In this document: piece by piece, positions 1-56,702 of the stretch
How positions within the stretch are numbered: position 1 is the first letter of the stretch
Layout of the letters: every line of letters starts with the position of its first letter
Virus record (IMG/VR): IMGVR_UViG_3300035670_000255
Coordinates: 1 to 56,702 of that record
Strand: one strand, 5' to 3'
Length of the DNA stretch: 56,702 nt
Source: a virus
Position numbers and translations under genes: made by a program
Notes under the pieces: model-generated
What the model saw: the letters and a program-made list of their open reading frames with translations, nothing else
Told to the model about the DNA's origin: nothing
The model's database searches: none

Positions 1-655
1 CCAATTTATCAGCAGTTAAGGTGCCATCGGGTGCGGCTGTAGCATTATCCGTTATGGTTGCATTTGTTTTAGTCCAAGCCGCATTATCAAACGCCTCAGA
101 CTGCAGCACCAAATTAGTCCGCACCTTCTCGATGTACCCATCAGGACCTACGCGAGTAGCAGTATCATTACTCCGAGTAAAAGCAAGCTGACCACTAGTA
201 GTCAAAGGACGCTCCGAGTACACAATACTCGTCTTGTACAGGCTCGGTACCATAACCAAGCTAGCCTTAGCGTAGTACTTGTCCAACAATGGAGCAATCG
301 CATCCTTAGCGCAGTCCGCAGCCTCAATAGTCGCTGCGTTAGTTTGTCCGTACTCATTGATGTACGCCCACACATCCTCGATGTCGGTGGGGCCTGCGAT
401 GTACGCAGTAAGGCTTCCGCTAGTTACGCTTACCTCAGTAAACAATCCATAGATGGTGGTGCCAGCATAAACGAACTCAGCCGTCAGGTCGTCTCCTAAG
501 ACGCTGACAGCAGTAACGTAGGAGTCCTCCTCTGCAACGAGTACTCGGTAGTACTCACCCTGAATGTAAAGCTGGTCTGTTGAGATAGTGCGCACCCCGT
601 TCTGCCCAAATCCTTGGAGCTGATAGTTGACGGGGTTATTTAGATTCGTGTACAT
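1..655 (-). CDS. Tail appendage (fibre) protein, N-terminal part, cut by window edge
   Basis: Open frame of 218 codons from an ATG at 655, six bases after the upstream GIY-YIG stop, running off the window at base 1. About residues 1-175 look like a virion-attachment region and contain a segment common in phage tail proteins (ERPLTTSGQLAFTRS, RVGPDGYIEKVRTN). It then enters a sandwich module that begins LQSEAFDNAAWTKTNAT and PDGTLTADKL, typical of carbohydrate-binding repeats in tail fibres. The frame has no stop. The matching end of such a module is found at the other window edge (56148-56702), so these are probably two pieces of one receptor-binding protein. Late, leftward, and flanked by homing endonucleases on both sides. 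Confidence 0.75.
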   Translation of the reverse strand, partial: MYTNLNNPVNYQLQGFGQNGVRTISTDQLYIQGEYYRVLVAEEDSYVTAVSVLGDDLTAEFVYAGTTIYGLFTEVSVTSGSLTAYIAGPTDIEDVWAYINEYGQTNAATIEAADCAKDAIAPLLDKYYAKASLVMVPSLYKTSIVYSERPLTTSGQLAFTRSNDTATRVGPDGYIEKVRTNLVLQSEAFDNAAWTKTNATITDNATAAPDGTLTADKL

Positions 656-658
656 AGT

Positions 659-1444
659 TTATTGGTTCTTGTATTTCCAAATGTATCCATACTTCGTTTT
701 GCACTCACCCCTACAGGCTTTTGCAATTGCTGATTTTTGCGTTCTAGATTTAAATGGTGTGGCCTCTACAGATTTATATTCTGCTACAAAGTTACCCTTT
801 ATATCAAATTGAAGAACTGGCTTTTCTTTGTCTCTATTTTTAGCATTAAACGCATTAACTACTTCATCTACAGTAATATCTGTAGACTCATACGAGAAAA
901 ATCGTTTTGAGCACAATTTTGTTTTTCCAAGCAGTACACTTAGTAGGTTGCCATAACCTATGCCAGTTGACTTAGATGCTGAAACAACGCTATCAAAACG
1001 AGATATTACATTCCCATTCTTATCGTATTCTAAGACAGCTTTTCTTTTCCCAACAGCCGAAGCTTCTTTTTGCTCTTCGGTAAATGCTCTTTTTTGAAAA
1101 ACGCACCCGCCAGAGTTGCCATTCATCAAAGTAAATCCAAAAGTCTTAAATAGTGATATGTAGTGCTTCTCCCAAAATGAAAATTCAGATTTTAAAACTC
1201 TATCAATCTCTACTATCTCTATATTTTCTTTATTGTTCAAAGCATCAAGTAACCAAATATCCTTCTTGGACATCTTAAGTTTGTTCTTTGAAAGGTATTT
1301 AGCTCTTGACTTATGAACTCTCAGTCTCCTATTTAAAGGATTTATTGTTCCACCAACATACAGATTGTCGTTACCAGACCTGCTAAGTAGGTAAACGCTA
1401 GCTAGGGCGATTTCATTTGTGTGTATGTTGTCTACGTAGTTCAA
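659..1444 (-). CDS. GIY-YIG homing endonuclease with NUMOD-type repeats
   Basis: 261 residues. The N-terminal nuclease shows VYL at 17-19 and YVGG at 29-32 followed by PLNRRL, the GIY-YIG core with its catalytic arginine. Two DNA-binding repeats follow, each starting K(A/P)VL(E/Q)(Y/F)D and ending in a helix-turn-helix-like segment (NUMOD1 type). The only in-frame start seen is TTG at 1444; no ATG precedes it. A -7 element lies just upstream at 1486-1479. Such free-standing genes normally spread by cutting a neighbouring gene in relatives lacking them. Here it sits between portal and tail appendage genes, so it is probably selfish rather than needed for growth. Confidence 0.85.
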   Translation of the reverse strand: MNYVDNIHTNEIALASVYLLSRSGNDNLYVGGTINPLNRRLRVHKSRAKYLSKNKLKMSKKDIWLLDALNNKENIEIVEIDRVLKSEFSFWEKHYISLFKTFGFTLMNGNSGGCVFQKRAFTEEQKEASAVGKRKAVLEYDKNGNVISRFDSVVSASKSTGIGYGNLLSVLLGKTKLCSKRFFSYESTDITVDEVVNAFNAKNRDKEKPVLQFDIKGNFVAEYKSVEATPFKSRTQKSAIAKACRGECKTKYGYIWKYKNQ

Positions 1445-1478
1445 GGCAAGAAAAAAGTGAAAGTGAAATACTACGTTG

Positions 1479-1486
1479 CAAATATA
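1479..1486 (-). promoter_or_regulatory. -7 element TATATTTG upstream of GIY-YIG gene
   Basis: TATATTTG on the minus strand, between the portal stop and the GIY-YIG start. It matches Bacteroidetes TAnnTTTG. No TTG is seen 19-21 bp upstream, as at the other leftward late genes. Confidence 0.45.
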
Positions 1487-1489
1487 GGT

Positions 1490-3931
1490 TTATTCTCCAA
1501 GCAAAATTTTCATCACATCATCCTCCTGCTCTTCGGTAAGCTCAGGACGCTGTCCCTGACGCTGAGAGATAAGCTTGCTCTGCTCAATGGCCTGCTTCTT
1601 AACTCTCTCGTCTTTCCTGTCTTCTTTCTCTTGCTCAAGCTGTGCCTTCTGAGAAATAGCCTCCTGCTGCTGCATCGTGCTCATTCCAAGCTTCAATCGC
1701 TCAAGCTCCATCTTCAACGCGTACTCCTTGTCAAGGAGTTGCATCTTAGCGTTCTTGTCTGCTTCAATCTTAGCAAGCTCTACTTGGCTCTCAGCACCAA
1801 GCTCAGCAATCTTGCCCTGTGAGGCAGCCTGCGTAGTTTGGATATTCATCTGAGCCTGCATCTGAGAGTTCTGAGCTGCCTGCTCTTGCTTCTCTCTGAT
1901 GCGCTTCTTACGACGTACAACCAACAGCCTTTCAGCTTGGTCAACATCACGCAGCTGACGGATAGCGATAGCATCCTCAAGGTTAATCTCTCCAATAGAA
2001 AGAGCAGCCTGAATGTTAGCCTCCAAGTAAGCTCTGTCTCGGTCATTCATCTCCGTAACGACTCTAACGCCAAAGTTGTACATCGGCAAGTCCTTGAATG
2101 AAGACAGCACCTTCATATTCTCAATGCCAACAGCATTCTCGTATGCCTTAAACACTACGGATTGCGGAGGGAGAATCTGAAGACACTTAACGATGTCTTC
2201 GCACACCTTACGGAACAGAACCATCGAAGCGTTTGTGATGTCGTACAAAGCGTTGTTAGAGGCTTGAATAGCCTGCTCTCTTACGCCAACAAGTTGCTCT
2301 CCCTTCGGAGACGTTCCGTCCATTACCTCGTTGATACCCGTTGCATCACGAATCATACGAAGGTTGTGGTTGTAGATACCAATCAACTCGTTGATGTTTC
2401 TGATGCTGTTATCCAGTGGGCGGATTGGAGGATTCTGGAAGCTTCCGTCAGGATTCTTCGAGCGGTAGTAGAAGATACCCGTCTGCTCGTAGATGTCCTG
2501 AATCTCCAGTGGCTGTAGTTCGCCACCACGCCCAAGCTGTACGTTCTCAAGTCCTTCGATGTCTACAATCAGTCCATCAGGCTTAGCCTTAGCGATGGCC
2601 TGTTGCATCTTGAGGTGCGTAATCTGAAGCTGGTCTGCAAACGTAATAACGCTGCTAACCAAGCTCTTAGGAATCATACGACGCAGGTTAACAGCTACTG
2701 CGCTGTAGGAGAAGCGAGCACGGCTAAGGTCGTGGATGTTCTTTGGGATGTTCTTCTTAAGGCCGTAGTCAAACAGATAGTCTGTACCTACAATGTACTT
2801 ACCTCCGTAGATAGTAGCGTTCTGCATATACACTGGCTCACGGTCGTATACCGACTGAGATGGGGCCTTGTACTCGTATCCCTTGTAGTAGAATCCTACG
2901 TTACCAAAGCGAGATTCTTTCTTCTCAAAGACAATATCGTCTACGCTAAGGAACTCAAACTCCATCATAGCGATGGTGTACTGGTCGTATCCGTACTGGT
3001 AAACACCAAGAGCTGAATCGTAGTAGGACTCAGAAAGGCGGTCTGGGTTGTTGCCAAAGGTGTTAGCAACGCTCTGCGCCATCTGCTTGTACTGGTCTTC
3101 AGTGAACTGATTGCCAGCCATACGCTTGAGCTCCTGAATAGAGATGTTTCTGATGTGACCCATATAGGTGCAGTCACTCAGATTCGGGTCGTCAGTAATG
3201 CTGTGGATGAAGTACGCGGGGTCAACGTAGTCTTCTTTGATTCCGTAATTCGGGTCGTTGTTGCGCTTCACCACAGCCATACCAACGGTAACGAGGTCTT
3301 CTACGTTACGGCGGTAAATCTTCTCGTCAAAGTCATTCCAGTTAAGGGTCAGACGAGTAGCAATCTGAGCAGCAATCTCCGCTTGTGTTTTGATGCTGGT
3401 CTCAAAGAAAATCTCAGCCTCCTCGGTGGTCTCTGGAAGAGCGTCTGGGTCAACAGCTGTTTTAAGGCCAAGAGCCTTAGCCTCAGCGAACATCTCTTTG
3501 TTCTTAATTGCTGCCTTAATCTTAGCACGTTCTCTATCCTTCTCCGTTTGAGAAAGAGGGTCAATGGCCTCTACATTAGGAAAGGGCGCAGTGCCTAGAA
3601 TCTTGTTGACAACAATCTTTACAAACTTCGGAATGATGGGCACAGGTGACCAGTCAATAGACAGAAGTGCTCCGTCTCCGTTGTTTGGGTCAAGCGATGT
3701 AAGAATCTGCTTGTAGATGTTTGTGTCTTGGGTGCCGTTGGCATAATCCCTGTTAATCTGGAATTCCTTCCAGCGCACATTGTATAAAGAGCCTGTGGTA
3801 TTGACACCACCCCATTGAGAGTATACGCCTTTCGCATATTGCAACCCGTATTCTTTCGTGACCTTTCTGGCGTGATTTGCCAAAGGGTCAGGGAAGTTTA
3901 CGTTGCTACTCACATAATTGTAATCCGACAT
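1490..3931 (-). CDS. Portal protein
   Basis: 813 residues from ATG 3931; an upstream in-frame TTG at 3955 overlaps the -7 element and is unlikely to be used. The portal forms the dodecameric ring through which DNA is packaged and ejected. Identification rests on position directly after the large terminase, size, and family-like segments: an N-terminal stretch VVNKILGTAPFPNVEA, and a core with GIYNHNLRMIRDATGINEV and GVREQAIQASNNALYDI, as in portals of Bacteroidetes (crAss-like) phages. The C-terminal ~130 residues are a charged, Q-rich coiled coil (helical barrel or crown), ending in an acidic tail. Confidence 0.82.
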   Translation of the reverse strand: MSDYNYVSSNVNFPDPLANHARKVTKEYGLQYAKGVYSQWGGVNTTGSLYNVRWKEFQINRDYANGTQDTNIYKQILTSLDPNNGDGALLSIDWSPVPIIPKFVKIVVNKILGTAPFPNVEAIDPLSQTEKDRERAKIKAAIKNKEMFAEAKALGLKTAVDPDALPETTEEAEIFFETSIKTQAEIAAQIATRLTLNWNDFDEKIYRRNVEDLVTVGMAVVKRNNDPNYGIKEDYVDPAYFIHSITDDPNLSDCTYMGHIRNISIQELKRMAGNQFTEDQYKQMAQSVANTFGNNPDRLSESYYDSALGVYQYGYDQYTIAMMEFEFLSVDDIVFEKKESRFGNVGFYYKGYEYKAPSQSVYDREPVYMQNATIYGGKYIVGTDYLFDYGLKKNIPKNIHDLSRARFSYSAVAVNLRRMIPKSLVSSVITFADQLQITHLKMQQAIAKAKPDGLIVDIEGLENVQLGRGGELQPLEIQDIYEQTGIFYYRSKNPDGSFQNPPIRPLDNSIRNINELIGIYNHNLRMIRDATGINEVMDGTSPKGEQLVGVREQAIQASNNALYDITNASMVLFRKVCEDIVKCLQILPPQSVVFKAYENAVGIENMKVLSSFKDLPMYNFGVRVVTEMNDRDRAYLEANIQAALSIGEINLEDAIAIRQLRDVDQAERLLVVRRKKRIREKQEQAAQNSQMQAQMNIQTTQAASQGKIAELGAESQVELAKIEADKNAKMQLLDKEYALKMELERLKLGMSTMQQQEAISQKAQLEQEKEDRKDERVKKQAIEQSKLISQRQGQRPELTEEQEDDVMKILLGE

Positions 3932-3952
3932 ACTAAAATATCCGTTATAGTG

Positions 3953-3960
3953 CAAATATA
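3953..3960 (-). promoter_or_regulatory. -7 element TATATTTG upstream of portal
   Basis: TATATTTG on the minus strand, 22 bases before the portal ATG at 3931. No -33 TTG at the expected distance. It lies between the TerL stop (3970) and the portal start. Confidence 0.45.
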
Positions 3961-3969
3961 CAGATATAT

Positions 3970-6090
3970 CTAACGCCTGATTTCTCGACCCTTACGAAAA
4001 AACACTTTAGAGTTAAAGTCCGTCTTTGGCTTCTCCGCTGCAACTTTCTGAGCAGCAAGCAAAGCAAGCCCTGAAGAGATGGTCAAGTCAAACTTTGTTC
4101 GGTCGTCAATCTTGAAGTTAATCCAGTCCTCAAGAGTTCTGTTGAAGTACATATTGCTAAACTTACCAGTCTCATCATTGATGCCTACGTGATGGTGGAT
4201 GTACGACTCAATTGCCTGAGCGTGAGCCTGAATCACATCTTGGCTGTTGGATGGGATACCCTTTGTCTTTACGTTTACGTGTGACGATGTAGACGAAAGG
4301 TGAGCAGGTCTACCCATCAGATAACCATCGTAACCTCTTGATTCAAAGTATCTTACGATTCCGTATTTATTGTTTTCTACCAGCAGAGGAAACCCATAAA
4401 ACACTGAAGCCATCAGAACATCCTCATAGAATATCTTAGCCAGCGGAGGACGTGATGCATACTCAGCGACAAACATATTGGATGGGTACTGCATATTAAA
4501 CTTGGTAATCAAGTGACAGGCTCCCTTTGATGAGCGTCCATCCGTTGTAGCGTCAAGGTCATATGAGTCAACTCCACCGCAACCAAGAAAGTCGTTGGGT
4601 GCTACTTTCTGACCTCGCTCTACCTGTATCTTATTGCGTAGCTCTACAGGAGGCATCCACGTGATGCGCCATCTTCCGTTAACGTCTGGCTTAAAATGTA
4701 CCTTAGAGTCCTGCACTCCGTTCTCCCAATGGAAGTTTCCAATCACCACTGGATTAGGGAACAGCTCATCGTTGTATTGAATTTGCTCGTAAATCTTGGT
4801 GATGTTAAACAGCGATGCCTTCGTAGAGTCACGGAAGGCTTCATCCTCAGTAAACGGGAACTGACGAATAACCTCGTTGAGTTCGTAGCTGTTATGCTGC
4901 TGGCCCTTTCGCTCGTTCTTCAAGAACGTCCTAGCTCCTATCGAAGTAAACGTCCCATCTTCAGTAAGTACTGGCTTCTCTGGGTCGTCGACAATGGGCA
5001 TCCCGTACTGGTCAAAGAATCCTTCAAGCGCCTCATACGCAGGGATGAAGATTTTATACAGGCCACTCTTGGTGCGTCCGTTTTCGTTGCGCTCGTTTGG
5101 ATTTGAGTCGTAGTATAGGCTTCTGAACTCTCGGCCACCTCTGTCGAGCGGATTGACTGTTGAGCCAATCATTGCCTTGCCAATAACCCTACGACCTACA
5201 ATAAGACAGGTTCGATGGATGCGCCATATCTCTCTTACGTCAATACCTTTCTCGTACTTACCAGCCTCATCAAAGAACAGCCTATGGGTCTTACTTCCGT
5301 CATAGGCGTTGATTACCGTGTTCTTCCAGTTGATGATGGTATCAAGTGCCTCTCCACGAGTAGCCGTCTTATTGTTCTTGGTAATCCTCTTAGATGGCTC
5401 ACGGAACGCAAGCTCCATACGAGGGTTGGTGGTACCATCAATAACTGGAGCGAAGAAGAATGGGTAGCTCTTAAACACAGGAACAACCTTAGAGCCAAAC
5501 ACAGCTTCCTGAGCATCGGCACCTGTCTTGCTCATAATGCCGAGTAACTTATCCTTTACCTGAGAGCCCTCGTCCACCAAAGTGGCTGCGCTCATATTGG
5601 TATACCCAGAGCGTCGGCACTTGGTGTAAATCTGTCCAAGACATCGTGGGTCAGCCTCACAAGCCGCCAAGTGAATGAACAGCTTTCTCTGGAAGTCTAG
5701 ATAGCTTGGGTACCCGATGTCAATCTTACTCCACTGGATGAACATATAGTGGTGTCCCGTGATGTATGTAGGTACTCCGTTGTTGTAAAACCAAACGCCA
5801 TCTCTCCTTCTCCTGAACTCCTCCTCGATGTATGGGCCCCATCGGAGCTGAAACTCACGAGGAGACTCATACCAGTCGTCCATTGATTTAATCTGGTTGA
5901 GTTCTCTTGGTAACTCTTGACGTTGCCAGCGTTGGTTCTCCTTCTTGAGGTTATGGAACAGGATATCCTTCTTTGCTGGTTTAGCTGGTAGCTGAATGAA
6001 TAGAGATTCAAGCTCAATAACCTCTCCCTCTGTATCATTAGGGCAGATATTGATTACCTCCTTGTTCTTTATCATCTTCAGTCCCGCCAT
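3970..6090 (-). CDS. terL: Terminase large subunit (packaging ATPase-nuclease)
   Basis: 706 residues from ATG 6090. It powers DNA translocation into the prohead and cuts the concatemer. The ATPase has a non-classical Walker A in KCRRSGYTN (residues 158-165), as in TerL proteins of Bacteroidetes phages where an RRxGxT motif replaces GKT. Walker B is LFFDEA (271-276). The upstream adenine-binding region has WFYNNGVPTYITGHHYMF. The C-terminal nuclease begins near residue 517 with GCGGVDSYDLDA, supplying acidic metal ligands. Length is at the upper end of the family. It is followed directly by portal and preceded by a small helical protein that could be the small subunit. Confidence 0.92.
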   Translation of the reverse strand: MAGLKMIKNKEVINICPNDTEGEVIELESLFIQLPAKPAKKDILFHNLKKENQRWQRQELPRELNQIKSMDDWYESPREFQLRWGPYIEEEFRRRRDGVWFYNNGVPTYITGHHYMFIQWSKIDIGYPSYLDFQRKLFIHLAACEADPRCLGQIYTKCRRSGYTNMSAATLVDEGSQVKDKLLGIMSKTGADAQEAVFGSKVVPVFKSYPFFFAPVIDGTTNPRMELAFREPSKRITKNNKTATRGEALDTIINWKNTVINAYDGSKTHRLFFDEAGKYEKGIDVREIWRIHRTCLIVGRRVIGKAMIGSTVNPLDRGGREFRSLYYDSNPNERNENGRTKSGLYKIFIPAYEALEGFFDQYGMPIVDDPEKPVLTEDGTFTSIGARTFLKNERKGQQHNSYELNEVIRQFPFTEDEAFRDSTKASLFNITKIYEQIQYNDELFPNPVVIGNFHWENGVQDSKVHFKPDVNGRWRITWMPPVELRNKIQVERGQKVAPNDFLGCGGVDSYDLDATTDGRSSKGACHLITKFNMQYPSNMFVAEYASRPPLAKIFYEDVLMASVFYGFPLLVENNKYGIVRYFESRGYDGYLMGRPAHLSSTSSHVNVKTKGIPSNSQDVIQAHAQAIESYIHHHVGINDETGKFSNMYFNRTLEDWINFKIDDRTKFDLTISSGLALLAAQKVAAEKPKTDFNSKVFFRKGREIRR

Positions 6091-6093
6091 AGC

Positions 6094-6390
6094 CTATCGT
6101 CTTGCGTTGCGCTCAGCAAATCCAGCCTTAAAGTCTCTGTCTTCCTCAATACCTCCAGTCTCACGAAGGGTACGCACCATCTCCTCCAGCTTCTGACGCT
6201 CTTGGATTAGCTCCCTAGCGTCAACAGCTGTCTGCTTGATGGATTGGAGTTCGGCCTTGCGAGCCGAGCCATTGATATCTGGGTCAACTGGCTTCTTAAT
6301 CTCCTCAATCATATTGTTGATGGCTATCTCCATAGACTCAAGGAGCCTTTGGGCAGCGTCAACTGTGGTGAACTTAGCCTTTATAGCCAT
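6094..6390 (-). CDS. Small helical protein before terL, possible terminase small subunit
   Basis: 98 residues from ATG 6390; an in-frame TTG at 6396 is less likely. Mostly charged helix with a long stretch around residues 45-85 suggesting a coiled coil. The start overlaps the end of the co-chaperonin gene by 17 bases and the stop is three bases from terL, so the three are translated together. Small terminase subunits usually sit in this place and are short and helical, but no DNA-binding motif is visible, so the role is inferred from position only. Confidence 0.55.
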   Translation of the reverse strand: MAIKAKFTTVDAAQRLLESMEIAINNMIEEIKKPVDPDINGSARKAELQSIKQTAVDARELIQERQKLEEMVRTLRETGGIEEDRDFKAGFAERNARR

Positions 6391-6955
6391 AATCAACAGC
6401 TAGTAAGTGGTCAACATTCATACGCCAAAGCTTTTTGCCGTCAATCTCCATCTCGTAGTCCGCATCTTTAGCGAAATACACGATGTCACCCTTCTTTACC
6501 CCAATCTCAGCCAACGCTTCCGAGTCGCAATGGATGCGTCCGTAGCGGTTTGGCTCTGGGGTAAGGTTAACAAGCTCAAGTATAGAGCTTTTTAGGTGGT
6601 GAGGCTGAGGAATTGGCTCAACAAGTACCCAGTTAGTAAGCACCTGAAGTCCATCTTCGTTTTTAAAGGCGTAGCACTGGGTAGAAAAGCCACCGTCTGG
6701 GTGGTATCTAACCATAAATGTTTCCTTCTCTAGCTGATTTCCTTCGTCCATCGTTACGTGGTGATGAACATAAAGGATATCCCCGACCTTGACAGATGTT
6801 TTGTACTTCAATGGAACAGAAACTACTTCACCATAGGGGATGCGATGCTCAAACTCGTTGAACTTCGTTTCGATGTAGATTTCTACGTCTCCTATCTTTT
6901 TGGTGTCTTGTACTTTCTTGGGGATTTTTATAATGAATTTATCTAGGCAGTCCAT
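6374..6955 (-). CDS. GroES-like co-chaperonin with two tandem domains
   Basis: 193 residues from ATG 6955. The second half reads as a GroES fold: WVLVEPIP, then YGRIH, then GVKKGDIVYFAKDADYEMEI and a terminal VDHLLAV strand, the order seen in bacterial GroES. The first half repeats the pattern: FIIKIPKKVQ, YGEVVSVP, and VKVGDILYVHHHV. Phage co-chaperonins (for example T4 gp31) replace host GroES so that host GroEL can fold the capsid protein. Placement among packaging genes fits a capsid-folding role. What is unusual is two GroES-like modules in one chain; T4 gp31 is about 110 residues. Confidence 0.72.
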   Translation of the reverse strand: MDCLDKFIIKIPKKVQDTKKIGDVEIYIETKFNEFEHRIPYGEVVSVPLKYKTSVKVGDILYVHHHVTMDEGNQLEKETFMVRYHPDGGFSTQCYAFKNEDGLQVLTNWVLVEPIPQPHHLKSSILELVNLTPEPNRYGRIHCDSEALAEIGVKKGDIVYFAKDADYEMEIDGKKLWRMNVDHLLAVDYGYKG

Positions 6956-6960
6956 ATTGT

Positions 6961-7197
6961 TTAATTAAAATCACACGAATACTCTACAATAACAGATTGA
7001 TGCATAATTCGTTTCCATAGCATCAGTCCTCTGTCATCTTTAATGTAGATGTCGTACTTCTCCTTGCCGTATTTAATTAAGTAGCGTTCGTCAAGGACGA
7101 TGGAGTCAATCTTAGAGCGACCAACGTCTTGACCTACTACATAGGCAAGGCCTTTCAGTGGGTCTTGACCCACAACGATTTTTCTTATCAATTCCAT
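6961..7197 (-). CDS. Hypothetical protein, 78 residues
   Basis: ATG at 7197, stop five bases before the co-chaperonin start. No family recognised. Sequence alternates short predicted strands (IRKIVVGQDPL, SKIDSIVLDERYLIKY) and ends in an acidic Cys-containing tail. Compact spacing with both neighbours indicates one late leftward operon. Confidence 0.55.
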   Translation of the reverse strand: MELIRKIVVGQDPLKGLAYVVGQDVGRSKIDSIVLDERYLIKYGKEKYDIYIKDDRGLMLWKRIMHQSVIVEYSCDFN

Positions 7198-7200
7198 TGT

Positions 7201-7494
7201 TTAGTTCTTTAGCCAGAAGTCAACGCTAGAAGGGTCGTCACCGTCCTCGATGTCGTCATCAGTCCAGTTGTCGGCGATGTAGTTCAACACCGTCATCAAC
7301 TCTTCTTTGTTGTCTGCTTCAATTTTAGATATAGATTCAATTAAAAATTTGTCTTCGTGGTCGTGAACCACTCCAACGTTTGCAATCATCAGGAACTTAT
7401 CAATCAGACCAAGCTCTTCGGCTATTTCGCATATCTCGTCTAGCTTTGCTTGAGCCCTGATAAGGAACTCCATAGTTGTAGGGTCGCTCGGCAT
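7201..7494 (-). CDS. Hypothetical acidic protein, 97 residues
   Basis: ATG at 7494 overlaps the stop of the fibre-like gene in a TAATG junction, implying translational coupling. Predicted mainly helical with a strongly acidic C-terminal third (DNWTDDDIEDGDD). A second in-frame ATG at codon 8 (7473) could be the real start. No recognised domain; the fold and charge do not allow a functional call. Confidence 0.55.
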   Translation of the reverse strand: MPSDPTTMEFLIRAQAKLDEICEIAEELGLIDKFLMIANVGVVHDHEDKFLIESISKIEADNKEELMTVLNYIADNWTDDDIEDGDDPSSVDFWLKN

Positions 7495-8399
7495 TACAGC
7501 TTGCGAATGTGGAATACGCTAAACTCGTTGAGATTTGCTGTTGCAGCAGAGGCTAATGACCTTATGGAAACAACATCTCCAGCGGCTCCGTTGATAATGG
7601 TTGACTGAGTTAGGAAGTGGTCACTGATTGTAGCAAAGCGAGTTTGAGAAGTTCCAACTACGGAGCCGTTGATATCGAAGTAAAACGTAACGTCTGTGTT
7701 GGTGGATGAGGTTGTAATGTCTGCAGAGAGTGTAATCTCATACAGGCCATCCACATTAAAACGGAATGATGTTAGGTTTCCTCCGTATACGTTACCTAAT
7801 GTGTATACTGTTGACGCGTCTCCAATTAGCACAGTGTCTCCTCCTCCAGTACCAACGCTAGCAAAGTCAAGGTATACTGCTGAGGTGGTGAGGTTAATGG
7901 TTGGCTTAACGCGAGCAACAACCTCTGGTGCTGATTGATATGCGTTTGGATTGATGAGTGCAGCAAGCGAAGAGTAGTCGATACGCTTCCACGTGGTGAG
8001 CGAAGCATCATAGATAAGGAATCTGTCACCTGACGCAGGGGTGCCGATATCAGAGATGGCTGATGGGTTTGCAAGACGAACATCAGAGCCTGATACCCCA
8101 AGAGGAAGCGATGCCGTGGTCAACGCACCCCCAGTAAACGCTGCAGCATTGAGGCTGCGCTCAACTACTTGGTTGGATGCGTTAAGCATAAGTGCTTTAA
8201 CCTCTGTTGACCCAGTAGCTGGAGGAGTTGGAAACTCAAGGGTTCCGTTGATACCTACCTTTCCCGTGCCAAGCTGCAATGCAGTGGCTACTCCATCACC
8301 AGACTCTACGTTCTTAAGAGAGGTGGTGGCGGTGTTGGTGGCTAGCTTCAGCAGTGAAGCAAATGCATCTTTTACCTTTTGGCCTGATAATGTTGCCAT
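7494..8399 (-). CDS. Virion fibre-like protein with C1q/TNF-like head
   Basis: 301 residues from ATG 8399 (the in-frame TTG at 8405 is upstream of it). The first ~170 residues are rich in A, T, S, G and L with repeats like those of short fibre shafts (GTLEFPTPPATGSTEVKALM, GDRFLIYDASLTTWKRI). The last ~130 residues look like a C1q/TNF jelly roll: GLYEITLSADI, VTFYFDING, and a terminal strand EFSVFHIRKL. Such trimeric heads often end phage fibres or decorate capsids and bind host glycans or proteins. A -7 element at 8423-8416 gives a leader of about 15-20 bases. Confidence 0.68.
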   Translation of the reverse strand: MATLSGQKVKDAFASLLKLATNTATTSLKNVESGDGVATALQLGTGKVGINGTLEFPTPPATGSTEVKALMLNASNQVVERSLNAAAFTGGALTTASLPLGVSGSDVRLANPSAISDIGTPASGDRFLIYDASLTTWKRIDYSSLAALINPNAYQSAPEVVARVKPTINLTTSAVYLDFASVGTGGGDTVLIGDASTVYTLGNVYGGNLTSFRFNVDGLYEITLSADITTSSTNTDVTFYFDINGSVVGTSQTRFATISDHFLTQSTIINGAAGDVVSIRSLASAATANLNEFSVFHIRKL

Positions 8400-8405
8400 A
8401 TTCAA

Positions 8406-8413
8406 TACTTTTG
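8406..8413 (+). promoter_or_regulatory. -7 element TACTTTTG for rightward gene 8438
   Basis: TACTTTTG 25 bases before the ATG at 8438. A TTG at 8379-8381 is 24 bp upstream, longer than usual, so strength is uncertain. It lies back to back with the leftward -7 element at 8416-8423. Confidence 0.4.
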
Positions 8414-8415
8414 TA

Positions 8416-8423
8416 CAAATATA
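8416..8423 (-). promoter_or_regulatory. -7 element TATATTTG for leftward fibre gene
   Basis: TATATTTG on the minus strand, 17 bases before ATG 8399, with no TTG at -33. The two divergent -7 elements in this 38-bp gap would compete for polymerase, so the rightward regulator may influence the leftward gene. Confidence 0.45.
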
Positions 8424-8437
8424 GAGTTTAATTTAAG

Positions 8438-8890
8438 ATGGCTAAGCACACGCAAAAGAACAAGGCGCGTATGTTTCGGGAGTCCAGCAGATTACCTGAC
8501 AGCGCAATATCACACGAAGGACTTAAGCACCTCGGAATCACATACCACTACTTCCGTAAAAGGTTTGGGCTTACAATGGGACAGCTACACCTTATGCTGT
8601 TGGTGTACGACCTTGAGTTTTTCACAACCGACTACGCCTGCAAGCAGATGCGTATGTATCGAGGTATGTTCTACAAGAGAAACATCCTTCCACTTATAAA
8701 AGCAGAATACCTATACCATCACTTCCGTCAGACAAGCCCGTCGTTCCATAGTATGGAGGACTTAATGTTCTATGGTGAGACGCGGTTCTCGTACCGTTCT
8801 CGTATGGCGCTTACCCAGAAAGGCAGGATGCTGGTAGCTAGGTTTTACCGAAGTGCTGCTACTGGCGCTTTGCCTGATTTGGATGAGTAG
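8438..8890 (+). CDS. MarR-like winged-helix protein, lone rightward gene
   Basis: 150 residues. A basic N-terminus is followed by LTMGQLHLMLLVYDLEFFT, a segment like the first helices of MarR-type winged helices, then a recognition-helix region (GMFYKRNILPLIKAEYLYHH) and a wing with RMALTQKGRMLVARFYR, the classic xALTxKG ending. This suggests a DNA-binding regulator acting in the host cytoplasm. It is the only rightward gene in the left block and its 3' end overlaps the next leftward gene by 32 bases, tail to tail. A late-gene activator or repressor is possible, but no target is shown. Confidence 0.6.
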   Translation: MAKHTQKNKARMFRESSRLPDSAISHEGLKHLGITYHYFRKRFGLTMGQLHLMLLVYDLEFFTTDYACKQMRMYRGMFYKRNILPLIKAEYLYHHFRQTSPSFHSMEDLMFYGETRFSYRSRMALTQKGRMLVARFYRSAATGALPDLDE

Positions 8891-9041
8891 TGATTACCTT
8901 AAACGGCATCTCTAGCGCTGCTCCTTCGTGGGGAACAAACTCTCCTTTGTGGGGCATAAGGTAATAGCGACCCTTGTCGTTCATCCAATGGTAGCCATCA
9001 GGGGCTTTTACCATTACCTTACCTTTCTTCTTTGCTTTCAC
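8859..9041 (-). CDS. Small basic protein, 60 residues
   Basis: GTG start at 9041; no in-frame ATG upstream before the previous gene. Lysine-rich N-terminus (MKAKKKGKVMVK), then DGYHWMNDKGRYYLMPHKG, a pattern typical of short conserved phage proteins of unknown role. Start overlaps the preceding gene by 23 bases and the 3' end overlaps the rightward regulator gene. Confidence 0.5.
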   Translation of the reverse strand: MKAKKKGKVMVKAPDGYHWMNDKGRYYLMPHKGEFVPHEGAALEMPFKVITTHPNQAKRQ

Positions 9042-9153
9042 CGAGTAGTCTGTTTACAAGTTGGTGGTTTACAGCACCAATAGATGAGCGTCCTGCGCTA
9101 ACTCTTTTAATGCCGCGTGTACTTGTTCCGCGCTTTTTTGCTGACTTTGCCAT
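9019..9153 (-). CDS. Very small basic protein, 44 residues
   Basis: ATG 9153 to TAA 9019. Begins MAKSAKKRGTSTRGIKR, strongly basic, and ends LLGESKEER. It sits one base from the stop of the gene before it and overlaps the next gene, the tight packing of real phage genes. No recognised family; nucleic-acid binding is suggested by charge only. Confidence 0.5.
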   Translation of the reverse strand: MAKSAKKRGTSTRGIKRVSAGRSSIGAVNHQLVNRLLGESKEER

Positions 9154-9154
9154 C

Positions 9155-9259
9155 TTAACTACCGCAGGCCTCGCAGTCCTCTGGATTGTCGATGTTGCAC
9201 GTAGGTTGATTGGCTTCCTCTAGCTCGTTGAGCCAGTTGTCAAAGTTGTTGTCGCTCAT
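9155..9259 (-). CDS. Very small acidic cysteine protein, 34 residues
   Basis: ATG 9259 to TAA 9155. Acidic, with cysteines in CNIDNPEDCEAC near the C-terminus that could bind a metal. Start overlaps the previous stop in an ATGA junction, and the next gene begins after one base. Too short to classify. Confidence 0.42.
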   Translation of the reverse strand: MSDNNFDNWLNELEEANQPTCNIDNPEDCEACGS

Positions 9260-9501
9260 TTCTTTGCTCTGTTTTTGGATGCGGAAATCATTTTACGTTC
9301 TGAGTGGTCGAAGTCCATACCATCACCATTCCCATAGGTGCCCATACGTCTGTTTACCTTATTAAGGAAGGCTCGGTACTTCTTTCGTTCTTCGGAAGAG
9401 TGGTATTCTTTGTTGTACGCATTCTTCTTCTCGCGAGCCTCTGGGTTCTCACGGAAGTACTTAGCTGATTTGGACAGCTCTCTTTTGTTAATCTTCGCCA
9501 T
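9256..9501 (-). CDS. Conserved-type small basic protein, 81 residues
   Basis: ATG at 9501. The N-terminal half is a charged helix (SKSAKYFRENPEAREKKNAY, then YHSSEERKKYRA); the end has GNGDGMDFDHSERKMISASK. The last segment, with an aspartate-histidine pair after a Gly-Asp turn, is a pattern I associate with small proteins near packaging genes of Bacteroidetes phages and is faintly reminiscent of HNH sites. No catalytic claim is possible. The start overlaps the end of the endonuclease VII gene by 14 bases. Confidence 0.5.
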   Translation of the reverse strand: MAKINKRELSKSAKYFRENPEAREKKNAYNKEYHSSEERKKYRAFLNKVNRRMGTYGNGDGMDFDHSERKMISASKNRAKK

Positions 9502-9928
9502 AATGTCCTCTTTCTCTTAGGTATTTAGCAGCACGGTCTACAACGTCGGGGTGGTCTTTTAGGAATGCAATGGAGCTGTTACACTTCTTGCACAGCAAAC
9601 CACGAAACTCATCGGTCTTGTGGTTGTGGTCGATGGCGCAGGTGTCGAGATGGATGTTGTCTAAACATATAGCACACTTACCTTCCTGCTCTAAGAAGGT
9701 GTCCTTCACTTGACGTGGAGTAACCTTCCTTCGTTTGCACCTTCTGTTAAAGGTCCATTCGGGCGACGACTTCGCTGCCTTCTCTGGATTCTCTTTCTTC
9801 CAGACCTTGTACTTCTCGTAAGAGCAGGCCTTGCATTGGAGTGCTCGCTTTTCGTTATGCCGTCCGTAGATTCGATAGCCTTCTATTGACTTCTCGACTC
9901 CGCAGACATTGCAAGCGAACAACTCCAT
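9488..9928 (-). CDS. Recombination endonuclease VII-like resolvase
   Basis: 146 residues. The N-terminus carries a zinc ribbon-like set, C6/C9 and C32/C35. The C-terminal half is the endonuclease VII fold: C85/C88, then the catalytic AIDHNHKT (D100, H101, H103), then RGLLCKKCN with C113/C116, the zinc-binding His-Me finger arrangement. Endonuclease VII family enzymes cut Holliday junctions and branched DNA so that packaged genomes are unbranched. This late-block position fits packaging, while a separate RusA-type resolvase sits in the early block. Joined to its upstream neighbour by a TAATG overlap. Confidence 0.88.
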   Translation of the reverse strand: MELFACNVCGVEKSIEGYRIYGRHNEKRALQCKACSYEKYKVWKKENPEKAAKSSPEWTFNRRCKRRKVTPRQVKDTFLEQEGKCAICLDNIHLDTCAIDHNHKTDEFRGLLCKKCNSSIAFLKDHPDVVDRAAKYLRERGHYGED

Positions 9929-10104
9929 TAGTCCTCGCTATAGAAGCAGGCCTTGACTTTGTAATGGGTTGGCATCTTACCTCCTGCTTTAACGGCAGCT
10001 TCCAGCTGTTTAACAGCCATCATAAGGTCCATCCCCTTTACTTCAATCTCAGCACCGGACTCTTCGCCCATCTTGCCTCCTTCGTTGTACTTCTTGGTTT
10101 TCAT
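9928..10104 (-). CDS. Hypothetical protein, 58 residues
   Basis: ATG 10104 to TAA 9930-9928, with TAATG overlaps at both ends (EF-hand-like gene upstream, endonuclease VII downstream), so three genes are translationally coupled. Begins MKTKKYNEGGKMGEES, contains a helix KGMDLMMAVKQLEAAVKAGG and one cysteine near the end. No recognised family. Confidence 0.55.
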   Translation of the reverse strand: MKTKKYNEGGKMGEESGAEIEVKGMDLMMAVKQLEAAVKAGGKMPTHYKVKACFYSED

Positions 10105-10466
10105 TACTTCATCATCTTGAAGTCCATACCAGTAATCTTTCCGTCCTTATTCTTGTCCAGCTTTACCTGTCCTCCTTTAAGGTACTTCATCATACCGCCT
10201 TTGCCGTAGCTAGGAACCTTTCCTCCGCCCATCATCTTCTGAACGGGCTTCTTGACAACCTTGAATCCTTTAGCCTTTAGTTCTTTGTCGAACTTAGCAA
10301 GGGCTTCTGGACCTTCCTCTTTCAGTGCATTGCGCATCTCGGTAAGGTTCTCGGCTTCACGAGAGCGAGCAGCAGCATTGAACTTCTGGTCAGCCGTCAT
10401 TGGCATCTTCTTCTTAGGGTCTGGAACAATAGGTCCGCCCTTGGCGTACATCATTTTCGTTTTCAT
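10104..10466 (-). CDS. Small lysine/glycine-rich protein with EF-hand-like loop
   Basis: 120 residues from ATG 10466. Rich in K, G and M with several KGG turns. The C-terminus contains LDKNKDGKITGMDFKMMK, which matches a calcium-binding EF-hand or dockerin loop: D, N, D, K at positions 1, 3, 5, 7 and D at position 12. Only one such loop is present, so a paired EF-hand fold is not formed within the chain. Small GGK-type proteins of this kind are common near endolysin genes in Bacteroidetes phages and may be virion components, but the role is unknown. Confidence 0.55.
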   Translation of the reverse strand: MKTKMMYAKGGPIVPDPKKKMPMTADQKFNAAARSREAENLTEMRNALKEEGPEALAKFDKELKAKGFKVVKKPVQKMMGGGKVPSYGKGGMMKYLKGGQVKLDKNKDGKITGMDFKMMK

Positions 10467-10482
10467 AAAGCGAAGATAATTA

Positions 10483-11106
10483 TTAAAAGTAATCGAACTT
10501 AAAGCCTTTAGTTGATGATTGATTGCCCTTAAGTACAGTCGTCACAGTTGATTTTGATATACCAATAGCGTCTGCTGCCTCTTTTGCTGTTGCCCAAATG
10601 AATATTACATTGCCGTCCATATCCATTTGAACTACAGCTCTAGACCTAGGGTTGTTGTATCCAGACACATCTCCTAACCAAGTAGTTGGGTTAATTTTAT
10701 GAGCCTCACTCATCTTACGACGAGTTTCTTCTGATGGTATTCTGCCAATAGACTTTGCTCGTATCTTTTCTACAATATCCGCATAATTAGGTAGGTCTGT
10801 AATCTTTGGAGGCTTGTCTCCGCCTTTACTAGTATTGACTAACTTCTTTCCTTTAGATAAAGCTAAAGAGATTAACTCAACCTCTTTTTCATAGCACTCT
10901 GTTTCAGTTCCCTGAAAAATAATCCTGTGCCTAAAGTCAAAGTCAATCTTACGAAGCCATCGAGACTTGCGTAGGTTATATGATTTATTCTTCTTGTTTG
11001 TTGCTTCGTGTACGTGATTCTTCAACCTTTGCTCTGGTTCAATAGATACTCCAATGTATCTAATTCCAGTAGCGTCAGCTAATACGTAGACAAAACAATT
11101 ACCCAT
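10483..11106 (-). CDS. GIY-YIG homing endonuclease with NUMOD3 and NUMOD1 segments
   Basis: 207 residues from ATG 11106, chosen because the nuclease core begins right after it (CFVYVLADATGIRYIGVS, giving VYV and YIG). A NUMOD3-like helix follows (SEETRRKMSEAHK), then a C-terminal NUMOD1-like segment with VVQMDMDGNVIFIW, AADAIGIS and KGFKFDYF. The start overlaps the end of the endolysin gene by eight bases, suggesting insertion just behind it. Likely selfish; the target would be expected in or near the adjacent gene in related phages. Confidence 0.85.
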   Translation of the reverse strand: MGNCFVYVLADATGIRYIGVSIEPEQRLKNHVHEATNKKNKSYNLRKSRWLRKIDFDFRHRIIFQGTETECYEKEVELISLALSKGKKLVNTSKGGDKPPKITDLPNYADIVEKIRAKSIGRIPSEETRRKMSEAHKINPTTWLGDVSGYNNPRSRAVVQMDMDGNVIFIWATAKEAADAIGISKSTVTTVLKGNQSSTKGFKFDYF

Positions 11107-11593
11107 AAATCTCCTTGAACTTGGCTGCGGTGTACGGAATGTACTTGGCCTTACCTCCAGTAAAAACAGCAATCAGAATCTGTTTACGGTTTGTTCCTTT
11201 ACGATAACCGACGTGCACCCAGTTCATATCGCCAGCTCCGTTAGAACCCTCAGCGATGAGTTGGTCAAACTCCAAGTTGTCTTTAATAAAGTTGAATACA
11301 TCCTTGTTCTTTACACCATTACCGTGACCATCTTGGTCTAGGTCAAGAGCCTTTCCGTTGTTATGGTCAGAGGTAGCACTACCACCAATCGCCTTGTTTA
11401 AGGCAGCAGAGCGGTACCCAGATGAAATGTAAATAGGCACACCAAAGTGTTCACGCACCTTGTCAAACACTTCCTCACAGATAGTCTTAAGGTTCTCGAG
11501 GTGCTCAGCAGTTGGAGAGTTGTCAATACCCTTGCGCTTGGCAGTATCACTACGAGTTACTTCAGCCAGCGACACATACTTAGATAGTTTCAT
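11099..11593 (-). CDS. Endolysin, M15-family zinc D-Ala-D-Ala peptidase
   Basis: 164 residues from ATG 11593. It cuts peptide cross-links of host peptidoglycan at lysis. Zinc site: SGYRS at 58-62, SDHNNGKALDLD with H77 and D84, and WVHVGY with H127, the His/Asp/His set of M15A peptidases. No signal peptide or membrane segment, so it needs the holin to reach the wall. It is the first gene of the leftward block, just behind the control region, with a -7 element at 11623-11616. Confidence 0.9.
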   Translation of the reverse strand: MKLSKYVSLAEVTRSDTAKRKGIDNSPTAEHLENLKTICEEVFDKVREHFGVPIYISSGYRSAALNKAIGGSATSDHNNGKALDLDQDGHGNGVKNKDVFNFIKDNLEFDQLIAEGSNGAGDMNWVHVGYRKGTNRKQILIAVFTGGKAKYIPYTAAKFKEIYG

Positions 11594-11615
11594 AATCGTC
11601 TACGTTTTAGAGTTA

Positions 11616-11623
11616 CAAAAATA
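11616..11623 (-). promoter_or_regulatory. -7 element TATTTTTG upstream of endolysin
   Basis: TATTTTTG on the minus strand, 22 bases before ATG 11593. No -33 TTG at normal distance. Probable start of leftward transcription out of the control region. Confidence 0.4.
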
Positions 11624-11690
11624 ATCAATTCTGTTTTACCCCCTTATTGGTCATTAACAATGAAATGTTGAATACTCATACTCCAAACTA

Positions 11691-11721
11691 TTGAAAGTAT
11701 CATTTTTCTCTTGTAACTTTG
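11691..11721 (+). promoter_or_regulatory. Bacteroidetes-type promoter for candidate RNA
   Basis: TTG at 11691-11693, exactly 20 bp, then TAACTTTG at 11714-11721. This is a close match to the Bacteroidetes primary-sigma promoter. No protein gene follows for 1 kb, so the transcript is probably a non-coding RNA or a long leader. Confidence 0.7.
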
Positions 11722-11728
11722 CCGCTAA

Positions 11729-11939
11729 AGGTCCTAGCGCTAGCACAACCAACAGAACACTAAAGCTGACGGGCGGGCCTCCCACCCCGCCAAGTCAGCA
11801 GCTACACAACAGCTAGCAAGTGAGCTTTGACCAGTAACACCTGCCAAGGGTCAAAGCGAACGCGTCATAATAGGATAGACTTGTGCTGGCACGAAGACTA
11901 TTCTAGCTGTTCATCTTCTTCTCACCTCTCTTTTTTTTG
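11729..11939 (+). ncRNA. Candidate structured non-coding RNA
   Basis: No open frame starts here, but the promoter at 11691-11721 would transcribe it. The sequence folds by eye into a closed multi-branch shape. A 10-bp outer stem pairs 11739-11748 with 11881-11890, including one G-U pair. Inside are a GC-rich hairpin 11765-11799 (GCTGAC with GTCAGC, GGCGGG with CCCGCC) and a 9-bp hairpin 11824-11832 with 11849-11857. Eight T residues at 11931-11938 could end it. It matches no tmRNA, 6S, RNase P or tRNA feature that I can see. It could instead be structured origin DNA. Confidence 0.42.
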
Positions 11940-11943
11940 CAAC

Positions 11944-12111
11944 GTGCTCTATTTCACATAGTTGTCTACGTTTCTTTTTTAGGTAAACTTAGCTGTCACT
12001 CCCCCAACGAGAGAGAATAACAGCACATTTACAAATCTACACAACCTAACGCAGCCAACTTCCTAGACAACATCCAACACACCAGAACACATCCAACACT
12101 AAATAGAGCAC
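11944..12111 (+). repeat. 11-bp inverted repeat enclosing a C/A-rich, G-poor stretch
   Basis: GTGCTCTATTT at 11944-11954 is perfectly complementary to AAATAGAGCAC at 12101-12111. The enclosed ~145 bases are rich in C and A with little G and hold no gene. It could close a second RNA domain, or mark an unwinding or priming region of an origin. Confidence 0.4.
12070..12099 (+). repeat. Two direct copies of ACATCCAACAC
   Basis: Copies at 12070-12080 and 12089-12099, 19 bp start to start, inside the C/A-rich part of the control region. Function unknown. Confidence 0.45.
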
Positions 12112-12137
12112 TCAACAATGTTCAGCTAGCACACGTC

Positions 12138-12561
12138 ATAGCCAGAAACTATCAGTCGCAAGTGCACACTGATAAAAGGAACCACCAGATATAAGTATGG
12201 GCGGGATTATATATACTATACAACGAATCGACAACCAAACCGAAACGAAATCACAGACCCAAGCCCCCTACACGTACACGAAATTCTCAGAACATTCCAG
12301 CGTTTTACTACCTACTCCTACCCATAGATTCTAACTATTAAGTAGCCCCTTGGTCATAGTTTTTTCCTATCAAGTACCTAGTTAGCGATAGGAAATAACT
12401 ATCGGTGAGAAGTTCTCTCTGATGTAAGTGCTTGATAATCAGGGAGAACAATCCCACTCTAAAATCCCCTCATAGCCAAAACCTATCAACAACTACCAAA
12501 ACCACGCGCCTACGAGACAGCCATCATAGCCAAATCCTATCGGTCGATAGTCAAAACCTAT
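12138..12561 (+). repeat. Seven ATAG-N7-CTAT sites, candidate operators or iterons
   Basis: Identical-spacing partial palindromes start at 12138, 12324, 12356, 12388, 12472, 12526 and 12547, each 15 bp. The best copies (12388, 12547) extend to CGATAG-N7-CTATCG. The centre is often CCAAAAC, CCAAATC or TCAAAAC. Start-to-start distances among the last six are 32, 32, 84, 54 and 21 bp, close to whole helical turns, so bound dimers would lie on one face of the DNA. There is no open frame here. Either a repressor/activator array for the early promoter at 12710 or replication iterons would fit. Confidence 0.65.
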
Positions 12562-12603
12562 CGGGGTCGGAGTTATATTCGCGCCTCTACGTGTGGGTAT
12601 GAC

Positions 12604-12631
12604 GCGCAGGTGACGGGCAGGTAGCGCAGGT
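12604..12631 (+). repeat. Three GC-rich direct repeats, G(C/G)GCAGGT
   Basis: GCGCAGGT at 12604-12611, GGGCAGGT at 12615-12622 and GCGCAGGT at 12624-12631, in a short GC-rich patch between the ATAG sites and the palindrome. It contrasts with the AT-rich palindrome right after it. Function unknown; a protein-binding site is possible. Confidence 0.4.
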
Positions 12632-12643
12632 AGGCGCCGCGCG

Positions 12644-12717
12644 ATAGTCAATAGTAATTCTAAACGAAATTTATTTGTTTCTCAAATAAATTTCTTAAGA
12701 ATTATTCTATTGACTAT
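12644..12717 (+). repeat. 74-bp imperfect palindrome beside early promoter
   Basis: Left arm 12644-12677 and right arm 12683-12717 are nearly complementary around a 5-base loop (12678-12682). Both outer ends carry ATAGTCAATAG and both inner ends AAATTTATTTG; two small gaps separate these blocks. The right arm contains the TTG (-33) of the promoter at 12710-12742, so a protein bound here or DNA extrusion would affect it. It could also act as an origin stem-loop. Confidence 0.65.
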
Positions 12718-12742
12718 TTCCTACGAGAAAGTCGTACTTTTG
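12710..12742 (+). promoter_or_regulatory. First early promoter
   Basis: TTG 12710-12712, 22-bp spacer, TACTTTTG 12735-12742, then ATG at 12772. The spacer is two bases longer than at other early promoters. It overlaps the large palindrome, suggesting regulation. It would drive 12772 and the amidoligase cassette. Confidence 0.6.
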
Positions 12743-12771
12743 CCTCGAATCCCACCAAAAATCGTGTTCCG

Positions 12772-13056
12772 ATGGCTAAAGTAAAAAGAAATACTAACTC
12801 TACCTATACTCACGTTAGTAGTCCAAAGATTAGTAGTGTATATCAGGAGAATATATACTATACTCATAAGTTCACTAAGTTCAAAACTAAGTTTCGTACT
12901 AAGTGCTTTGAGACAGGTTCTATACTTGATGCAGGTACTTTTGTTGCCTTTGATACTTTGAGTCGCAAAGTATTTTCTCTTAATAGTTCTACTTATGCTT
13001 ACTACTTGACCTCTATTAGTCGGTCATTTAATGGTCTTAATTGGTCAAGAGTATAA
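12772..13056 (+). CDS. First early gene, hypothetical 94-residue protein
   Basis: Basic, rich in S, T, Y, F and K (MAKVKRNTNSTYTHVSS at the start); about four short strands are predicted. No family recognised. Position right behind the first early promoter suggests expression immediately after entry, as with host-takeover or regulatory proteins, but that is inference. Codons are T-ending and AT-rich, like the next gene and unlike most later genes. Confidence 0.6.
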   Translation: MAKVKRNTNSTYTHVSSPKISSVYQENIYYTHKFTKFKTKFRTKCFETGSILDAGTFVAFDTLSRKVFSLNSSTYAYYLTSISRSFNGLNWSRV

Positions 13057-13075
13057 AGTTTAAGGTGTAGGATAC

Positions 13076-13083
13076 TACCTTTG
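13076..13083 (+). promoter_or_regulatory. -7 element TACCTTTG upstream of amidoligase 1
   Basis: TACCTTTG, 46 bases before the ATG at 13130, with no TTG 19-22 bp upstream. A T-rich tract follows at about 13098-13115. Weak candidate for a second start of transcription. Confidence 0.35.
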
Positions 13084-13129
13084 AAGTGTATCTATTGTTT
13101 TCTTTTTTTTTTTGTAATTCCTAATTGTT

Positions 13130-14269
13130 ATGGATAATCTTGTAACCTTGTCTTGTGGTCGTGAAGTAGATGCTTCTGATGCTGTTGAGATTACTTATGG
13201 CTTCCGTCGTGGTACTCTGATTCACGTAGATGACTCTATCTCTACTATTGATGGTGAAGTAGTTCACTCTGATGATGCTTACTATTGTGATGGAGATGGT
13301 GAATACTATGCAGATAGTTCCGACTTAGTTTACGTTAGTGAGGGTAGTTATGATGGCTACTATTTGTCTGATGATGTAGTTTACGCTGAAGATTGTAATG
13401 ACTACTACCACATTGGAGACATTGGTCATTATGTGTTCCAACATTCAGATGGTTGTTACTATACTGAAGAAGAACGTACTGAGCGTTGTCATTCCTACCA
13501 TAGTGGCTATCGTCCTATGTTGACTACTGAAGATACCAAGTTTACTGTGGGCTTCGAGGTAGAGAAAGAAGATGAAGAAGTCCTTGATAATTGGGAATTA
13601 GATGACGTAGACGACACTAAGTGGTCTCGTGAAGAAGATGGTTCCCTTGATGGTTCCTCAGGTTTTGAATTGGTAAGTCCTACCTACGACCTTATGACTG
13701 ATGACTTAGACAATGCTGTTGCTACTGATATTCTCAGTGCTCATATCAATGCTAAGTATTCTGATAATTGTGGTGGTCATATCAACTTTGGTATCAAAGG
13801 TTTGGATGGTCAAGAGGTCTACGATAAGGTAAAAGGGTTTGTTCCTGTGCTGTTGTCGCTGTACCAATCTCGACTACGTAGTCGTTGGTGCCCTGCTAAG
13901 AAGTCCTACGATAATAGTAAGTATAGTGCTGTTGCTATCAAGAGTTCCTACATTGAGTTTCGTGCTCCTTCTGCTGTTATTTCGGTAACTAACTTACTAT
14001 GGCGTAGGGACTTGCTTCGTATTATGGCTTCTAACCTTGACAAGGGTACGCTGTTCTTTATCCGTGAGATGTTGACTCCTACGAGTGCCCTACATAAGCA
14101 CTTGCTCAAGGTGGTGAGTGCTCCTACTATCTACCGACGTGCCGCATTTGCTGCTGCGTTGGCTGAGAAAATGACAGGTACCGACTACGCTAAGTACGTT
14201 AGTGTTGAGGGTTTCGGTAGTGCTGTGGAAGATATGAAATCCCGTGCCGAATCTATGATTCGTGAGTAA
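13130..14269 (+). CDS. Amidoligase (COOH-NH2 ligase) family protein 1
   Basis: 379 residues. Residues 136-280 show the ordered motifs of the Amidoligase_2 family, ATP-dependent enzymes with a glutamine-synthetase-like fold that form amide bonds: GFEVEKE (141-147), REEDGSL (167-173), ELVSP (180-184), CGGHINFG (214-221) and YIEFRAP (274-280). The glutamates and histidine are the expected ATP/metal ligands. Residues 10-125 are acidic, aromatic-rich imperfect repeats (for example YCDGDGEYYADSSDLVYVS) with several Cys and His, perhaps a substrate or peptide-binding region. The C-terminal half shares TNLLWRRDLLRI with the paralogue at 15440. Next to a class II amidotransferase that could supply ammonia. 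Substrate unknown. Ends before a terminator-like hairpin. Confidence 0.82.
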   Translation: MDNLVTLSCGREVDASDAVEITYGFRRGTLIHVDDSISTIDGEVVHSDDAYYCDGDGEYYADSSDLVYVSEGSYDGYYLSDDVVYAEDCNDYYHIGDIGHYVFQHSDGCYYTEEERTERCHSYHSGYRPMLTTEDTKFTVGFEVEKEDEEVLDNWELDDVDDTKWSREEDGSLDGSSGFELVSPTYDLMTDDLDNAVATDILSAHINAKYSDNCGGHINFGIKGLDGQEVYDKVKGFVPVLLSLYQSRLRSRWCPAKKSYDNSKYSAVAIKSSYIEFRAPSAVISVTNLLWRRDLLRIMASNLDKGTLFFIREMLTPTSALHKHLLKVVSAPTIYRRAAFAAALAEKMTGTDYAKYVSVEGFGSAVEDMKSRAESMIRE

Positions 14270-14278
14270 ATTTTAATC

Positions 14279-14318
14279 GGGGCTTGTTGGGTTCTGGACT
14301 TGACAAGCCCCTTATATT
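14279..14318 (+). terminator. Intrinsic terminator-like hairpin after amidoligase 1
   Basis: GGGGCTTGT (14279-14287) pairs perfectly with ACAAGCCCC (14303-14311), followed by TTATATT. The short T run suggests partial termination that lowers expression of the genes behind it. Confidence 0.6.
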
Positions 14319-14326
14319 GTATACGT

Positions 14327-14416
14327 ATGAAAGAAAATGTCCTTCCCCTTCCGATGATTGCTGTTGTGCTGTTCATTGGTATTATCAGCGTGGCTCTTGT
14401 AAGTGCTATCGCCTAA
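14327..14416 (+). CDS. 29-residue single-pass membrane peptide
   Basis: ATG 14327 to TAA 14416. Short polar N-terminus then a continuous hydrophobic segment (PMIAVVLFIGIISVALVSAI). Lies between the amidoligase 1 hairpin and the amidotransferase, with space for its own leader. Expression is unproven; length and context fit a phage micropeptide inserted in the host inner membrane. Confidence 0.4.
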   Translation: MKENVLPLPMIAVVLFIGIISVALVSAIA

Positions 14417-14451
14417 CTATTTGTTTATTAACTATTTAATTCTTGTTTATT

Positions 14452-15390
14452 ATGTGTATTGCAATTCTTAACAAATCAAATCAACTATCTCGTAAGACAC
14501 TCAAAAATTGTTGGGACTCAAATGACGATGGTGCTGGCTTTATGTATGTTCGTGATGGTATTCTCAATGTATTCAAACAGCCAAACACTTCACCTACGGA
14601 CTTCGATGCGCTGTACCTTGCCTACGCTACTGCCTTCAAGCACCGCGACAAGCACACCCCTATGGTACTGCACTTCCGTATTGCTACCCACGGAATGACC
14701 ACTGAGTTTCTGCATCCCTTCCTTGTCTCTGATACTCTTGGTTTTGTTCACAATGGTATCCTTGCTGGGCTTGGTACTCACGAGTACTCAGACACTGCCT
14801 TCCTACGTGATATGTTGCGTGAGTTACCTACGCCTATGACCGATAATGTTCAGGGCTTGGTCGGCACTCAGATTATGCTTGCGATGCTCCACAAGTTCAT
14901 AGGTGCGGGTAACAAACTAATCTTCTTAGATAATACTGGCGACTTCGAGATTGTCAACGAGGAAGCGGGTATGTGGGAAGATGGTAATTGGTTCTCTAAT
15001 TCTTCCTACAAAGAGCGTGGTGTACGCTACTACGGCTCCTACGCTATGTACGACTACGACAAGCCGTGGTCTGATGGTGCCTACGGCGCTAAGTCAACAG
15101 CCAAACTATCAAGCAAGAGTCAAGCGTACTACGATGACCTTGATGCACTTGAGGAAGCCGAATGGAACAAGTCCTTTGATGCTCAGGATAAGACCGTACT
15201 CGTTGAGGTTGAGAATCTTAGCCCTTTGATTGAAGCCCACGAGGTTATTGATGTGAAGGCACATTGTAGTTCCTGCGACAAAGACACCTACGTAACTATG
15301 TATGCGGAGTGTAGCGAGTGCGGTGCCTACAACATTAAGGCTGAGTCTGCTGTCATTGCTTGGCAGGACACCAATGGTCTTGTATTGTAA
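14452..15390 (+). CDS. Class II glutamine amidotransferase (Ntn hydrolase) with zinc ribbon
   Basis: 312 residues from ATG 14452. A start nine bases upstream is rejected because the enzyme needs Cys2 free at the N-terminus (MCIAIL) after Met removal. Further GATase II motifs: NDDGAGF (24-30), HFRIATHG (74-81), HPF (88-90) and VHNGIL (99-104), which position glutamine and form the oxyanion hole. It would hydrolyse glutamine to ammonia, or amidate directly, for the flanking amidoligases. The C-terminal ~60 residues add a zinc ribbon, C272/C275 and C287/C290, an unusual extra that may bind a protein or nucleic-acid partner. Cytoplasmic. Confidence 0.85.
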   Translation: MCIAILNKSNQLSRKTLKNCWDSNDDGAGFMYVRDGILNVFKQPNTSPTDFDALYLAYATAFKHRDKHTPMVLHFRIATHGMTTEFLHPFLVSDTLGFVHNGILAGLGTHEYSDTAFLRDMLRELPTPMTDNVQGLVGTQIMLAMLHKFIGAGNKLIFLDNTGDFEIVNEEAGMWEDGNWFSNSSYKERGVRYYGSYAMYDYDKPWSDGAYGAKSTAKLSSKSQAYYDDLDALEEAEWNKSFDAQDKTVLVEVENLSPLIEAHEVIDVKAHCSSCDKDTYVTMYAECSECGAYNIKAESAVIAWQDTNGLVL

Positions 15391-15439
15391 TTGTTTGATT
15401 TCTAATTGTTTAACTTGTCTAATTTAATTTAATTGTTTT

Positions 15440-16942
15440 ATGGAATTTATCGATGTAAATGTTCGTGCTTGGTTCAATCTCCACAATGGGTTCCGTGGTT
15501 ACGCTATGGATGAGCCGTACCTAACTACCTACAACGGATTGCTACACAACCACCTGCGTGACATAGAGTATGGCCGTGCTGACAGCGACGTGTTCAGCAT
15601 TCTATTTACAGGTACATCCTACGGACTTAATGGCGAGATGCGTACTGAAATCAACAACTCTTGGGGCAATCAAGGCAACCAAGAGGGGCGTGTCTACGGA
15701 TTCAACGACAGCGATGACCAAAATGGTGGCCGTGTTTCTCTTAGCAATAACTATAATGGCCGCGACCTTATGGCTCCGTGGCAGGCATTGTCTGAGACCT
15801 ACGGCAAACCAGTGGTGTTTTGGTTTGACAATTCGTGGTCTCCTACTGGTACTTGGGCAGGTATACGCCACGATGCCCCGCGTTCTACGTGGGAAGCATT
15901 CAACCTTGCTGTGTACGATGCCAACCGACAGAGTAGGGGTGAGGCATACAAGTACATCGCCGACAACCTCTCATTATTAATGGATGGTATTGAGTTATCT
16001 AAGCCTGATGTTGAGGCTTGGTTTAGCACCTACGAGGAGCGCGAGGCACAGCGACTACGTGAGGAGCGTGAGCGCCGCGCTATTGCGCGTATCGAGAACG
16101 CTCCCTATGTTGCTGACTACCACGAAGGTGCACGGCACGGAGAGCAACGACCTTCCTACGTGGGTAAGGATACGCTGTTCTCTGTTGGCTTCGAGGTTGA
16201 GAAGGAGGACTATGATGTCAAGACTTCAATCAACAACGTCAAGTTCAATATGGCTACGGGTTGGGATAAGGAGCGCGATGGTTCCTTGAACGATGACGGC
16301 TATGAGATTGTGTCTCCTACGTACGACCTGTACGACGACAGACTTGACCAAGACCTGAAGATTGATATTCTTCGTGAGCATATTGACGGCGACTACTCCA
16401 AGCGTTGCGGTGGACACATCCACTTGGGTGCTGTGGGTATGACTGGCCGTACGTTCTTCGACCGCTTTGCTCCGTGGTTGCCTCTTATGTACGCTGTCTA
16501 CGTTGGCCGCATCAATGGCGAACACTGCAAGGTTAAGAAGAACGATGACCTTAAGTTCTCGTCCGACAAGTATCAATCTGTCCGTTTGTTTGACAACCGC
16601 ATTGAACTGCGTATCCCTTCTGCTGTGTCTGACACTACTAACTTGCTGTGGCGGCGTGACTTGCTCCGCATTATCTGCGACAACCTTGATGCTACTCCCC
16701 TACGTATCGTGAGTATGCTTACAGACAAGCGTAGTCGCCTCTACAAGCATATGTCTAAGGTGTATGATGCTAAGCGTATGCAAGAGAAACTACAACTCTA
16801 TGTGTACTTCGCCAATGAAATCCTTGACGATGCCTACACTATGATACCTGAGCGTATCCCTACGTGGGAGAAGATGTTCAACAAATCTCAAATCTCTCAC
16901 CTTCGTAACCACGGCTTCCGCCAGAAGTCTTTAACTATCTAA
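15440..16942 (+). CDS. Amidoligase (COOH-NH2 ligase) family protein 2
   Basis: 500 residues. Amidoligase motifs in order: GFEVEKE (250-256), KERDGSL (277-283), EIVSP (289-293), CGGHIHLG (323-330) and IELRIPS (388-394), then the shared TNLLWRRDLLRI. Clearly a paralogue of the gene at 13130, but the N-terminal 1-240 is different: an unrecognised globular region rich in W, Y and N, then a charged helix around 198-220 (EEREAQRLREERERR). The two ligases may therefore see different substrates or partners while sharing one amidotransferase. It uses more C/G-ending codons than amidoligase 1, so the two copies have separate recent histories. Confidence 0.82.
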   Translation: MEFIDVNVRAWFNLHNGFRGYAMDEPYLTTYNGLLHNHLRDIEYGRADSDVFSILFTGTSYGLNGEMRTEINNSWGNQGNQEGRVYGFNDSDDQNGGRVSLSNNYNGRDLMAPWQALSETYGKPVVFWFDNSWSPTGTWAGIRHDAPRSTWEAFNLAVYDANRQSRGEAYKYIADNLSLLMDGIELSKPDVEAWFSTYEEREAQRLREERERRAIARIENAPYVADYHEGARHGEQRPSYVGKDTLFSVGFEVEKEDYDVKTSINNVKFNMATGWDKERDGSLNDDGYEIVSPTYDLYDDRLDQDLKIDILREHIDGDYSKRCGGHIHLGAVGMTGRTFFDRFAPWLPLMYAVYVGRINGEHCKVKKNDDLKFSSDKYQSVRLFDNRIELRIPSAVSDTTNLLWRRDLLRIICDNLDATPLRIVSMLTDKRSRLYKHMSKVYDAKRMQEKLQLYVYFANEILDDAYTMIPERIPTWEKMFNKSQISHLRNHGFRQKSLTI

Positions 16943-16944
16943 CT

Positions 16945-17184
16945 ATGAGTAAGATATCTGAATATACTAACGGCTTCTACGCCTTCCTTGCCTACAAGTA
17001 TGTGTACAGCGATATGTCTGTGCACGATGCGTTGTGCGATGATGAGATGTGGGACAAGTGCCGTGAGTTCGCTGATAAGTGGCGGGAATGGGATAGAAAA
17101 AATTCCTCCCCCACTTTCAGTGGGTACGATTCCTTTATGGAGTTCGTGGAGATAGCCTCCTACGATGAAGATGAATTACTTTAA
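16945..17184 (+). CDS. Hypothetical acidic protein, 79 residues
   Basis: Starts three bases after amidoligase 2. Helical, aromatic-rich (YAFLAYKYVYSDMSVHDAL), with a conserved-looking FADKWREWD stretch and an acidic end. I recognise no family. Tight spacing suggests it is co-translated with amidoligase 2. Confidence 0.55.
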   Translation: MSKISEYTNGFYAFLAYKYVYSDMSVHDALCDDEMWDKCREFADKWREWDRKNSSPTFSGYDSFMEFVEIASYDEDELL

Positions 17185-17193
17185 AACTACTAT

Positions 17194-17385
17194 ATGAAAC
17201 TAATTGAACTGAAAGAATTGCTGTTCCCTTTTCCTGAGGACAGCGAAGTTGTTATCGAAGTGTTCGATGAGAACGCCCCCGCTAATGAAGACCTGTATGA
17301 CTTCTACGTTGACCACGTTACAATCCGTGAGGAAGGTGAGATACAGGCCTACGAAATCCGTTTATGCTTAACTAAAAATAAATAA
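17194..17385 (+). CDS. Hypothetical acidic protein, 63 residues
   Basis: Strand-turn-strand pattern (DSEVVIEVFDENAP, DHVTIREEGEIQ, AYEIRLCL) with net negative charge. No recognised domain. Nine bases behind the previous gene and three before the next. Confidence 0.5.
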   Translation: MKLIELKELLFPFPEDSEVVIEVFDENAPANEDLYDFYVDHVTIREEGEIQAYEIRLCLTKNK

Positions 17386-17387
17386 CT

Positions 17388-17960
17388 ATGCCTAACTGGT
17401 GCTATGTAACCCTCGAGGCCAATGCCTCAAAAGAAGAACTGCAAAAGTTCTATAATAAAGTTATTGTCCCTACACCCGACAGCGATGAGGGTAAGGAGAC
17501 CCTTGACTTCAATGCCATCATACCTATGCCTAACAACGTATTCCGTGGCAACTTAGGTAATGCTGAGCGTGAGCAATGCGAACGTGATGGTATCCCCAAC
17601 TGGTACGACTGGAGTTGTGATAACTGGGGCACTAAATGGAATGCCGCATTCACTGAGGTATTTTGGGAATCCGATGAGCGTTTGTTTATCAACTTCGCTA
17701 CTGCTTGGTCTTACCCTGAGCACGTGATGACTACTATGTTCTCTATGTTTCCAAACATTGAATTTGTGGCTAAGGCCGAGGAAGAAAGTGGTCAGTTTTA
17801 CTTTATGCACCACTCAGATGGAACATTTGAAAGCGGAAGCGAGGTATTCTTCGCTGAGAATGGTAACGAAATTACCTACGACAACAAAACTGACAAGTGG
17901 GTTGATGCTGACGGCAACACCTACGAGGACTACGATGAACGTGAAATTATTTACCCATAA
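17388..17960 (+). CDS. Api92/YubB-like ferredoxin-fold domain protein
   Basis: 190 residues. Opens with MPNWCYVTLEANASKEELQ and contains IPMPNNV and WYDWSCDNWGTKWNAAF, the signatures of the YubB/Api92-like family with a ferredoxin-like fold found on plasmids and phages. Function in the family is not established. The C-terminal 40 residues are acidic. Part of the run of small early genes after the amidoligase cassette. Confidence 0.72.
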   Translation: MPNWCYVTLEANASKEELQKFYNKVIVPTPDSDEGKETLDFNAIIPMPNNVFRGNLGNAEREQCERDGIPNWYDWSCDNWGTKWNAAFTEVFWESDERLFINFATAWSYPEHVMTTMFSMFPNIEFVAKAEEESGQFYFMHHSDGTFESGSEVFFAENGNEITYDNKTDKWVDADGNTYEDYDEREIIYP

Positions 17961-17970
17961 ACTAAACAAG

Positions 17971-18219
17971 ATGAAAGAAGTTAAACGCACCTACCAATTC
18001 GAACGCGAATACACCCACGGACTAACAGGCTACCCAGCAACTGTCACCTGCGAGGTTGACATTGACTACGCCAAGAAGCAATGGGCTATCAACAACCTAA
18101 CAGCGCACCTGTTTACAGGTAGCGGATGGTCTTCTAACCTACCGAAGATTAAGGCTACGCTGGAGATGCACCTACAAGTTATTGACTTTGCAATGAGCGA
18201 ACTCGATGACAATCAATAA
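17971..18219 (+). CDS. Hypothetical protein, 82 residues
   Basis: ATG 17971, eleven bases after the previous stop. Begins MKEVKRTYQFEREYTHGLTG, then a probable strand VTCEVDIDY and a C-terminal helix. No family recognised. A longer upstream frame overlaps the 17388 gene and is not believed. Confidence 0.5.
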   Translation: MKEVKRTYQFEREYTHGLTGYPATVTCEVDIDYAKKQWAINNLTAHLFTGSGWSSNLPKIKATLEMHLQVIDFAMSELDDNQ

Positions 18220-18332
18220 GTTAATCAATAATGTTCTAATCAATCTTAGTGTCAAGCCCACCAAACGGATACGGGTGTCTAAACATATGTATCTACTTGT
18301 CTATAAAAATCAAAAAACAAAAATTGTACTCA

Positions 18333-18788
18333 ATGACTAATATTGTTCATTATTTTCTCTACCTGCTCAAGCGGGGGATGTTTACTATCATCACTCTTCT
18401 TTCTCCATTCAAACGCAAAGAAATCATCCGCGTTCAGTTCGAGCGCGACCGAGATGGGTTTTGGTACGTTGTCCTTCCCTCGTGGGTTGGCCCAAAGGCA
18501 AACCTTCTAATGGTTGGTGGAACAGAAAATATCCTCGACGGAATCCTCAAAGACGAGCGTCGCTTCGGCAACAAACACGCCCACGTTGTGACTATTGAGG
18601 TTACCACTAAGTTTAATGCATTGGCAGGTGCTCACGCACTGTTCCTTACTGAAAAGTGCCAGTACGATGGTGCCTACTACCTACACAGCCGTAGCAAGAA
18701 GCGCGTGTGGTTCTGCGATGTACTCAAGTATGTGATGGGTGAATTCCCTGAGGTTATGTACTACCGCCACGTAATTGGTGCTATTTAA
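18333..18788 (+). CDS. Hypothetical protein, 151 residues, possibly DUF6717-like
   Basis: ATG 18333, preferred over an upstream in-frame start because coding character begins here. N-terminal ~30 residues are hydrophobic (YFLYLLKRGMFTIITLLSPF), perhaps a membrane anchor. The core reads FERDRDGFWYVVLPSWVGP, LLMVGGTENILDGIL, and YDGAYYLHSRSKKRVWFCDV, a mixed alpha/beta pattern that I tentatively associate with DUF6717. Function unknown. Its reading frame ends before a 160-bp gene-free gap with strong RNA structure. Confidence 0.5.
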   Translation: MTNIVHYFLYLLKRGMFTIITLLSPFKRKEIIRVQFERDRDGFWYVVLPSWVGPKANLLMVGGTENILDGILKDERRFGNKHAHVVTIEVTTKFNALAGAHALFLTEKCQYDGAYYLHSRSKKRVWFCDVLKYVMGEFPEVMYYRHVIGAI

Positions 18789-18797
18789 AATACACAT

Positions 18798-18821
18798 TTT
18801 TAGTCAGCAGATTGACTAAAA
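18798..18821 (+). other. 9-bp hairpin TTTTAGTCA/TGACTAAAA
   Basis: Perfect 9-bp stem with six-base loop just behind the 18333 gene. It has no T tract after it, so it is a transcript-stabilising hairpin or an operator rather than a clear terminator. Confidence 0.4.
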
Positions 18822-18855
18822 TTGGGTAGACATTGTCATTTCTCACGTCTAACTT

Positions 18856-18932
18856 CGCCCTGTTGCACTCGCAATGCCGTTGCGCAGGGGGCCACAAACC
18901 CCCCAGCAAAACGGCTCAGGTGGTCTCGGGCG
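18856..18932 (+). promoter_or_regulatory. Candidate structured leader RNA (three-way junction)
   Basis: Outer stem CGCCC (18856-18860) with GGGCG (18928-18932). Inside are a short TTGC-ACTC-GCAA hairpin (18863-18874) and a long GC-rich hairpin 18877-18914 with CCGTT/AACGG, TTGC/GCAA and GGGGG/CCCCC segments. It ends 16 bases before ATG 18949, after a T-rich stretch. This could be a cis-acting element on the mRNA or a small RNA. It does not match a riboswitch class I know. Confidence 0.42.
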
Positions 18933-18948
18933 TACTATTTTCTTTTTT

Positions 18949-19107
18949 ATGTCACATATTACTTATAGTTCCGATACTTGGAATCAATTGTTAACCTTTA
19001 AAAATCAGCAAGTTGAAGCCCTGCAACGGCAGGTGTTAGAACTTCAATCTAAATTAAATTCTTATGAACAATCCACTATCCACGCTTCCAATAGCAAAAA
19101 GCGCTAA
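18949..19107 (+). CDS. Small coiled-coil protein, 52 residues
   Basis: ATG 18949, taken because the upstream frame runs through the structured leader. Contains heptads (LTFKNQQVEALQRQVLELQS) that predict a short coiled coil. The start context follows a T-rich leader. The end overlaps the next gene by 44 bases. Function unknown. Confidence 0.45.
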   Translation: MSHITYSSDTWNQLLTFKNQQVEALQRQVLELQSKLNSYEQSTIHASNSKKR

Positions 19108-19312
19108 GGCGGAAATTGCTGTTCTCCCTCACGATATGGACTACAGCGTTGGTATGAAGCGCATCGACTACGTTCTTGAGCGTGGTGAGCGTATTGGCGT
19201 GATTGACAATGCTGTTGTCTACGCTACAAAGAGGTATAGCCTTGCGCTATTCGATGAGAATGCTTTTCTCTACGACAAGTACAACTTAGTCCTACATAGC
19301 ATCACTCTGTAA
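19064..19312 (+). CDS. Hypothetical protein, 82 residues
   Basis: Overlaps the preceding coiled-coil gene by 44 bases and the next gene by one base (TAATG). Alternating strands (RIDYVLERGERIGVID, AVVYATKRYSLALF) suggest a small beta domain. No family recognised. Confidence 0.5.
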   Translation: MNNPLSTLPIAKSAKAEIAVLPHDMDYSVGMKRIDYVLERGERIGVIDNAVVYATKRYSLALFDENAFLYDKYNLVLHSITL

Positions 19313-19857
19313 TGCTGTTTACTTATGATAAGAATGCTGTCCTGTACCGCAAGGTTCGGTATGGGCGGCTTCTTCTCTTCCTCAGTGGTTGGACAGCCCT
19401 AACAATGTTGTCTACGTTTGTATTGAGGTATGAGGAGGATTTGTATGAGCGCATCGTAAACGTCTACCTACACGAGCCACAGTTCTCTGAGGAACGGCTT
19501 ATCGCCAAACTCAAGCAACTCAATGTTCGGTATCCGCATATTGCTCTTGCTCAGGCACGTATCGAGTCTGGAAATTATCGTTCTACGATTTTTTTAGAGA
19601 ACAATAATCTGTTTGGTATGAAACAGGCTAAGTCTCGGATTAACTTAGCCGCAGGAACAAAACGTGGTCACGCTTACTATGAGAAGTGGGAGGACAGCGT
19701 TCTTGACTACGCCTACTGGTGTGCTACGTATGCCAACAAGTGTAGGAACGAGGATGACTTCTATAACCTTCTGTCTACTTATGCGGAGGCTAACTACTAC
19801 GAGAGTGCCCTACGTAAGACTATTGAAGTTAACGACCTTAAATCTAAATTCAAATGA
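19312..19857 (+). CDS. Membrane-anchored glucosaminidase-like protein
   Basis: 181 residues. Positively charged N-terminus, then one membrane segment at about 19-38 (RLLLFLSGWTALTMLSTFVL), then a periplasmic domain of the glucosaminidase (lysozyme-like) family: ALAQARIESGNYRST with the expected catalytic glutamate E85, NNLFGMK (98-104) and YYEKWEDSVLDYAYW. Such enzymes cut the glycan chain of peptidoglycan. The weakly hydrophobic anchor with G, S and T resembles signal-anchor-release endolysins. Being in the early block, far from the M15 endolysin, it may remodel the wall or block superinfection rather than lyse. Coupled to both neighbours by overlaps. Confidence 0.7.
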   Translation: MLFTYDKNAVLYRKVRYGRLLLFLSGWTALTMLSTFVLRYEEDLYERIVNVYLHEPQFSEERLIAKLKQLNVRYPHIALAQARIESGNYRSTIFLENNNLFGMKQAKSRINLAAGTKRGHAYYEKWEDSVLDYAYWCATYANKCRNEDDFYNLLSTYAEANYYESALRKTIEVNDLKSKFK

Positions 19858-19988
19858 AACAGCGTGACCAGTTTATGCGAATAGCGATGGCTCGTTTAAA
19901 AAGCGACTATCCGTTCTACCCTCAACGACTTGCCTACGCCGCGAGTATGTGGCGCAGGTACTACGAGAAGAACTATGGTAAGAAATGA
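19854..19988 (+). CDS. Small basic protein, 44 residues
   Basis: ATG 19854 overlaps the glucosaminidase stop in ATGA. Basic and aromatic-rich (YPFYPQRLAYAASMWRRYY). It overlaps the next gene by 14 bases. No recognised family. Confidence 0.45.
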   Translation: MKQRDQFMRIAMARLKSDYPFYPQRLAYAASMWRRYYEKNYGKK

Positions 19989-20169
19989 AGACCCAGTGGA
20001 GGACAGAGAGAATCTGTTACTCCTATTCGCTGGAGATACCGCACGACTTCTAACTGAGAATGTTCAGAAGAAGTACACTCCTAAGGAGTTGATTAAAAAA
20101 TGGAATGCTGTCTGCGCTCCATATAACGATATAGTAGTAACAGAATTTAAAGCATTTAAACCAAGATGA
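19975..20169 (+). CDS. Hypothetical protein, 64 residues
   Basis: ATG 19975, chosen over an earlier in-frame ATG that would overlap the previous gene more deeply. Charged helix (VRNEDPVEDRENLLLLFAGD) followed by KKYTPKELIKKWN. Overlaps the next gene by four bases (ATGA type). Function unknown. Confidence 0.45.
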   Translation: MVRNEDPVEDRENLLLLFAGDTARLLTENVQKKYTPKELIKKWNAVCAPYNDIVVTEFKAFKPR

Positions 20170-20528
20170 TTAACGACTTCGTAACCTTCCGACAAGCGGA
20201 TGAACTCTATAAACTCGGCTTCAACTACCGATGCTTTGCGAGTTATAGCCCAAAGAGTAAGACAATATCTATCGCAATGGATGGGCACGAAGACAGAATC
20301 CCTGCTCCTACGTATGCGTATGCGTTTGACTGGAGCCGAGACAATGGCTTGTTTCCAGATATAGATACATTCTTCAACGGAGATATGATGTACGGCTTTA
20401 GCATTATGCAATTCGATGACGAAGGCAATATGCAAAAGGACTCCACGCTATGCCAGTACGTATCCTACAGGGAAGCGCAGAGTGAATGCCTTGACAAGAT
20501 TATAGAAATGTTTAAACAGATAAAATGA
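20166..20528 (+). CDS. Hypothetical protein, 120 residues, phage-conserved type
   Basis: Begins INDFVTFRQADELYKLGFN and carries PTYAYAFDWSRDNGLF and SYREAQSECLDKIIEM. This opening (function word for recognising a table or ligand is unknown) recurs in small proteins of Bacteroidetes phages and prophages that share F-V-T-x-x-Q-A and K-x-L-G-F. No catalytic motif is visible. ATGA overlaps on both sides. Confidence 0.55.
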   Translation: MINDFVTFRQADELYKLGFNYRCFASYSPKSKTISIAMDGHEDRIPAPTYAYAFDWSRDNGLFPDIDTFFNGDMMYGFSIMQFDDEGNMQKDSTLCQYVSYREAQSECLDKIIEMFKQIK

Positions 20529-20815
20529 AATCAGATATTCAAACACAAGCACTTGCTGTTAAGAGTATCATCGCTTCTCAATTACTCGTTGAGTCGTTAG
20601 ATGAACTCGAAACTAATGGCATCTACAAAAGAGACCTTAAGTTCTACGGAAAGAAAATGTCAAAGGCACTCGAAGACTATCTGAATTCTGTGTATAAACA
20701 TATTAACGACGACAAGGAAGACGAGGAGACGTTTATGTATATAGAGCGTGCTGTTCGTGATGTAATGGACAAGACACTTAGAGAACTTTTCATTGATGGC
20801 GGAGGAAAAGAATAA
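20525..20815 (+). CDS. Hypothetical helical protein, 96 residues
   Basis: Almost entirely helical and charged (QALAVKSIIASQLLVESLDE, KALEDYLNSVYKHINDD). No recognised family. Overlaps the preceding gene by four bases and the DUF3310 gene by 20 bases. Confidence 0.5.
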   Translation: MKSDIQTQALAVKSIIASQLLVESLDELETNGIYKRDLKFYGKKMSKALEDYLNSVYKHINDDKEDEETFMYIERAVRDVMDKTLRELFIDGGGKE

Positions 20816-21035
20816 CTACGACTTCATCAACCCATCCCACTACAAGCAAGGTAGTAAGCAGGTGTGGGAGATGATGATTGACATATGGGGAGTTGATGCA
20901 TTCATCACCCACTGCGAGATGACAGCATTCAAATACCGAATGCGAATGGGTCTAAAGCCAGACCAGCCAATCGAGCAAGACCTCGAGAAAGCACGATGGT
21001 ATGAGGCGATGGCCAGTAAACTTAAACAGCAATGA
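20796..21035 (+). CDS. DUF3310 family protein
   Basis: 79 residues from ATG 20796 (a TTG directly before it is not needed). Contains the family hallmark NPSHYKQGSKQVWEMM, then FITHCEMTAFKYRMRMG and EQDLEKARWYEAM. DUF3310 proteins occur widely in phages and were once described as nucleotide-kinase-like, but no enzyme activity is established. Its place among nucleotide and recombination genes is typical. Confidence 0.8.
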   Translation: MAEEKNNYDFINPSHYKQGSKQVWEMMIDIWGVDAFITHCEMTAFKYRMRMGLKPDQPIEQDLEKARWYEAMASKLKQQ

Positions 21036-21229
21036 TAACACAATTCTTTACGATGCTCCCCAATGGAGAGGCAAGCAATCAAATGCTTGACGTAGAATCC
21101 TTTGAGGAGTTCATCAAACTATGCGATGGGTTTCAATCAAGATGGGAAACAAACGCAATAGACCTATACGTAGGCGATATGCTCGATGAGCCGCTTGTCG
21201 TATTTCGCAAAGAAGAAGATGGCTTCTAA
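21032..21229 (+). CDS. Hypothetical acidic protein, 65 residues
   Basis: ATGA overlap with the DUF3310 stop. Small alpha/beta pattern (SFEEFIKLCDGFQSRW, IDLYVGDMLDEPLVVF). Last gene before the promoter of the recombination operon. No family recognised. Confidence 0.48.
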   Translation: MITQFFTMLPNGEASNQMLDVESFEEFIKLCDGFQSRWETNAIDLYVGDMLDEPLVVFRKEEDGF

Positions 21230-21230
21230 T

Positions 21231-21261
21231 TTGTATTCAACAGAATTATTAACTATATTTG
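21231..21261 (+). promoter_or_regulatory. Promoter of the recombination operon
   Basis: TTG 21231-21233, exactly 20 bp, TATATTTG 21254-21261, then ATG at 21287. A close match to the Bacteroidetes consensus. Drives the Erf gene and those behind it. Confidence 0.75.
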
Positions 21262-21286
21262 TGGACAACTTTAATCTAATTTAACT

Positions 21287-21904
21287 ATGGCAACTGCTAA
21301 ACCTGCTGCTAACGAGCAGCTTACGCTCGAGCAACGCTTAATCGCTATTCAATACGAACTCAAGGCCCCTAAGTCTCAGTTCAACTCATTCGGTAAGTAC
21401 GCCTACCGAAATCAAGAGGACATCCTCGAGGCACTCAAACCTTTGCTGTCCAAGTACCAATTGGCAATGACTATCTCTGACACCATCAAGGAGGTATTCG
21501 GCCTCGTGTACGTAGAGGCAAGTGTTAATGTATCTTTTAACGGAGAGACTCGTGTATCTACAGCACAGGCTGGAATTGACCCCAATCGCAAGGGTATGGA
21601 CATCGCTCAGTCGTTTGGCTCTTCATCGTCCTACGCTCGTAAATATGCGCTCAACGCAATGTTCCTCATTGACGACACCAAAGATGCTGACGCTACGAAC
21701 AACCACGCCAAGGACAGCGCGCCACGCACACCACGTGTAGCCGCACCTGCTCCAGCGCCTGCTGAGTCTGACCTGTTCCAACGTGCTACTGCATCTATGA
21801 AGGAGCACGGAACTAAAGAGCAATACGACAAAATCATTGCATCTGCTGGAGATAAGTTCAACGACTCTCAGAAACTTGCCCTTTCTAAACTCATCAAGCA
21901 GTGA
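21287..21904 (+). CDS. erf: Erf-family single-strand annealing protein
   Basis: 205 residues. Residues 14-135 follow the ERF superfamily: LEQRLIAIQYELKAPKSQFN, GKYAYRNQEDILEALKPLL, and GSSSSYARKYALNAMFLIDD. These ring-forming recombinases bind single strands and anneal homologous DNA. A linker rich in A and P (residues ~148-160) leads to a small helical C-terminal domain. It is followed by a RecE/YqaJ-like exonuclease whose GTG start overlaps its stop, the usual exonuclease-annealase pair for genome recombination and end repair. Confidence 0.88.
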   Translation: MATAKPAANEQLTLEQRLIAIQYELKAPKSQFNSFGKYAYRNQEDILEALKPLLSKYQLAMTISDTIKEVFGLVYVEASVNVSFNGETRVSTAQAGIDPNRKGMDIAQSFGSSSSYARKYALNAMFLIDDTKDADATNNHAKDSAPRTPRVAAPAPAPAESDLFQRATASMKEHGTKEQYDKIIASAGDKFNDSQKLALSKLIKQ

Positions 21905-22698
21905 GCGAAGAAATAATTCTGTTGGATGGCACATCGTGGTATAGGCCTACGCTTATCGAAGCGATGCGTGACGACGACTTCTACTATGGTTACTTGGGGA
22001 GGGCAGCGATGTCCTCCTCTAACCTGAAGAAGATTAACGACTCTCCAAAGGAGTACGAAAGGTATCTAAAGTACGGAGAAGACGGAGACACCACAGCGCT
22101 GGTTATGGGTAATCTAATCCATACGCTTGTCCTTGAGCCGCACCTACAGGAGCGATTCGTCGCTGTTGAGTGCGGGACAAAGACAGCAAACATCTGGAAG
22201 GATGCCGTAGAACACTACGAAGGCTCAGGAAAGAAGTTGCTCCTACGTAAGGACTATGACAACTGCTACTACGTGGCTGATGCGCTTAGAAAGAACAGCG
22301 TAGTTAAAGATGCCCTTCGTGATGCTGAGTATGAGTTGCCTTCAATCGGTATGCTTTACGGTATTCCATTCAGAGGCAAGGCCGACATCAAGAAGAACGA
22401 CGCGCCTGTTATCTACGACCTTAAGACAACTTCAAGTCTGTCTGACTTCAGGTACAGCGCTGTTCGTTATTCCTATGCGGCCCAAGCCTACATCTACTGC
22501 ACGTTGTTTGACGTTCAGTTTGAGAACTTTAAGTTTATTGTTGTAGACAAGGGTAGCAAAGACATTGGAATCTTTTCGGTAAGCGAAGAGTTCTTTGAGA
22601 AGGGTCGTCTATTGGTAGAGCGTGGTGTTGAAACATACATCAAGTTCTTTATTGACGGAGAAGACTTGGAAAACTATGTTGTCTACGGAGAATTATAA
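21901..22698 (+). CDS. RecE/YqaJ-like PD-(D/E)XK exonuclease
   Basis: 265 residues with a GTG start overlapping the erf stop (GTGA). Family features: MSSSNLKKINDSPKEY near residue 37, GNLIHTLVLEP (70-80, with H74), GKAD (159-162) and DLKTT (173-177), the PD-(D/E)XK metal site, then YAAQAYIYC, the conserved glutamine helix. It likely degrades one strand of duplex DNA to make tails for the Erf annealase. Cytoplasmic. Confidence 0.85.
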   Translation: MSEEIILLDGTSWYRPTLIEAMRDDDFYYGYLGRAAMSSSNLKKINDSPKEYERYLKYGEDGDTTALVMGNLIHTLVLEPHLQERFVAVECGTKTANIWKDAVEHYEGSGKKLLLRKDYDNCYYVADALRKNSVVKDALRDAEYELPSIGMLYGIPFRGKADIKKNDAPVIYDLKTTSSLSDFRYSAVRYSYAAQAYIYCTLFDVQFENFKFIVVDKGSKDIGIFSVSEEFFEKGRLLVERGVETYIKFFIDGEDLENYVVYGEL

Positions 22699-22708
22699 AT
22701 GAATAATT

Positions 22709-22936
22709 ATGAAGGCTGTTCTTGAATTTGATATGACAAACCCATCCGACAAGGATACGTTTGTGAATTGCTACAAGGGCGACGTTTATGCTGAGGCTAT
22801 TGCTCTTTTTGGGCAGTGGCTTACGGTAGAGATGAAACACAGCGAGGACCGATACAGCGAAGAGCAATACGCTACACTTAAGTTAGTTAGCGATAAGTTC
22901 TTCAATGAGGTTCAGTCTGTTGTAGAGCGCGAGTAA
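22709..22936 (+). CDS. Hypothetical helical protein, 75 residues
   Basis: Begins MKAVLEFDMTNPSDKDTF, a pattern common in short phage proteins next to recombination genes, and continues as two helices (YAEAIALFGQWL, YATLKLVSDKFFNEV). Overlaps the next gene by one base. No assigned function. Confidence 0.55.
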   Translation: MKAVLEFDMTNPSDKDTFVNCYKGDVYAEAIALFGQWLTVEMKHSEDRYSEEQYATLKLVSDKFFNEVQSVVERE

Positions 22937-23316
22937 TGGACTACAATAGCGACTTCAGGTTTGACTTGGAGTTGGGACAGCAAGGTGAGACTACCTTCGG
23001 CGCTATATTCTCTGGCACCAAGATAGAAGTTAAAACAGACTTTGCGGCCCACATTACTGGTAATTTCTTTATTGAGTATGAGTCACGTGACAAGCCTTCT
23101 GGTCTTGCTACTACTCACGCCGTGTATTGGTGCTTGATTGCCACCAAGACTTCGGAACGTGTTCTTAAGGACAACGTGCTATTTATGGCTGTCCTTCCTA
23201 CTGATAGGTTGAAGGAGTTATGTCGTGAGATATTTGCAGAGAGAGGATACGTGCTTGGAGGGGACAGCAATACATCTAAGGGCGTATTGCTCCCTGTAAG
23301 CAAAGTATTCTTATGA
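22936..23316 (+). CDS. PD-(D/E)XK nuclease-like protein, 126 residues
   Basis: Compact restriction-nuclease-like core: E18, then KIEVKTD (29-35, the E-x-K catalytic strand with K33), then GNFFIEYESRDKPSGLATTH. The last part is a recurrent motif in small phage nucleases of this fold. May process recombination or replication intermediates, or degrade host DNA; substrate unknown. Lies in the erf operon. Confidence 0.75.
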   Translation: MDYNSDFRFDLELGQQGETTFGAIFSGTKIEVKTDFAAHITGNFFIEYESRDKPSGLATTHAVYWCLIATKTSERVLKDNVLFMAVLPTDRLKELCREIFAERGYVLGGDSNTSKGVLLPVSKVFL

Positions 23317-23495
23317 GTTCACTAACGGTAAACAAGATGAAAGACAAACCAACACCTTGCTCGAACCACGAGCGTGACAACGAAGAAGAGGAGCGCAAAG
23401 CCGAGGAGCGTATGATGATTATTATACGTAATGGCAACGAGGGAACGCATTACCCTGAGTATGGAGATTATTTAGATGACACTGACGACGAATGA
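23313..23495 (+). CDS. Hypothetical charged protein, 60 residues
   Basis: Highly charged, with RDNEEEERKAEERM in the middle and an acidic end. ATGA overlaps with both neighbours. No family recognised; probably partly disordered. Confidence 0.45.
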   Translation: MSSLTVNKMKDKPTPCSNHERDNEEEERKAEERMMIIIRNGNEGTHYPEYGDYLDDTDDE

Positions 23496-23710
23496 AAATC
23501 GAGTTAACAATGGCCGAGCTATTGCAAATCATTGATATGATTAAGAACGGCACAGAGCAAGACAACGAGGGTGATGACTTCTACCTGATGCAGGACTTCC
23601 TTGATGGACCTGATACCAAACTAAAGTGTATTGACTGCGGCTCTACGGATGACATTATGTTTTCGACAAAAGACTTCAGTCCTTACTGCAAAAAATGTTT
23701 ATTCAAATGA
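23492..23710 (+). CDS. Small zinc-ribbon protein, 72 residues
   Basis: N-terminal helix, acidic linker, then C46-x2-C49 and C66-x2-C69 (KCIDCG and YCKKCL), a four-cysteine zinc ribbon. Zinc ribbons of this size often bind nucleic acid or a protein partner. Overlaps the next start (ATGA). Confidence 0.6.
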   Translation: MKIELTMAELLQIIDMIKNGTEQDNEGDDFYLMQDFLDGPDTKLKCIDCGSTDDIMFSTKDFSPYCKKCLFK

Positions 23711-23889
23711 ACAAGCACCAAATAGATGAAGCCTTGAATGAGGCATACAAGAAAGGTTGGGATGATGCCTTCTTAATCCTACGCTATCACAACAGTATGG
23801 TGCAGGGTCTGATTGATGATGATGCAGATTCGCATCATCCACGCATCAAAAGCAAGATAAAGGAAGTTAAAACCACCAAAGAGAAATGA
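23707..23889 (+). CDS. Hypothetical protein, 60 residues
   Basis: ATG 23707 overlaps the previous stop; an in-frame ATG at 23695 is possible. Helical N-terminus (KHQIDEALNEAYKKGWDDAF), basic end. Last gene before the operator repeats at 23905. No recognised family. Confidence 0.5.
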   Translation: MNKHQIDEALNEAYKKGWDDAFLILRYHNSMVQGLIDDDADSHHPRIKSKIKEVKTTKEK

Positions 23890-23904
23890 AACTTCAACCT
23901 ATAG

Positions 23905-23964
23905 GTATACCCTATCGTGTATAAATTATACCTAAAACTATATATGTATACCCTATCGTGTATA
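23905..23964 (+). repeat. Two identical 19-bp operator-like repeats
   Basis: GTATACCCTATCGTGTATA occurs at 23905-23923 and again at 23946-23964, 41 bp apart, about four helical turns. Each copy is a TATAC-N8-GTATA half-palindrome. They sit in the 155-bp gap before the 24045 gene, where the only promoter-like element is a poor TAACATTG at 24031. Likely binding sites for a phage regulator or activator. Confidence 0.6.
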
Positions 23965-24044
23965 GTTTTTGGAAAATATATCGCATATCGCAATACAAGA
24001 TAATGTAACCTAATTCGGATAATCTCCGAGTAACATTGCAAAAT

Positions 24045-24341
24045 ATGGCAAAGAGACTAACGAAAGAGGAGAAGTGGCGCAAGGCAAGTGAAGACCTCAT
24101 CAACAAGATGTTTGAGATTGCTGGCCACAACGTAACCTTTGACGACATCAAAGACCGCAAGGACGACTGGTACACCGACTGGACTATGACCGTTGCTCAG
24201 GCCGAGCAGTGGAAGGAGTGGGGGATGGAGTACTTGCAGAAGAATATGAAGTTCACCAAGCACTACGCTGAGCTTGAGATGAGAATGTTTAATGTAATGT
24301 ATGGTCTCAAGTACAGCGACTGGCAAGATGGAACAAATTAA
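24045..24341 (+). CDS. Hypothetical protein, 98 residues
   Basis: ATG 24045, the first ATG behind the operator repeats. Basic N-terminus (AKRLTKEEKWRKASED), then DWYTDWTMTVAQAEQWKEW and a helical end. Short phage proteins with this D-W-x-T-x-x-Q pattern are common and uncharacterised. Next gene overlaps its 3' end by 14 bases. Confidence 0.55.
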   Translation: MAKRLTKEEKWRKASEDLINKMFEIAGHNVTFDDIKDRKDDWYTDWTMTVAQAEQWKEWGMEYLQKNMKFTKHYAELEMRMFNVMYGLKYSDWQDGTN

Positions 24342-24483
24342 AAAGAAAGATTTATTGCTCGACCAATACAGGAAGGCGCAATACAACCGCAACGTATGTT
24401 TGTACAGCCGTAGAGATACTGAGGCTAAGTACTGGGAAGGCTACGTTAATGCACTTAGTTTAATTTTAGAAACACAACAATAA
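24328..24483 (+). CDS. Hypothetical protein, 51 residues
   Basis: ATG 24328. Basic, helical (KDLLLDQYRKAQYNRNVCLY) ending ALSLILETQQ. Overlaps the MazG start by one base. No recognised family. Confidence 0.45.
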   Translation: MEQIKKKDLLLDQYRKAQYNRNVCLYSRRDTEAKYWEGYVNALSLILETQQ

Positions 24484-24785
24484 TGGACGCAATCTTAGAT
24501 TTAGAGATGAAAGTCATTGACTGGGCTATCGAACGTGGCCTTGTCGAACGCGAGAACGCCAACAAGCAAATGCTCAAGGTAATGGAAGAAGTAGGAGAAC
24601 TCGCTTCAGCCATCGCAAAGAACAAAGAAGAAGAGACCATTGACGCTATCGGAGATGTCCTCGTTACGCTGATTATTCTGTCCGCCCAACTGGAACTCAA
24701 CCCTTGGGACTGCTTAGAAACAGCCTACAACGAAATCAAAGGACGTAAGGGTAAGCTCGTTAACGGAGTATTCATCAAAGAATAA
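24483..24785 (+). CDS. MazG-like nucleotide pyrophosphohydrolase
   Basis: 100 residues, all-helical. Metal-binding motif EEVGEL (35-40, E35/E36/E39) with a second acidic helix EETIDAIGDVLV (E51, D54, D58), and KGRKGK near the end. MazG enzymes cut nucleoside triphosphates to monophosphates and pyrophosphate. Phage versions are thought to alter nucleotide or alarmone pools during infection, though the substrate differs between members. Ends directly before a strong terminator. Confidence 0.82.
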   Translation: MDAILDLEMKVIDWAIERGLVERENANKQMLKVMEEVGELASAIAKNKEEETIDAIGDVLVTLIILSAQLELNPWDCLETAYNEIKGRKGKLVNGVFIKE

Positions 24786-24850
24786 GAGGGGGAAGTCGTT
24801 GACGTGTAATGCGTTGGCGCAAACAAGGGTGTTTAGCCCCCTCTTTTTTT
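24785..24850 (+). terminator. Rho-independent terminator after mazG-like gene
   Basis: AGAGGGGG (24785-24792) pairs with CCCCCTCT (24837-24844), followed by TTTTTT. The 44-base loop contains a small inner hairpin (TGCGTTGGCGCA). The stem starts inside the stop codon of the MazG-like gene. A separate promoter follows at once, isolating the SSB-like gene. Confidence 0.8.
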
Positions 24851-24859
24851 CGAATACCC

Positions 24860-24890
24860 TTGCTATTAACATCGTTATTAACTAAATTTG
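24860..24890 (+). promoter_or_regulatory. Promoter of SSB-like gene and replication operon
   Basis: TTG 24860-24862, exactly 20 bp, TAAATTTG 24883-24890, then ATG at 24907. A strong match directly behind a terminator, giving the genes from 24907 on their own control. Confidence 0.75.
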
Positions 24891-24906
24891 TTGAAAATTC
24901 ATAACA

Positions 24907-25227
24907 ATGGAAAACAAAACAGACAAAATCTTCTGCGGCTACGTTAAGTCGGTGAAGTTGTGGGACGAAGGCCAACGTACATTCGTTGAACCACGTGAAG
25001 GAGTATCAATGCGATTCTCGCTTTCAGTTGCTGAGATGAACGACCTCCAGCGCTACGCTACCAAAGGTGAGAAGCCATTCGTTTCTTTCGACCTTAAGCG
25101 CAGCGCAAAGGGCTCATACTACATTGAAGTATCTGACCCTTCAACTTGGTCAAAGGGACCTCAATCAGGAGGCACAGCTCCAGTGGCACCACAAGCACCT
25201 GTTGCTGGTGATGACCTTCCCTTCTGA
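24907..25227 (+). CDS. Probable phage single-stranded DNA-binding protein
   Basis: 106 residues. Strand-rich body (KIFCGYVKSVKLWDEGQRTF, PFVSFDLKRSAKGSYYIEVS), then a flexible G, Q, A, P linker and the acidic tip GDDLPF. A D-D-x-P-F tail is the hallmark by which bacterial SSB recruits partners. The body is smaller than the usual OB-fold SSB and shows no clear family match, so this could be a diverged or new type. Its private promoter and terminator fit a highly expressed replication protein. Confidence 0.62.
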   Translation: MENKTDKIFCGYVKSVKLWDEGQRTFVEPREGVSMRFSLSVAEMNDLQRYATKGEKPFVSFDLKRSAKGSYYIEVSDPSTWSKGPQSGGTAPVAPQAPVAGDDLPF

Positions 25228-25609
25228 GCTCCTTGAGTCCTCATTAGTATACCTCGTAGGCTTTGAATGGGGGATGGATATCCTCAAGATTGAATATCCC
25301 CTATTCTACGCCTCTACTCCTTCTAAGAAATTACATTGGTTTGAGGTAGTGAAAGCTACTTCTTCCGATGGTGTCGTGACTCTTGATAAGATGTCGGACA
25401 AGGAATACTCTGTCATATACTTTCAAACTAAGCGAAAGGGAGACAACGTACTACTTGTTCAAACATCTAAACTGAAGCCTACGCTTACAGGTTTTGAGTT
25501 AGCCGACTTGATTATGAGAAGGGCAGAGATTCACGTCGAAGAAATCATCGAACAAGGAATCTACAAGGAACTCGAGGCCAAGAAAAACAAAGCCCCTGTA
25601 GCTCAATAG
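25211..25609 (+). CDS. Hypothetical protein, 132 residues, ending inside tRNA gene
   Basis: ATG 25211 overlaps the SSB-like gene by 17 bases; longer upstream starts in this frame lie wholly in that gene. Mixed alpha/beta (FEWGMDILKIEYPLFYAS, EYSVIYFQTKRKGDNVLLV), with a helical end. No family recognised. Its last six codons lie in the tRNA-Arg gene, so processing of the tRNA would cut this mRNA. Confidence 0.5.
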   Translation: MTFPSELLESSLVYLVGFEWGMDILKIEYPLFYASTPSKKLHWFEVVKATSSDGVVTLDKMSDKEYSVIYFQTKRKGDNVLLVQTSKLKPTLTGFELADLIMRRAEIHVEEIIEQGIYKELEAKKNKAPVAQ

Positions 25610-25665
25610 GACAGAGCATCTCACTTCTAATGAGACGGTTACACGTTCGAGTCGTGTCAGGGGTG
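25592..25665 (+). tRNA. tRNA-Arg (anticodon TCT)
   Basis: 74 bases fold as a full cloverleaf: acceptor GCCCCTG with CAGGGGT (G-U at the first pair), D-arm GCTC/GAGC, anticodon stem TCTCA/TGAGA with loop CTTCTAA (anticodon TCT, reading AGA), five-base variable loop, and T-arm ACACG/CGTGT with loop TTCGAGT. CCA is not encoded. It is the only tRNA seen. AGA is used freely in phage genes, so it may supplement a scarce host tRNA. Confidence 0.95.
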
Positions 25666-25667
25666 CT

Positions 25668-25745
25668 ATGGATACGTTAATTCTATCCCTTTTATTTATA
25701 GTGATGGCAATCATCGCCATCAAAACAACACCTAAAAACAAATGA
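25668..25745 (+). CDS. 25-residue membrane micropeptide
   Basis: ATG 25668 three bases after the tRNA, TGA at 25745 overlapping the next start (ATGA). Mostly one hydrophobic segment (LILSLLFIVMAIIAI) with a basic tail. Location directly behind the tRNA may give it an efficient leader after tRNA processing. Expression unproven. Confidence 0.4.
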   Translation: MDTLILSLLFIVMAIIAIKTTPKNK

Positions 25746-26212
25746 ACCTTCAATATTCTGCATCAAGAATACAGACATTCGGACTTGCTGTCTCCGAACA
25801 CTTCCACGCAAACATCTTCTCAAGAACAAGAAAGGGATTGGTTGTAAACCTAAGGAAGGCATCATACTATGTGTTGCGCAGAAGAGGAATAACATACTCT
25901 ACGATGGCTTCGATATTCAATAAGAACCACGCAAGCGTAATGCACGGAACCACAAGTTGTTCCAACCTCCTCGATGTTAATGACCAAGAGATGCGTAAGT
26001 ATGTGGACATCATTGAGCTCATTGCCAACGAGGTGTTCCAAGAGACTGAGGTTGATGATATGCGACCAGAGATGCGGATGAATATCTACAAACTCAAAAT
26101 CGCTGACTTTATTGAGGCGCACGACAGCCTATTGCCATCGTTGAATGCAAGTGAGCGAAAGATGATGTCACGAAAGATATTCAATGAAGTACACAAAGAG
26201 TTCTATGAGTAA
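25742..26212 (+). CDS. DnaA domain IV-like DNA-binding protein
   Basis: 156 residues. Residues about 37-75 resemble the DNA-binding domain IV of DnaA: RKASYYVLRRRGITYSTMAS then NKNHASVMHG, equivalent to the DnaA signature G-R-D-H-S-T-V-x-H. No ATPase domain is present. Similar stand-alone DnaA-C domains occur in Bacteroidetes phages. Position just before the primase-helicase suggests an initiator that binds the phage origin, or a competitor of host DnaA. The C-terminal half is helical and unrecognised. Confidence 0.65.
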   Translation: MNLQYSASRIQTFGLAVSEHFHANIFSRTRKGLVVNLRKASYYVLRRRGITYSTMASIFNKNHASVMHGTTSCSNLLDVNDQEMRKYVDIIELIANEVFQETEVDDMRPEMRMNIYKLKIADFIEAHDSLLPSLNASERKMMSRKIFNEVHKEFYE

Positions 26213-26366
26213 GCAATTAGTTACCCCCACAATCAAGGCGCTGTCCTTAATTCGTATGCACGGCAAAGACGATGCCCTTAAGCACGCCACCCAGTGTATG
26301 TATATGGCCAACGATAAGGCCTACGAGTATTGGAAGAATGTTGTCTCGATAATTGAATCAGAATGA
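26205..26366 (+). CDS. Hypothetical protein, 53 residues
   Basis: ATG 26205, overlapping the previous gene by eight bases and the primase-helicase by four (ATGA). Helical, with HGKDDALKHATQCMYMAND. Possibly a partner of the helicase by position; nothing in the sequence proves it. Confidence 0.48.
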   Translation: MSKQLVTPTIKALSLIRMHGKDDALKHATQCMYMANDKAYEYWKNVVSIIESE

Positions 26367-28207
26367 ACCCATTAGACCAAAGAGTAACCATCTTCAAGAG
26401 TGTCTTCGAAGTTGGCGCACCATCCTACATCACTGTTCTTCAGGCTCTTGAGCGTATTAAGAGTGGGAAGCAAAGCGAGCGAGTAACCCTTATTAGAGAA
26501 GGAGAGCGAGAGCTCAAAACAAAGCTACCTGTAGTTCTTTGGTCTGGTGTATTTGAGTCACGCAACGACGATGCGCTAACCGAGCACAGCAGACTCATAG
26601 TCATTGACATTGACCACGTTACAACATTCTCAAGCGTAGAAGAAGTTAAGTCTGTTCTATGCCTTGACCAACACATTGTAGCCGTATGGGTAAGCCCATC
26701 TGGAGACGGAATCAAAGCACTGGTTAACATCACATTCCCAGAGCGCCACAGAGACCACTTTAGAGCCCTTGAGAAGTACTTTGAGACAAAGTATGGCTTG
26801 GTCATTGACCCATCGGGAAAGAATGAATCTAGGGCCTGCTTTGAGTCCTACGACCCTGACCTGTGCATCAAGACGGCTGTTCCTTTCTCCAACCTTCTGA
26901 CAGAAGAATACGAGCGTAAGAAGCAAGAGGTTACGCAGATGGAGAAGTCAACAGACTACCATCGCCTCAACATCGCAGCGCAGATGATTCGCAGAGCTCC
27001 AGACGGAGAGAAGCACAACACTTTACTTAGAGCTGCAATCCTTTGCGGTGGCTATATAGCCGCAGGAAGAATGGAAGAGGATGAGGTGTTCCGAGTTCTT
27101 CTTCGTGAGATTGAGCGCAGGGATGTGCACAGCCTTGACTCTGCCAAGAAGACAATCACCGACGGAATCGAAGAAGGCAAGCGCAAGCCCATCCACGAGA
27201 TTGTCAACGAAGAGGAGAAGGTAACCCGCAAGATGAAGCTCGAGGATGGCGATATGTCATTCATTGCACCTGATGATTCTGATGAGCGCTGGATTAACGA
27301 CTTCGCAGAAGGTCGAATTGAGCTTGGCCTTACCACTGGACACCCTGACATTGACAGACACTTCGTATACAAGAAGGACTTTACCATCATCAACGGACAC
27401 TCCAACATCGGTAAGACAACATTGGTGTTGCACCTTATGGTGAATGCGGCGATTCGCCACAACTGGAAGTGGATTGTATACTCAAGCGAGAGTAGGACAG
27501 CATCAATCAAGATGCGAATTATGCAGTACGCCTGCGATAGGAATATCAAGGATATGCCATACCTCACAAGGAAGAAAGCCTACGAGTGGGTGAAAGACCA
27601 CTTCATCTTCATCAACAACAACAAGGTGTTCTCATATATGGACATCCTGTTGTACTGCGAGAAGATTATGAACTACAAGAAGATAGATGGAATTCTGATT
27701 GACCCATACAACTCCCTACGTGTAGATATGTCACGCACATCAGGCGCTGGAGTACACGAGTACCACTACGATGCAGCATCAGAGTTCCTTACCTTCTCCA
27801 ACACCAACCAAGTAGCACTGTGGCTCAACACACACGCCATCACTGAAGCGGCACGCAGGAGAGGTGATGACGGACTACCTGTCGCACCGGGAGCAGAGGA
27901 CAGTGAACACGGAGGTAAGTGGGTCAACAGGGCCGATAACTTCCTAACGTTCCACAGAAAGATTCAGCACCAAGTGCCTCAGATGAAGCGCACTATGGAG
28001 TGGCACGTGAGAAAGATTCGTGAGACTGAAACAGGAGGAGACCCCACAACAGTGGACAGTCCAATCCTTCTTGAGATGAATCACGCACGCACTTCTTTCC
28101 GCACTCGCAATGGTCAATTGCTGTTCCCCCCACTTGGAACTCACTTGGGTCAAACAGAACTTGCGGGGCATATTCAATTAAATGGTGATTATAACACATC
28201 TTTTTGA
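26363..28207 (+). CDS. Primase-helicase fusion (BT4734-like primase plus DnaB-type helicase)
   Basis: 614 residues. The N-terminal ~170 residues match the BT4734/VirE_N type primase-like domain: LIVIDIDHV (78-86, acidic metal site), VWVSPSGDGIKALVNI (109-124) and an R-A-C-F-E segment near 157. A helical linker domain follows (about 190-290). The C-terminal helicase has Walker A GHSNIGKTT (345-353) and Walker B GILIDPYNSL (about 443), with a later conserved W-L-N-T-H region (RecA/DnaB fold). It would unwind the fork and prime synthesis. No phage DNA polymerase is seen, so the host polymerase is presumably recruited. Confidence 0.85.
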   Translation: MNPLDQRVTIFKSVFEVGAPSYITVLQALERIKSGKQSERVTLIREGERELKTKLPVVLWSGVFESRNDDALTEHSRLIVIDIDHVTTFSSVEEVKSVLCLDQHIVAVWVSPSGDGIKALVNITFPERHRDHFRALEKYFETKYGLVIDPSGKNESRACFESYDPDLCIKTAVPFSNLLTEEYERKKQEVTQMEKSTDYHRLNIAAQMIRRAPDGEKHNTLLRAAILCGGYIAAGRMEEDEVFRVLLREIERRDVHSLDSAKKTITDGIEEGKRKPIHEIVNEEEKVTRKMKLEDGDMSFIAPDDSDERWINDFAEGRIELGLTTGHPDIDRHFVYKKDFTIINGHSNIGKTTLVLHLMVNAAIRHNWKWIVYSSESRTASIKMRIMQYACDRNIKDMPYLTRKKAYEWVKDHFIFINNNKVFSYMDILLYCEKIMNYKKIDGILIDPYNSLRVDMSRTSGAGVHEYHYDAASEFLTFSNTNQVALWLNTHAITEAARRRGDDGLPVAPGAEDSEHGGKWVNRADNFLTFHRKIQHQVPQMKRTMEWHVRKIRETETGGDPTTVDSPILLEMNHARTSFRTRNGQLLFPPLGTHLGQTELAGHIQLNGDYNTSF

Positions 28208-28215
28208 TAAATTTG
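28208..28215 (+). promoter_or_regulatory. -7 element TAAATTTG before rusA-like gene
   Basis: TAAATTTG, four bases before ATG 28220, with only GTG where a -33 TTG would be. So close to the start codon that any transcript would begin at or inside it. Weak candidate. Confidence 0.25.
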
Positions 28216-28219
28216 TTTA

Positions 28220-28789
28220 ATGCCCGATGATTATCAAGAGATTACAATTCCATTACCAAAGCCTCCTAGTCTTAACGCTCTCTATTCTGGGAAACATTGG
28301 AGCAATCGTTTCGGCGAGAAGTCTTCCTTTGGAAAACAAGTTAAAGAGACACTTAACTCCTACGACGCTTTTCACGCTGACAAGATTAGCATACATCTCA
28401 GGTACAATTGTAGGTTTGATGTTGATAATACCATTGTGGCTATTAAGTTTCTTGCGGACTATCTTAAGTCTCACGGCTACATTGATGACGATACTCCAAG
28501 GTATTTTACTGCAATTAGTTCAACATTTGATAATCACCTCGGAAAAGACGAGTTCGTAGCTAAGGTCTGCTGCTGGGGGTACAAACTAAGAGACAATGAC
28601 GGAGCAGAGGCTATCACAACAGTTCTTCCTAGCGGCGGAGATGATTCATCAGGCAACAACAAATCTGTTCGAACAACTGCACAACGGACAAGGAAGACCC
28701 CTGCACGACCGAGAGCAAGTAGAAAAAATCCTGCAAAAGTATCAAACAGCCCTAAGGGAAGAGCTAAGCGGAGTAAGGGAGGCAATTAA
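28220..28789 (+). CDS. RusA-like Holliday junction resolvase with basic tail
   Basis: 189 residues. Core to about residue 125 fits RusA: PLPKPPSLNALYSG, FDVDN (66-70), K76 and D80 in AIKFLADYL, and YIDDDTPRY (87-95), the acidic metal site. The remaining ~65 residues are low-complexity and basic (TRKTPARPRASRKNPAKVS), longer than usual for RusA. This tail shares DNA with a second open frame (28596-28808). The tail may bind DNA or may simply be forced by the overlapping frame. Resolves recombination intermediates with the erf module. Confidence 0.8.
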   Translation: MPDDYQEITIPLPKPPSLNALYSGKHWSNRFGEKSSFGKQVKETLNSYDAFHADKISIHLRYNCRFDVDNTIVAIKFLADYLKSHGYIDDDTPRYFTAISSTFDNHLGKDEFVAKVCCWGYKLRDNDGAEAITTVLPSGGDDSSGNNKSVRTTAQRTRKTPARPRASRKNPAKVSNSPKGRAKRSKGGN

Positions 28790-28808
28790 GGAATACCACA
28801 AAGAATGA
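28596..28808 (+). CDS. Helical protein overprinted on rusA-like tail
   Basis: 70 residues in a different frame, covering 194 bases of the RusA-like gene and ending with an ATGA overlap to the glycosyltransferase start. It reads as a well-formed amphipathic helix (QQFFLAAEMIHQATTNLFEQ, EELSGVREAIKEYHKE), more protein-like than the basic tail it overlaps. Its 3' coupling to the next gene supports it being real. Function unknown. Confidence 0.55.
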   Translation: MTEQRLSQQFFLAAEMIHQATTNLFEQLHNGQGRPLHDREQVEKILQKYQTALREELSGVREAIKEYHKE

Positions 28809-29767
28809 TAAATTTAATTCACATCGGAGACCTTGGTGGAATCAACTACCATAGGTTGATAGTCCCATTGCGCAGACTGCAATCACAGGGTGTTAATCTT
28901 CATTGGATTCAGTCACTTTCTGAACTCAAGGATATAAATCTTGATTTAGTAGATAACCTTATAGTTTCTAGAAAGGTTTCGGTAAACAATCACAAGGAGT
29001 TTAGCCGTATGCTAAAGAAGCACGGAGTACGCTTAATTCTTGATAACGATGACTACTGGGTGCTGAACCCAGAGAATCCAGCAAGAAAGTTATACGAGAC
29101 GTATTATGGACCAGACATTAAAAAGACAATCAAGATTGCTGATGTAATCTGGACTCCATCTACGTATTTAGCTAAACTGATGCAGGATGAGAATCCAAAA
29201 GCAACCATTGAATTTGTAAACAATGCAATCGACACTACAGAACAACAATGGGCCGAGCAATCCAAACGACGTTCTTCTACTGTTCGCTTTGGCTATGTTG
29301 GTGCTCTGGCTCATATACACGACGTCAAATCTATAGGATACGACTTCTCTAAAGTCTACACGTTTGGTGTGGAGGGGATGGAGTACGACGACATTTTAAA
29401 ATACGACAAGACATCGCCACCAAGAGATATTTGGAACTATGGAGAGCTGTATAAAGAGTTTGATGTTAGCCTTGTGCCGCTAGTAGGAAACAGATTTAAT
29501 TGGAGCAAGAGCGACCTTAAGATTACTGAGGCAGCAGCAACAAATACTGCTGTAATAGCCTCAAATACAAAGCCTTACAGTTCAACAATCATCCACGGAG
29601 AGACTGGTCTTCTAGCATCTAATCCAGAAGAATGGGCAGATTGTATTGAAATGATGGATAAAAAGCTAGCTAAGAAACTTGCAAGTAATCTGTATGAATC
29701 ATTGAAGGATTCGCCAGACCATAACCTCGATTTGGTAAACCAAAAGAGACTTAAATATTTAGTATGA
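28805..29767 (+). CDS. GT-B glycosyltransferase (family 4-like)
   Basis: 320 residues. N-terminal Rossmann half starts INLIHIGDLGGINYHRLIVP. The C-terminal half has the GT4 donor-binding pattern KSDLKITEAAATNTAVIA (glutamate in K-I-T-E-A) and HGETGLLASNPEEWADCI. Predicted to transfer a sugar from a nucleotide donor. It is followed by DUF3431 and UDP-galactopyranose mutase genes with four-base or one-base overlaps, so the donor may be UDP-galactofuranose and the acceptor a virion or host glycan. No membrane segment. Confidence 0.8.
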   Translation: MINLIHIGDLGGINYHRLIVPLRRLQSQGVNLHWIQSLSELKDINLDLVDNLIVSRKVSVNNHKEFSRMLKKHGVRLILDNDDYWVLNPENPARKLYETYYGPDIKKTIKIADVIWTPSTYLAKLMQDENPKATIEFVNNAIDTTEQQWAEQSKRRSSTVRFGYVGALAHIHDVKSIGYDFSKVYTFGVEGMEYDDILKYDKTSPPRDIWNYGELYKEFDVSLVPLVGNRFNWSKSDLKITEAAATNTAVIASNTKPYSSTIIHGETGLLASNPEEWADCIEMMDKKLAKKLASNLYESLKDSPDHNLDLVNQKRLKYLV

Positions 29768-30330
29768 TTGATTTAGTTGTAGCCTCTTACAAGGAAGATG
29801 TTTCTTGGATAAGTAAAACAAATGCAAACGTATGCCTTTACGATAAAGGAGAAAGAGGCATTGGAATCCCATTAGAAAACATTGGTCGCGAGGCACATAC
29901 TTACGTCCACCACATTGTAGAAAACTACAAGAACCTACCAGAGTGGACAGCGTTTGTTCAGGGCAATCCGTTTGACCACGCACCACACGTTCTCACTCTA
30001 ATCAATGACTTCGAAAAGATTTCTGGAGACAACAAGAAGGAGAAGTTTTACTTTCTAGGAAGGTCAATTGTTCAGTGCGACATCAATGGACTTCCTCACC
30101 ACGGAGGTCTTGACTTGGCTGGATTCCAAATAGCGCTGTTCGATAAGATTGCACAGATGGATATGATGTTTGTAGCTGGAGCTCAGTTCATTGTGCATCG
30201 GGACCTTATCAAGAACAAGAAGCTAGCATTCTGGAAACGGATGCTCAAGACATTTGAGGGAGACAGCTATCCAGATGCCCCTTGGTGTGCCGAGCGCTTG
30301 TGGACCTACATCTTCAACTACCACAAGTAA
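29764..30330 (+). CDS. DUF3431-like protein, possible glycan enzyme
   Basis: 188 residues. Opens IDLVVASYKEDVSWI, then NIGREAHTYVHHIVENYKNL, WTAFVQGNPFDH and GAQFIVHRDLI, ending ERLWTYIF. This order is that of DUF3431, a family found in sugar-modification clusters and suspected to be glycosyltransferase-like. Placed between a glycosyltransferase and UDP-galactopyranose mutase, with overlaps of four and one bases, so co-translated. Confidence 0.78.
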   Translation: MIDLVVASYKEDVSWISKTNANVCLYDKGERGIGIPLENIGREAHTYVHHIVENYKNLPEWTAFVQGNPFDHAPHVLTLINDFEKISGDNKKEKFYFLGRSIVQCDINGLPHHGGLDLAGFQIALFDKIAQMDMMFVAGAQFIVHRDLIKNKKLAFWKRMLKTFEGDSYPDAPWCAERLWTYIFNYHK

Positions 30331-31412
30331 TGTACGATTTTCTGATTGTAGGTGCAGGGCTGTACGGAAGCGTTTGTGCACGCGAGCTTACAGACAAAGG
30401 TTATAACGTTTTAGTTATAGACAAGCGCCCACACATTGGCGGCAACTGCTATACCTCACGTCAGAAGGGCATCGATGTCCACGTTTATGGTCCTCACATC
30501 TTCCACACATCCAACGAAGAGGTGTGGGAATACGTAAACAGATTTGCTAACTTTGAGCCGTACAAGTTTAGCCCAGTTGCCAACTACCTCGGCGAGCTGT
30601 TCTCTCTTCCGTTTAATCTTTGGACATTCAAGCAGGTTTACAACCTAAGCACACCCCAAGAGGTTAAGCAGAAGCTTGAGGAGATGAAAAAGTTCGACGA
30701 GCCAAAGAACCTTGAGGAGGTAGCCATCAACTCCATCGGTTGGCTGATGTACCAAAAATTGGTATACGGATACACCAAGAAGCAGTGGATGAGAGAGCCA
30801 AAGGAACTTCCTGCTGAAATCATCAAGCGACTTCCTGTACGTCTTACCTTCGACAACAACTACTTCAACGACAAGTATCAGGGCATACCTGTTGGCGGAT
30901 ACACCAGCATATTCGAACAGCTACTTGATGGCATCGAGCTCGAGCTTGGCGTAGACTTTAAGATGACCCACCACCGCATCAAGGCAAAGAACATCATCTA
31001 CACTGGTAAGATTGATGAGCTGTTCGACTATGATTACGGAGACCTTGACTACAGAAGCCTACGCTTTGAGCAGAAGACCTACCAGACCGACAACCATCAG
31101 GGCACTGCTGTGATAAACTACACCGACGACGTGACGAAGTTCACTCGTTCAATTGAGCACCGACACTTTGTTCGCAACGTAGACTCTGACGTTACGATTG
31201 TGACCAAAGAGTACCCATCGGAATACTTCCGAGGTGCCGAACCATACTACCCCGTTGACACTACACAAAACAGAATCAGGTACACCCAATACAAAGCAGC
31301 AGCAGACGCAGTTGATGGGCTACATCTTGGTGGACGATTGGCGGAGTACAAGTACTACGATATGCACCAAGTGATTGCTAGCGCTCTAGCTTTTTGTAAG
31401 AAGTGGGATTAA
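30330..31412 (+). CDS. glf: UDP-galactopyranose mutase
   Basis: 360 residues from ATG 30330 (TAATG with the previous gene). FAD-binding Rossmann GAGLYGSVCARELTDKGYNV (8-27) followed by VIDKRPHIGGNC. Family motifs YGPHIFHTSNEEVW and GYTKKQWMREP, and a C-terminal HLGGRLAEYKYYDMHQ that contacts FAD. The enzyme interconverts UDP-galactopyranose and UDP-galactofuranose using reduced FAD. Full length. Galactofuranose is a wall and capsule sugar, so the phage may modify its own fibres or the host surface. Last gene of the rightward operon; its end overlaps a leftward gene by four bases with no terminator. Confidence 0.93.
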   Translation: MYDFLIVGAGLYGSVCARELTDKGYNVLVIDKRPHIGGNCYTSRQKGIDVHVYGPHIFHTSNEEVWEYVNRFANFEPYKFSPVANYLGELFSLPFNLWTFKQVYNLSTPQEVKQKLEEMKKFDEPKNLEEVAINSIGWLMYQKLVYGYTKKQWMREPKELPAEIIKRLPVRLTFDNNYFNDKYQGIPVGGYTSIFEQLLDGIELELGVDFKMTHHRIKAKNIIYTGKIDELFDYDYGDLDYRSLRFEQKTYQTDNHQGTAVINYTDDVTKFTRSIEHRHFVRNVDSDVTIVTKEYPSEYFRGAEPYYPVDTTQNRIRYTQYKAAADAVDGLHLGGRLAEYKYYDMHQVIASALAFCKKWD

Positions 31413-31546
31413 CCTTGACCTACGCTTAATTTAGCGTAATTCTTGCTGTTCTTGCTCTTAGAGTACTTAGTCTTAGCGTGAACACCGGGGCGCTTCCTGC
31501 GTGCTTTGCGCAAGAACGTAGCCTTCATTTCTTTTACCTTAGCCAT
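31409..31546 (-). CDS. Very basic small protein, 45 residues
   Basis: ATG 31546 to TAA 31409. Extremely basic (FLRKARRKRPGVHAKTKYSK, then SKNSKNYAKL), ribosomal-protein-like in composition. Overlaps the spanin end by 13 bases and the glf end by four, tail to tail. Possibly nucleic-acid binding. Last gene of the leftward late operon that starts near 43803. Confidence 0.6.
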   Translation of the reverse strand: MAKVKEMKATFLRKARRKRPGVHAKTKYSKSKNSKNYAKLSVGQG

Positions 31547-31980
31547 CTAGTTACGTATCGAGTAGCCAAGATAAATAATAAAAGTGTTATAACAAGTATA
31601 AGCAGTGCGTCTTTTGCTTTGTCAAACCAACTTCTTGGACTTGGACGGAACTCAACAATAGGAACACGCACCTCTACGTCTCTTGTAATAGCGTAGGGCT
31701 TGACCTTTGTCTTTACAATGTACTTGTCTTGATACTTGATAATAGTTGTTTGAATAGTATCGTTCTCAACAACTACACTATCCTTCCCAGAAAAAGAAAC
31801 TGTATCCGCATATACAATCTCTTTTGTTACAACAGTGTCCGTTTTTACTATCACTCTTTCTTGTAGCAACGAAGGATTTAGCTGCGTTGCTCGATTCAAG
31901 TGCCAGTTCGCTCGCTTGTTGGCCGAGCACCCCACCATCAGAGTGCTCAGCAACAGGAAGACTATGCTCCATTTTTTCAT
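31534..31980 (-). CDS. Single-gene spanin (u-spanin) candidate
   Basis: 148 residues. N-terminal signal with lipobox LMVGC (Cys18 expected to be lipidated and placed in the outer membrane), a strand-rich middle (DTVVTKEIVYADTVSF, TTIIKYQDKYIVKTKVK), and a C-terminal inner-membrane segment (ALLILVITLLLFILA) with a basic end. Lipoprotein plus C-terminal membrane anchor in one chain is the defining layout of unimolecular spanins, which fuse the two membranes at lysis. Overlaps the giant gene by four bases. Confidence 0.75.
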   Translation of the reverse strand: MKKWSIVFLLLSTLMVGCSANKRANWHLNRATQLNPSLLQERVIVKTDTVVTKEIVYADTVSFSGKDSVVVENDTIQTTIIKYQDKYIVKTKVKPYAITRDVEVRVPIVEFRPSPRSWFDKAKDALLILVITLLLFILATRYVTRWLR

Positions 31981-34900
31981 TGTTCTTTTTGTGTGTATAG
32001 CTTCCTGACAACAGCGTAGAACTCTTCGTTAGGACGGAATCCAACTCCTCTGAGGTCGCGCATAACATCGTTAAACTCCTCAGGCTCAAGCTTTCCGAAC
32101 TTCTCGTAGAAGACTCTTGCTGCCTCACTCTGCGTGTCTGCAAATCTAATACTCATCAGGCTCTTGTCGGCATCAGAAGAAGCTATAGTATAGAAATATT
32201 TACGTCCTAAACGCTCTCTCTTCTCTGGCTTGACATCAGACAGAATCTTACCCAACTCCTCTTGGTAGCGCTTGCCATTCTTGTCAAAGTGGCCTTGCTC
32301 CTTGTGCTTCTTAGCAAGAGCTTTAATCTTCTCGCTAATAATGAAGTCCTCAGTAGATTCTTCGAGTTTAATCTCCCGCTCTACGCCCTGCTTCTTAATG
32401 TAGTCTCTCCAATTAGGGTTGGTAGAACGAACAAAGACCTTCTGAGCATTCTCCTTGATGCCTTTGAGCTCACGAGCAACTCGGTCTTCAGCCTTCTCCT
32501 CACGTTGCTTCTCAGACAAGTCCACGTCCTGTACGTTCATCACATCCGTAGCGGCACGAGCAGCCAAGTCAAGAACACCATACGCTACGCCAACAAGGAA
32601 GTTGGTGGTAGGATTGGTGATGATTGACTCTACGCCAGCCTTCAAGCGTGGTGCTGAGATATCTGGAATGTACTCTGACTCAGATGCCTTAGCGATAGCC
32701 TTGTAGAAAAACTCCACCTTATCGCTAGCCCTGCTCTCAGCGTATGGCTTAACCTGTCCGAAGATGTACTCAGGGACGATGGTAGCGTTTCTAAACGAGT
32801 CGTAGTTGAAGACAGACTTGGCAATCACCGAAGCGACTGGTATTCTGTTCATTAGGTCAAACGACTTGTCAATGCCGGGCACGAAGAATGGAAGCCCGTC
32901 GGCAGCATTCTCCCAAGCAAGACGAATCTCATCTTCGCTAAACTTCTTCGGCTTGCCGTTGATGGTAGAAGCCCAAGACTGAGCCAGCATCTCCAAAGGC
33001 ACCGTCAGAGGAAGCAACGCTTGTGGCTTCTTCAGTCGGATGTACTTGCGGTTTCCGTTCTCATCCTTAGTTGGTAACAGAATAACGTGGTATCTGTAGC
33101 GCATATAAGGGTCGATGTCGTCATAGTCGTCTCCGTAAGTAAGGATGTTGTAGAACACAAGTCCCATAATACCAGTAGCGTACTGGAAGAACTTGGCCGC
33201 AAACTTCTCTGGGTTGTCCTTGATTCCGTTAAACGTAGACATCGTGGCTTGGAAGGCTACGTTGAGGTATGGTGCAATAGCATCAAGGTCCTTAGTTAGC
33301 TTACCACCCTTGCTGAAGTCAACGATGTTACGAGCCTCAGCAGCAGCCATAAACTTAATCTTTTCGATTCCGTCTTTGGTTTTAGCCAAGTCAGGGTACT
33401 GCTCCTTGAGGTTCTTAATCATACGGCTGTACACCGCCAATCGGATACCAATTTCAAAGGTCTCACCAGTAAAGGCGATGCCCTTAGCAACCTTATCCCA
33501 ACGCTTAGCTAGGGTATACTCGAGTTTGTTCTTGTACTTCTCACGGAATCGGTACTCAGGACGGAACTCTTGGCTCATAAACGACATACCGCCACCGTGG
33601 GCAAAGTAGTCACGAACAAGGTCTTGGTCTGTCGCCTTAGAGTAGATACCCGTAGCGTAGTCCTTAGCCATCTTCAGCAGTGCGATAGGTAGGAAGGAAT
33701 CCTTGCCGTACACACGTCCACGAGCCAACACAACAGCCAATGATTCAGGTACCACCAGACCGAAGCCGAAGGTGATGTTGTATCCAGTAGCGAAGATGCG
33801 AAGGATTGGAGCTCCAGAAAGGGCGGACAGCACCTTCTTAGTTCTACTGCCAGCACCGAAGTAGCTTCTGTTGGTGTCGTTCCATTGCTCCACGAGGTCG
33901 TTGCGCAACTGGAAAGCACGAGTCTTACCCTTCTCCTTGTAGAAGACGTTGGTAAAGCCCTTGTCGGCATTTGCTACACGAGCATTGCCGTACTGGTCTG
34001 TTGCTGTTCTTCCATCGGGGAGCTCAATGTAGTTGGCGTTACGAGCGAAGTCAGCAGTATCAGGAGTAATCTCTGAAGCAAGCTCTGCATTTGCAAGGTT
34101 CTGGAAGCGCTTAGCCTCTGCCGACTTGTAGGCAAGAGACAGCAACATACGAGAGTCCATAAGCAGGTTACCTTCGCTACCCTCTTGAATGGCCTTTAGT
34201 ACGTCCTGCTTAAGCCCAGTTCCAGCTCTTGCAAATACCTCATCGTCAAGGTCTTCGAAGATTTTCTCAATGAACTTACGTGGCTCGTAGTCATCCTTAG
34301 AGAAGCGCTCGTAGGTAGCCTCATCAATAAGACCATTAACCTCGTAGCTCTTTAGGATTCCACGGAACTCAGTGAAGTAAGCATCGGCACGCATATTCAG
34401 CTTACCGAACTGAGTGGCTCCAAGCTTACGCTCCATAGCGGTGATGGCTTGGATAGCCTGTTCTCCGTTGAGACCTTTCGGGTGCTTAGGACGCTCAGCG
34501 TAATCAGACGCAATCTCTTTGAGTTTATCGCGCTGCTCACGAATATTCATCTTATCGTTCTCAAGTTCGCTGATGAACTTCTTGTCTGGACTCTTTCTAC
34601 TTTTCTCGCCCTTAATGAGTTCATCAATAGCCTTGATGTCAATACGCATCTTCTCCTCGAACGCATCAAGGTTTACCTCAGCTGTCTCCTTGCGCTTGTC
34701 CCAGTTAGAATCAATCTGGATAACACGACGCATAAAGATGATTTGGTCAAGGGCCTCTACCTCACCACGAGACAAGTCCTTGTAGATTTTCTTCTCCGCA
34801 CGATTGAACAAGTCTGTTGCATTCGCTTGGGCACCAGCACGAAGAGACATAAGGTTCTCTACGTAGTCAAGACCACCATCTACAAGAGCGTCACGGATAT

Positions 34901-37900
34901 CTGCTTGACGGTCAAGCCAAGCATTTTTAGAGAGAACACCCTTCTGTACTGCATTGAACAGCTTCATACGCTCAGCGTACTCCTTGTCCGAATCGTAAGA
35001 TGCCTTAGCTACCTTCTCAAGAGCAGCGTCTTCTGCGCTTTCCTCCAAAGGAGACAGCTTGATACGCTTAGAGAATTGAACAGCTGACTTAGTGAACTGA
35101 GTGGGGCTGTTTAGGTTAGTGAAGATTTTAGGTATAAAGATTGTTTCGCCTCTCATGCCGTATGCATTAAACATACTTATGAACTCCTCAACGTACTCAT
35201 CTTCACTCATTCCGAGTTCGTCAGCCTTTTCCTCAATTTCTGGAAGCGTGATGACTTCACGTCCGCCAAAGTCTTGAAGAATGCGCTGTTCGATTTCTTC
35301 TGGCTCAAGGCTCTCACCTTCTGAATCCATAAGCGCAATGTACTTCTCGTACTGCTTATTTGGTATAGCGTAAAGCGTACCCAATGATGCATAGTGGTCA
35401 GACACAAGTGTCTCATCGTGAACCTTAAGGGCAAACTCACGACCAACCTTCTTGACGTAGGCCAAGTTGTTTAGAGCAATACGGCGTGCTCCATCGGTAC
35501 GCTCATCAAACTTGTGCGACTTCTCCTGAATGTCAAGGGCTGTCTTGTACTCCTTAGAGTCCTTGTCGGCAGCCTTTAGTATCTCATTGACCTTGTTAGA
35601 GAAAGCTTCATAAAGAGGGTGGCTCTTGTTTTCTCCAGCAGCATTGAACTCAAGCGCAGCATACTCGATGTCTGGGAATATTTTTGGAATAAGCTCCACT
35701 GTTCTAGCAAACACTGGGAACGCATTTAGATATGGCGGTACGTTTTGGTACTTAAATACATTAGACTCATATCCTACGGTAATATTGTTTGCTGTAGGGT
35801 TGTACGTCAAATTAAGAGTATAGGTGTCCTTGAGTCCTTTTTGCTTTAGATTGGTCTGTTTGCCAATACCAACTCCGCCATCAAACTCATCTGGCACAAC
35901 GTCAAGACCCATATAGTCTTTCGGGAACTGCCATACATAGTCGAATGAAAGGGTTCTGTCATAAAGCTTAGAGTCAGTCATCACCTTGCTGCCCATATCG
36001 GCAATGGTCATCTCAAGGTCAGCAATAGAAACAGCTCCCTTAGATTCGATTTCCTTCAGGCGCTTCTCGAGATTGTTTTCAGTATTGCTGGCTAGTTTGA
36101 TGTAATCATCAAGAACTGTTCTTGGCTCTGAGAAGAAATCATCTACAGATACTTCTTCGCTAACTTCAGCCTCAAATACCTTGTATCCGCCAAGACCATT
36201 AACTGGCTTTACCTTAAACACAGGCATAGAAGGCTGATAGCCAATCTCGTCAAGTATTGACTCAAGTGACTCTTTGAAGTCTGGGAATAAATTATCGGCA
36301 AGACCATCCATCATATAGTTGGGGTCCTTGAATGTCTTGATGGCAAGCTTGCCTACAACCATTTCAATATTTTCACTCAGGGCAGCTAATGCTTCATCCT
36401 GTTCCTCAGAGAGTGGGCTTCCAGTTCTTGCGTCGACTATTTCGCCTCCGTCAACTTTAAACTTGTGAAATGAATCATCGGTTGCTGATTCAACATCGCC
36501 TTTCTTGCGAACATAAAGGATACCTTCTTTAGAATCAGCCTCAATCTTATCAAGCAGTTCTTGACTAAGCTTGCTTACGATTGGCCTTTCCGTCTTAATA
36601 TATGTGTCAACATATTCTGAATTAGGAATAAGCGCGACTAGTTTTCCGAATATCGGATTATTCTTTAGTGTTGACTCAGTTTTTTTAATATTTAAAATCC
36701 CTATATTCGACATCCTAACGGCCAAGGATATATCGTTTATAGCGTTGGCTTTGAGTTGATTAAGAGCATCAATGCTCATCTCGAAAGAGCCATACTCGCC
36801 ATCATACCCACCCGGGTTGTAAGGAGAGCTAAACGCCTGATAAGTATACTCTTTACTGTCTAAAAAACTATGGAATATCTTAGCATAAAGAATAGCGTCT
36901 GGATTAAGAGTAATAGAGCCAGTCTTGAAAACAGTGGACTGTTCATCCATCACGTTGGCCATCTCTACAGCATCAGCAGAGTTTTCCTTGCTGTCAACCT
37001 TCGCCTTTAGTGAAGCGATGATGTTGTTCTTGGCCTCCTCAATTGTTTTCGCCTTGTAGTCACTGAACGCAGGAACCTCGCTAGCGCTCTTGAGCAAATT
37101 AGCAAAGTCATCAAGACGTGAGCCAACAGTAAACTCCTGAATGGTCAAAGGCGTAGGACGCAACTGTTCCTCCAGTTCTGGCTTAGCAGCATCAACAACC
37201 TGTTTGACAGAGTTAATCTCAGCTAAGTTATCATCGAAGTTGTCACGGATGTAAGTCTGGAACGCATCAGCCAAAGCCGTGTATGCAAGAGACTCACGAA
37301 TCTCCTTGTCGTTCAAATCAACAGTCTCGTAGACCTTCTTTCCCTTTGTCTTGCCAAACAGACCTTCTGCCTGAGCAATATCAAGCATCTGCTGGTACTC
37401 ATCAATTGCCATATTGACAATCGGGTCAGAGCCGCTCTTACCACGCACAATGCTTGACATAATCGTGTTGAAGGCATCAGCGCTGTTCTCCTTCAGCATC
37501 TCGATAAACACTGCGCTATATCCGTAGATTGATTGGTCTACGTTTCTTGCGGCAGCGTTGATTACGATGTACTTGTCGGACTTTAGGTCCTTAGGAATGT
37601 TGTAGCCTTTCTTGCGGAACCCTTCAACAGCATCAACTGGCATCATCTGGTCGGTAATCGTTCCAGTGCGCAAATCGGGGAAGTTAAAGAATCCAACCTT
37701 AGAGGCGTAGTTGAACTTCTTGTCGTTGACAACAACGAACGGAAGCTTCATCTTAACCGACAGCTTTTCAATCAGCGGCAAGACATTTGACAGGGCGGGG
37801 TTCAGGTTTTTGATTTCGGCAGCAGGAACAATGTCTTCGTTGATGTCGACACGAACCTCTGCGTCTTCCGACATAAAGCGTCGGATAATGTTTTGCTTCT

Positions 37901-40900
37901 CCTCGCGAGTAGAGAACTGGTACTTGTTAAGGGCGCTACGAACAAGTGCACCCTTGTCAATACGGACAGCCTTACCTGCTGCAAAACTGTTGCGCATCTC
38001 GGTAAGGAAGTCAAGTAGCTCCTTCTTGTTTTGGATTCGCTTGGTTACACCGAGAAAGTTCAAGATTCTGTTAATCAGATTCTTAACTCTGTCCATAAAC
38101 GATGGACTCTGGTCGAGCAAGTCAAACAGCTCTGGGTCAGAGAACTGAGCAGCAAACTCAGTTACAATTTCCTTAGCGTCACCACTCTTTAGAACCACAC
38201 GCATACGACGCATAGCCGCAGTACGGGCAAGAGCGTCAGGAGCAGTCTCAACAAGTTTGCGAATCTCATTGGTGAGTCTGTTAGCAAACAGAGTATCCTT
38301 AGCCACCAACGCATCTACGATTGGGTGGATGATTTCGTGACGAATTACACGGAACTCGTTCTTGCTAATCTCCTTATCGGTAGTAGGCTCAATGAGTACG
38401 TGGATTTCGTTATTAGCCGCATCGTAGTAGCCCTCAATGTCTCCAGTGCGCTGCTCCTCAGCAAGAGTGCTGTCAATAGACTCCTGAGTGTAGTGCGCTA
38501 CGAACTTTACGTCTGGTGCCACATTAAACAATACGCTCAGGTATCGGTCAATGACATTAGCTGTCTTTGGCGACACACCTTTGAGCTTAGCTCCAATTGC
38601 AGCAACCTCGAGGTCTTTCTTCGCGTCTGCCTCATCTCTAGTGAGTTGCGTTGGCTTTGTCTCTGGTTTAACTGGGCGCTTCTTGGGCTCAACCTTGCGC
38701 TTCTTCTCTACACGGCGAGTAACAGATTCATATGCCTGCTCGAAGTCGTACTGAGGCACATCTCCAAGCTGTTCAATCTGTCCCTGAATAGCAATATCAA
38801 GAGCGAGGTTAGCATCTTCAGCCGTCTCACGAAGCTTAGATATCTTAGCCAGCTCTTCCGTGCGGTTAAGGATAACGAATGTCTGAGGAGAAACATCCTG
38901 ACCAAGCGGAGTACGCTTGCGAACACGTACACCCATAATGCGGCCATTGTCGTCAAAAATTGACTCAACGTACTCAACATCAGATGTTCTAGGGAATGCA
39001 TCTACAACCCTGCGTTGCTCAATACGAACAACACCATCTCCCCAAGTCTCTCCTTTGTTTTGTGCAATCTCCTCTGGTGCAGCACGTCTATATGTTACAA
39101 CATCTACGTTGCCATCGGGTTGTACCTCAAGGAAAGAAAGAGCACCATAGCGCTCGTCTCCTACTCGGACGGGAGCAAACTGGAGTCGCTCTTGGAGGGG
39201 GAGTTTGTCCACCCTTTCTGCTTTTGGACGTTCAACTCTTTTAGGAGCTCCAACTGGGACTCTTTCGGTAACGTCTTCAGCAATAATCTCTGTTTTGTTG
39301 TCATAGTAGTCAATTTCATCAAAAAGTTCGGTAAGTAGTTCGGTAGCTGCATCACGTTCAGCACCTTCAGGCATAGAATCCAATCGGCCAATAGCCTCAA
39401 GAATCTGTTCTTGTGCAGCATCAGCATCTTTAATATCTACAAAGTTGCCTTCCTGCATTTGCTGGAATATGGGCAACTCAGCGATTTGAGATACCTCTGC
39501 TTCGTAGTTGGTGGTTACTTCTTCAACCCCTTCTTCGACAGGTACTTGAAGAACTCCACCTGCTTCAGGCGCTTCTGTGCCTGCTCCTTCGATAGGTTGG
39601 GCTTCGACAACGGTTTCCCCTTGGACGACACCACTTGGTACCCCTGCTTCTTGCGTAGTATCATAGCGTTGAGATATTGTTTTGATTTGGTTGTACGTGT
39701 CCATCATCTTGGACGCGAGAATGTCTTTAGCTGTCTCGTCTTCTGAGGCAAGGCGCTGCTGTGCCATATCCTCAAGCTCCAAGCTCAAAGCGTAGGTCGT
39801 AGCTCTATCCTCTGGAGTCATTGACTCGAAGTACTGGACGCTTGACTTCATCTCACCATTGCGACGCTTGGTGAGCTCTAAGATGTCATTAGCAATAACT
39901 TGTCTGTCAGCAGCTGTGGGAGCCTGTAACAGCTCTTCTTTGCGCTTCTTGATGGCGGCATCAATCTTCTTTACCTCGAAGTTTCTACCCATCTTGTTAG
40001 CCAAGACAATGGGGACCTCAACAGCAACAGTGGGGGCTGTCAATACTCCAGCCATACCTACACCAGCAGCAGCAGAACGGATAAATGCATCAAGCGCACC
40101 ATCAAGACTTACGTCTGTTCCTTGAGCAACAGCATCGTTTACGTACTGAGTTACGCCAGTGATACCTTCACCGATAGCGTTCTCTGATACGTTGAGTGTT
40201 CCGTTGTAAACAAGGCCTTTAAAGTACTGAGAAAGAGCCTTTTGTGACGCTTCTTTTGTCGCGCTGACAGCAAGGCCACGCAAAGCTCTTGTTGCAGCGC
40301 GAGCTCCAGCAAGTTCACCAACGCCCTCAGCTAGTCCAGATATGCCAACATAGCCGAGTTGTCCCATTGGTTCAAGTTTCTTAAACCACTCTTCGTCCTT
40401 GACCTCGCCATATACCTGAGCCGCAGACAAAGAAGACAGCATTGCAAGTCCAGCCATTGGATTCTGAAGAGACGCTGGACCAGCTGCAAGCATAATCGGG
40501 GCGCTCTCAGCAGTAGTATTTAATGCAATGCGAGCAGCGTTAGAAAACTCAGAATCTTTAAGTGAATCAAAAAAGTCCTGCTCAAACTGAGTCGTATTCC
40601 TACGCATCTCATCGTCAAACAATGCATCAGAGATTTCATAAGGAATTCCAAACTGGTCAACTTCAATGCCTACAACAGATTGTAAGCCTCTAATAATACC
40701 GCGACCGCCTCTTGCAAGAGCAGCAGCTGCATCGAGGGCAAAGTTTTGGTCATTGAATCGCTTGTCTCCAGACAAGTCCATACCAACGCCTTCATTAAGC
40801 CAGAGGTCTGTCTCTAGCTTCTTTAGGTACTCTTTATCTTGACGCTTGTCTTCTGGAACGGCCTCAAGGATAGTGCCTTTTATAGACTGCTGTAGCTCGT

Positions 40901-41489
40901 TCCAAATCTTTTCATTCTCAGCTCTCTTGTTTAAGTTTAGCTCTCTATTTTTAGATTTTTCGAGCTCATACTGAAGATATGGCGCATTACCTTGAGCCTG
41001 CCGAAGAGCCTGAATTCTTTCAGTTTCAGCAATTTCTCTTGGGGTGATAGCAGGAGTTATCCTTTTAGCTCTGCTATCTACAATGGCTTTGAATATGTTT
41101 TCAACCTGAGGTTGTTCCTCAACTTGACTCTCTGTAATGTCGCCTTTGGCTATCGCATCATCAACGATAGAACGGGCAGCATTGTTATAGATTGACTGCT
41201 TGTCTAAGCCAAGACTACGTGCTTCACTTTGAGGCTTTAAAGGCTGACGTGAAGGTGTAACTTTTGCCGAAGGCTCGGAAGGTAACTGAGAAACCGTAGA
41301 TTCCTGCTTGGCCAGTGAAGGCTCTTGTGGAGATACGGCCTGCTCTTTTTTTTTTACTCCGTACTTCTTCTTGAAGTCGTTTACGACAAACTGAATGGCT
41401 TCTTCTGACTCTTTGTTAAACGACATTCGTTGTACAATGCCGTCAAGCTTAGCTCTGTCTTTTTCGGATAAAATGAGTTCGTCCTCCAT
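31977..41489 (-). CDS. Giant polyvalent internal virion protein (3170 residues)
   Basis: The largest gene, 9.5 kb, about 17% of the window. N-terminal ~110 residues are charged and P/Q-rich. Residues ~300-500 contain glycine/alanine-rich membrane-active-looking stretches (AAAGVGMAGVLTAPTVAVEV). A zinc-peptidase motif HEIIH is at about 1051-1055 after a strand typical of metallopeptidases. Residues ~2530-2950 resemble the LPD38 region of phage polyvalent proteins (ATGYNITFGFGLVVPESLA, AAEARNIVDFSKGG, PYLNVAFQATMSTF). Such proteins are packaged and ejected with DNA. Likely roles are crossing the host envelope and acting on host targets. Starts in ATGA overlap with the previous gene. Middle regions are unassigned. 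Confidence 0.75.
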   Translation of the reverse strand: MEDELILSEKDRAKLDGIVQRMSFNKESEEAIQFVVNDFKKKYGVKKKEQAVSPQEPSLAKQESTVSQLPSEPSAKVTPSRQPLKPQSEARSLGLDKQSIYNNAARSIVDDAIAKGDITESQVEEQPQVENIFKAIVDSRAKRITPAITPREIAETERIQALRQAQGNAPYLQYELEKSKNRELNLNKRAENEKIWNELQQSIKGTILEAVPEDKRQDKEYLKKLETDLWLNEGVGMDLSGDKRFNDQNFALDAAAALARGGRGIIRGLQSVVGIEVDQFGIPYEISDALFDDEMRRNTTQFEQDFFDSLKDSEFSNAARIALNTTAESAPIMLAAGPASLQNPMAGLAMLSSLSAAQVYGEVKDEEWFKKLEPMGQLGYVGISGLAEGVGELAGARAATRALRGLAVSATKEASQKALSQYFKGLVYNGTLNVSENAIGEGITGVTQYVNDAVAQGTDVSLDGALDAFIRSAAAGVGMAGVLTAPTVAVEVPIVLANKMGRNFEVKKIDAAIKKRKEELLQAPTAADRQVIANDILELTKRRNGEMKSSVQYFESMTPEDRATTYALSLELEDMAQQRLASEDETAKDILASKMMDTYNQIKTISQRYDTTQEAGVPSGVVQGETVVEAQPIEGAGTEAPEAGGVLQVPVEEGVEEVTTNYEAEVSQIAELPIFQQMQEGNFVDIKDADAAQEQILEAIGRLDSMPEGAERDAATELLTELFDEIDYYDNKTEIIAEDVTERVPVGAPKRVERPKAERVDKLPLQERLQFAPVRVGDERYGALSFLEVQPDGNVDVVTYRRAAPEEIAQNKGETWGDGVVRIEQRRVVDAFPRTSDVEYVESIFDDNGRIMGVRVRKRTPLGQDVSPQTFVILNRTEELAKISKLRETAEDANLALDIAIQGQIEQLGDVPQYDFEQAYESVTRRVEKKRKVEPKKRPVKPETKPTQLTRDEADAKKDLEVAAIGAKLKGVSPKTANVIDRYLSVLFNVAPDVKFVAHYTQESIDSTLAEEQRTGDIEGYYDAANNEIHVLIEPTTDKEISKNEFRVIRHEIIHPIVDALVAKDTLFANRLTNEIRKLVETAPDALARTAAMRRMRVVLKSGDAKEIVTEFAAQFSDPELFDLLDQSPSFMDRVKNLINRILNFLGVTKRIQNKKELLDFLTEMRNSFAAGKAVRIDKGALVRSALNKYQFSTREEKQNIIRRFMSEDAEVRVDINEDIVPAAEIKNLNPALSNVLPLIEKLSVKMKLPFVVVNDKKFNYASKVGFFNFPDLRTGTITDQMMPVDAVEGFRKKGYNIPKDLKSDKYIVINAAARNVDQSIYGYSAVFIEMLKENSADAFNTIMSSIVRGKSGSDPIVNMAIDEYQQMLDIAQAEGLFGKTKGKKVYETVDLNDKEIRESLAYTALADAFQTYIRDNFDDNLAEINSVKQVVDAAKPELEEQLRPTPLTIQEFTVGSRLDDFANLLKSASEVPAFSDYKAKTIEEAKNNIIASLKAKVDSKENSADAVEMANVMDEQSTVFKTGSITLNPDAILYAKIFHSFLDSKEYTYQAFSSPYNPGGYDGEYGSFEMSIDALNQLKANAINDISLAVRMSNIGILNIKKTESTLKNNPIFGKLVALIPNSEYVDTYIKTERPIVSKLSQELLDKIEADSKEGILYVRKKGDVESATDDSFHKFKVDGGEIVDARTGSPLSEEQDEALAALSENIEMVVGKLAIKTFKDPNYMMDGLADNLFPDFKESLESILDEIGYQPSMPVFKVKPVNGLGGYKVFEAEVSEEVSVDDFFSEPRTVLDDYIKLASNTENNLEKRLKEIESKGAVSIADLEMTIADMGSKVMTDSKLYDRTLSFDYVWQFPKDYMGLDVVPDEFDGGVGIGKQTNLKQKGLKDTYTLNLTYNPTANNITVGYESNVFKYQNVPPYLNAFPVFARTVELIPKIFPDIEYAALEFNAAGENKSHPLYEAFSNKVNEILKAADKDSKEYKTALDIQEKSHKFDERTDGARRIALNNLAYVKKVGREFALKVHDETLVSDHYASLGTLYAIPNKQYEKYIALMDSEGESLEPEEIEQRILQDFGGREVITLPEIEEKADELGMSEDEYVEEFISMFNAYGMRGETIFIPKIFTNLNSPTQFTKSAVQFSKRIKLSPLEESAEDAALEKVAKASYDSDKEYAERMKLFNAVQKGVLSKNAWLDRQADIRDALVDGGLDYVENLMSLRAGAQANATDLFNRAEKKIYKDLSRGEVEALDQIIFMRRVIQIDSNWDKRKETAEVNLDAFEEKMRIDIKAIDELIKGEKSRKSPDKKFISELENDKMNIREQRDKLKEIASDYAERPKHPKGLNGEQAIQAITAMERKLGATQFGKLNMRADAYFTEFRGILKSYEVNGLIDEATYERFSKDDYEPRKFIEKIFEDLDDEVFARAGTGLKQDVLKAIQEGSEGNLLMDSRMLLSLAYKSAEAKRFQNLANAELASEITPDTADFARNANYIELPDGRTATDQYGNARVANADKGFTNVFYKEKGKTRAFQLRNDLVEQWNDTNRSYFGAGSRTKKVLSALSGAPILRIFATGYNITFGFGLVVPESLAVVLARGRVYGKDSFLPIALLKMAKDYATGIYSKATDQDLVRDYFAHGGGMSFMSQEFRPEYRFREKYKNKLEYTLAKRWDKVAKGIAFTGETFEIGIRLAVYSRMIKNLKEQYPDLAKTKDGIEKIKFMAAAEARNIVDFSKGGKLTKDLDAIAPYLNVAFQATMSTFNGIKDNPEKFAAKFFQYATGIMGLVFYNILTYGDDYDDIDPYMRYRYHVILLPTKDENGNRKYIRLKKPQALLPLTVPLEMLAQSWASTINGKPKKFSEDEIRLAWENAADGLPFFVPGIDKSFDLMNRIPVASVIAKSVFNYDSFRNATIVPEYIFGQVKPYAESRASDKVEFFYKAIAKASESEYIPDISAPRLKAGVESIITNPTTNFLVGVAYGVLDLAARAATDVMNVQDVDLSEKQREEKAEDRVARELKGIKENAQKVFVRSTNPNWRDYIKKQGVEREIKLEESTEDFIISEKIKALAKKHKEQGHFDKNGKRYQEELGKILSDVKPEKRERLGRKYFYTIASSDADKSLMSIRFADTQSEAARVFYEKFGKLEPEEFNDVMRDLRGVGFRPNEEFYAVVRKLYTQKEQ

Positions 41490-42814
41490 CAGTAGTCGTA
41501 TTTTGCTCTGAGGTCAGCGGCGTTTACTCCAGCGCCTGCTGCTTCAGTAGCTCGTCCCGAAGATACGGCATTTCCGAATAGGAATTCGTAGGTTCTTGGG
41601 TCGTTTTTACGAACTAAGTACTGCTGAATTGCAGCAATGTCTTGGGCTTCTGCGTTCTTAACTCCAGCATCTGCAGCTATAGCTCCAAACACATTGGAAG
41701 CATCATCCATACTGTCTTTGTATGAAACGTAAATACTACCATCGTCCTTCTTTCCGAACTCTACGATTTGACGTGAGCCAGAATAGATTCCGTCTTGAGC
41801 TTGAAAACCAGTTCCGACTTGAGCTCTGGGTTGTTGAGCAATATTTGTCTGCAGGCCCTTCATTTCGATTTTAGTTCCCCTTGGCGCTTCAAACTGACGC
41901 TCAAAAGGTGCGTGCAACGTTTGCTGTCTCTTGCTGCTAAATCCGAATCCACCGTCTCCATCACGAGATGCGCTTAACTGGTCTTGAAAAACATTGTAAG
42001 GGTTGATTGAATACTCAGGCACCAATAGTCCAGCATACTTCTCTACTTCATTCTGAAACGAAGAAACCCAATCTCCGTAAAGAGGATTATCCATAACTCC
42101 CTCAACTTGAGTCCAGTCCGTAACCTGTCCATTCTCACCAATCTGCCTGCGGCTCAATCCAGTCCATAGAGCTGCGTTCTTCTGAGATTCAGCGTCACGA
42201 AGTCGAGCAGCAGTAGTTTGCTTAATCCAGTTCAACCTGTCCTGCTCGTCGTATTTACCAGTCTTAGGGTCGATAAAGCTGAATTTAGCAGACTCGTCCC
42301 AGTCCTTGCGAATCTGTTGAGACATCTCATAAGGGTTGGTAACCTTGTATTCCATTCTGCGGTCCAATACGAAAGGCTGAGCAGCGCGAGACAGAATATC
42401 ATCACCAGACAAGGCCTCAGTGTTGTACTGAGTGTAAATATCCTTTGCGCTACGACCACCGAGATTAAACTTACTCGGGTCCATCATAGCAGCAGTTGTC
42501 TCCTTCAGTACAGAGTTGGTGTAGGCTGTTCCTGCACCTGCAATCTCAGAGTAGTTCTGGTATGCACGATTCAGCGCAGCACGCTTAGTTGGGCTGTCAC
42601 CCATCTCGAGGTCAATAGACAGCCTCTCTACCTCATCCCAAGCTTTCTGAACCTCAGGACGTACACCATCTAGCAATGCGCCTTGCTTCTTGGTGAACTT
42701 ACCAAGATAGTCGGCCAATTGGTTTTGACGCTCAAGCTCCTGCTGCTTTAGCTGGCGAGCATAGCCAATGAGGTCTGGTGTATTTACTACTACTGGTGCT
42801 GGTGCAATTGCCAT
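41489..42814 (-). CDS. Internal virion protein candidate, 441 residues
   Basis: Helical and Q-rich N-terminus (YARQLKQQELERQNQLADYL), then a long mixed region with many N, Q and Y. No catalytic motif. It lies between a putative internal protein and the giant polyvalent protein, with TAATG and ATGA couplings, an order like that of the internal core proteins of T7-type phages. Function inferred from place only. Confidence 0.58.
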   Translation of the reverse strand: MAIAPAPVVVNTPDLIGYARQLKQQELERQNQLADYLGKFTKKQGALLDGVRPEVQKAWDEVERLSIDLEMGDSPTKRAALNRAYQNYSEIAGAGTAYTNSVLKETTAAMMDPSKFNLGGRSAKDIYTQYNTEALSGDDILSRAAQPFVLDRRMEYKVTNPYEMSQQIRKDWDESAKFSFIDPKTGKYDEQDRLNWIKQTTAARLRDAESQKNAALWTGLSRRQIGENGQVTDWTQVEGVMDNPLYGDWVSSFQNEVEKYAGLLVPEYSINPYNVFQDQLSASRDGDGGFGFSSKRQQTLHAPFERQFEAPRGTKIEMKGLQTNIAQQPRAQVGTGFQAQDGIYSGSRQIVEFGKKDDGSIYVSYKDSMDDASNVFGAIAADAGVKNAEAQDIAAIQQYLVRKNDPRTYEFLFGNAVSSGRATEAAGAGVNAADLRAKYDY

Positions 42815-43803
42815 TACTTCTGCTTATTGAATTTTTTTAACAACTGACGGAAGTAAGTGCTCTCTTTGCTAAGCTTCTTTTGCTGAGCAGGGTTAAGGAT
42901 AACCTCGCCTCCAGTCATCTCTCCAATCTTCTTGCCCTTCTGAACAATATCAATTGGATTTGTCTTGTGGCTGAACTTACCGCCAGTCATCATACCGCCA
43001 TCCTGAAGGAATTCAACCTTATCGCTAATTTGCTCAAACATAGGAAGTTGGAATGCCCTTTGAATCTTACTAGATGGGTCTCTTAAGCTTTCCTTTAGGG
43101 ACTCAAACATCGGAAGTTTTGATTCTGGCGCGCCCATCATAAGAGCTCGGTCAATTCTTCCGCTTTCAACACCCTTAGGCGCTCCAATGTCAGCTAAGCC
43201 TTTAGACCTAACATTTGCAGCAGTTACAGTAGATGTAGGGGTATATGGCTCCTTATTTTTTGACGATGCGCTTGTTAGGTCAACAATACCTTTGCCTACA
43301 GAACCAAGTGCGCCGAATATATTTTGAATTCCAGCAGCTTCAGCAGCGCGAGCTTCTCCAAGTCTTGTTTCATACACATCTCTTTCTCTCCCAAGCGCGC
43401 GTTCTTCGGCACCAGCAAGAGCTCCAGCAGCCTGCATTTCGCGCATAATCTGCTGATTGTAAACATCCTGAGAAGCCTCCTGAGTCTGTTGAGCCAAAGG
43501 CTGAAGCCCAGCAGCAACAGCCTGAGTACCGCCAGTTTGAAGTGCCTGAAGATACGTAGCAGCAGCACGATTGATTTGGTCAATGTTTTGCTGTACAAGT
43601 TCCTGATTCTGAGCGCTTTCGTAAAAATCTTTCCACGCAGAAGGAGTTGCGGTAGAAGGAGCTTTTAGCTTGTTTGCGGCACTCATTCCGCCGAATGTTT
43701 GAAATGCTCCAAGTAGTGATTGAAGTCCAGCTAATCCAGCTTGAGCAGCAATAGCTCCACCAACAGCGTACTTTTTAACTGGTTTTCCTTTTTTAGGCTT
43801 CAT
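42814..43803 (-). CDS. Internal virion (cargo) protein candidate, 329 residues
   Basis: Basic start (MKPKKGKPVKKYAVGGAIAA) leading to an A/G/L-rich segment that could enter membranes (QAGLAGLQSLLGAFQTFGG), a long A/Q-rich helix (about 75-160), and a C-terminus with GEMTGGEVILNPAQQKKL, a pattern common at the ends of phage internal proteins. Resembles T7 gp14-like ejection proteins in layout, not in traceable sequence. Driven by a -7 element at 43815-43808. Confidence 0.58.
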   Translation of the reverse strand: MKPKKGKPVKKYAVGGAIAAQAGLAGLQSLLGAFQTFGGMSAANKLKAPSTATPSAWKDFYESAQNQELVQQNIDQINRAAATYLQALQTGGTQAVAAGLQPLAQQTQEASQDVYNQQIMREMQAAGALAGAEERALGRERDVYETRLGEARAAEAAGIQNIFGALGSVGKGIVDLTSASSKNKEPYTPTSTVTAANVRSKGLADIGAPKGVESGRIDRALMMGAPESKLPMFESLKESLRDPSSKIQRAFQLPMFEQISDKVEFLQDGGMMTGGKFSHKTNPIDIVQKGKKIGEMTGGEVILNPAQQKKLSKESTYFRQLLKKFNKQK

Positions 43804-43807
43804 AAAG

Positions 43808-43815
43808 CAAAGATA
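43808..43815 (-). promoter_or_regulatory. -7 element TATCTTTG upstream of internal-protein operon
   Basis: TATCTTTG on the minus strand, five bases before ATG 43803, in the short gap behind the nozzle gene. No -33 TTG. The very short or absent leader makes it uncertain. Confidence 0.35.
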
Positions 43816-43819
43816 TTAT

Positions 43820-46800
43820 TTATTCTTGTCCTAGTTCATTGTGAAGATTGCTCTTCGAGAATATTGCGTTCACCGCATAAAGTTCCACCTCAGAAGTAGA
43901 GTTGTTGCTCAAACGAATCTGAAGGTAGTAGTCTCTCATTTGGTCTCCCTCAATTGCTCCGTTTCCAAGAGCAATGATGGTGTCTCCATTTACTACGCCA
44001 GTCACAGTGGATGAACAGCTAATTGTAGTAGCGTCTGTAATTCCAGTAACAGTGATGCCTAATGACACCAGCGTAGAGCCAGACACCTTATACAGCGCAG
44101 CACCAATCGGGAACGTGACAGCACCAACTGGAGTGGTAAACTCAATGCTCGTGCCACCCACAGCAGCAACAGCACCAAGCACAAACACCTCAGAAGAACC
44201 GCTAAGTTGCGTGATGGTTGGCGAACCAGTGTTAGCGCTAGAGTCGCGTGGAATATAGGCGTAGTAGTAGCGCTCACGCTCTTCAAAATCTGTAGAGGCG
44301 ATAGAAGTAGACTGGTCAGTGTTTGACAAAGAAGCAGCCCAAGCAGCATCACCTTCCAAGCTCATAGCCTCGTAAGCCTTCACCATTGAGTTATTCTGAG
44401 ACGAAATAACCTCTACAACGGAGCCGTACGCAGAGCCGTAGTAGGTAGCTCTGTTCACTGCATCAGAGTGCAGATACATCGTTCCATTCTTGAAGGTGTA
44501 GAGTGCATCATCTACGCACGCAATGGCCTCTGGACGGTAAGAGTACAGCGTATTCCAAACTCCATCGTTAATGTCAAATGCAGCAGTAAAGTCATTGACT
44601 ATTCCAGAAGGAGTTCCAATGGTTCCACTGTATGGTCCGCAGTCATTAGTGAAGTAGAAGTTGCCTTGAGCCAAGTCAAACGCAATCGTCACAAAGAAAG
44701 TATATTTAGAGTTTGTTGCAACTCCGTAGATGACTCCAGTTTGACCAGTGAACTCCTCTCCGATGTATGCTGGCTGTCCGTCAATCAACTTGTCCAAGAA
44801 GACAATGCAGTTTAGACTGTCTTCAAACTCATCGCATAATGTATCAAAGTTACGAATCTCTGTAGAGAACGTAAATAAGTCGTCGTCATCAAACTCTACA
44901 TCAGCAATAACTCTATTGCCAGATGCGTTTGTTTGAACATTGTAATTAAATGTTGAAACGCCATTTGTCACGTCAACCTCAGCAGAGCTGATGATGTCGG
45001 CAGAAAGGATATACTCTTCTGCCTCATTATCTACGCCACCAACAACCTTTTGGCGAGAGGTAAGGGTGGTGATGTAACGGAAGTTCTCCTTGAAGAATGC
45101 ATCCATATTCGCTTCACTTATGAGCGTAATGCCATCACGAGAGATGCGGACAACCTTTCCAGCGCGAACATCAGCGAAGTAAACCCTTCCTCTGTCAAAA
45201 GAAACAGACTCTGGGTTGTTGTTTACTCCGTAATCACCCAAGTAGTAGTTTGGCACGCTAAATACGTTGCGAGATATTGTGATAGCCTCTCCGCCGTCAG
45301 ATGACTCGATTACGTTTCTGCCAACAGCAACATATCCAGCCTTGCGCTCTTGCAGTAAGTACATTCTGTCATCGTCGGCAATCAATTGCTTGAGTGCCCC
45401 ATAGCGGTATTCGAAGTCCTTGAAGTTTGCTAGCGTAGGATTGAATGAAGACAAACCAAGTCTTGCGTTACCAACCAAGTACGGCTCAGAGTATACCACC
45501 GATGATTGGCGGTAGGTAGTCATCGCCTCTGGAATGACAGCGTGAGCACGTCCAATAGAAGTGGACTTGGACGCAAAGAAGTCACTCACTGAGTAGTCCT
45601 CAATGAACAATATCTTGAAGTTGTTGGCATATGCCTCTTGCCCAATCTTAAGCAAGCGAGGACGATAGTAGCTGTCGCCTTGAGAGAACTGAATAACAGC
45701 ATCAGAGCTGTTGGTTATATTCAAAGTGTAGGTTGTGGCAGAGAAGCTTCCAGATATGGTCGCACCATAAAATACATAATTGTACGGACCATTAACCTCT
45801 GGGTATACGTTTTCTACAATTAGCGTACGTCCCGAACCATCAGTTAAAATGTCTCCTTTGTATGCAATAATGTTGGAGTGAACCTCAAGATTGTTTCTAT
45901 CGCTGTCGTCAACAACCTCTACGCTAAAGGGACTAATGGTAGTGCGCTGTCCTTGATGGACTCCGTTTACAACGGGGAATGATTCTCCAATCTCGTAGAA
46001 AATCTGCTCTGAAGTTGGTCTATTTTGTCGGTAAACTTCAATAACACACTCGTTCTTCCAGTTATCTACACCAGTAATGATGCTGTAGTTGTCCCAACCA
46101 GTTAATTCACTTGAGCGAACAGCAATAAACTTACCAGTGGTATTAAAAGTGTTCTCGTCGCTAGTAAGGTCAAGAATTGGGTTGGCATCAATGTCGTCTA
46201 TAAAGTCAAAGTAACCAAGAACCTCTAGGTCAATACTTGAGCGCTGAAGGAATCCATATTGGATAATTCTAACTCTGTCTCCACTTTGAAATGAGTAATC
46301 AATGTCAGCTCCAAATGACTCTCTATATGAATCACTCTTACCCTCTAGTGAGCGAAGAGACAGATAAGTAACCTCCTCAAATGAAGAAATACCAGCAAAC
46401 GGTTTAGCTTGTAAGTTGGTTGCGGTAAACGCTCTAATGATAGAGTATTGGAACCTATTTATGATGCTGTTAATTGGAGCATAAACAGGAGCCCATCGAA
46501 CTGCCCAAGAAGGGGCCGTATGCTTAACTCGGAACACACTATCTACGCGGCCATATAAGCTGTTCTCTACAAAGCGATTGTCGTACCAGTTGACATACAT
46601 ATCTGAAACAGTCTGTACACCACCATTACGGTTAAACTGGTCGTAGTATACGATACCAAAAGAATGGGTAGCTCCAGCCTTGAATGTACCATATCCATCT
46701 ATGTCTCCACGAGTCAAGAGGTTTGAGTCAAACAATACTGGATTGTCTAAATCATCATTAAGAGTTAAGAAGGTAGTATCTCCAGTTCTTGTTATATAAT

Positions 46801-48715
46801 CTCCACTAGAGCCAGCAGAAGGGTCAAATCCATCGCTGGTTTGAGAGATTGATGTAAAGGCTCTGTATGTATTATTGTCCCCGGGATATACAATAGATGG
46901 TGTATTAACAAAATCTATTTGGTTAAACAACACATTAGTAGCTGGATATTTCTCGTTAAGCGCCTTCCCCTTAGTGAACAGCGACCTAATCATAGAAAGC
47001 GGAGGGAAATTAGCTATTGAATTAACTAAAGAACCAACATTAAAATTATATCCAACCTTTGCAGATAGAGCAGCACTGGTGACACTCATAGTAAACCTTA
47101 AGTACGTAGTCGCTGTACCTGTGTCGTCGGCAATAGAGAGTTGACCAGACCCAGCAAAGAACATCCACTTGTTGGGATTAGTTGTTCCCTGAAGGTCATC
47201 TACATCAGTGATTTTTGTGGCATAATTGTAGTCCGTCACGTCAGAATCAAGGACCAAATTGTAGTTGCCAATAATTGCATCCTTAATCATATCAACGATG
47301 TCAGCCTTTGTAGTCCCAGCTGGCACTTGAATGATTTCAGATATTGATAATGGAGATGCTTTTACTTGAATTCCGCCACTAATACCAGAAGGGCTCTGAA
47401 CGTATTGTTCGACGAGTCCAGCGTAGTCGTGGTCTTCTTGTGTAGCTTTATCAGTCTGTACCCATTGAATATATACCTGACTACCCTCTATAGTAATTCT
47501 ACCTAAATCTAACGAAAACGTTATATTCAGCATAGAATCTTCTGTCGTAATATTTGGAAGCGTTGTTATATCAATATCAAACGCTTTTCTTCTTTCTGTA
47601 TTGATTGGAGCCCCAGTAACAGAAGGGTACGTGACAACCATTCTGTAATCCAATGGCTGCGGAAAGTAGTTTGGCAATACATCAACGTCAGTGCGGATGT
47701 TCTCGTAGCCCTCAGTATACGCACCCATCACAAGTCTGTTCCCTACAATAGTCAGAGACTCAGCAGTTTGCGGTACGTTGTCGTAGATTTTGTTTACCTC
47801 ATCCTGAGAGATAGGCGTGTACAGCTTAGAGTTGTCAAACGTAATTAACTGCGTAGAAGAGTTTGGGTCATTGACAACCGTGGCAATCTCATAGAACGCT
47901 CCGATGTTTCCGTTGCGTGCAATGACAACAATCTCACTTACGTCAGCTACGCTGGTTGGTACGCTAATGGTTAGCGTGTTGTTCTTTAGCTTTTCTTCTT
48001 CTGTGATGATTCCATCAAAGAACTGATTTTGCGCAATTGCAAGCTCAGAGTACGGAGAAATTGCAGAACGCTCTCCATCTTGATAGATGTACTGCGCAGC
48101 AAACTGAAAAGTTGACTCGTAAAGATTGTTTTGCTTTAGCGTTGGGCTCGTAGAAAACACAAACGTAGGCGGTGTCATAGGAGGCTGTTTCGCCACCGTA
48201 AGGCACAACAACTTCTCTGCGTCCGTACCGCTGGTAAAAGCAGCTGGATATAGCCCCAAAAGAGCGCGTGTAACGTTGATTTTCTTCGGAGCGGTAATGC
48301 CCTCAGTAAAGTATAACAAAGTCTCGTCAGAGAGGTTTTTTACAACTGAAGCTCTGATGGTGGCATAGCGCACAAACCCAAGAACAGAATCTCTGTAGAT
48401 AAGCTGTGCCTCGTTTGACGAAGACGAGAAGCGGTAAATAGAATGGTCATCATTAGAGTTCCAAACAAAGAAGTAAATCTCTCCGTCTTGGGTGTTCGCT
48501 AAACTGCCGATAACCTCATTGGTTCCAGCAGGCAGCTCATCACCACTCTTAAATGCTACAGCAGCATTGCCATAAGCATTTTTGATTACACCACCATCAC
48601 CATTGGCATCAGCAGAAATGCGAACGTTTAAAGCGTCCGTCATCTCCACTGTCTTTACCAGTCTTACGTCATCCTCTTTGTTGAGGTAACGAGGAATAAG
48701 CTTATCAATTGCCAT
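43820..48715 (-). CDS. Tail nozzle/stabilisation-like protein, 1631 residues
   Basis: Opens IDKLIPRYLNKEDDVRLVK and EMTDALNVRISADANGDGG, an N-terminus that I recognise from large tail proteins of Bacteroidetes short-tailed phages (muzzle or stabilisation proteins of crAss-like phages, counterpart of T7 gp12). Repeats of VYFADVRAGKVVRISRDG and similar blocks suggest beta-propeller domains; the rest is strand-rich with many N, S, T and Y. It would form the tip of the short tail through which DNA leaves. Two bases behind the adaptor gene. Confidence 0.75.
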   Translation of the reverse strand: MAIDKLIPRYLNKEDDVRLVKTVEMTDALNVRISADANGDGGVIKNAYGNAAVAFKSGDELPAGTNEVIGSLANTQDGEIYFFVWNSNDDHSIYRFSSSSNEAQLIYRDSVLGFVRYATIRASVVKNLSDETLLYFTEGITAPKKINVTRALLGLYPAAFTSGTDAEKLLCLTVAKQPPMTPPTFVFSTSPTLKQNNLYESTFQFAAQYIYQDGERSAISPYSELAIAQNQFFDGIITEEEKLKNNTLTISVPTSVADVSEIVVIARNGNIGAFYEIATVVNDPNSSTQLITFDNSKLYTPISQDEVNKIYDNVPQTAESLTIVGNRLVMGAYTEGYENIRTDVDVLPNYFPQPLDYRMVVTYPSVTGAPINTERRKAFDIDITTLPNITTEDSMLNITFSLDLGRITIEGSQVYIQWVQTDKATQEDHDYAGLVEQYVQSPSGISGGIQVKASPLSISEIIQVPAGTTKADIVDMIKDAIIGNYNLVLDSDVTDYNYATKITDVDDLQGTTNPNKWMFFAGSGQLSIADDTGTATTYLRFTMSVTSAALSAKVGYNFNVGSLVNSIANFPPLSMIRSLFTKGKALNEKYPATNVLFNQIDFVNTPSIVYPGDNNTYRAFTSISQTSDGFDPSAGSSGDYITRTGDTTFLTLNDDLDNPVLFDSNLLTRGDIDGYGTFKAGATHSFGIVYYDQFNRNGGVQTVSDMYVNWYDNRFVENSLYGRVDSVFRVKHTAPSWAVRWAPVYAPINSIINRFQYSIIRAFTATNLQAKPFAGISSFEEVTYLSLRSLEGKSDSYRESFGADIDYSFQSGDRVRIIQYGFLQRSSIDLEVLGYFDFIDDIDANPILDLTSDENTFNTTGKFIAVRSSELTGWDNYSIITGVDNWKNECVIEVYRQNRPTSEQIFYEIGESFPVVNGVHQGQRTTISPFSVEVVDDSDRNNLEVHSNIIAYKGDILTDGSGRTLIVENVYPEVNGPYNYVFYGATISGSFSATTYTLNITNSSDAVIQFSQGDSYYRPRLLKIGQEAYANNFKILFIEDYSVSDFFASKSTSIGRAHAVIPEAMTTYRQSSVVYSEPYLVGNARLGLSSFNPTLANFKDFEYRYGALKQLIADDDRMYLLQERKAGYVAVGRNVIESSDGGEAITISRNVFSVPNYYLGDYGVNNNPESVSFDRGRVYFADVRAGKVVRISRDGITLISEANMDAFFKENFRYITTLTSRQKVVGGVDNEAEEYILSADIISSAEVDVTNGVSTFNYNVQTNASGNRVIADVEFDDDDLFTFSTEIRNFDTLCDEFEDSLNCIVFLDKLIDGQPAYIGEEFTGQTGVIYGVATNSKYTFFVTIAFDLAQGNFYFTNDCGPYSGTIGTPSGIVNDFTAAFDINDGVWNTLYSYRPEAIACVDDALYTFKNGTMYLHSDAVNRATYYGSAYGSVVEVISSQNNSMVKAYEAMSLEGDAAWAASLSNTDQSTSIASTDFEERERYYYAYIPRDSSANTGSPTITQLSGSSEVFVLGAVAAVGGTSIEFTTPVGAVTFPIGAALYKVSGSTLVSLGITVTGITDATTISCSSTVTGVVNGDTIIALGNGAIEGDQMRDYYLQIRLSNNSTSEVELYAVNAIFSKSNLHNELGQE

Positions 48716-48716
48716 A

Positions 48717-49457
48717 TTAAGCTTTTACGCTTTGCTTGAAGTTCTTTCTTATCGTCTTGAGCGCTTCCTCTTTAGAGAATGCCTTGAGTCTGCTGTTGGC
48801 CAATCTACGCTCATTGTAGTACTCCTGACGAGCACGAGCCTTCTCACCCTGAGGCACGCTAGAGCGGCGCTCAATAAGGTGGTAGTAGATGTACGCACGA
48901 AGAGCCTGTTCAGCGTACACGTGAATCGTGGGGCTTGCAGCCAATGCCTCGTCAGCGATGTACTCTAAGTAAACAGTCGACGTGCCTACATCTGAGGACA
49001 GCTCGAACCTGTTGTTCTGAGAGTCTACTCGATATTGACCAGAATAGTTACCGCCCCCGAGACCATACATACCTCCATTGGTGGTAGCATATACGTATTC
49101 CCTGAAAACATAGGAGTCGTAGTTCTGGTTAAAGTCATCATTGATAACAATAGGGGTTCCCGTAAGGTTAAAGTTCTTGTTTTCTCCGAATACATAGATA
49201 AGTCCATCGCTTCCAATCTTTCCGATTTTAGTGTAGTCAACGTAGTCAGCAGGAAAAGCAACAGTATTGGTCGACGGGTCAACGTTCAACGTAGTAGCCT
49301 TAATGCGCTTTAACACATCAAAACCCATCTCACGGATTCCACGCAAAGCAAAGTTCTTGACCATAACCTCAGACGCATTGTTTGCGTAGTCATCGTGGTC
49401 AATGGACAGCATAAAGTCAGTGATGACCTGCTCGAGCGATACGGTATCTTGTGCCAT
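48717..49457 (-). CDS. Head-to-tail adaptor (tail tubular A-like) protein
   Basis: 246 residues. Helical start, then TNTVAFPADYVDYTKIGKIG and, near the end, YYHLIERRSSVPQGEKARAR with a helical tail EYYNERRLANSRLKAF. This combination (beta-sheet middle with a D-Y-x-x-Y segment, then RARQEYYNE) is typical of ring adaptors below the portal in short-tailed phages. Stop and start of neighbours lie within two bases, indicating coupling with the nozzle gene. Confidence 0.68.
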   Translation of the reverse strand: MAQDTVSLEQVITDFMLSIDHDDYANNASEVMVKNFALRGIREMGFDVLKRIKATTLNVDPSTNTVAFPADYVDYTKIGKIGSDGLIYVFGENKNFNLTGTPIVINDDFNQNYDSYVFREYVYATTNGGMYGLGGGNYSGQYRVDSQNNRFELSSDVGTSTVYLEYIADEALAASPTIHVYAEQALRAYIYYHLIERRSSVPQGEKARARQEYYNERRLANSRLKAFSKEEALKTIRKNFKQSVKA

Positions 49458-50173
49458 TAAATACTAGGTTTTTGTTCGGCCTGAGCGTAGGCGTACACAT
49501 CTTGGTCTCTGAGGTTTACGCCAATCATCTTAGCCACCTCTACAACAAGCTCCGCAAAGTAATGCTCTGGAAGCTCAAAGTCAACGCTGTTCGCCGCGCT
49601 GTACACTTCCTTTCCCGCAACAACCGTATAGCCAAAGCGTGGCTGAGAGGCTGTTCTTGCTCCCGTAGAAGGGTTGAGGCCTTCTGGTTGCTTGTAGTAG
49701 CGAAGCTTAACTGACGCAATAGAAGTAGGGGCTACCTCAATCTGGTTGGTTAAAAGCGCAGCAGGGAACGAAGCAGTAGGGGCACTAAGGGTGCTACGCA
49801 ATACATTCTCCCAGTTCACCTCATCGTAAACAACTGGGACAGACTTCGATGGAGAAGTTGTGGTATTGATAGAAATAACACGAGCTAAATCGCTTGGCTT
49901 AGCGCCAATGCCAGAAGTCAACGAAACCGTTGCGCTCTTTGAGAAAACTGCCAAGTCTTCCTCAATCTGTTTCATCTTACCCTTGTCTTGCTTAGCATCA
50001 AGAGCTGAGTTGCGTAATCTTTTGGCTAGCGCAGTGCTGTCAAACAGATTATTAAAGATGTTCATCTGGGCTACGCCAGCAAAGTTGTTGAAGACGGCAG
50101 GCGTAATAAACCCTCTTTGGTCCTTATTGGCCAAGTCCTTGAGTGCTGAATATACGCGGTTTACACTTGCCAT
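49457..50173 (-). CDS. Head-tail connector/ring structural protein
   Basis: 238 residues from ATG 50173 (an earlier in-frame start at 50236 would read through the terminator and promoter). Begins VNRVYSALKDLANKDQRGFI and AGVAQMNIFNNLFD, the opening of a virion protein family in crAss-like and related phages. The body is strand-rich. Overlaps the adaptor start (TAATG). A role as a connector ring or stopper fits its place after capsid genes. Confidence 0.65.
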   Translation of the reverse strand: MASVNRVYSALKDLANKDQRGFITPAVFNNFAGVAQMNIFNNLFDSTALAKRLRNSALDAKQDKGKMKQIEEDLAVFSKSATVSLTSGIGAKPSDLARVISINTTTSPSKSVPVVYDEVNWENVLRSTLSAPTASFPAALLTNQIEVAPTSIASVKLRYYKQPEGLNPSTGARTASQPRFGYTVVAGKEVYSAANSVDFELPEHYFAELVVEVAKMIGVNLRDQDVYAYAQAEQKPSI

Positions 50174-50192
50174 TATTATTCTGAGTTTAATG

Positions 50193-50200
50193 CAAATATA
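50193..50200 (-). promoter_or_regulatory. -7 element TATATTTG upstream of connector gene
   Basis: TATATTTG on the minus strand, 20 bases before ATG 50173 and just behind a terminator hairpin. No -33 TTG; the terminator occupies that place. Confidence 0.5.
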
Positions 50201-50204
50201 AACC

Positions 50205-50231
50205 AAATAATAAGGGGGCCTAAGCCCCCTT
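50205..50231 (-). terminator. Terminator after capsid-associated gene 50253
   Basis: Minus strand: AAGGGGGC pairs with GCCCCCTT (50231-50224 with 50219-50212) across a four-base loop, followed by ATTATTT. Lies 22 bases behind the stop of the 50253 gene. Confidence 0.7.
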
Positions 50232-50252
50232 ACCAACCTAATCCATCCATTA

Positions 50253-51080
50253 TCACAGCTTACTCAATGTATCCTGCAATTCGTTGAACAAGATAGAACC
50301 TTTTTCGCTAAGACAAAAACGTGTCATAACTTCAATTGTATCCTGTCCCGCTGGAGTTGACACAATCAAACGACCGCTGTCAAACCAGTACATACCGTCT
50401 TCCTTATCCTTTAGGATTTGGTAATCAATAGCTTTCTTCACCGTAGCACGAGCCTTCACCGTAGGATTGTCAAACAGCGAAAGGAAGCGCTGTGGGTTAG
50501 CTTTAGCCTCCAACAGCAACTCACGCTTAATCTCTGCGTTCTTCTGGTTGGTGTCAATGCCCAAGTAGATAGCAACAGGAAGCAAGTCGTCAATAGACTT
50601 ATTGCGGACCATACCGATGGCATCGTGCGTAACAAATTCAATATCTACGTCAATCTGTGCCTTATGCTCGGTATTTACTTCTTCAAAAATTCCGCCACCA
50701 TTCCCGATATTTCCGGGGTGCAACTCTAAGAACTTCAACAATGTTGGATTCTGAGGTGGTACGTAAAGCATACCCTCTTCAAACACTACGTGCTTGCGAA
50801 CAGCTAGTGAGCTTTGCTCATCAGCAAAAACAGAAGGCTCATTCGGGCAATACCGAATCTGTCGGTTTGTATTAGTCTTAGGGTCGTAGATAACAGCCTC
50901 AGACTTAATTGTATAAATAATTCCACCGCCTTGAGGGATGTGAAAAATCTTACCCTTGAGCTGCTGCTCTTGGGGCTTGGCTTTTGGGAATTCGCGCTTT
51001 GGCGCTGGAGCAGCAACAACTTCTGCTGTCATATCTAACTCGAAAGAGTCAGCTGCTGGGTTTACACGTGGACGTGCCAT
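50253..51080 (-). CDS. Capsid-associated virion protein, 275 residues
   Basis: From ATG 51080. N-terminal ~45 residues basic and P/A-rich (PKREFPKAKPQEQQLKG), then a compact domain (FHIPQGGGIIYTIKSEAVIY, YVPPQNPTLLKFLELHPGN). C-terminal helical region with FCLSEKGSILFNELQ. Proteins of this type directly follow the major capsid gene in Bacteroidetes phages of this lineage, but their role is unclear; head decoration or a neck component is likely. It has its own -7 element and terminator, so it is made as a separate message. Confidence 0.6.
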   Translation of the reverse strand: MARPRVNPAADSFELDMTAEVVAAPAPKREFPKAKPQEQQLKGKIFHIPQGGGIIYTIKSEAVIYDPKTNTNRQIRYCPNEPSVFADEQSSLAVRKHVVFEEGMLYVPPQNPTLLKFLELHPGNIGNGGGIFEEVNTEHKAQIDVDIEFVTHDAIGMVRNKSIDDLLPVAIYLGIDTNQKNAEIKRELLLEAKANPQRFLSLFDNPTVKARATVKKAIDYQILKDKEDGMYWFDSGRLIVSTPAGQDTIEVMTRFCLSEKGSILFNELQDTLSKL

Positions 51081-51111
51081 AGTTAAAAGAATTTAATGTT
51101 ATTAAACATTG

Positions 51112-51119
51112 CAAATTTA
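51112..51119 (-). promoter_or_regulatory. -7 element TAAATTTG upstream of gene 50253
   Basis: TAAATTTG on the minus strand, 32 bases before ATG 51080 and 20 bases behind the capsid terminator. No -33 TTG at 19-21 bp. Confidence 0.5.
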
Positions 51120-51138
51120 TATGTTAAAACAATATAAT

Positions 51139-51160
51139 AAAAAAGGGGCCCGAAGGCCCC
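51139..51160 (-). terminator. Strong terminator after major capsid gene
   Basis: Minus strand GGGGCC-TTCG-GGCCCC (stable UUCG-type loop, 51160-51145) followed by TTTTTT. It ends the major capsid message 24 bases after its stop. Confidence 0.85.
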
Positions 51161-51183
51161 CACTTTATAACCTAACTCATTGA

Positions 51184-52602
51184 TTATGAGCGTAGGAGCA
51201 CGTGCTGGTTGGCTGCACGAGTTACAAGAGCGCACTCAGAACGGTAGTTGAACTGAAGAGCGTCAGTGTTGGTGTTGGTTACTCCAAGGATAGAACCCGT
51301 CATCCAGTGCTCCATCTCACGGCTGTAGCCGTTGGTAGCCTTGTAGTTGAGTTCCAAAGCAGGAGACTTATCACCAGTCTTCGGGTCAGCAATGCGTGAC
51401 AACGGAATCATTACGCCTTGGAAAGCACTTCCAGCCAACAACGTTGGGTCGTTGAGGAGCTTCCAGCTGTGCTTGTGGAAGGTGTAAGAACCGCGTACAA
51501 ACGAAGAGAAGCCAAGCTTCACCATATCGTCAGCATTAGCGAACTGTCCGAACTGAGTGGTAACACCAGCGGTGATGTTAGCAGCAGTAGACGTTCCGTT
51601 AGCAATCATATCGTCGATGGCGAGGTCTTGCAGACGGTTTACGTACATAGCGTACTCAGGCATAGCGCCTTGCTTGTCAAGAGCGGTGATGATAGCATCA
51701 AGCTCGTCAAGAGTAGCGATAGCAGCAGTAGTAGTAGAACCAGAGTTGGTAACGATACCACGGTTAGCAATAGCTGAGAAGTAGCCTTCTGAACCAGAGA
51801 TGCTACCAAGAGCAGTCAGGCCAGTGTTAGATACTTGCTCGCCGAGCAACATCATCATCTCACGCTTGTCGAGGAAGCGCTGACGAGTGTCGTTCTCAGA
51901 CTTGATGAACCAGCGGTAGTCGCCGTTGCCCAAGTTAACCCAGCCGATGTTGGTAGCTTGTGAACCAGTAACCTTGTATACTTCTTTGAGAATCATATAA
52001 GGGTTGGTACGCTTAACAACGTTTGACTCGAGGTAGCCAGTGTTCTGGTCAGTTCCCTGAGCGAACAAGTTACCTACGATTGGGAAGTTAGCAGCAGCAG
52101 CGGCAGCAGAAGCGCTCATACCTCCAGAAGTCAAAGCAACAGCAGTTGCAGCAGCAGTGGCAGTCTGAGAGTATTCACCAGCAGAAACAGCAGTGATGAT
52201 GAAGCGGTCTACACCACCAACCAAAATCACGTCGTTTACGCGGAGGTACTTCTGAGCAGCAGCCTTGGTAGCACCAGTAGCTGAAGTAGCAGCAGAGGCC
52301 ATATTCAATACGAAAGAAGTAGCGCCAGCAGCAACAGTTGCAGAAGGAGTAGCAACTTGAAGCTGGTGCAGACGAGTCTCCTCCCAGTATTGAACCTCAT
52401 CAGCAACACCATTAGCCTTTACAGCGCCAGTGAGTTGAAGGAAGCCAGTGATGCCTTGGTTGCCGTAGGTCTTCACAAGAAGGTCACGGTTGTCGGGCTT
52501 GTTTACCTCGTTGATGAAGTCACCAAGAGATACGTATTTGGTCGGGTCTAACCGACGGAAGCTGTTGGGAGAAAAATCCAACGGCGTATTGGTAGTTGAC
52601 AT
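51184..52602 (-). CDS. Major capsid protein
   Basis: 472 residues. Follows the scaffold-like gene and is ended by the strongest terminator in the window, as expected of the most abundant protein. The N-terminal arm and helix (YVSLGDFINEVNKPDNRDLL), a long A/T/S-rich insertion (about 80-170), and the later conserved-looking blocks KREMMMLLGEQVSNTG and YNYKATNGYSREMEH-like ending fit an HK97-fold capsid protein of Bacteroidetes phages. It would assemble into the icosahedral head. The A-rich insertion may form a surface-exposed domain. Confidence 0.82.
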   Translation of the reverse strand: MSTTNTPLDFSPNSFRRLDPTKYVSLGDFINEVNKPDNRDLLVKTYGNQGITGFLQLTGAVKANGVADEVQYWEETRLHQLQVATPSATVAAGATSFVLNMASAATSATGATKAAAQKYLRVNDVILVGGVDRFIITAVSAGEYSQTATAAATAVALTSGGMSASAAAAAANFPIVGNLFAQGTDQNTGYLESNVVKRTNPYMILKEVYKVTGSQATNIGWVNLGNGDYRWFIKSENDTRQRFLDKREMMMLLGEQVSNTGLTALGSISGSEGYFSAIANRGIVTNSGSTTTAAIATLDELDAIITALDKQGAMPEYAMYVNRLQDLAIDDMIANGTSTAANITAGVTTQFGQFANADDMVKLGFSSFVRGSYTFHKHSWKLLNDPTLLAGSAFQGVMIPLSRIADPKTGDKSPALELNYKATNGYSREMEHWMTGSILGVTNTNTDALQFNYRSECALVTRAANQHVLLRS

Positions 52603-52616
52603 ATTAAGTCGGGGTT

Positions 52617-53756
52617 TTAGATTTTGATTTTGAGACCGTTGTCACCGTACAGATAGTTGTAAATCTGTTGGGCAACATTGTCAGTACTTTGAGGGGTGGC
52701 GACGCGAGGAGATGAAACATCTATATTCGCAGCCTTATCAACGAGCTTTCGCTGTCCGTCACTCAGGCCCTGCGTGTAAACAGACTTGACAATTTCGTCA
52801 ATGTTGTCTAATACAGCTCTGTGCGCATTCAGCAACTCGAAGTTCCAGCGACCACCATCATCTACGTACTGGTCGAAGAACTGGTCTAACTGAGCATTCT
52901 TCTGCTTCAACTGACCCTTGTAGTCTTCTGTCAATCCGAAGTTAAACTCTTGTCCATTCAAATCGAATGTGAGGGCCTCAAGCTCATCTACTTCTTTGGA
53001 CATCGTGGAAATCCACTCTTGGTCAATCGGGCTTTCGATGTCAGCCTCCTGTCCTTCTTGCCTCACGGGTGCCTTGAAATTCTGACGTAGAGTTTCAATG
53101 CCCTGCTTAGCTTTTTCCGCATCAAGCTTCAATTGGATATTGGAAAGCCTTACTTCATCATCCGAGTAGATACTAGAGTCCAGTTTGTACTTAGCATCCA
53201 CCAAGAGTCCGATTTCTTCGGGCGATAGGCTCGGGTATTCAATTGTCATTTGCAATTTCACCGCATTCAGGTCGTCCATTTCAGACGGATTGATTGACTG
53301 ATACTTAAACCAGTCCAGCGGGTCCCGACCCGTCTCAGCAACGAAGTCGGCAATGACCTTTACCCTTTCGTCGATTGATGGGGTTTTTTGAGCTTCAATA
53401 AGTTGAGTCAGAGCATCAAGGTTGTCAACCGATACGCCGAGCCTTTCACTCACGTATTGGGCAACAGCTGCCTCGAACTCCGCCTCGCTCATCTCTGGCT
53501 CGGGTTCGTTATTAGTTAAAGAACTTTGAGTCTGTCCCGACTCAGGGTTTGCTTGCGGCTCAATGGTAGCTGTGGGCTCTGGTGTGGGCTCAACAGCTGC
53601 AGGTGCAGGTTCTGCTGCGGCTCCAGATAAGTCAATTACTTCTGCGCCTTGAGGAACTTCGAACGTTGGTTCGCTAAGCTGTGTTCCTTCGGGCACTTCT
53701 CCGCTAGTGACTTCAAAACCCATTGCTCCAAGAGCATCTTCAATTTCTTTTGACAT
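52617..53756 (-). CDS. Head scaffolding protein candidate
   Basis: 379 residues, strongly acidic. Residues ~40-90 are P/E/A-rich and probably disordered; the rest is helical with coiled-coil stretches. The C-terminal end is YLYGDNGLKIKI, a short basic tail that could touch the capsid protein, as in other scaffolds. Position directly before the major capsid gene and 14 bases from it supports scaffolding. No protease motif seen. Confidence 0.7.
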   Translation of the reverse strand: MSKEIEDALGAMGFEVTSGEVPEGTQLSEPTFEVPQGAEVIDLSGAAAEPAPAAVEPTPEPTATIEPQANPESGQTQSSLTNNEPEPEMSEAEFEAAVAQYVSERLGVSVDNLDALTQLIEAQKTPSIDERVKVIADFVAETGRDPLDWFKYQSINPSEMDDLNAVKLQMTIEYPSLSPEEIGLLVDAKYKLDSSIYSDDEVRLSNIQLKLDAEKAKQGIETLRQNFKAPVRQEGQEADIESPIDQEWISTMSKEVDELEALTFDLNGQEFNFGLTEDYKGQLKQKNAQLDQFFDQYVDDGGRWNFELLNAHRAVLDNIDEIVKSVYTQGLSDGQRKLVDKAANIDVSSPRVATPQSTDNVAQQIYNYLYGDNGLKIKI

Positions 53757-53781
53757 AGTATTAAATTTTGATTATACGTAG

Positions 53782-53789
53782 CAAAGTTA
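53782..53789 (-). promoter_or_regulatory. -7 element TAACTTTG for scaffold-capsid message
   Basis: TAACTTTG on the minus strand, 26 bases before ATG 53756, in a 75-bp gap. No TTG at -33. Likely the main promoter for scaffold and major capsid. Confidence 0.5.
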
Positions 53790-53831
53790 AATAAAATAAC
53801 CTATGCTATTTTCTAACCACTTAACGTGGCG

Positions 53832-54221
53832 TTACTTACGGAATCTTGCGACCTTAGAGGCAATCTTCTTTGGCTGCGAAACGAACTGTTTTCCTTTAGC
53901 TGTTCCTTCTCTTTTAGCCCTTGTAGTAGCAGCGTATTCTGCTGAAGATAAGGACTTTATGGCTTTTTCTGGTAGGTAGCGTTCACCTGTTTCGCCTGAT
54001 GGCTTACCACTCTTTGTACGCCAGTTTTGCTGGGTCCACTTTGACAGAGATGTCGAACGCTTGGGGCCAACGAAAGAGCCGCCTGCTTTCTTGTATTGCG
54101 AAACTGCTAATTGGGCTTTGCGGGCGCTCCACTCCCCAGAGTCCCCGCCCTTCGAGCCAGCCTTCACTCGGGAAACAATCCTCTTCCACAACTCCGGGTT
54201 CTTCTTTTTTGCTGTTGCCAT
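53832..54221 (-). CDS. DUF5872-like small basic protein
   Basis: 129 residues from ATG 54221 (an in-frame GTG precedes it). Basic, with KAQLAVSQYKKAGGSFVGPK, KWTQQNWRTKSGKPSGETGE and RYLPEKAIKSL, then a K/R-rich end. This W-R-T-K-S-G-K and R-Y-L-P pattern is that of DUF5872 proteins found in phages and giant viruses. Function unknown; DNA or capsid association is plausible by charge. Confidence 0.68.
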   Translation of the reverse strand: MATAKKKNPELWKRIVSRVKAGSKGGDSGEWSARKAQLAVSQYKKAGGSFVGPKRSTSLSKWTQQNWRTKSGKPSGETGERYLPEKAIKSLSSAEYAATTRAKREGTAKGKQFVSQPKKIASKVARFRK

Positions 54222-54224
54222 CAC

Positions 54225-54509
54225 CTACCATTTTACTTTGTCAGCCCAATAAGCTGCGCTCATCTTACCTTTAGCGATATTCTTTGCGTGGCGAGCCTTG
54301 AAGCTTGCACGCTTCTTTGCACGAGCTGGTGATGGGTTGCTCTCTGTTACAGTATCAGCACCCTTCTCTCCGAAACGTATAAGGCGAACCTTGTCTCCAA
54401 CCTTAGCTAGTACAATGTGAGACTTCTTAGGGTGTGATGGCGTTGCCTTTGCCTTGTTTACCCCTGCAAGTCCGTGCTTTTTTAGAAGATTTTTTACTCG
54501 ATTGTCCAT
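54225..54509 (-). CDS. Small basic protein, 94 residues
   Basis: ATG 54509. Begins DNRVKNLLKKHGLAGVNKAK and ends RASFKARHAKNIAKGKMSAA then YWADKVKW. The terminal R-H-x-K-N-I-x-K-G-K-x-S-A-A-Y-W pattern recurs in short phage proteins next to DUF5872 genes. Function unknown. Three bases separate it from the next gene. Confidence 0.6.
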   Translation of the reverse strand: MDNRVKNLLKKHGLAGVNKAKATPSHPKKSHIVLAKVGDKVRLIRFGEKGADTVTESNPSPARAKKRASFKARHAKNIAKGKMSAAYWADKVKW

Positions 54510-54511
54510 CA

Positions 54512-54877
54512 CTAAGGGTTCACTATAACAAACACTCCAAACGCGCTAATGAGGAAGGACACCAGGATGTCCGTCTTGGTCATTGCTTTGAACTTGGGCT
54601 TGACGAGGAGCTGTCGATTGAGTTCAGCAATGATTGAATCTTGCTTAGCCAACTCTTGGCTTGCTTGATGATACTGATGATATTTAAACTTGTAGGCTTC
54701 ATTGTATGCTTTTATTGTGGAGTCCATAGAAAGGTAGCGGTTGTTGATTGCAACCGCCTGACGCTTGGTCATCACAACGACAGTGTCGTTATTTTCTACT
54801 CGTTGAATCGGGTACGCCGATTGCGAGTACATCGAAATGCTGAGCAACAGACTCAGACTTAATAGCGACGATTTCAT
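54512..54877 (-). CDS. Secreted/membrane protein with signal sequence and C-terminal anchor
   Basis: 121 residues. N-terminal signal-like segment (LLSLSLLLSISMYSQS), a central helical region (QYHQASQELAKQDSIIAELN) and a C-terminal membrane segment (ILVSFLISAFGVFVIV). The layout resembles a spanin, but there is no lipobox cysteine. Its first 89 bases lie inside the previous gene in another frame. It could be an antiholin, an inner-membrane lysis factor or an envelope linker. Confidence 0.55.
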   Translation of the reverse strand: MKSSLLSLSLLLSISMYSQSAYPIQRVENNDTVVVMTKRQAVAINNRYLSMDSTIKAYNEAYKFKYHQYHQASQELAKQDSIIAELNRQLLVKPKFKAMTKTDILVSFLISAFGVFVIVNP

Positions 54878-55136
54878 ACTCCATATGCTTTACTTGTTGA
54901 ACAAGGCTTTCCTTCTCGTCCTTCAGAACTTCGATGGTTTCCTTCATCGTCTCGAACTTATGCTTGACGGCTTTGTTCACCTCCTCAGAGCGCTCCTTAA
55001 GGATTGCCATCTGCTCCTCGCCGTTCTTGATGAGCTCTTGCGTGTCGTCGTATGGTGCTTTCTTTGTTGTCTGCTCCATCCGAGCAACAGCTACTCCTGC
55101 GATGAAGGTTAAAAGAAGTAAGAAGTTGGTCTTCAT
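54789..55136 (-). CDS. Membrane-anchored coiled-coil protein, 115 residues
   Basis: One N-terminal hydrophobic segment (FLLLLTFIAGVAVA), then a long charged coiled coil (about 35-95: EEQMAILKERSEEVNKAVKH, EVLKDEKESLVQQVKHMEYE). Type II topology with a periplasmic coiled coil is like an i-spanin. It overlaps the next gene by 89 bases, as Rz and Rz1 genes do, but that partner lacks a lipoprotein signal. ATGA overlap with the gene before. Confidence 0.55.
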   Translation of the reverse strand: MKTNFLLLLTFIAGVAVARMEQTTKKAPYDDTQELIKNGEEQMAILKERSEEVNKAVKHKFETMKETIEVLKDEKESLVQQVKHMEYEIVAIKSESVAQHFDVLAIGVPDSTSRK

Positions 55137-55384
55137 TTTGTCATCTCTTTAAGAGTTAGTATGGCGCTAGCGTAGGCAAGTGCGCTGTCTCTCTTTCGCA
55201 GATGCAGGGCTAGTAGCTCTTTGTCGGCCTCTAGCTTTACTACACGAGTATTGCACTGCTCCAGTGATTCGTTCTTGTCTCCGCTTGAGCTCAGGTAAAG
55301 GTATGCAAGTGCACTAATGCACAAGAACATAAGACCCACGATAGGGTTCTTTACAAACTGTTCGTAGGATACGGGTAGCTTCAT
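55133..55384 (-). CDS. Small membrane protein with periplasmic helix, 83 residues
   Basis: Starts KLPVSYEQFVKNPIVGLMFL, a form that I associate with small proteins behind holins in Bacteroidetes phages. One membrane segment (about 15-32) then a charged helix with one cysteine. Joined by ATGA overlaps to the holin before it and the coiled-coil protein after it, so part of a lysis cluster. Confidence 0.55.
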   Translation of the reverse strand: MKLPVSYEQFVKNPIVGLMFLCISALAYLYLSSSGDKNESLEQCNTRVVKLEADKELLALHLRKRDSALAYASAILTLKEMTK

Positions 55385-55641
55385 TCTTTCTTCGCGAAGA
55401 TTTTACCTGCTTCGGCAATGCCTAGTGCACCAATGGTGATGATTACGAATGAATTGAAGATGGTGTCTTGGATGACGAGGGGTTGTCCGAGGATTCCGGT
55501 GATGATGTCGGCAGCGGCGAAGATGGCCATAACAGCGAATGACATAAAACCGATTACGGTCTTTTCGTTGTAGTCGTTGCTGTCCTTAAAGATATTGGCA
55601 AAGCCCATAAACTTGCTTTTTACGTAGGTGAAGAGTTTCAT
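55381..55641 (-). CDS. Holin candidate, two membrane segments
   Basis: 86 residues. Two hydrophobic segments, about 30-48 (VIGFMSFAVMAIFAAADIIT) and 60-78 (IFNSFVIITIGALGIAEAG), linked by a short loop, with a charged N-terminus and K-K-E end. Size and topology fit a class II holin that opens the inner membrane so that the M15 endolysin can reach the wall. Preceded by a terminator and a -7 element, so it has its own message. Confidence 0.65.
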   Translation of the reverse strand: MKLFTYVKSKFMGFANIFKDSNDYNEKTVIGFMSFAVMAIFAAADIITGILGQPLVIQDTIFNSFVIITIGALGIAEAGKIFAKKE

Positions 55642-55670
55642 CTGTTTAAGTGAATGGGTTTGAAGTGGTA

Positions 55671-55678
55671 CAAAGTTA
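55671..55678 (-). promoter_or_regulatory. -7 element TAACTTTG upstream of holin
   Basis: TAACTTTG on the minus strand, 30 bases before ATG 55641 and directly behind the HNH-gene terminator. No -33 TTG at 19-21 bp. Confidence 0.5.
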
Positions 55679-55681
55679 GAG

Positions 55682-55707
55682 CAAAAAGAAAAGCCCCAGA
55701 AGGGGCT
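55682..55707 (-). terminator. Terminator after HNH gene
   Basis: Minus strand AGCCCC (55707-55702), loop TTCT, GGGGCT (55697-55692), then TTTCTTTTTG. Starts five bases behind the HNH stop. Confidence 0.8.
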
Positions 55708-55711
55708 CGTC

Positions 55712-56146
55712 TTATAGTGAGTGTTGGTTCACGTTACCGACAAACTCAACGCCTATTGGTAGCTTGTGCTTTGCTCTCATATTGCGTAAGCGCTTTGTGG
55801 TAATACCTAATACATCAACAGCTTCAGATTGGCAGTAGAACATTCCGTTAATCTTGTAGAAGACATTACGAGATGTGTTCCTAGCCTGCTGATAGTTTGA
55901 TGCCCAGCGACAGTTGTCTTTGCTGTATCCCTTGTCGTTGTTTATTCGGTCAAGGGACATACCTTCTGGACGCTCACCCATATCCTCAAGGAACAGCTCA
56001 AAAGAATCCCAACGTGGGTCGTAGGATATACCTTTGTTGTAGTAGCTGTCAACACGATTGCAGGTCGTAGACTTGCATCTCTCACGCATCTTAAGCCAAC
56101 TCTTATAGATTGGAGTTTTTCTCGCTGAGTGTCCGTGTGACTTCAT
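55712..56146 (-). CDS. HNH homing endonuclease with C-terminal DNA-binding segment
   Basis: 144 residues from ATG 56146, two bases after the tail appendage stop. Core pattern of a common HNH homing family: YKSWLKMRERCKS, GISYDPRWDSFELFLEDMGE, SLDRINNDKGYSKDNCRWAS (aspartate-arginine and Asn ligands), then QARNTSRN. The end carries NGMFYCQSEAVDVLGITTKR, a helix-turn-helix-like segment that reads DNA. Third homing endonuclease of the window, and the second next to the tail appendage gene. Probably selfish. Confidence 0.85.
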   Translation of the reverse strand: MKSHGHSARKTPIYKSWLKMRERCKSTTCNRVDSYYNKGISYDPRWDSFELFLEDMGERPEGMSLDRINNDKGYSKDNCRWASNYQQARNTSRNVFYKINGMFYCQSEAVDVLGITTKRLRNMRAKHKLPIGVEFVGNVNQHSL

Positions 56147-56147
56147 A

Positions 56148-56702
56148 CTACAAGCTAGTCAATGCCGCCAAATCATCGTTCTCAAGGCGGGTCGGGAATA
56201 GTAGGGCTTGGTTGACAAGTTTTGAATTTTCAAAACTTCCCCTAATAAGTGACAAAGTAGAAGTCGCTGGAACTACCACGCTGCTGTCGCTGCCAATTAA
56301 AGAACCATTTACATAAAATACGGCATCGTTTGAAGCGTATGCCACAGCTGCTTTATATCGCTGCCCAATAGTCAAACTGCCAAAAGTAGCGTCAAACTGC
56401 AATATACTTGATGAATAAATACGAGTGTAAAAAACATCATTAAATTGTCCCATTGCAATAGCTTCGCTCGCCCAAGTTCCAATTATTAAATTAAAAGTGT
56501 CAACTGAAGCGTTACCCCTTCCATTGTACACAAAGTCTACAAAAATAGTCCCTTGCGTCTGCCCGATAAGCGAGCTAATGCCCGTTTTAGAAGCAGCATC
56601 CGCCACACGGGTAGCGCTCGTTCCCAATGTGGGGATGTACGAGGTGGCGTAGGCTCCGAATTCTGCTTGGAATCCGTACAAATAGCAGCCCTTACCAGTT
56701 CC
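56148..56702 (-). CDS. Tail appendage protein, C-terminal part with LamG-like domain, cut by window edge
   Basis: 185 codons open to the right edge; the frame starts GTGKGCYLYGFQAEFGAY, so the true start is outside. This opening is the end of a carbohydrate-binding sandwich module (Y-L-x-G-x-Q-x-E-x-G-A-Y-x-T-S-Y-I-P-T in related fibres). From about residue 40 it becomes a concanavalin/LamG-like sandwich: GTIFVDFVYNG, FNLIIGTWASEAIAM, VAYASNDAVFYVNGSLIG and RLENDDLAALTSL. Likely the receptor-binding end of the same protein whose N-terminus is at 655-1. Confidence 0.75.
   Translation of the reverse strand, partial: GTGKGCYLYGFQAEFGAYATSYIPTLGTSATRVADAASKTGISSLIGQTQGTIFVDFVYNGRGNASVDTFNLIIGTWASEAIAMGQFNDVFYTRIYSSSILQFDATFGSLTIGQRYKAAVAYASNDAVFYVNGSLIGSDSSVVVPATSTLSLIRGSFENSKLVNQALLFPTRLENDDLAALTSL

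Follow-up and report, generated by a model that had tools for sequence, protein, structure and literature searches.

The DNA analysed here (hereafter the window) is the whole virus record IMGVR_UViG_3300035670_000255, 56,702 bases long, the ends of which are not closed. It derives from a tailed phage whose host group is Bacteroidetes bacteria; judged by the terminase, its closest relatives with a name are MW202828 (48%) and the Elemovirus phages of Flavobacterium (41%). Terminase relatives were found in 489 viral contigs, and a direct DNA comparison of the window with the phage collection returned no similarity. The genes fall into two blocks, specifically, a leftward block starting at 11593 that carries the late genes, including the endolysin and head genes, and a rightward block from 12772 that carries the early and replication genes. 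The 1.2 kb between 11593 and 12772 form the one junction at which these blocks diverge and contain no ORF of at least 60 aa. One gene breaks the pattern: a lone rightward gene within the leftward block (8438-8890, plus strand) encodes a predicted MarR-fold winged-helix protein of 150 aa, which we propose below as the reader of an array of sites in the junction. The first early gene (12772-13056, plus strand) encodes a protein of 94 aa that has matches in five viral contigs and a low-confidence structure model. In the rightward block, the proteins at 13130-14269 and 15440-16942 are mutually related (42% over about 210 residues), and the latter weakly resembles amidoligases. HNH or homing endonuclease genes occur among the late genes at 659-1444, 10483-11172, and 55712-56146; none of these three had a match in the array-bearing relatives compared.

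Within the junction, seven copies of the 15-bp palindrome ATAG-N7-CTAT lie at 12138-12152, 12324-12338, 12356-12370, 12388-12402, 12472-12486, 12526-12540, and 12547-12561 (sites 1 to 7), giving successive spacings of 186, 32, 32, 84, 54, and 21 bp. The preliminary description of this DNA had reported seven such sites in non-coding DNA, with the last five of these distances near whole helical turns and with two copies extended to CGATAG-N7-CTATCG. Our window count and ORF map confirm the sites and their spacings and place the two extended copies at 12388 (site 4) and 12547 (site 7). Across both strands of the 56,702 bases, the pattern occurs nine times, against 0.77 expected and a maximum of four in 100 shuffles, and only two copies, at 19236 and 23901, fall outside 12138-12561. 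For 11594-12771, the seven sites compare with a mean of 0.02 and a maximum of two in 2000 dinucleotide shuffles. The enrichment is confined to the exact class, as copies with one mismatch are present in the window at the expected frequency (23 versus 23.2). Further, when gap lengths from 0 to 20 were counted in five control regions, a gap of 7 alone was repeated (7, 6, 4, 5, and 5 sites).

Twenty-seven distinct sites yielded a symmetric 19-bp consensus, Y-N-ATAG-N2-W-N-W-N2-CTAT-N-R, with A/T beside the centre. Differences amounted to 0/136 in the arms versus 44/119 in the spacers, a count biased by the fact that pattern-keeping copies alone were entered. Scored with a matrix derived from four other phages, the seven sites and the copy at 23901 took the eight top ranks of the window. 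The latter (23901-23915) is a possible second operator between early genes, with a full match to the pattern and a near copy at 23942; it was found in the window phage only. Within 23901-23956, a 24-bp repeat is present in two near-identical copies spaced 41 bp apart, one being the full array-type site. In the main array, multiples of 10.5 bp describe the last five spacings well (p about 0.0005 by simulation, in a post hoc test that omitted the 186-bp spacing). The 186-bp spacing is off phase at 17.7 turns; the equivalent distance in one relative (G001) is 189 bp, or 18.0 turns. With several like sites held in helical phase within a control region, the locus shows one of the hallmarks of a phage cooperative operator array.

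Four other lineages carry the array with matching spacings: G001 (IMGVR 3300044641_000450), G004 (3300035438_000328), G002 (3300043443_000177), and G003 (3300035670_000639) together with its near twin G005 (3300034073_000899). A further record, 3300036770_001097, is apparently the same phage as the window. Across lineages, the spacings are 21, 53 or 54, 84, and either 31, 32 or 54 bp, again near whole 10.5-bp turns, and in the stretches between sites, aligned gaps leave the distances almost unchanged while the spacers drift. All exact sites lie inside the control region in G003 (5/5) and G004 (4/4). In all lineages, the distance from site 5 to its neighbour on the left is exactly 84 bp, and site 6 follows 53 or 54 bp past site 5. 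Site 7, two turns (21 bp) past site 6, is lost in G004; site 4 is retained in G004, G003, G005, and G002 and absent in G001, where the distance is shorter by one 32-bp unit; site 3 is present in G001 and G004 and lost in G003; and site 2 is present in G001, G003, G005, and G002 and degenerate in G004. The off-phase site 1 is an outlier, kept in the window lineage and G001 only. No site cluster was seen in the cultured relative elemoF (a 49.8-kb stretch) or in the metagenome-derived MW202828 (46.9 kb). Overall, the pattern is scarce in the rest of the genome and conserved among relatives, contrary to the two outcomes that the preliminary description had named as grounds for discarding it.

Several other elements share the junction with the array. 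An AT-rich inverted repeat at 12643-12718 is predicted to form 33 pairs in its consensus (ATAGTCAATAG...CTATTGACTAT; z -7.2), of which, among five sequences that include two near twins in this stretch, 30 are invariant, three vary by compensatory change, and none is broken. It overlaps the -33 element of a predicted early promoter of the Bacteroidetes sigma-A type (12710-12742, plus strand; TTG-N22-TACTTTTG). A similar promoter, TTG-N22-TAnnTTTG, is found at the early-promoter position in six of the eight phage control regions scanned, and TAnnTTTG is the flavobacterial sigma-A -7 consensus given in the published account (PMC9723704). A strict search of the minus strand of the control regions returned no leftward promoter. 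Measured from the early -33 element, the array sits 150-390 bp upstream. About 150 bp separate it from the nearest predicted promoter, which is downstream, and the distance from the last intact site to the hairpin varies from 96 to 135 bp. We rejected the hairpin as a terminator, given that no T run follows it on either strand, and a search of genome contigs with the hairpin word found no match. In G007, a relative that lacks the array, the matching place is taken by an AT-rich hairpin whose sequence is unrelated.

At the left end of the junction, a predicted promoter of a leader or small RNA (11691-11721, plus strand; TTG-N20-TAACTTTG) precedes a possible structured non-coding RNA (11722-11938, plus strand; z -2.6) that ends in an eight-T run at 11931-11938. 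A comparison of 11722-11938 with Rfam gave no family above chance; structured stretches also occur at the place of 11691-11938 in relatives. Finally, two core elements, at 12200-12308 (GGGATTATATA ... CCGAAACGAAATC ... CAGCGTTTT) and, inside the 84-bp interval, at 12442-12455 (GGGAGAACAATCCC), are recognisable, more or less completely, in 11 aligned phages with or without the ATAG array, mostly without it. These could possibly represent an origin, a late promoter, or a packaging signal. Because they are shared with mostly array-less phages, the array itself is a lineage-bound addition.

The preliminary description had offered two phage proteins as potential readers of the sites, the winged-helix protein at 8438 and a DnaA-like protein at 25742, and the evidence gathered here points to the first. 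The AlphaFold model of the 8438 protein, predicted as a monomer (pLDDT 76, with the wing tip below 50), displays a MarR winged-helix fold with a C-terminal helix. MarR regulators make up most of its best 50 Foldseek matches (E 5.5e-4 and weaker), and VIA-align ranks the MepR-DNA complex first (Z 12.7, 2.7 A over 96 residues). A Pfam scan of the window protein gave no match, and one of 31 homologues weakly matches MarR_2 (E 0.044). The symmetric 19-bp site consensus fits a MarR-type pseudopalindrome of about 20 bp. The gene has its own -7 box, TACTTTTG, at 8406-8413, which is conserved in array phages, and no match to the protein was found in the phage collection, Elemovirus included.

Further, the protein varies with the sites. 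The helix MYRGMFYKR occurs in all seven records with sites (the window and 3300036770 being one phage) and in none of 23 array-less contigs after de-duplication. This comparison left out seven contigs with partly covered control regions (L014, L015, L023, L025, L038, L042, and L079), of which L014 and L015 carry the array-type helix, and retained L086, whose stretch is 40 bases under the limit yet has six visible sites. Overall identity to the 8438 protein is 70-95% in array phages versus 30-43% in array-less phages, the widest gap among 11 late-block genes, with no such gap for TerL and endolysin. At residues 72-81, array phages are 90-100% identical, compared with 30% for G007 and a mean of 6% for the others. 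Among the window proteins scanned, which represent part of the ORFs, no other member of a DNA-binding family tracks the array; the first early protein, the structure model of which is poor (pLDDT 46.5), may still be a candidate reader. Early genes and several late genes also track the array in these lineages, however, and since the array lineages share so much else, the correlation with 8438 may rest on one event and does not amount to independent observations.

Evidence from outside this set of relatives came from scanning viral contigs for two sites placed 21 bp apart (60 stretches) or 84 bp apart (36 stretches), which revealed 85 new loci, 12 of them with at least three sites within 600 bp. 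One, G020, recovered through a 21-bp pair, is a distant member of the window phage's family (TerL 46%). Of its 13 sites, 10 fall in the divergent region, where 0.09 were expected. Its remote homologue of 8438, oriented as in the window phage (hhalign 96.3%; whole-record profile search, E 2e-8), lies in the leftward block beside chaperonin genes and has a recognition helix unlike that of 8438 though the core half-site is the same. Whole-record searches with the 8438 profile covered seven of the 12 clusters and detected a homologue in G020 and none in the other six; hence, the motif alone fails to identify the reader. Arrays of the same palindrome with no detected 8438 homologue include those at L265 2101-2230, L285 5376-5505, and L222 4784-5381, on contigs of 42.9, 42.2, and 170.7 kb, respectively.

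Array-less clades carry other repeat words in the corresponding region. G007, whose 8438 homologue is 43% identical, has no ATAG-N7-CTAT in 60 kb, and its densest GTTAGA cluster (six in 550 bp) lies in the control region. MepR, the closest structural match of 8438, reads GTTAG according to the portion of the report that describes its operator (PMC3617543). In the matching region of L099 (7950-8750), GTTAAA repeats recur about 11-13 bp apart, and in that of L131 (308-450) there are CTAA-N5-TTAG palindromes. The words of G007 and the L099 group suggest that protein and array change together. A broader scheme, which we put forward only tentatively, is that clades keep the place and the core elements and rewrite the MarR helix and the array word together, with ATAG-N7-CTAT in the window phage, GTTAGA in G007, and GTTAAA in the L099 group. 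Under such co-evolution, the array would wrap the divergent region and, together with the cruciform-like repeat at the early promoter, switch early genes off and late genes on, forming a phi29-like topological switch made from a MarR protein.

Taken together, these observations lead us to propose, with a probability of roughly 60%, that the array serves as a cooperative set of operators for the MarR-fold protein that the phage itself encodes at 8438 and acts as an early/late switch, a reading built on sequence comparison and a predicted structure. Each 15-bp palindrome (19 bp when extended) would take one 8438 homodimer, the two recognition helices of which would insert into successive major grooves, separated by 11 bp. 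The sites lie along one helix face, at whole turns over about 240 bp, so that bound dimers would assemble into a compact nucleoprotein structure, flanked by the late genes, read leftward, and by the early promoter, read rightward, at 12710-12742. In the early phase, 8438 would be transcribed from its own promoter by host RNA polymerase, and the accumulating protein would shut the early promoter and might help to open late transcription, as phi29 p4 does; binding, dimer formation, the direction of regulation, and the timing of the 8438 switch are what we infer. The distance between array and promoter argues against simple blocking by a repressor and for action through DNA shape.

The preliminary description had left the choice between an operator array and replication iterons undecided, and it is the operator reading that gained from the evidence on 8438. 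As iterons, the phased palindromes would be bound by an initiator that melts the adjoining AT-rich hairpin, as lambda O does at its origin, and the locus has features to match: it is the only divergent junction, it holds an AT-rich inverted repeat and an old core element beside the sites, the GC skew changes sign at 12-13 kb of the window, and the phage encodes a protein resembling DnaA domain IV (25742). We nevertheless consider iterons, the main alternative, unlikely. The skew change can be put down just as well to the switch of coding strand, close relatives that have this core element do without the array, and the sites are palindromes spaced at 21-186 bp rather than close direct repeats. 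The DnaA box TTWTNCACA has three matches in the window, none of them in the control region, and the DnaA-like protein is an improbable reader, as it fails to track the array (37-38% identity in the array phage G003 versus 34% in the site-less G007).

A host protein as the reader, either a dimeric regulator or a nucleoid protein, would accommodate the palindrome clusters in other phage contigs with no detected 8438 homologue. It sits poorly with sister phages that have similar TerL and endolysin, and perhaps similar hosts, and lack the sites; we know of no host motif that fits, and regard a host reader as rather improbable. Least probable is that the array is a pac site for the small terminase, for which the small protein encoded beside TerL at 6094-6396 would be the natural candidate. 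Repeats do occur at some pac sites, and the array lies in non-coding DNA, but array-less sisters must package without it. We rejected the 6094-6396 protein as a reader, its similarity being independent of the array (68% in the array-less G011 and 68% in the array phage G002).

The proposed operator array for 8438 can be set beside several known systems. The Elemovirus phages of Flavobacterium (elemo) resemble the window phage in their related terminase (TerL 41%), head genes, and divergent two-block layout, and differ from it in having no site cluster in the elemoF stretch and no 8438 match; to our knowledge, no early/late switch has been described for phages related to them. The iterons of the lambda origin are likewise short palindromes, A-rich at the centre and next to AT-rich DNA, whereas the spacings of the array are wider and unequal, and the array is absent from sister phages; no lambda O homologue was found among the window proteins scanned. 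MarR regulators usually act through one or two sites on a promoter, and a MarR system in which seven phased sites lie far upstream of the promoter is not known to us. The literature listings and abstract openings on phage MarR-like regulators and phased operators describe no such array. In the sections that treat their operators, the MarR proteins MepR and SCO3205 are presented as winged-helix homodimers that bind pseudopalindromes of about 22 bp with their helices in consecutive major grooves (PMC3737563). The MepR word GTTAG (PMC3617543) corresponds to the one enriched in G007. Protein p4 of phi29, as characterized in the pertinent part of the account, offers a close functional parallel, as several inverted repeats between early and late promoters are bound by one phage-encoded dimer that reads them partly through A-tracts; unlike 8438, its fold is described as novel, and its sites are CTTTTT-N15-AAAATG, with two of them overlapping promoter elements (PMC3100819). 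With a named candidate protein, probable sites, and natural paired variants of protein type and site word now available, both recognition by the MarR fold and cooperative action at a distance become directly testable.

Follow-up and report, generated by a model that had tools for sequence, protein, structure and literature searches.

Why would a phage place two different ligases around a single glutamine amidotransferase? The question arises from a three-gene cassette (13130-16942, + strand) in an uncultivated tailed virus infecting Bacteroidota (IMGVR_UViG_3300035670_000255, positions 1 to 56,702; this whole stretch of 56,702 nucleotides is called the window). Ligase 1 is followed by a class II (Ntn) glutamine amidotransferase and then by ligase 2, all on the + strand. 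Amidoligase and amidotransferase genes have repeatedly been listed in phage genomes as putative wall-modifying or nitrogen-metabolism genes. Adjoining pairs are already annotated in cultured phages, with cell-wall modification against superinfection or nitrogen metabolism as proposed roles (PMC10580990, PMC3890496, PMC5498523, PMC10945688), and the same enzyme types occur in proposed peptidoglycan modules (PMC3890496, PMC5498523, PMC11945000). The novelty claimed in an earlier reading of this DNA, made from the letters alone (the sequence-only reading), is thus narrowed: the pair is known from Marvin, MEP401/402 and the LUZ24/RIO-1 modules, and the unusual part is the second, paralogous ligase.

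Layout of the cassette

The three genes lie where the sequence-only reading had placed them (Table 1); the amidotransferase reading frame spans 14443-15390, and its conserved start is the ATG at 14452, giving Met-Cys. The cassette looks to be located at the start of the early gene block, and we infer its early timing from position alone. It had been described as standing right behind the first early promoter. A presumed promoter is indeed near, but the first gene behind it is a conserved one for a 94-aa protein, and the cassette follows only after that. The promoter region consists of an inverted repeat (12644-12717) and a Bacteroidota-type -7 box, TACTTTTG, at 12735-12742; the relatives L011 and L012 show paired changes and have TATCTTTG. 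We call the promoter presumed because matches to TANNTTTGC across the window show no excess over chance.

Table 1. Features of the cassette and its surroundings in the window
Feature	Position	Strand	Remarks
Imperfect long inverted repeat and -7 box	12644..12742	+	Presumed start of rightward early transcript
Conserved 94-aa protein	12772..13056	+	First gene 3' of promoter; adjoins ligase 1 also in L002, L011, L012
Ligase 1, 379 aa	13130..14269	+	N-terminal beta-hairpin domain (~aa 1-125) and GS-fold amidoligase core (~aa 131-350), predicted
Terminator-like hairpin	14279..14311	+	3' of ligase 1
Putative 29-aa single-transmembrane micro-ORF, MKENVLPLPMIAVVLFIGIISVALVSAIA	14327..14416	+	Between ligase 1 and amidotransferase
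Class II (Ntn) glutamine amidotransferase, 312 aa	14452..15390	+	C2, R76, T79, H88, N101, G102, D114 invariant (15 sequences)
Ligase 2, 500 aa	15440..16942	+	~235-aa N-terminal region, then GS-fold amidoligase core (~aa 240-461), predicted
Glucosaminidase-domain (peptidoglycan hydrolase) protein	19312..19857	+	N-terminal hydrophobic segment; neighbour of cassette

Two small elements separate ligase 1 from the amidotransferase. The stretch CTTGACAARCCCCTTATATTGTATA (14299-14323), which overlaps the terminator-like hairpin, is found at the equivalent place in L011 and L012. The micro-ORF has identical length and position in L002, L011 and L012, and such a micro-ORF arises in 3-6 of 1000 shuffles per locus. 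This putative conserved transmembrane micro-ORF is newly described here, as are the predicted amidotransferase-GGCT fusions of relatives (see below).

The two ligases

The motifs GFEVEKE, DGSL and CGGHI are present in both ligases, and Cys2, HFRIATHG and HNG in the amidotransferase, all intact as first read. Identity between the two cores is 40% (E=7e-51; aa 124-348 of ligase 1 vs aa 233-461 of ligase 2) and the N-termini do not align to each other, in agreement with the earlier claim of a common core behind unrelated N-terminal regions. Ten residues are invariant in ligase 1 (G141, E143, E145, D170, S172, E180, H217, R248, E276, R278) and ten in ligase 2 (G250, E252, E254, D280, S282, E289, H326, R357, E389, R391). 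The GxExE, DGS, E-x-S, H and ExR residues are invariant throughout the ligase alignments (46 and 39 sequences), and GxExE, E180, H217, R248 and E276 also in distant reference ligases.

A significant match to Amidoligase_2 (PF12224), suggested earlier as a check on the ligases, was obtained only from relatives: as single sequences, both ligases stayed below the gathering score (E=0.018 for ligase 2, nothing for ligase 1), while 9 of 18 aligned relatives matched (best 4.8e-9). Structure prediction gave a pLDDT of 95.8 for ligase 1 and about 95 for the ligase core, with the N-terminal region of ligase 2 poorly modelled. Searched against the PDB with Foldseek, both models found mostly glutamine synthetases, gamma-glutamylmethylamide synthetase and YbdK as best matches, with PafA/Dop lower and with low global TM-scores (~0.2-0.35). 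Matches in BFVD include named amidoligases from phages tf, CW02 and phi14:2. Because of the fold, the motifs and the significantly matching distant relatives, we uphold the family membership despite the weak Pfam matches, and on the models both ligases are assigned the glutamine-synthetase superfamily fold, in line with the amidoligase family proposed earlier. Glutamine synthetase, gamma-glutamylmethylamide synthetase and YbdK are remote from them, but have the same catalytic fold, with the conserved acidic, His and Arg residues following in the same order. Going by this motif order and fold, the conserved residues would be metal and ATP ligands, and ATP-dependent amide formation is the predicted function. 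We are aware of no separate class II amidotransferase that feeds any of these three enzymes.

A PDB sequence search with the ligase profile gave a single weak match, to an unrelated protein, and neither ligase matched anything in a direct tblastn search of 50,697 phage records. We rejected a derivation of the ligase 1 N-terminus from a zinc ribbon or LIM domain, as near relatives lack the CxxC pattern.

The PafA/Dop matches raise the possibility that the cassette amidates or tags host proteins or defence factors, in the manner of PafA-type GS-fold ligases. Its place in the presumed early block would suit such a role, as would its accessory nature (Elemovirus relatives lack it). However, the neighbourhood showed no tag protein, no protease and no link to defence, and pupylation has no glutaminase partner; we regard this role as rather unlikely. 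The evidence speaks neither for nor against the takeover or anti-defence jobs suggested in the sequence-only reading, and the literature searched held no paper on amidoligases in anti-defence.

The amidotransferase

Taken alone, the window's amidotransferase matches Pfam weakly (GATase_6, E=0.08). Family matches were found in 12 of 15 relatives (best 2.5e-14), and a search with the profile hit the glutaminase domain of GlmS at 4e-11. The glutamine-site residues C2, R76, N101, G102 and D114 are invariant in 15 sequences reaching distant phages. By these comparisons the protein is, as first read, an apparently intact class II (Ntn) glutamine amidotransferase, with predicted glutaminase activity and ammonia transfer. 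The extra zinc ribbon attributed to it fares well as to its four C-terminal cysteines (C272, C275, C287 and C290, ~15265-15321), which vary little or not at all among ten relatives; they form a candidate zinc ribbon that may bind zinc.

The amidotransferase is fused to GGCT in L022 and L093, and several single-ligase relatives carry free GGCT genes 5-7 kb downstream. GGACT enzymes act on gamma-glutamyl amines, and the amidotransferase could instead hydrolyse gamma-glutamyl amides, which the fusions would also fit. In that case the ligases would build gamma-glutamyl or peptide amides, with a wall peptide or a metabolite as substrate, and instead of donating ammonia the Ntn enzyme would hydrolyse or edit these amides; an assignment of the amidotransferase to peptidoglycan degradation (PMC5498523) points the same way. 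We nevertheless consider this unlikely, given the invariance of those residues that in GlmS/PurF bind glutamine (Arg, Asn-Gly, Asp), the service of two ligases by one amidotransferase, and a search of the window that found no GGCT.

Distribution and selection

Two independent scans for viral cassettes, one using the ligase and one the amidotransferase, yielded 79 after dereplication. The conservation in related phages that the sequence-only reading looked for was found: both genes lie on one strand in all 75 of the 75 cassettes not cut by a contig end, the ligase nearly always first, and the linkage also occurs in Marvin, MEP402, ctgrD200 and ctfjg026. The two enzymes thus appear to be obligately linked, inseparable partners in this group. 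No single-chain fusions of the two were seen among the relatives surveyed. The single-ligase form accounts for 62 of the 79 cassettes, with a spacing of <=10 nt in 37 of these 62 pairs.

Cassettes with two ligases characterise a single clade of Bacteroidota podoviruses, in which ligases 1 and 2 form one clade each (support 100/94 for ligase 2). In L070 the ligase is duplicated around the amidotransferase independently of the window's clade, so the two-ligase form arose at least one further time. Is ligase 2 then merely a redundant duplicate? Its paralogy to ligase 1 and the prevalence of single-ligase cassettes would allow this, but ligase 2 stays beside the amidotransferase through deep divergence with its catalytic residues intact, 11 clade-specific positions separate the two ligases, and L070 provides a second origin. 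Moreover, between relatives of 52-70% identity, pN is ~0.22-0.34 vs a pS of 0.54-0.80, indicating purifying selection; together with the linkage in all 75 intact cassettes, this marks the cassette as more than a chance arrangement. Redundancy is very improbable. As a compact three-gene unit, with one- and two-ligase forms to compare and defined clade-specific residues, the cassette makes the substrate question testable in vitro.

A ligase scan of 84,980 prokaryote genomes confirmed no relative, and the amidotransferase scan of the same genomes gave two matches. One is a 'Lokiarchaeota' MAG contig that has a ligase-amidotransferase pair of its own; the other, an EF-G/amidotransferase chimera in an Oscillospiraceae MAG, was judged an assembly artefact. 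This bears on a metabolic (auxiliary) role, in which glutamine or ammonia nitrogen would enter an amino-acid-like metabolite for phage production, as proposed for phage ZRK32 with its amidoligase, amidotransferase, GGCT and glutathione-synthase-like gene (PMC10945688). Such a role seems improbable, as the ligases are phage-specific, unlike typical host-derived metabolic genes, and elaborate N-terminal domains on two paralogues suggest larger substrates. A DNA-modification pathway was also rejected, no base-modification enzyme being recognised among the scanned early genes.

Proposed function

We tentatively favour, at somewhat short of even confidence, a glutamine-fed amidation system in which one ammonia donor serves two ligases acting on two carboxylates, most likely in the envelope. 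The Ntn enzyme would hydrolyse glutamine to supply ammonia, and each GS-fold ligase would use ATP to activate a carboxylate as an acyl phosphate, in the manner of glutamine synthetase, and convert it to an amide. Both ligases would draw on the same donor, while distinct N-terminal domains and pocket residues that have diverged would let each recognise a carboxylate of its own. A point against this model is that free ammonia can also serve GS-fold enzymes, which therefore do not strictly require a dedicated glutaminase.

Our best guess for the target is the cell envelope: a peptidoglycan precursor or stem peptide, amidated early in infection, might alter susceptibility to lysins or at receptors (superinfection exclusion) or prepare lysis. 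The transmembrane micro-ORF and the proposed peptidoglycan modules point this way, as do L086, L088 and L092, where a gene for a peptidoglycan hydrolase follows the amidotransferase after 3-7 nt. The link is weak, since phages commonly carry peptidoglycan hydrolases and small membrane ORFs. More doubtful is the fuller version, a phage-specific two-substrate machine of two paralogous GS-fold ligases, one dedicated class II glutaminase and a small membrane protein, amidating two envelope-precursor carboxylates. To our knowledge, no type of glutamine-dependent amidotransferase has been described in which a class II amidotransferase, as a separate protein, feeds a GS-fold ligase; the cassette would be such a case.

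Comparison with known systems

Mycobacterium phage Marvin (gp105-gp106) and Methylophilales phages MEP401/402 (MEP402 gp06-gp07) resemble the window in having the ligase directly 5' of the amidotransferase, on one strand and with the same catalytic motifs, but they have a single ligase of ~17-19% identity with different N-terminal domains. The MEP401/402 pair has been assigned PF12224 and PF13522 (PMC10580990). The closest annotated backbone, podovirus ctfjg026 (MW202828; terminase 48% identity), also carries the pair, but with one ligase and an amidotransferase-GGCT domain fusion.

In the LUZ24-, RIO-1- and phiEco32-like 'peptidoglycan modification' cassettes (UFV-P2, tf, PSA-HP1), whose action on peptidoglycan is a proposed role, an amidoligase and a class II amidotransferase likewise occur together, and the tf amidoligase is a fold match of the window's ligases. 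The LUZ24/RIO-1-type cassette has its PF12224 amidoligase and PF13522 amidotransferase in the early region (PMC3890496, PMC5498523); the window has both enzymes in a region that is early by position alone. These cassettes also have COOH-NH2 ligase, ATP-grasp and GGCT genes. No gene of these three kinds, two of which (GGCT and ATP-grasp) belong to the classical peptidoglycan module, turned up in the window.

MurT-GatD, which amidates peptidoglycan D-Glu, pairs a Mur-ligase fold with a class I amidotransferase, unlike the cassette here, and the likeness is one of analogy, not homology. As a two-protein, glutamine-dependent amidation of the wall peptide (PMC3267633), it would nonetheless work in the same way as the window's cassette.

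Linkage of the ligase and amidotransferase genes

The 56,702-base virus record, which is the full window, carries a real cassette in which two paralogous amidoligases with a predicted glutamine-synthetase (GS) fold flank a class II (Ntn) glutamine amidotransferase. The cassette also looks functional.

We scanned for relatives with a ligase profile and, independently, with an amidotransferase profile; dereplicating both sets together left 79 cassettes. The order ligase-amidotransferase occurs in 62/79 and ligase-amidotransferase-ligase in 10/79, with one cassette each showing ligase-amidotransferase-ligase-amidotransferase, the reverse gene order and a split ligase reading frame. The other four hold a single partner and lie within 60 nt of a contig end, and hence all 75 intact cassettes hold both genes, always on one strand (75/75). 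In most single-ligase loci the genes touch, while in three they are 1.3-1.8 kb apart.

No ligase relative was confirmed in a scan of 84,980 prokaryote genomes, and the amidotransferase scan of prokaryote genomes returned one credible match, on a contig labelled Lokiarchaeota. This contig (L176), binned in a Lokiarchaeota MAG and probably itself viral, also has a ligase-amidotransferase pair, at 4693-6831. In an Oscillospiraceae MAG (L177, 544-2310), EF-G domains are joined to the C-terminus of an amidotransferase; this is probably an assembly chimera.

The pairing itself is already known, having been annotated in LUZ24-like, RIO-1-like, OM43 and mycobacterial phages, with proposed roles in peptidoglycan modification, superinfection exclusion, wall preparation for lysis, or nitrogen metabolism (PMC3890496, PMC5498523, PMC10580990, PMC11945000, PMC10945688). 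The two-ligase form is an added variant; we found no earlier description of it, or of the complete linkage, in the literature searched, which did not include the original comparative analysis (Iyer et al., 2009).

Features of the cassette and its relatives
Feature	Location	Strand	Remarks
ATAGCCAAAACCTATC-like repeat	window 12138-12562		four copies, dyad-like; within divergent non-coding region
Imperfect inverted repeat and TACTTTTG box	window 12644-12742		abutting; Bacteroidota-type -7 box
94-aa gene	5' of ligase 1, after -7 box		conserved
Cassette	window 13130-16942	+	filled by three ORFs
Ligase 1		+	first ORF, 379 aa
Terminator-like hairpin and CTTGACAARCCCCTTATATTGTATA	window 14279-14323		3' of ligase 1, overlapping each other
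29-aa micro-ORF	window 14327-14416		
29-aa micro-ORF	L002 9153-9242		
29-aa micro-ORF	L011 6947-7036		
29-aa micro-ORF	L012 6933-7022		
Amidotransferase	ATG at 14452 (conserved start)	+	middle ORF, 312 aa, Met-Cys
Ligase 2		+	third ORF, 500 aa
Amidotransferase-GGCT fusion	L022 5004-6218		
Amidotransferase-GGCT fusion	L093 8058-9134		

Identity of the encoded proteins

Single-sequence searches gave weak Pfam and PHROG matches for the ligases. Ligase 1 residues G141, E143, E145, D170, S172, E180, H217, R248, E276 and R278 do not vary across 46 aligned sequences, and the majority are kept in distant phage amidoligases too. The predicted structure of ligase 1 has a mean pLDDT of 95.8; that of ligase 2 reaches about 95 in its core, with a poorly modelled N-terminus. 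For both models, the best PDB fold matches are GS-superfamily enzymes, bar a few aspartate-kinase chains, and phage amidoligases abound among the BFVD structure matches.

The amidotransferase profile matches the GlmS glutaminase domain (4e-11). Among 15 sequences, two of them Marvin gp106 and MEP402 gp07, there is no variation at Cys2, Arg76, Thr79, His88, Asn101, Gly102 and Asp114. Members of the near group almost always retain the four C-terminal cysteines. The chemistry of the cassette is well constrained, unlike its substrate.

Origin and role of the second ligase

The ligase cores are 40% identical, and no alignment was found between the two N-terminal regions. The tree built from 68 ligase cores groups the ligases that follow the amidotransferase, those of the window and its kin, in a single clade (support 100/94) and places ligase 1 from these phages in a separate one (99/99). 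Eleven positions separate these clades, the alignment shows HxH in ligase 2 versus HxN/G/S/A in ligase 1, and purifying selection acts on both ligases. From this we infer that the ligases would serve two substrates rather than being redundant. The two ligases of another viral locus, L070, are sisters in the tree, and its two-ligase arrangement hence arose separately.

In L007, a second, diverged amidotransferase (11324-12403) lies 3' of ligase 2, completing the four-gene order.

Flanking genes and non-coding elements

To the left of the cassette lie endolysin, terminase and portal genes on the minus strand, and to the right ERF, nuclease, primase-helicase and RusA-like genes. By terminase and portal, the virus is kin to podovirus ctfjg026, Flavobacterium Elemovirus and Cellulophaga phages; the cassette is absent from the one Elemovirus genome checked. 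At 28805-31412 of the window, glycosyltransferase, DUF3431 and UDP-galactopyranose mutase genes, a surface-sugar module, close the presumed early block.

Three loci (L086, L088, L092) have a peptidoglycan hydrolase gene 3-7 nt 3' of the amidotransferase; in the remaining carriers, the window included, it follows the cassette at a distance of 0.8-3.3 kb. Gamma-glutamyl cyclotransferase (GGCT) is fused to the amidotransferase in two separate loci, and several single-ligase relatives have GGCT genes 5-7 kb downstream. Between ligase 1 and the amidotransferase, a single-transmembrane micro-ORF has identical length in four related phages and is not shared by more distant two-ligase phages. In another two-ligase subgroup, a conserved 43-aa transmembrane ORF soon follows ligase 2 (L003 11949, L028 5380, L071 9601).

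The ATAGCCAAAACCTATC-like repeats, in the 1.1-kb divergent region upstream of the cassette, are possible origin or regulator sites. The inverted repeat beside the TACTTTTG box has arms of about 34 nt, whose indels caused the automated repeat listing to miss it, and carries paired changes in the relatives L011 and L012; it is possibly a regulatory hairpin or operator. CTTGACAARCCCCTTATATTGTATA is a unique element found at the same position in L011 and L012; the hairpin that it overlaps may cause the cassette to be transcribed in two parts.
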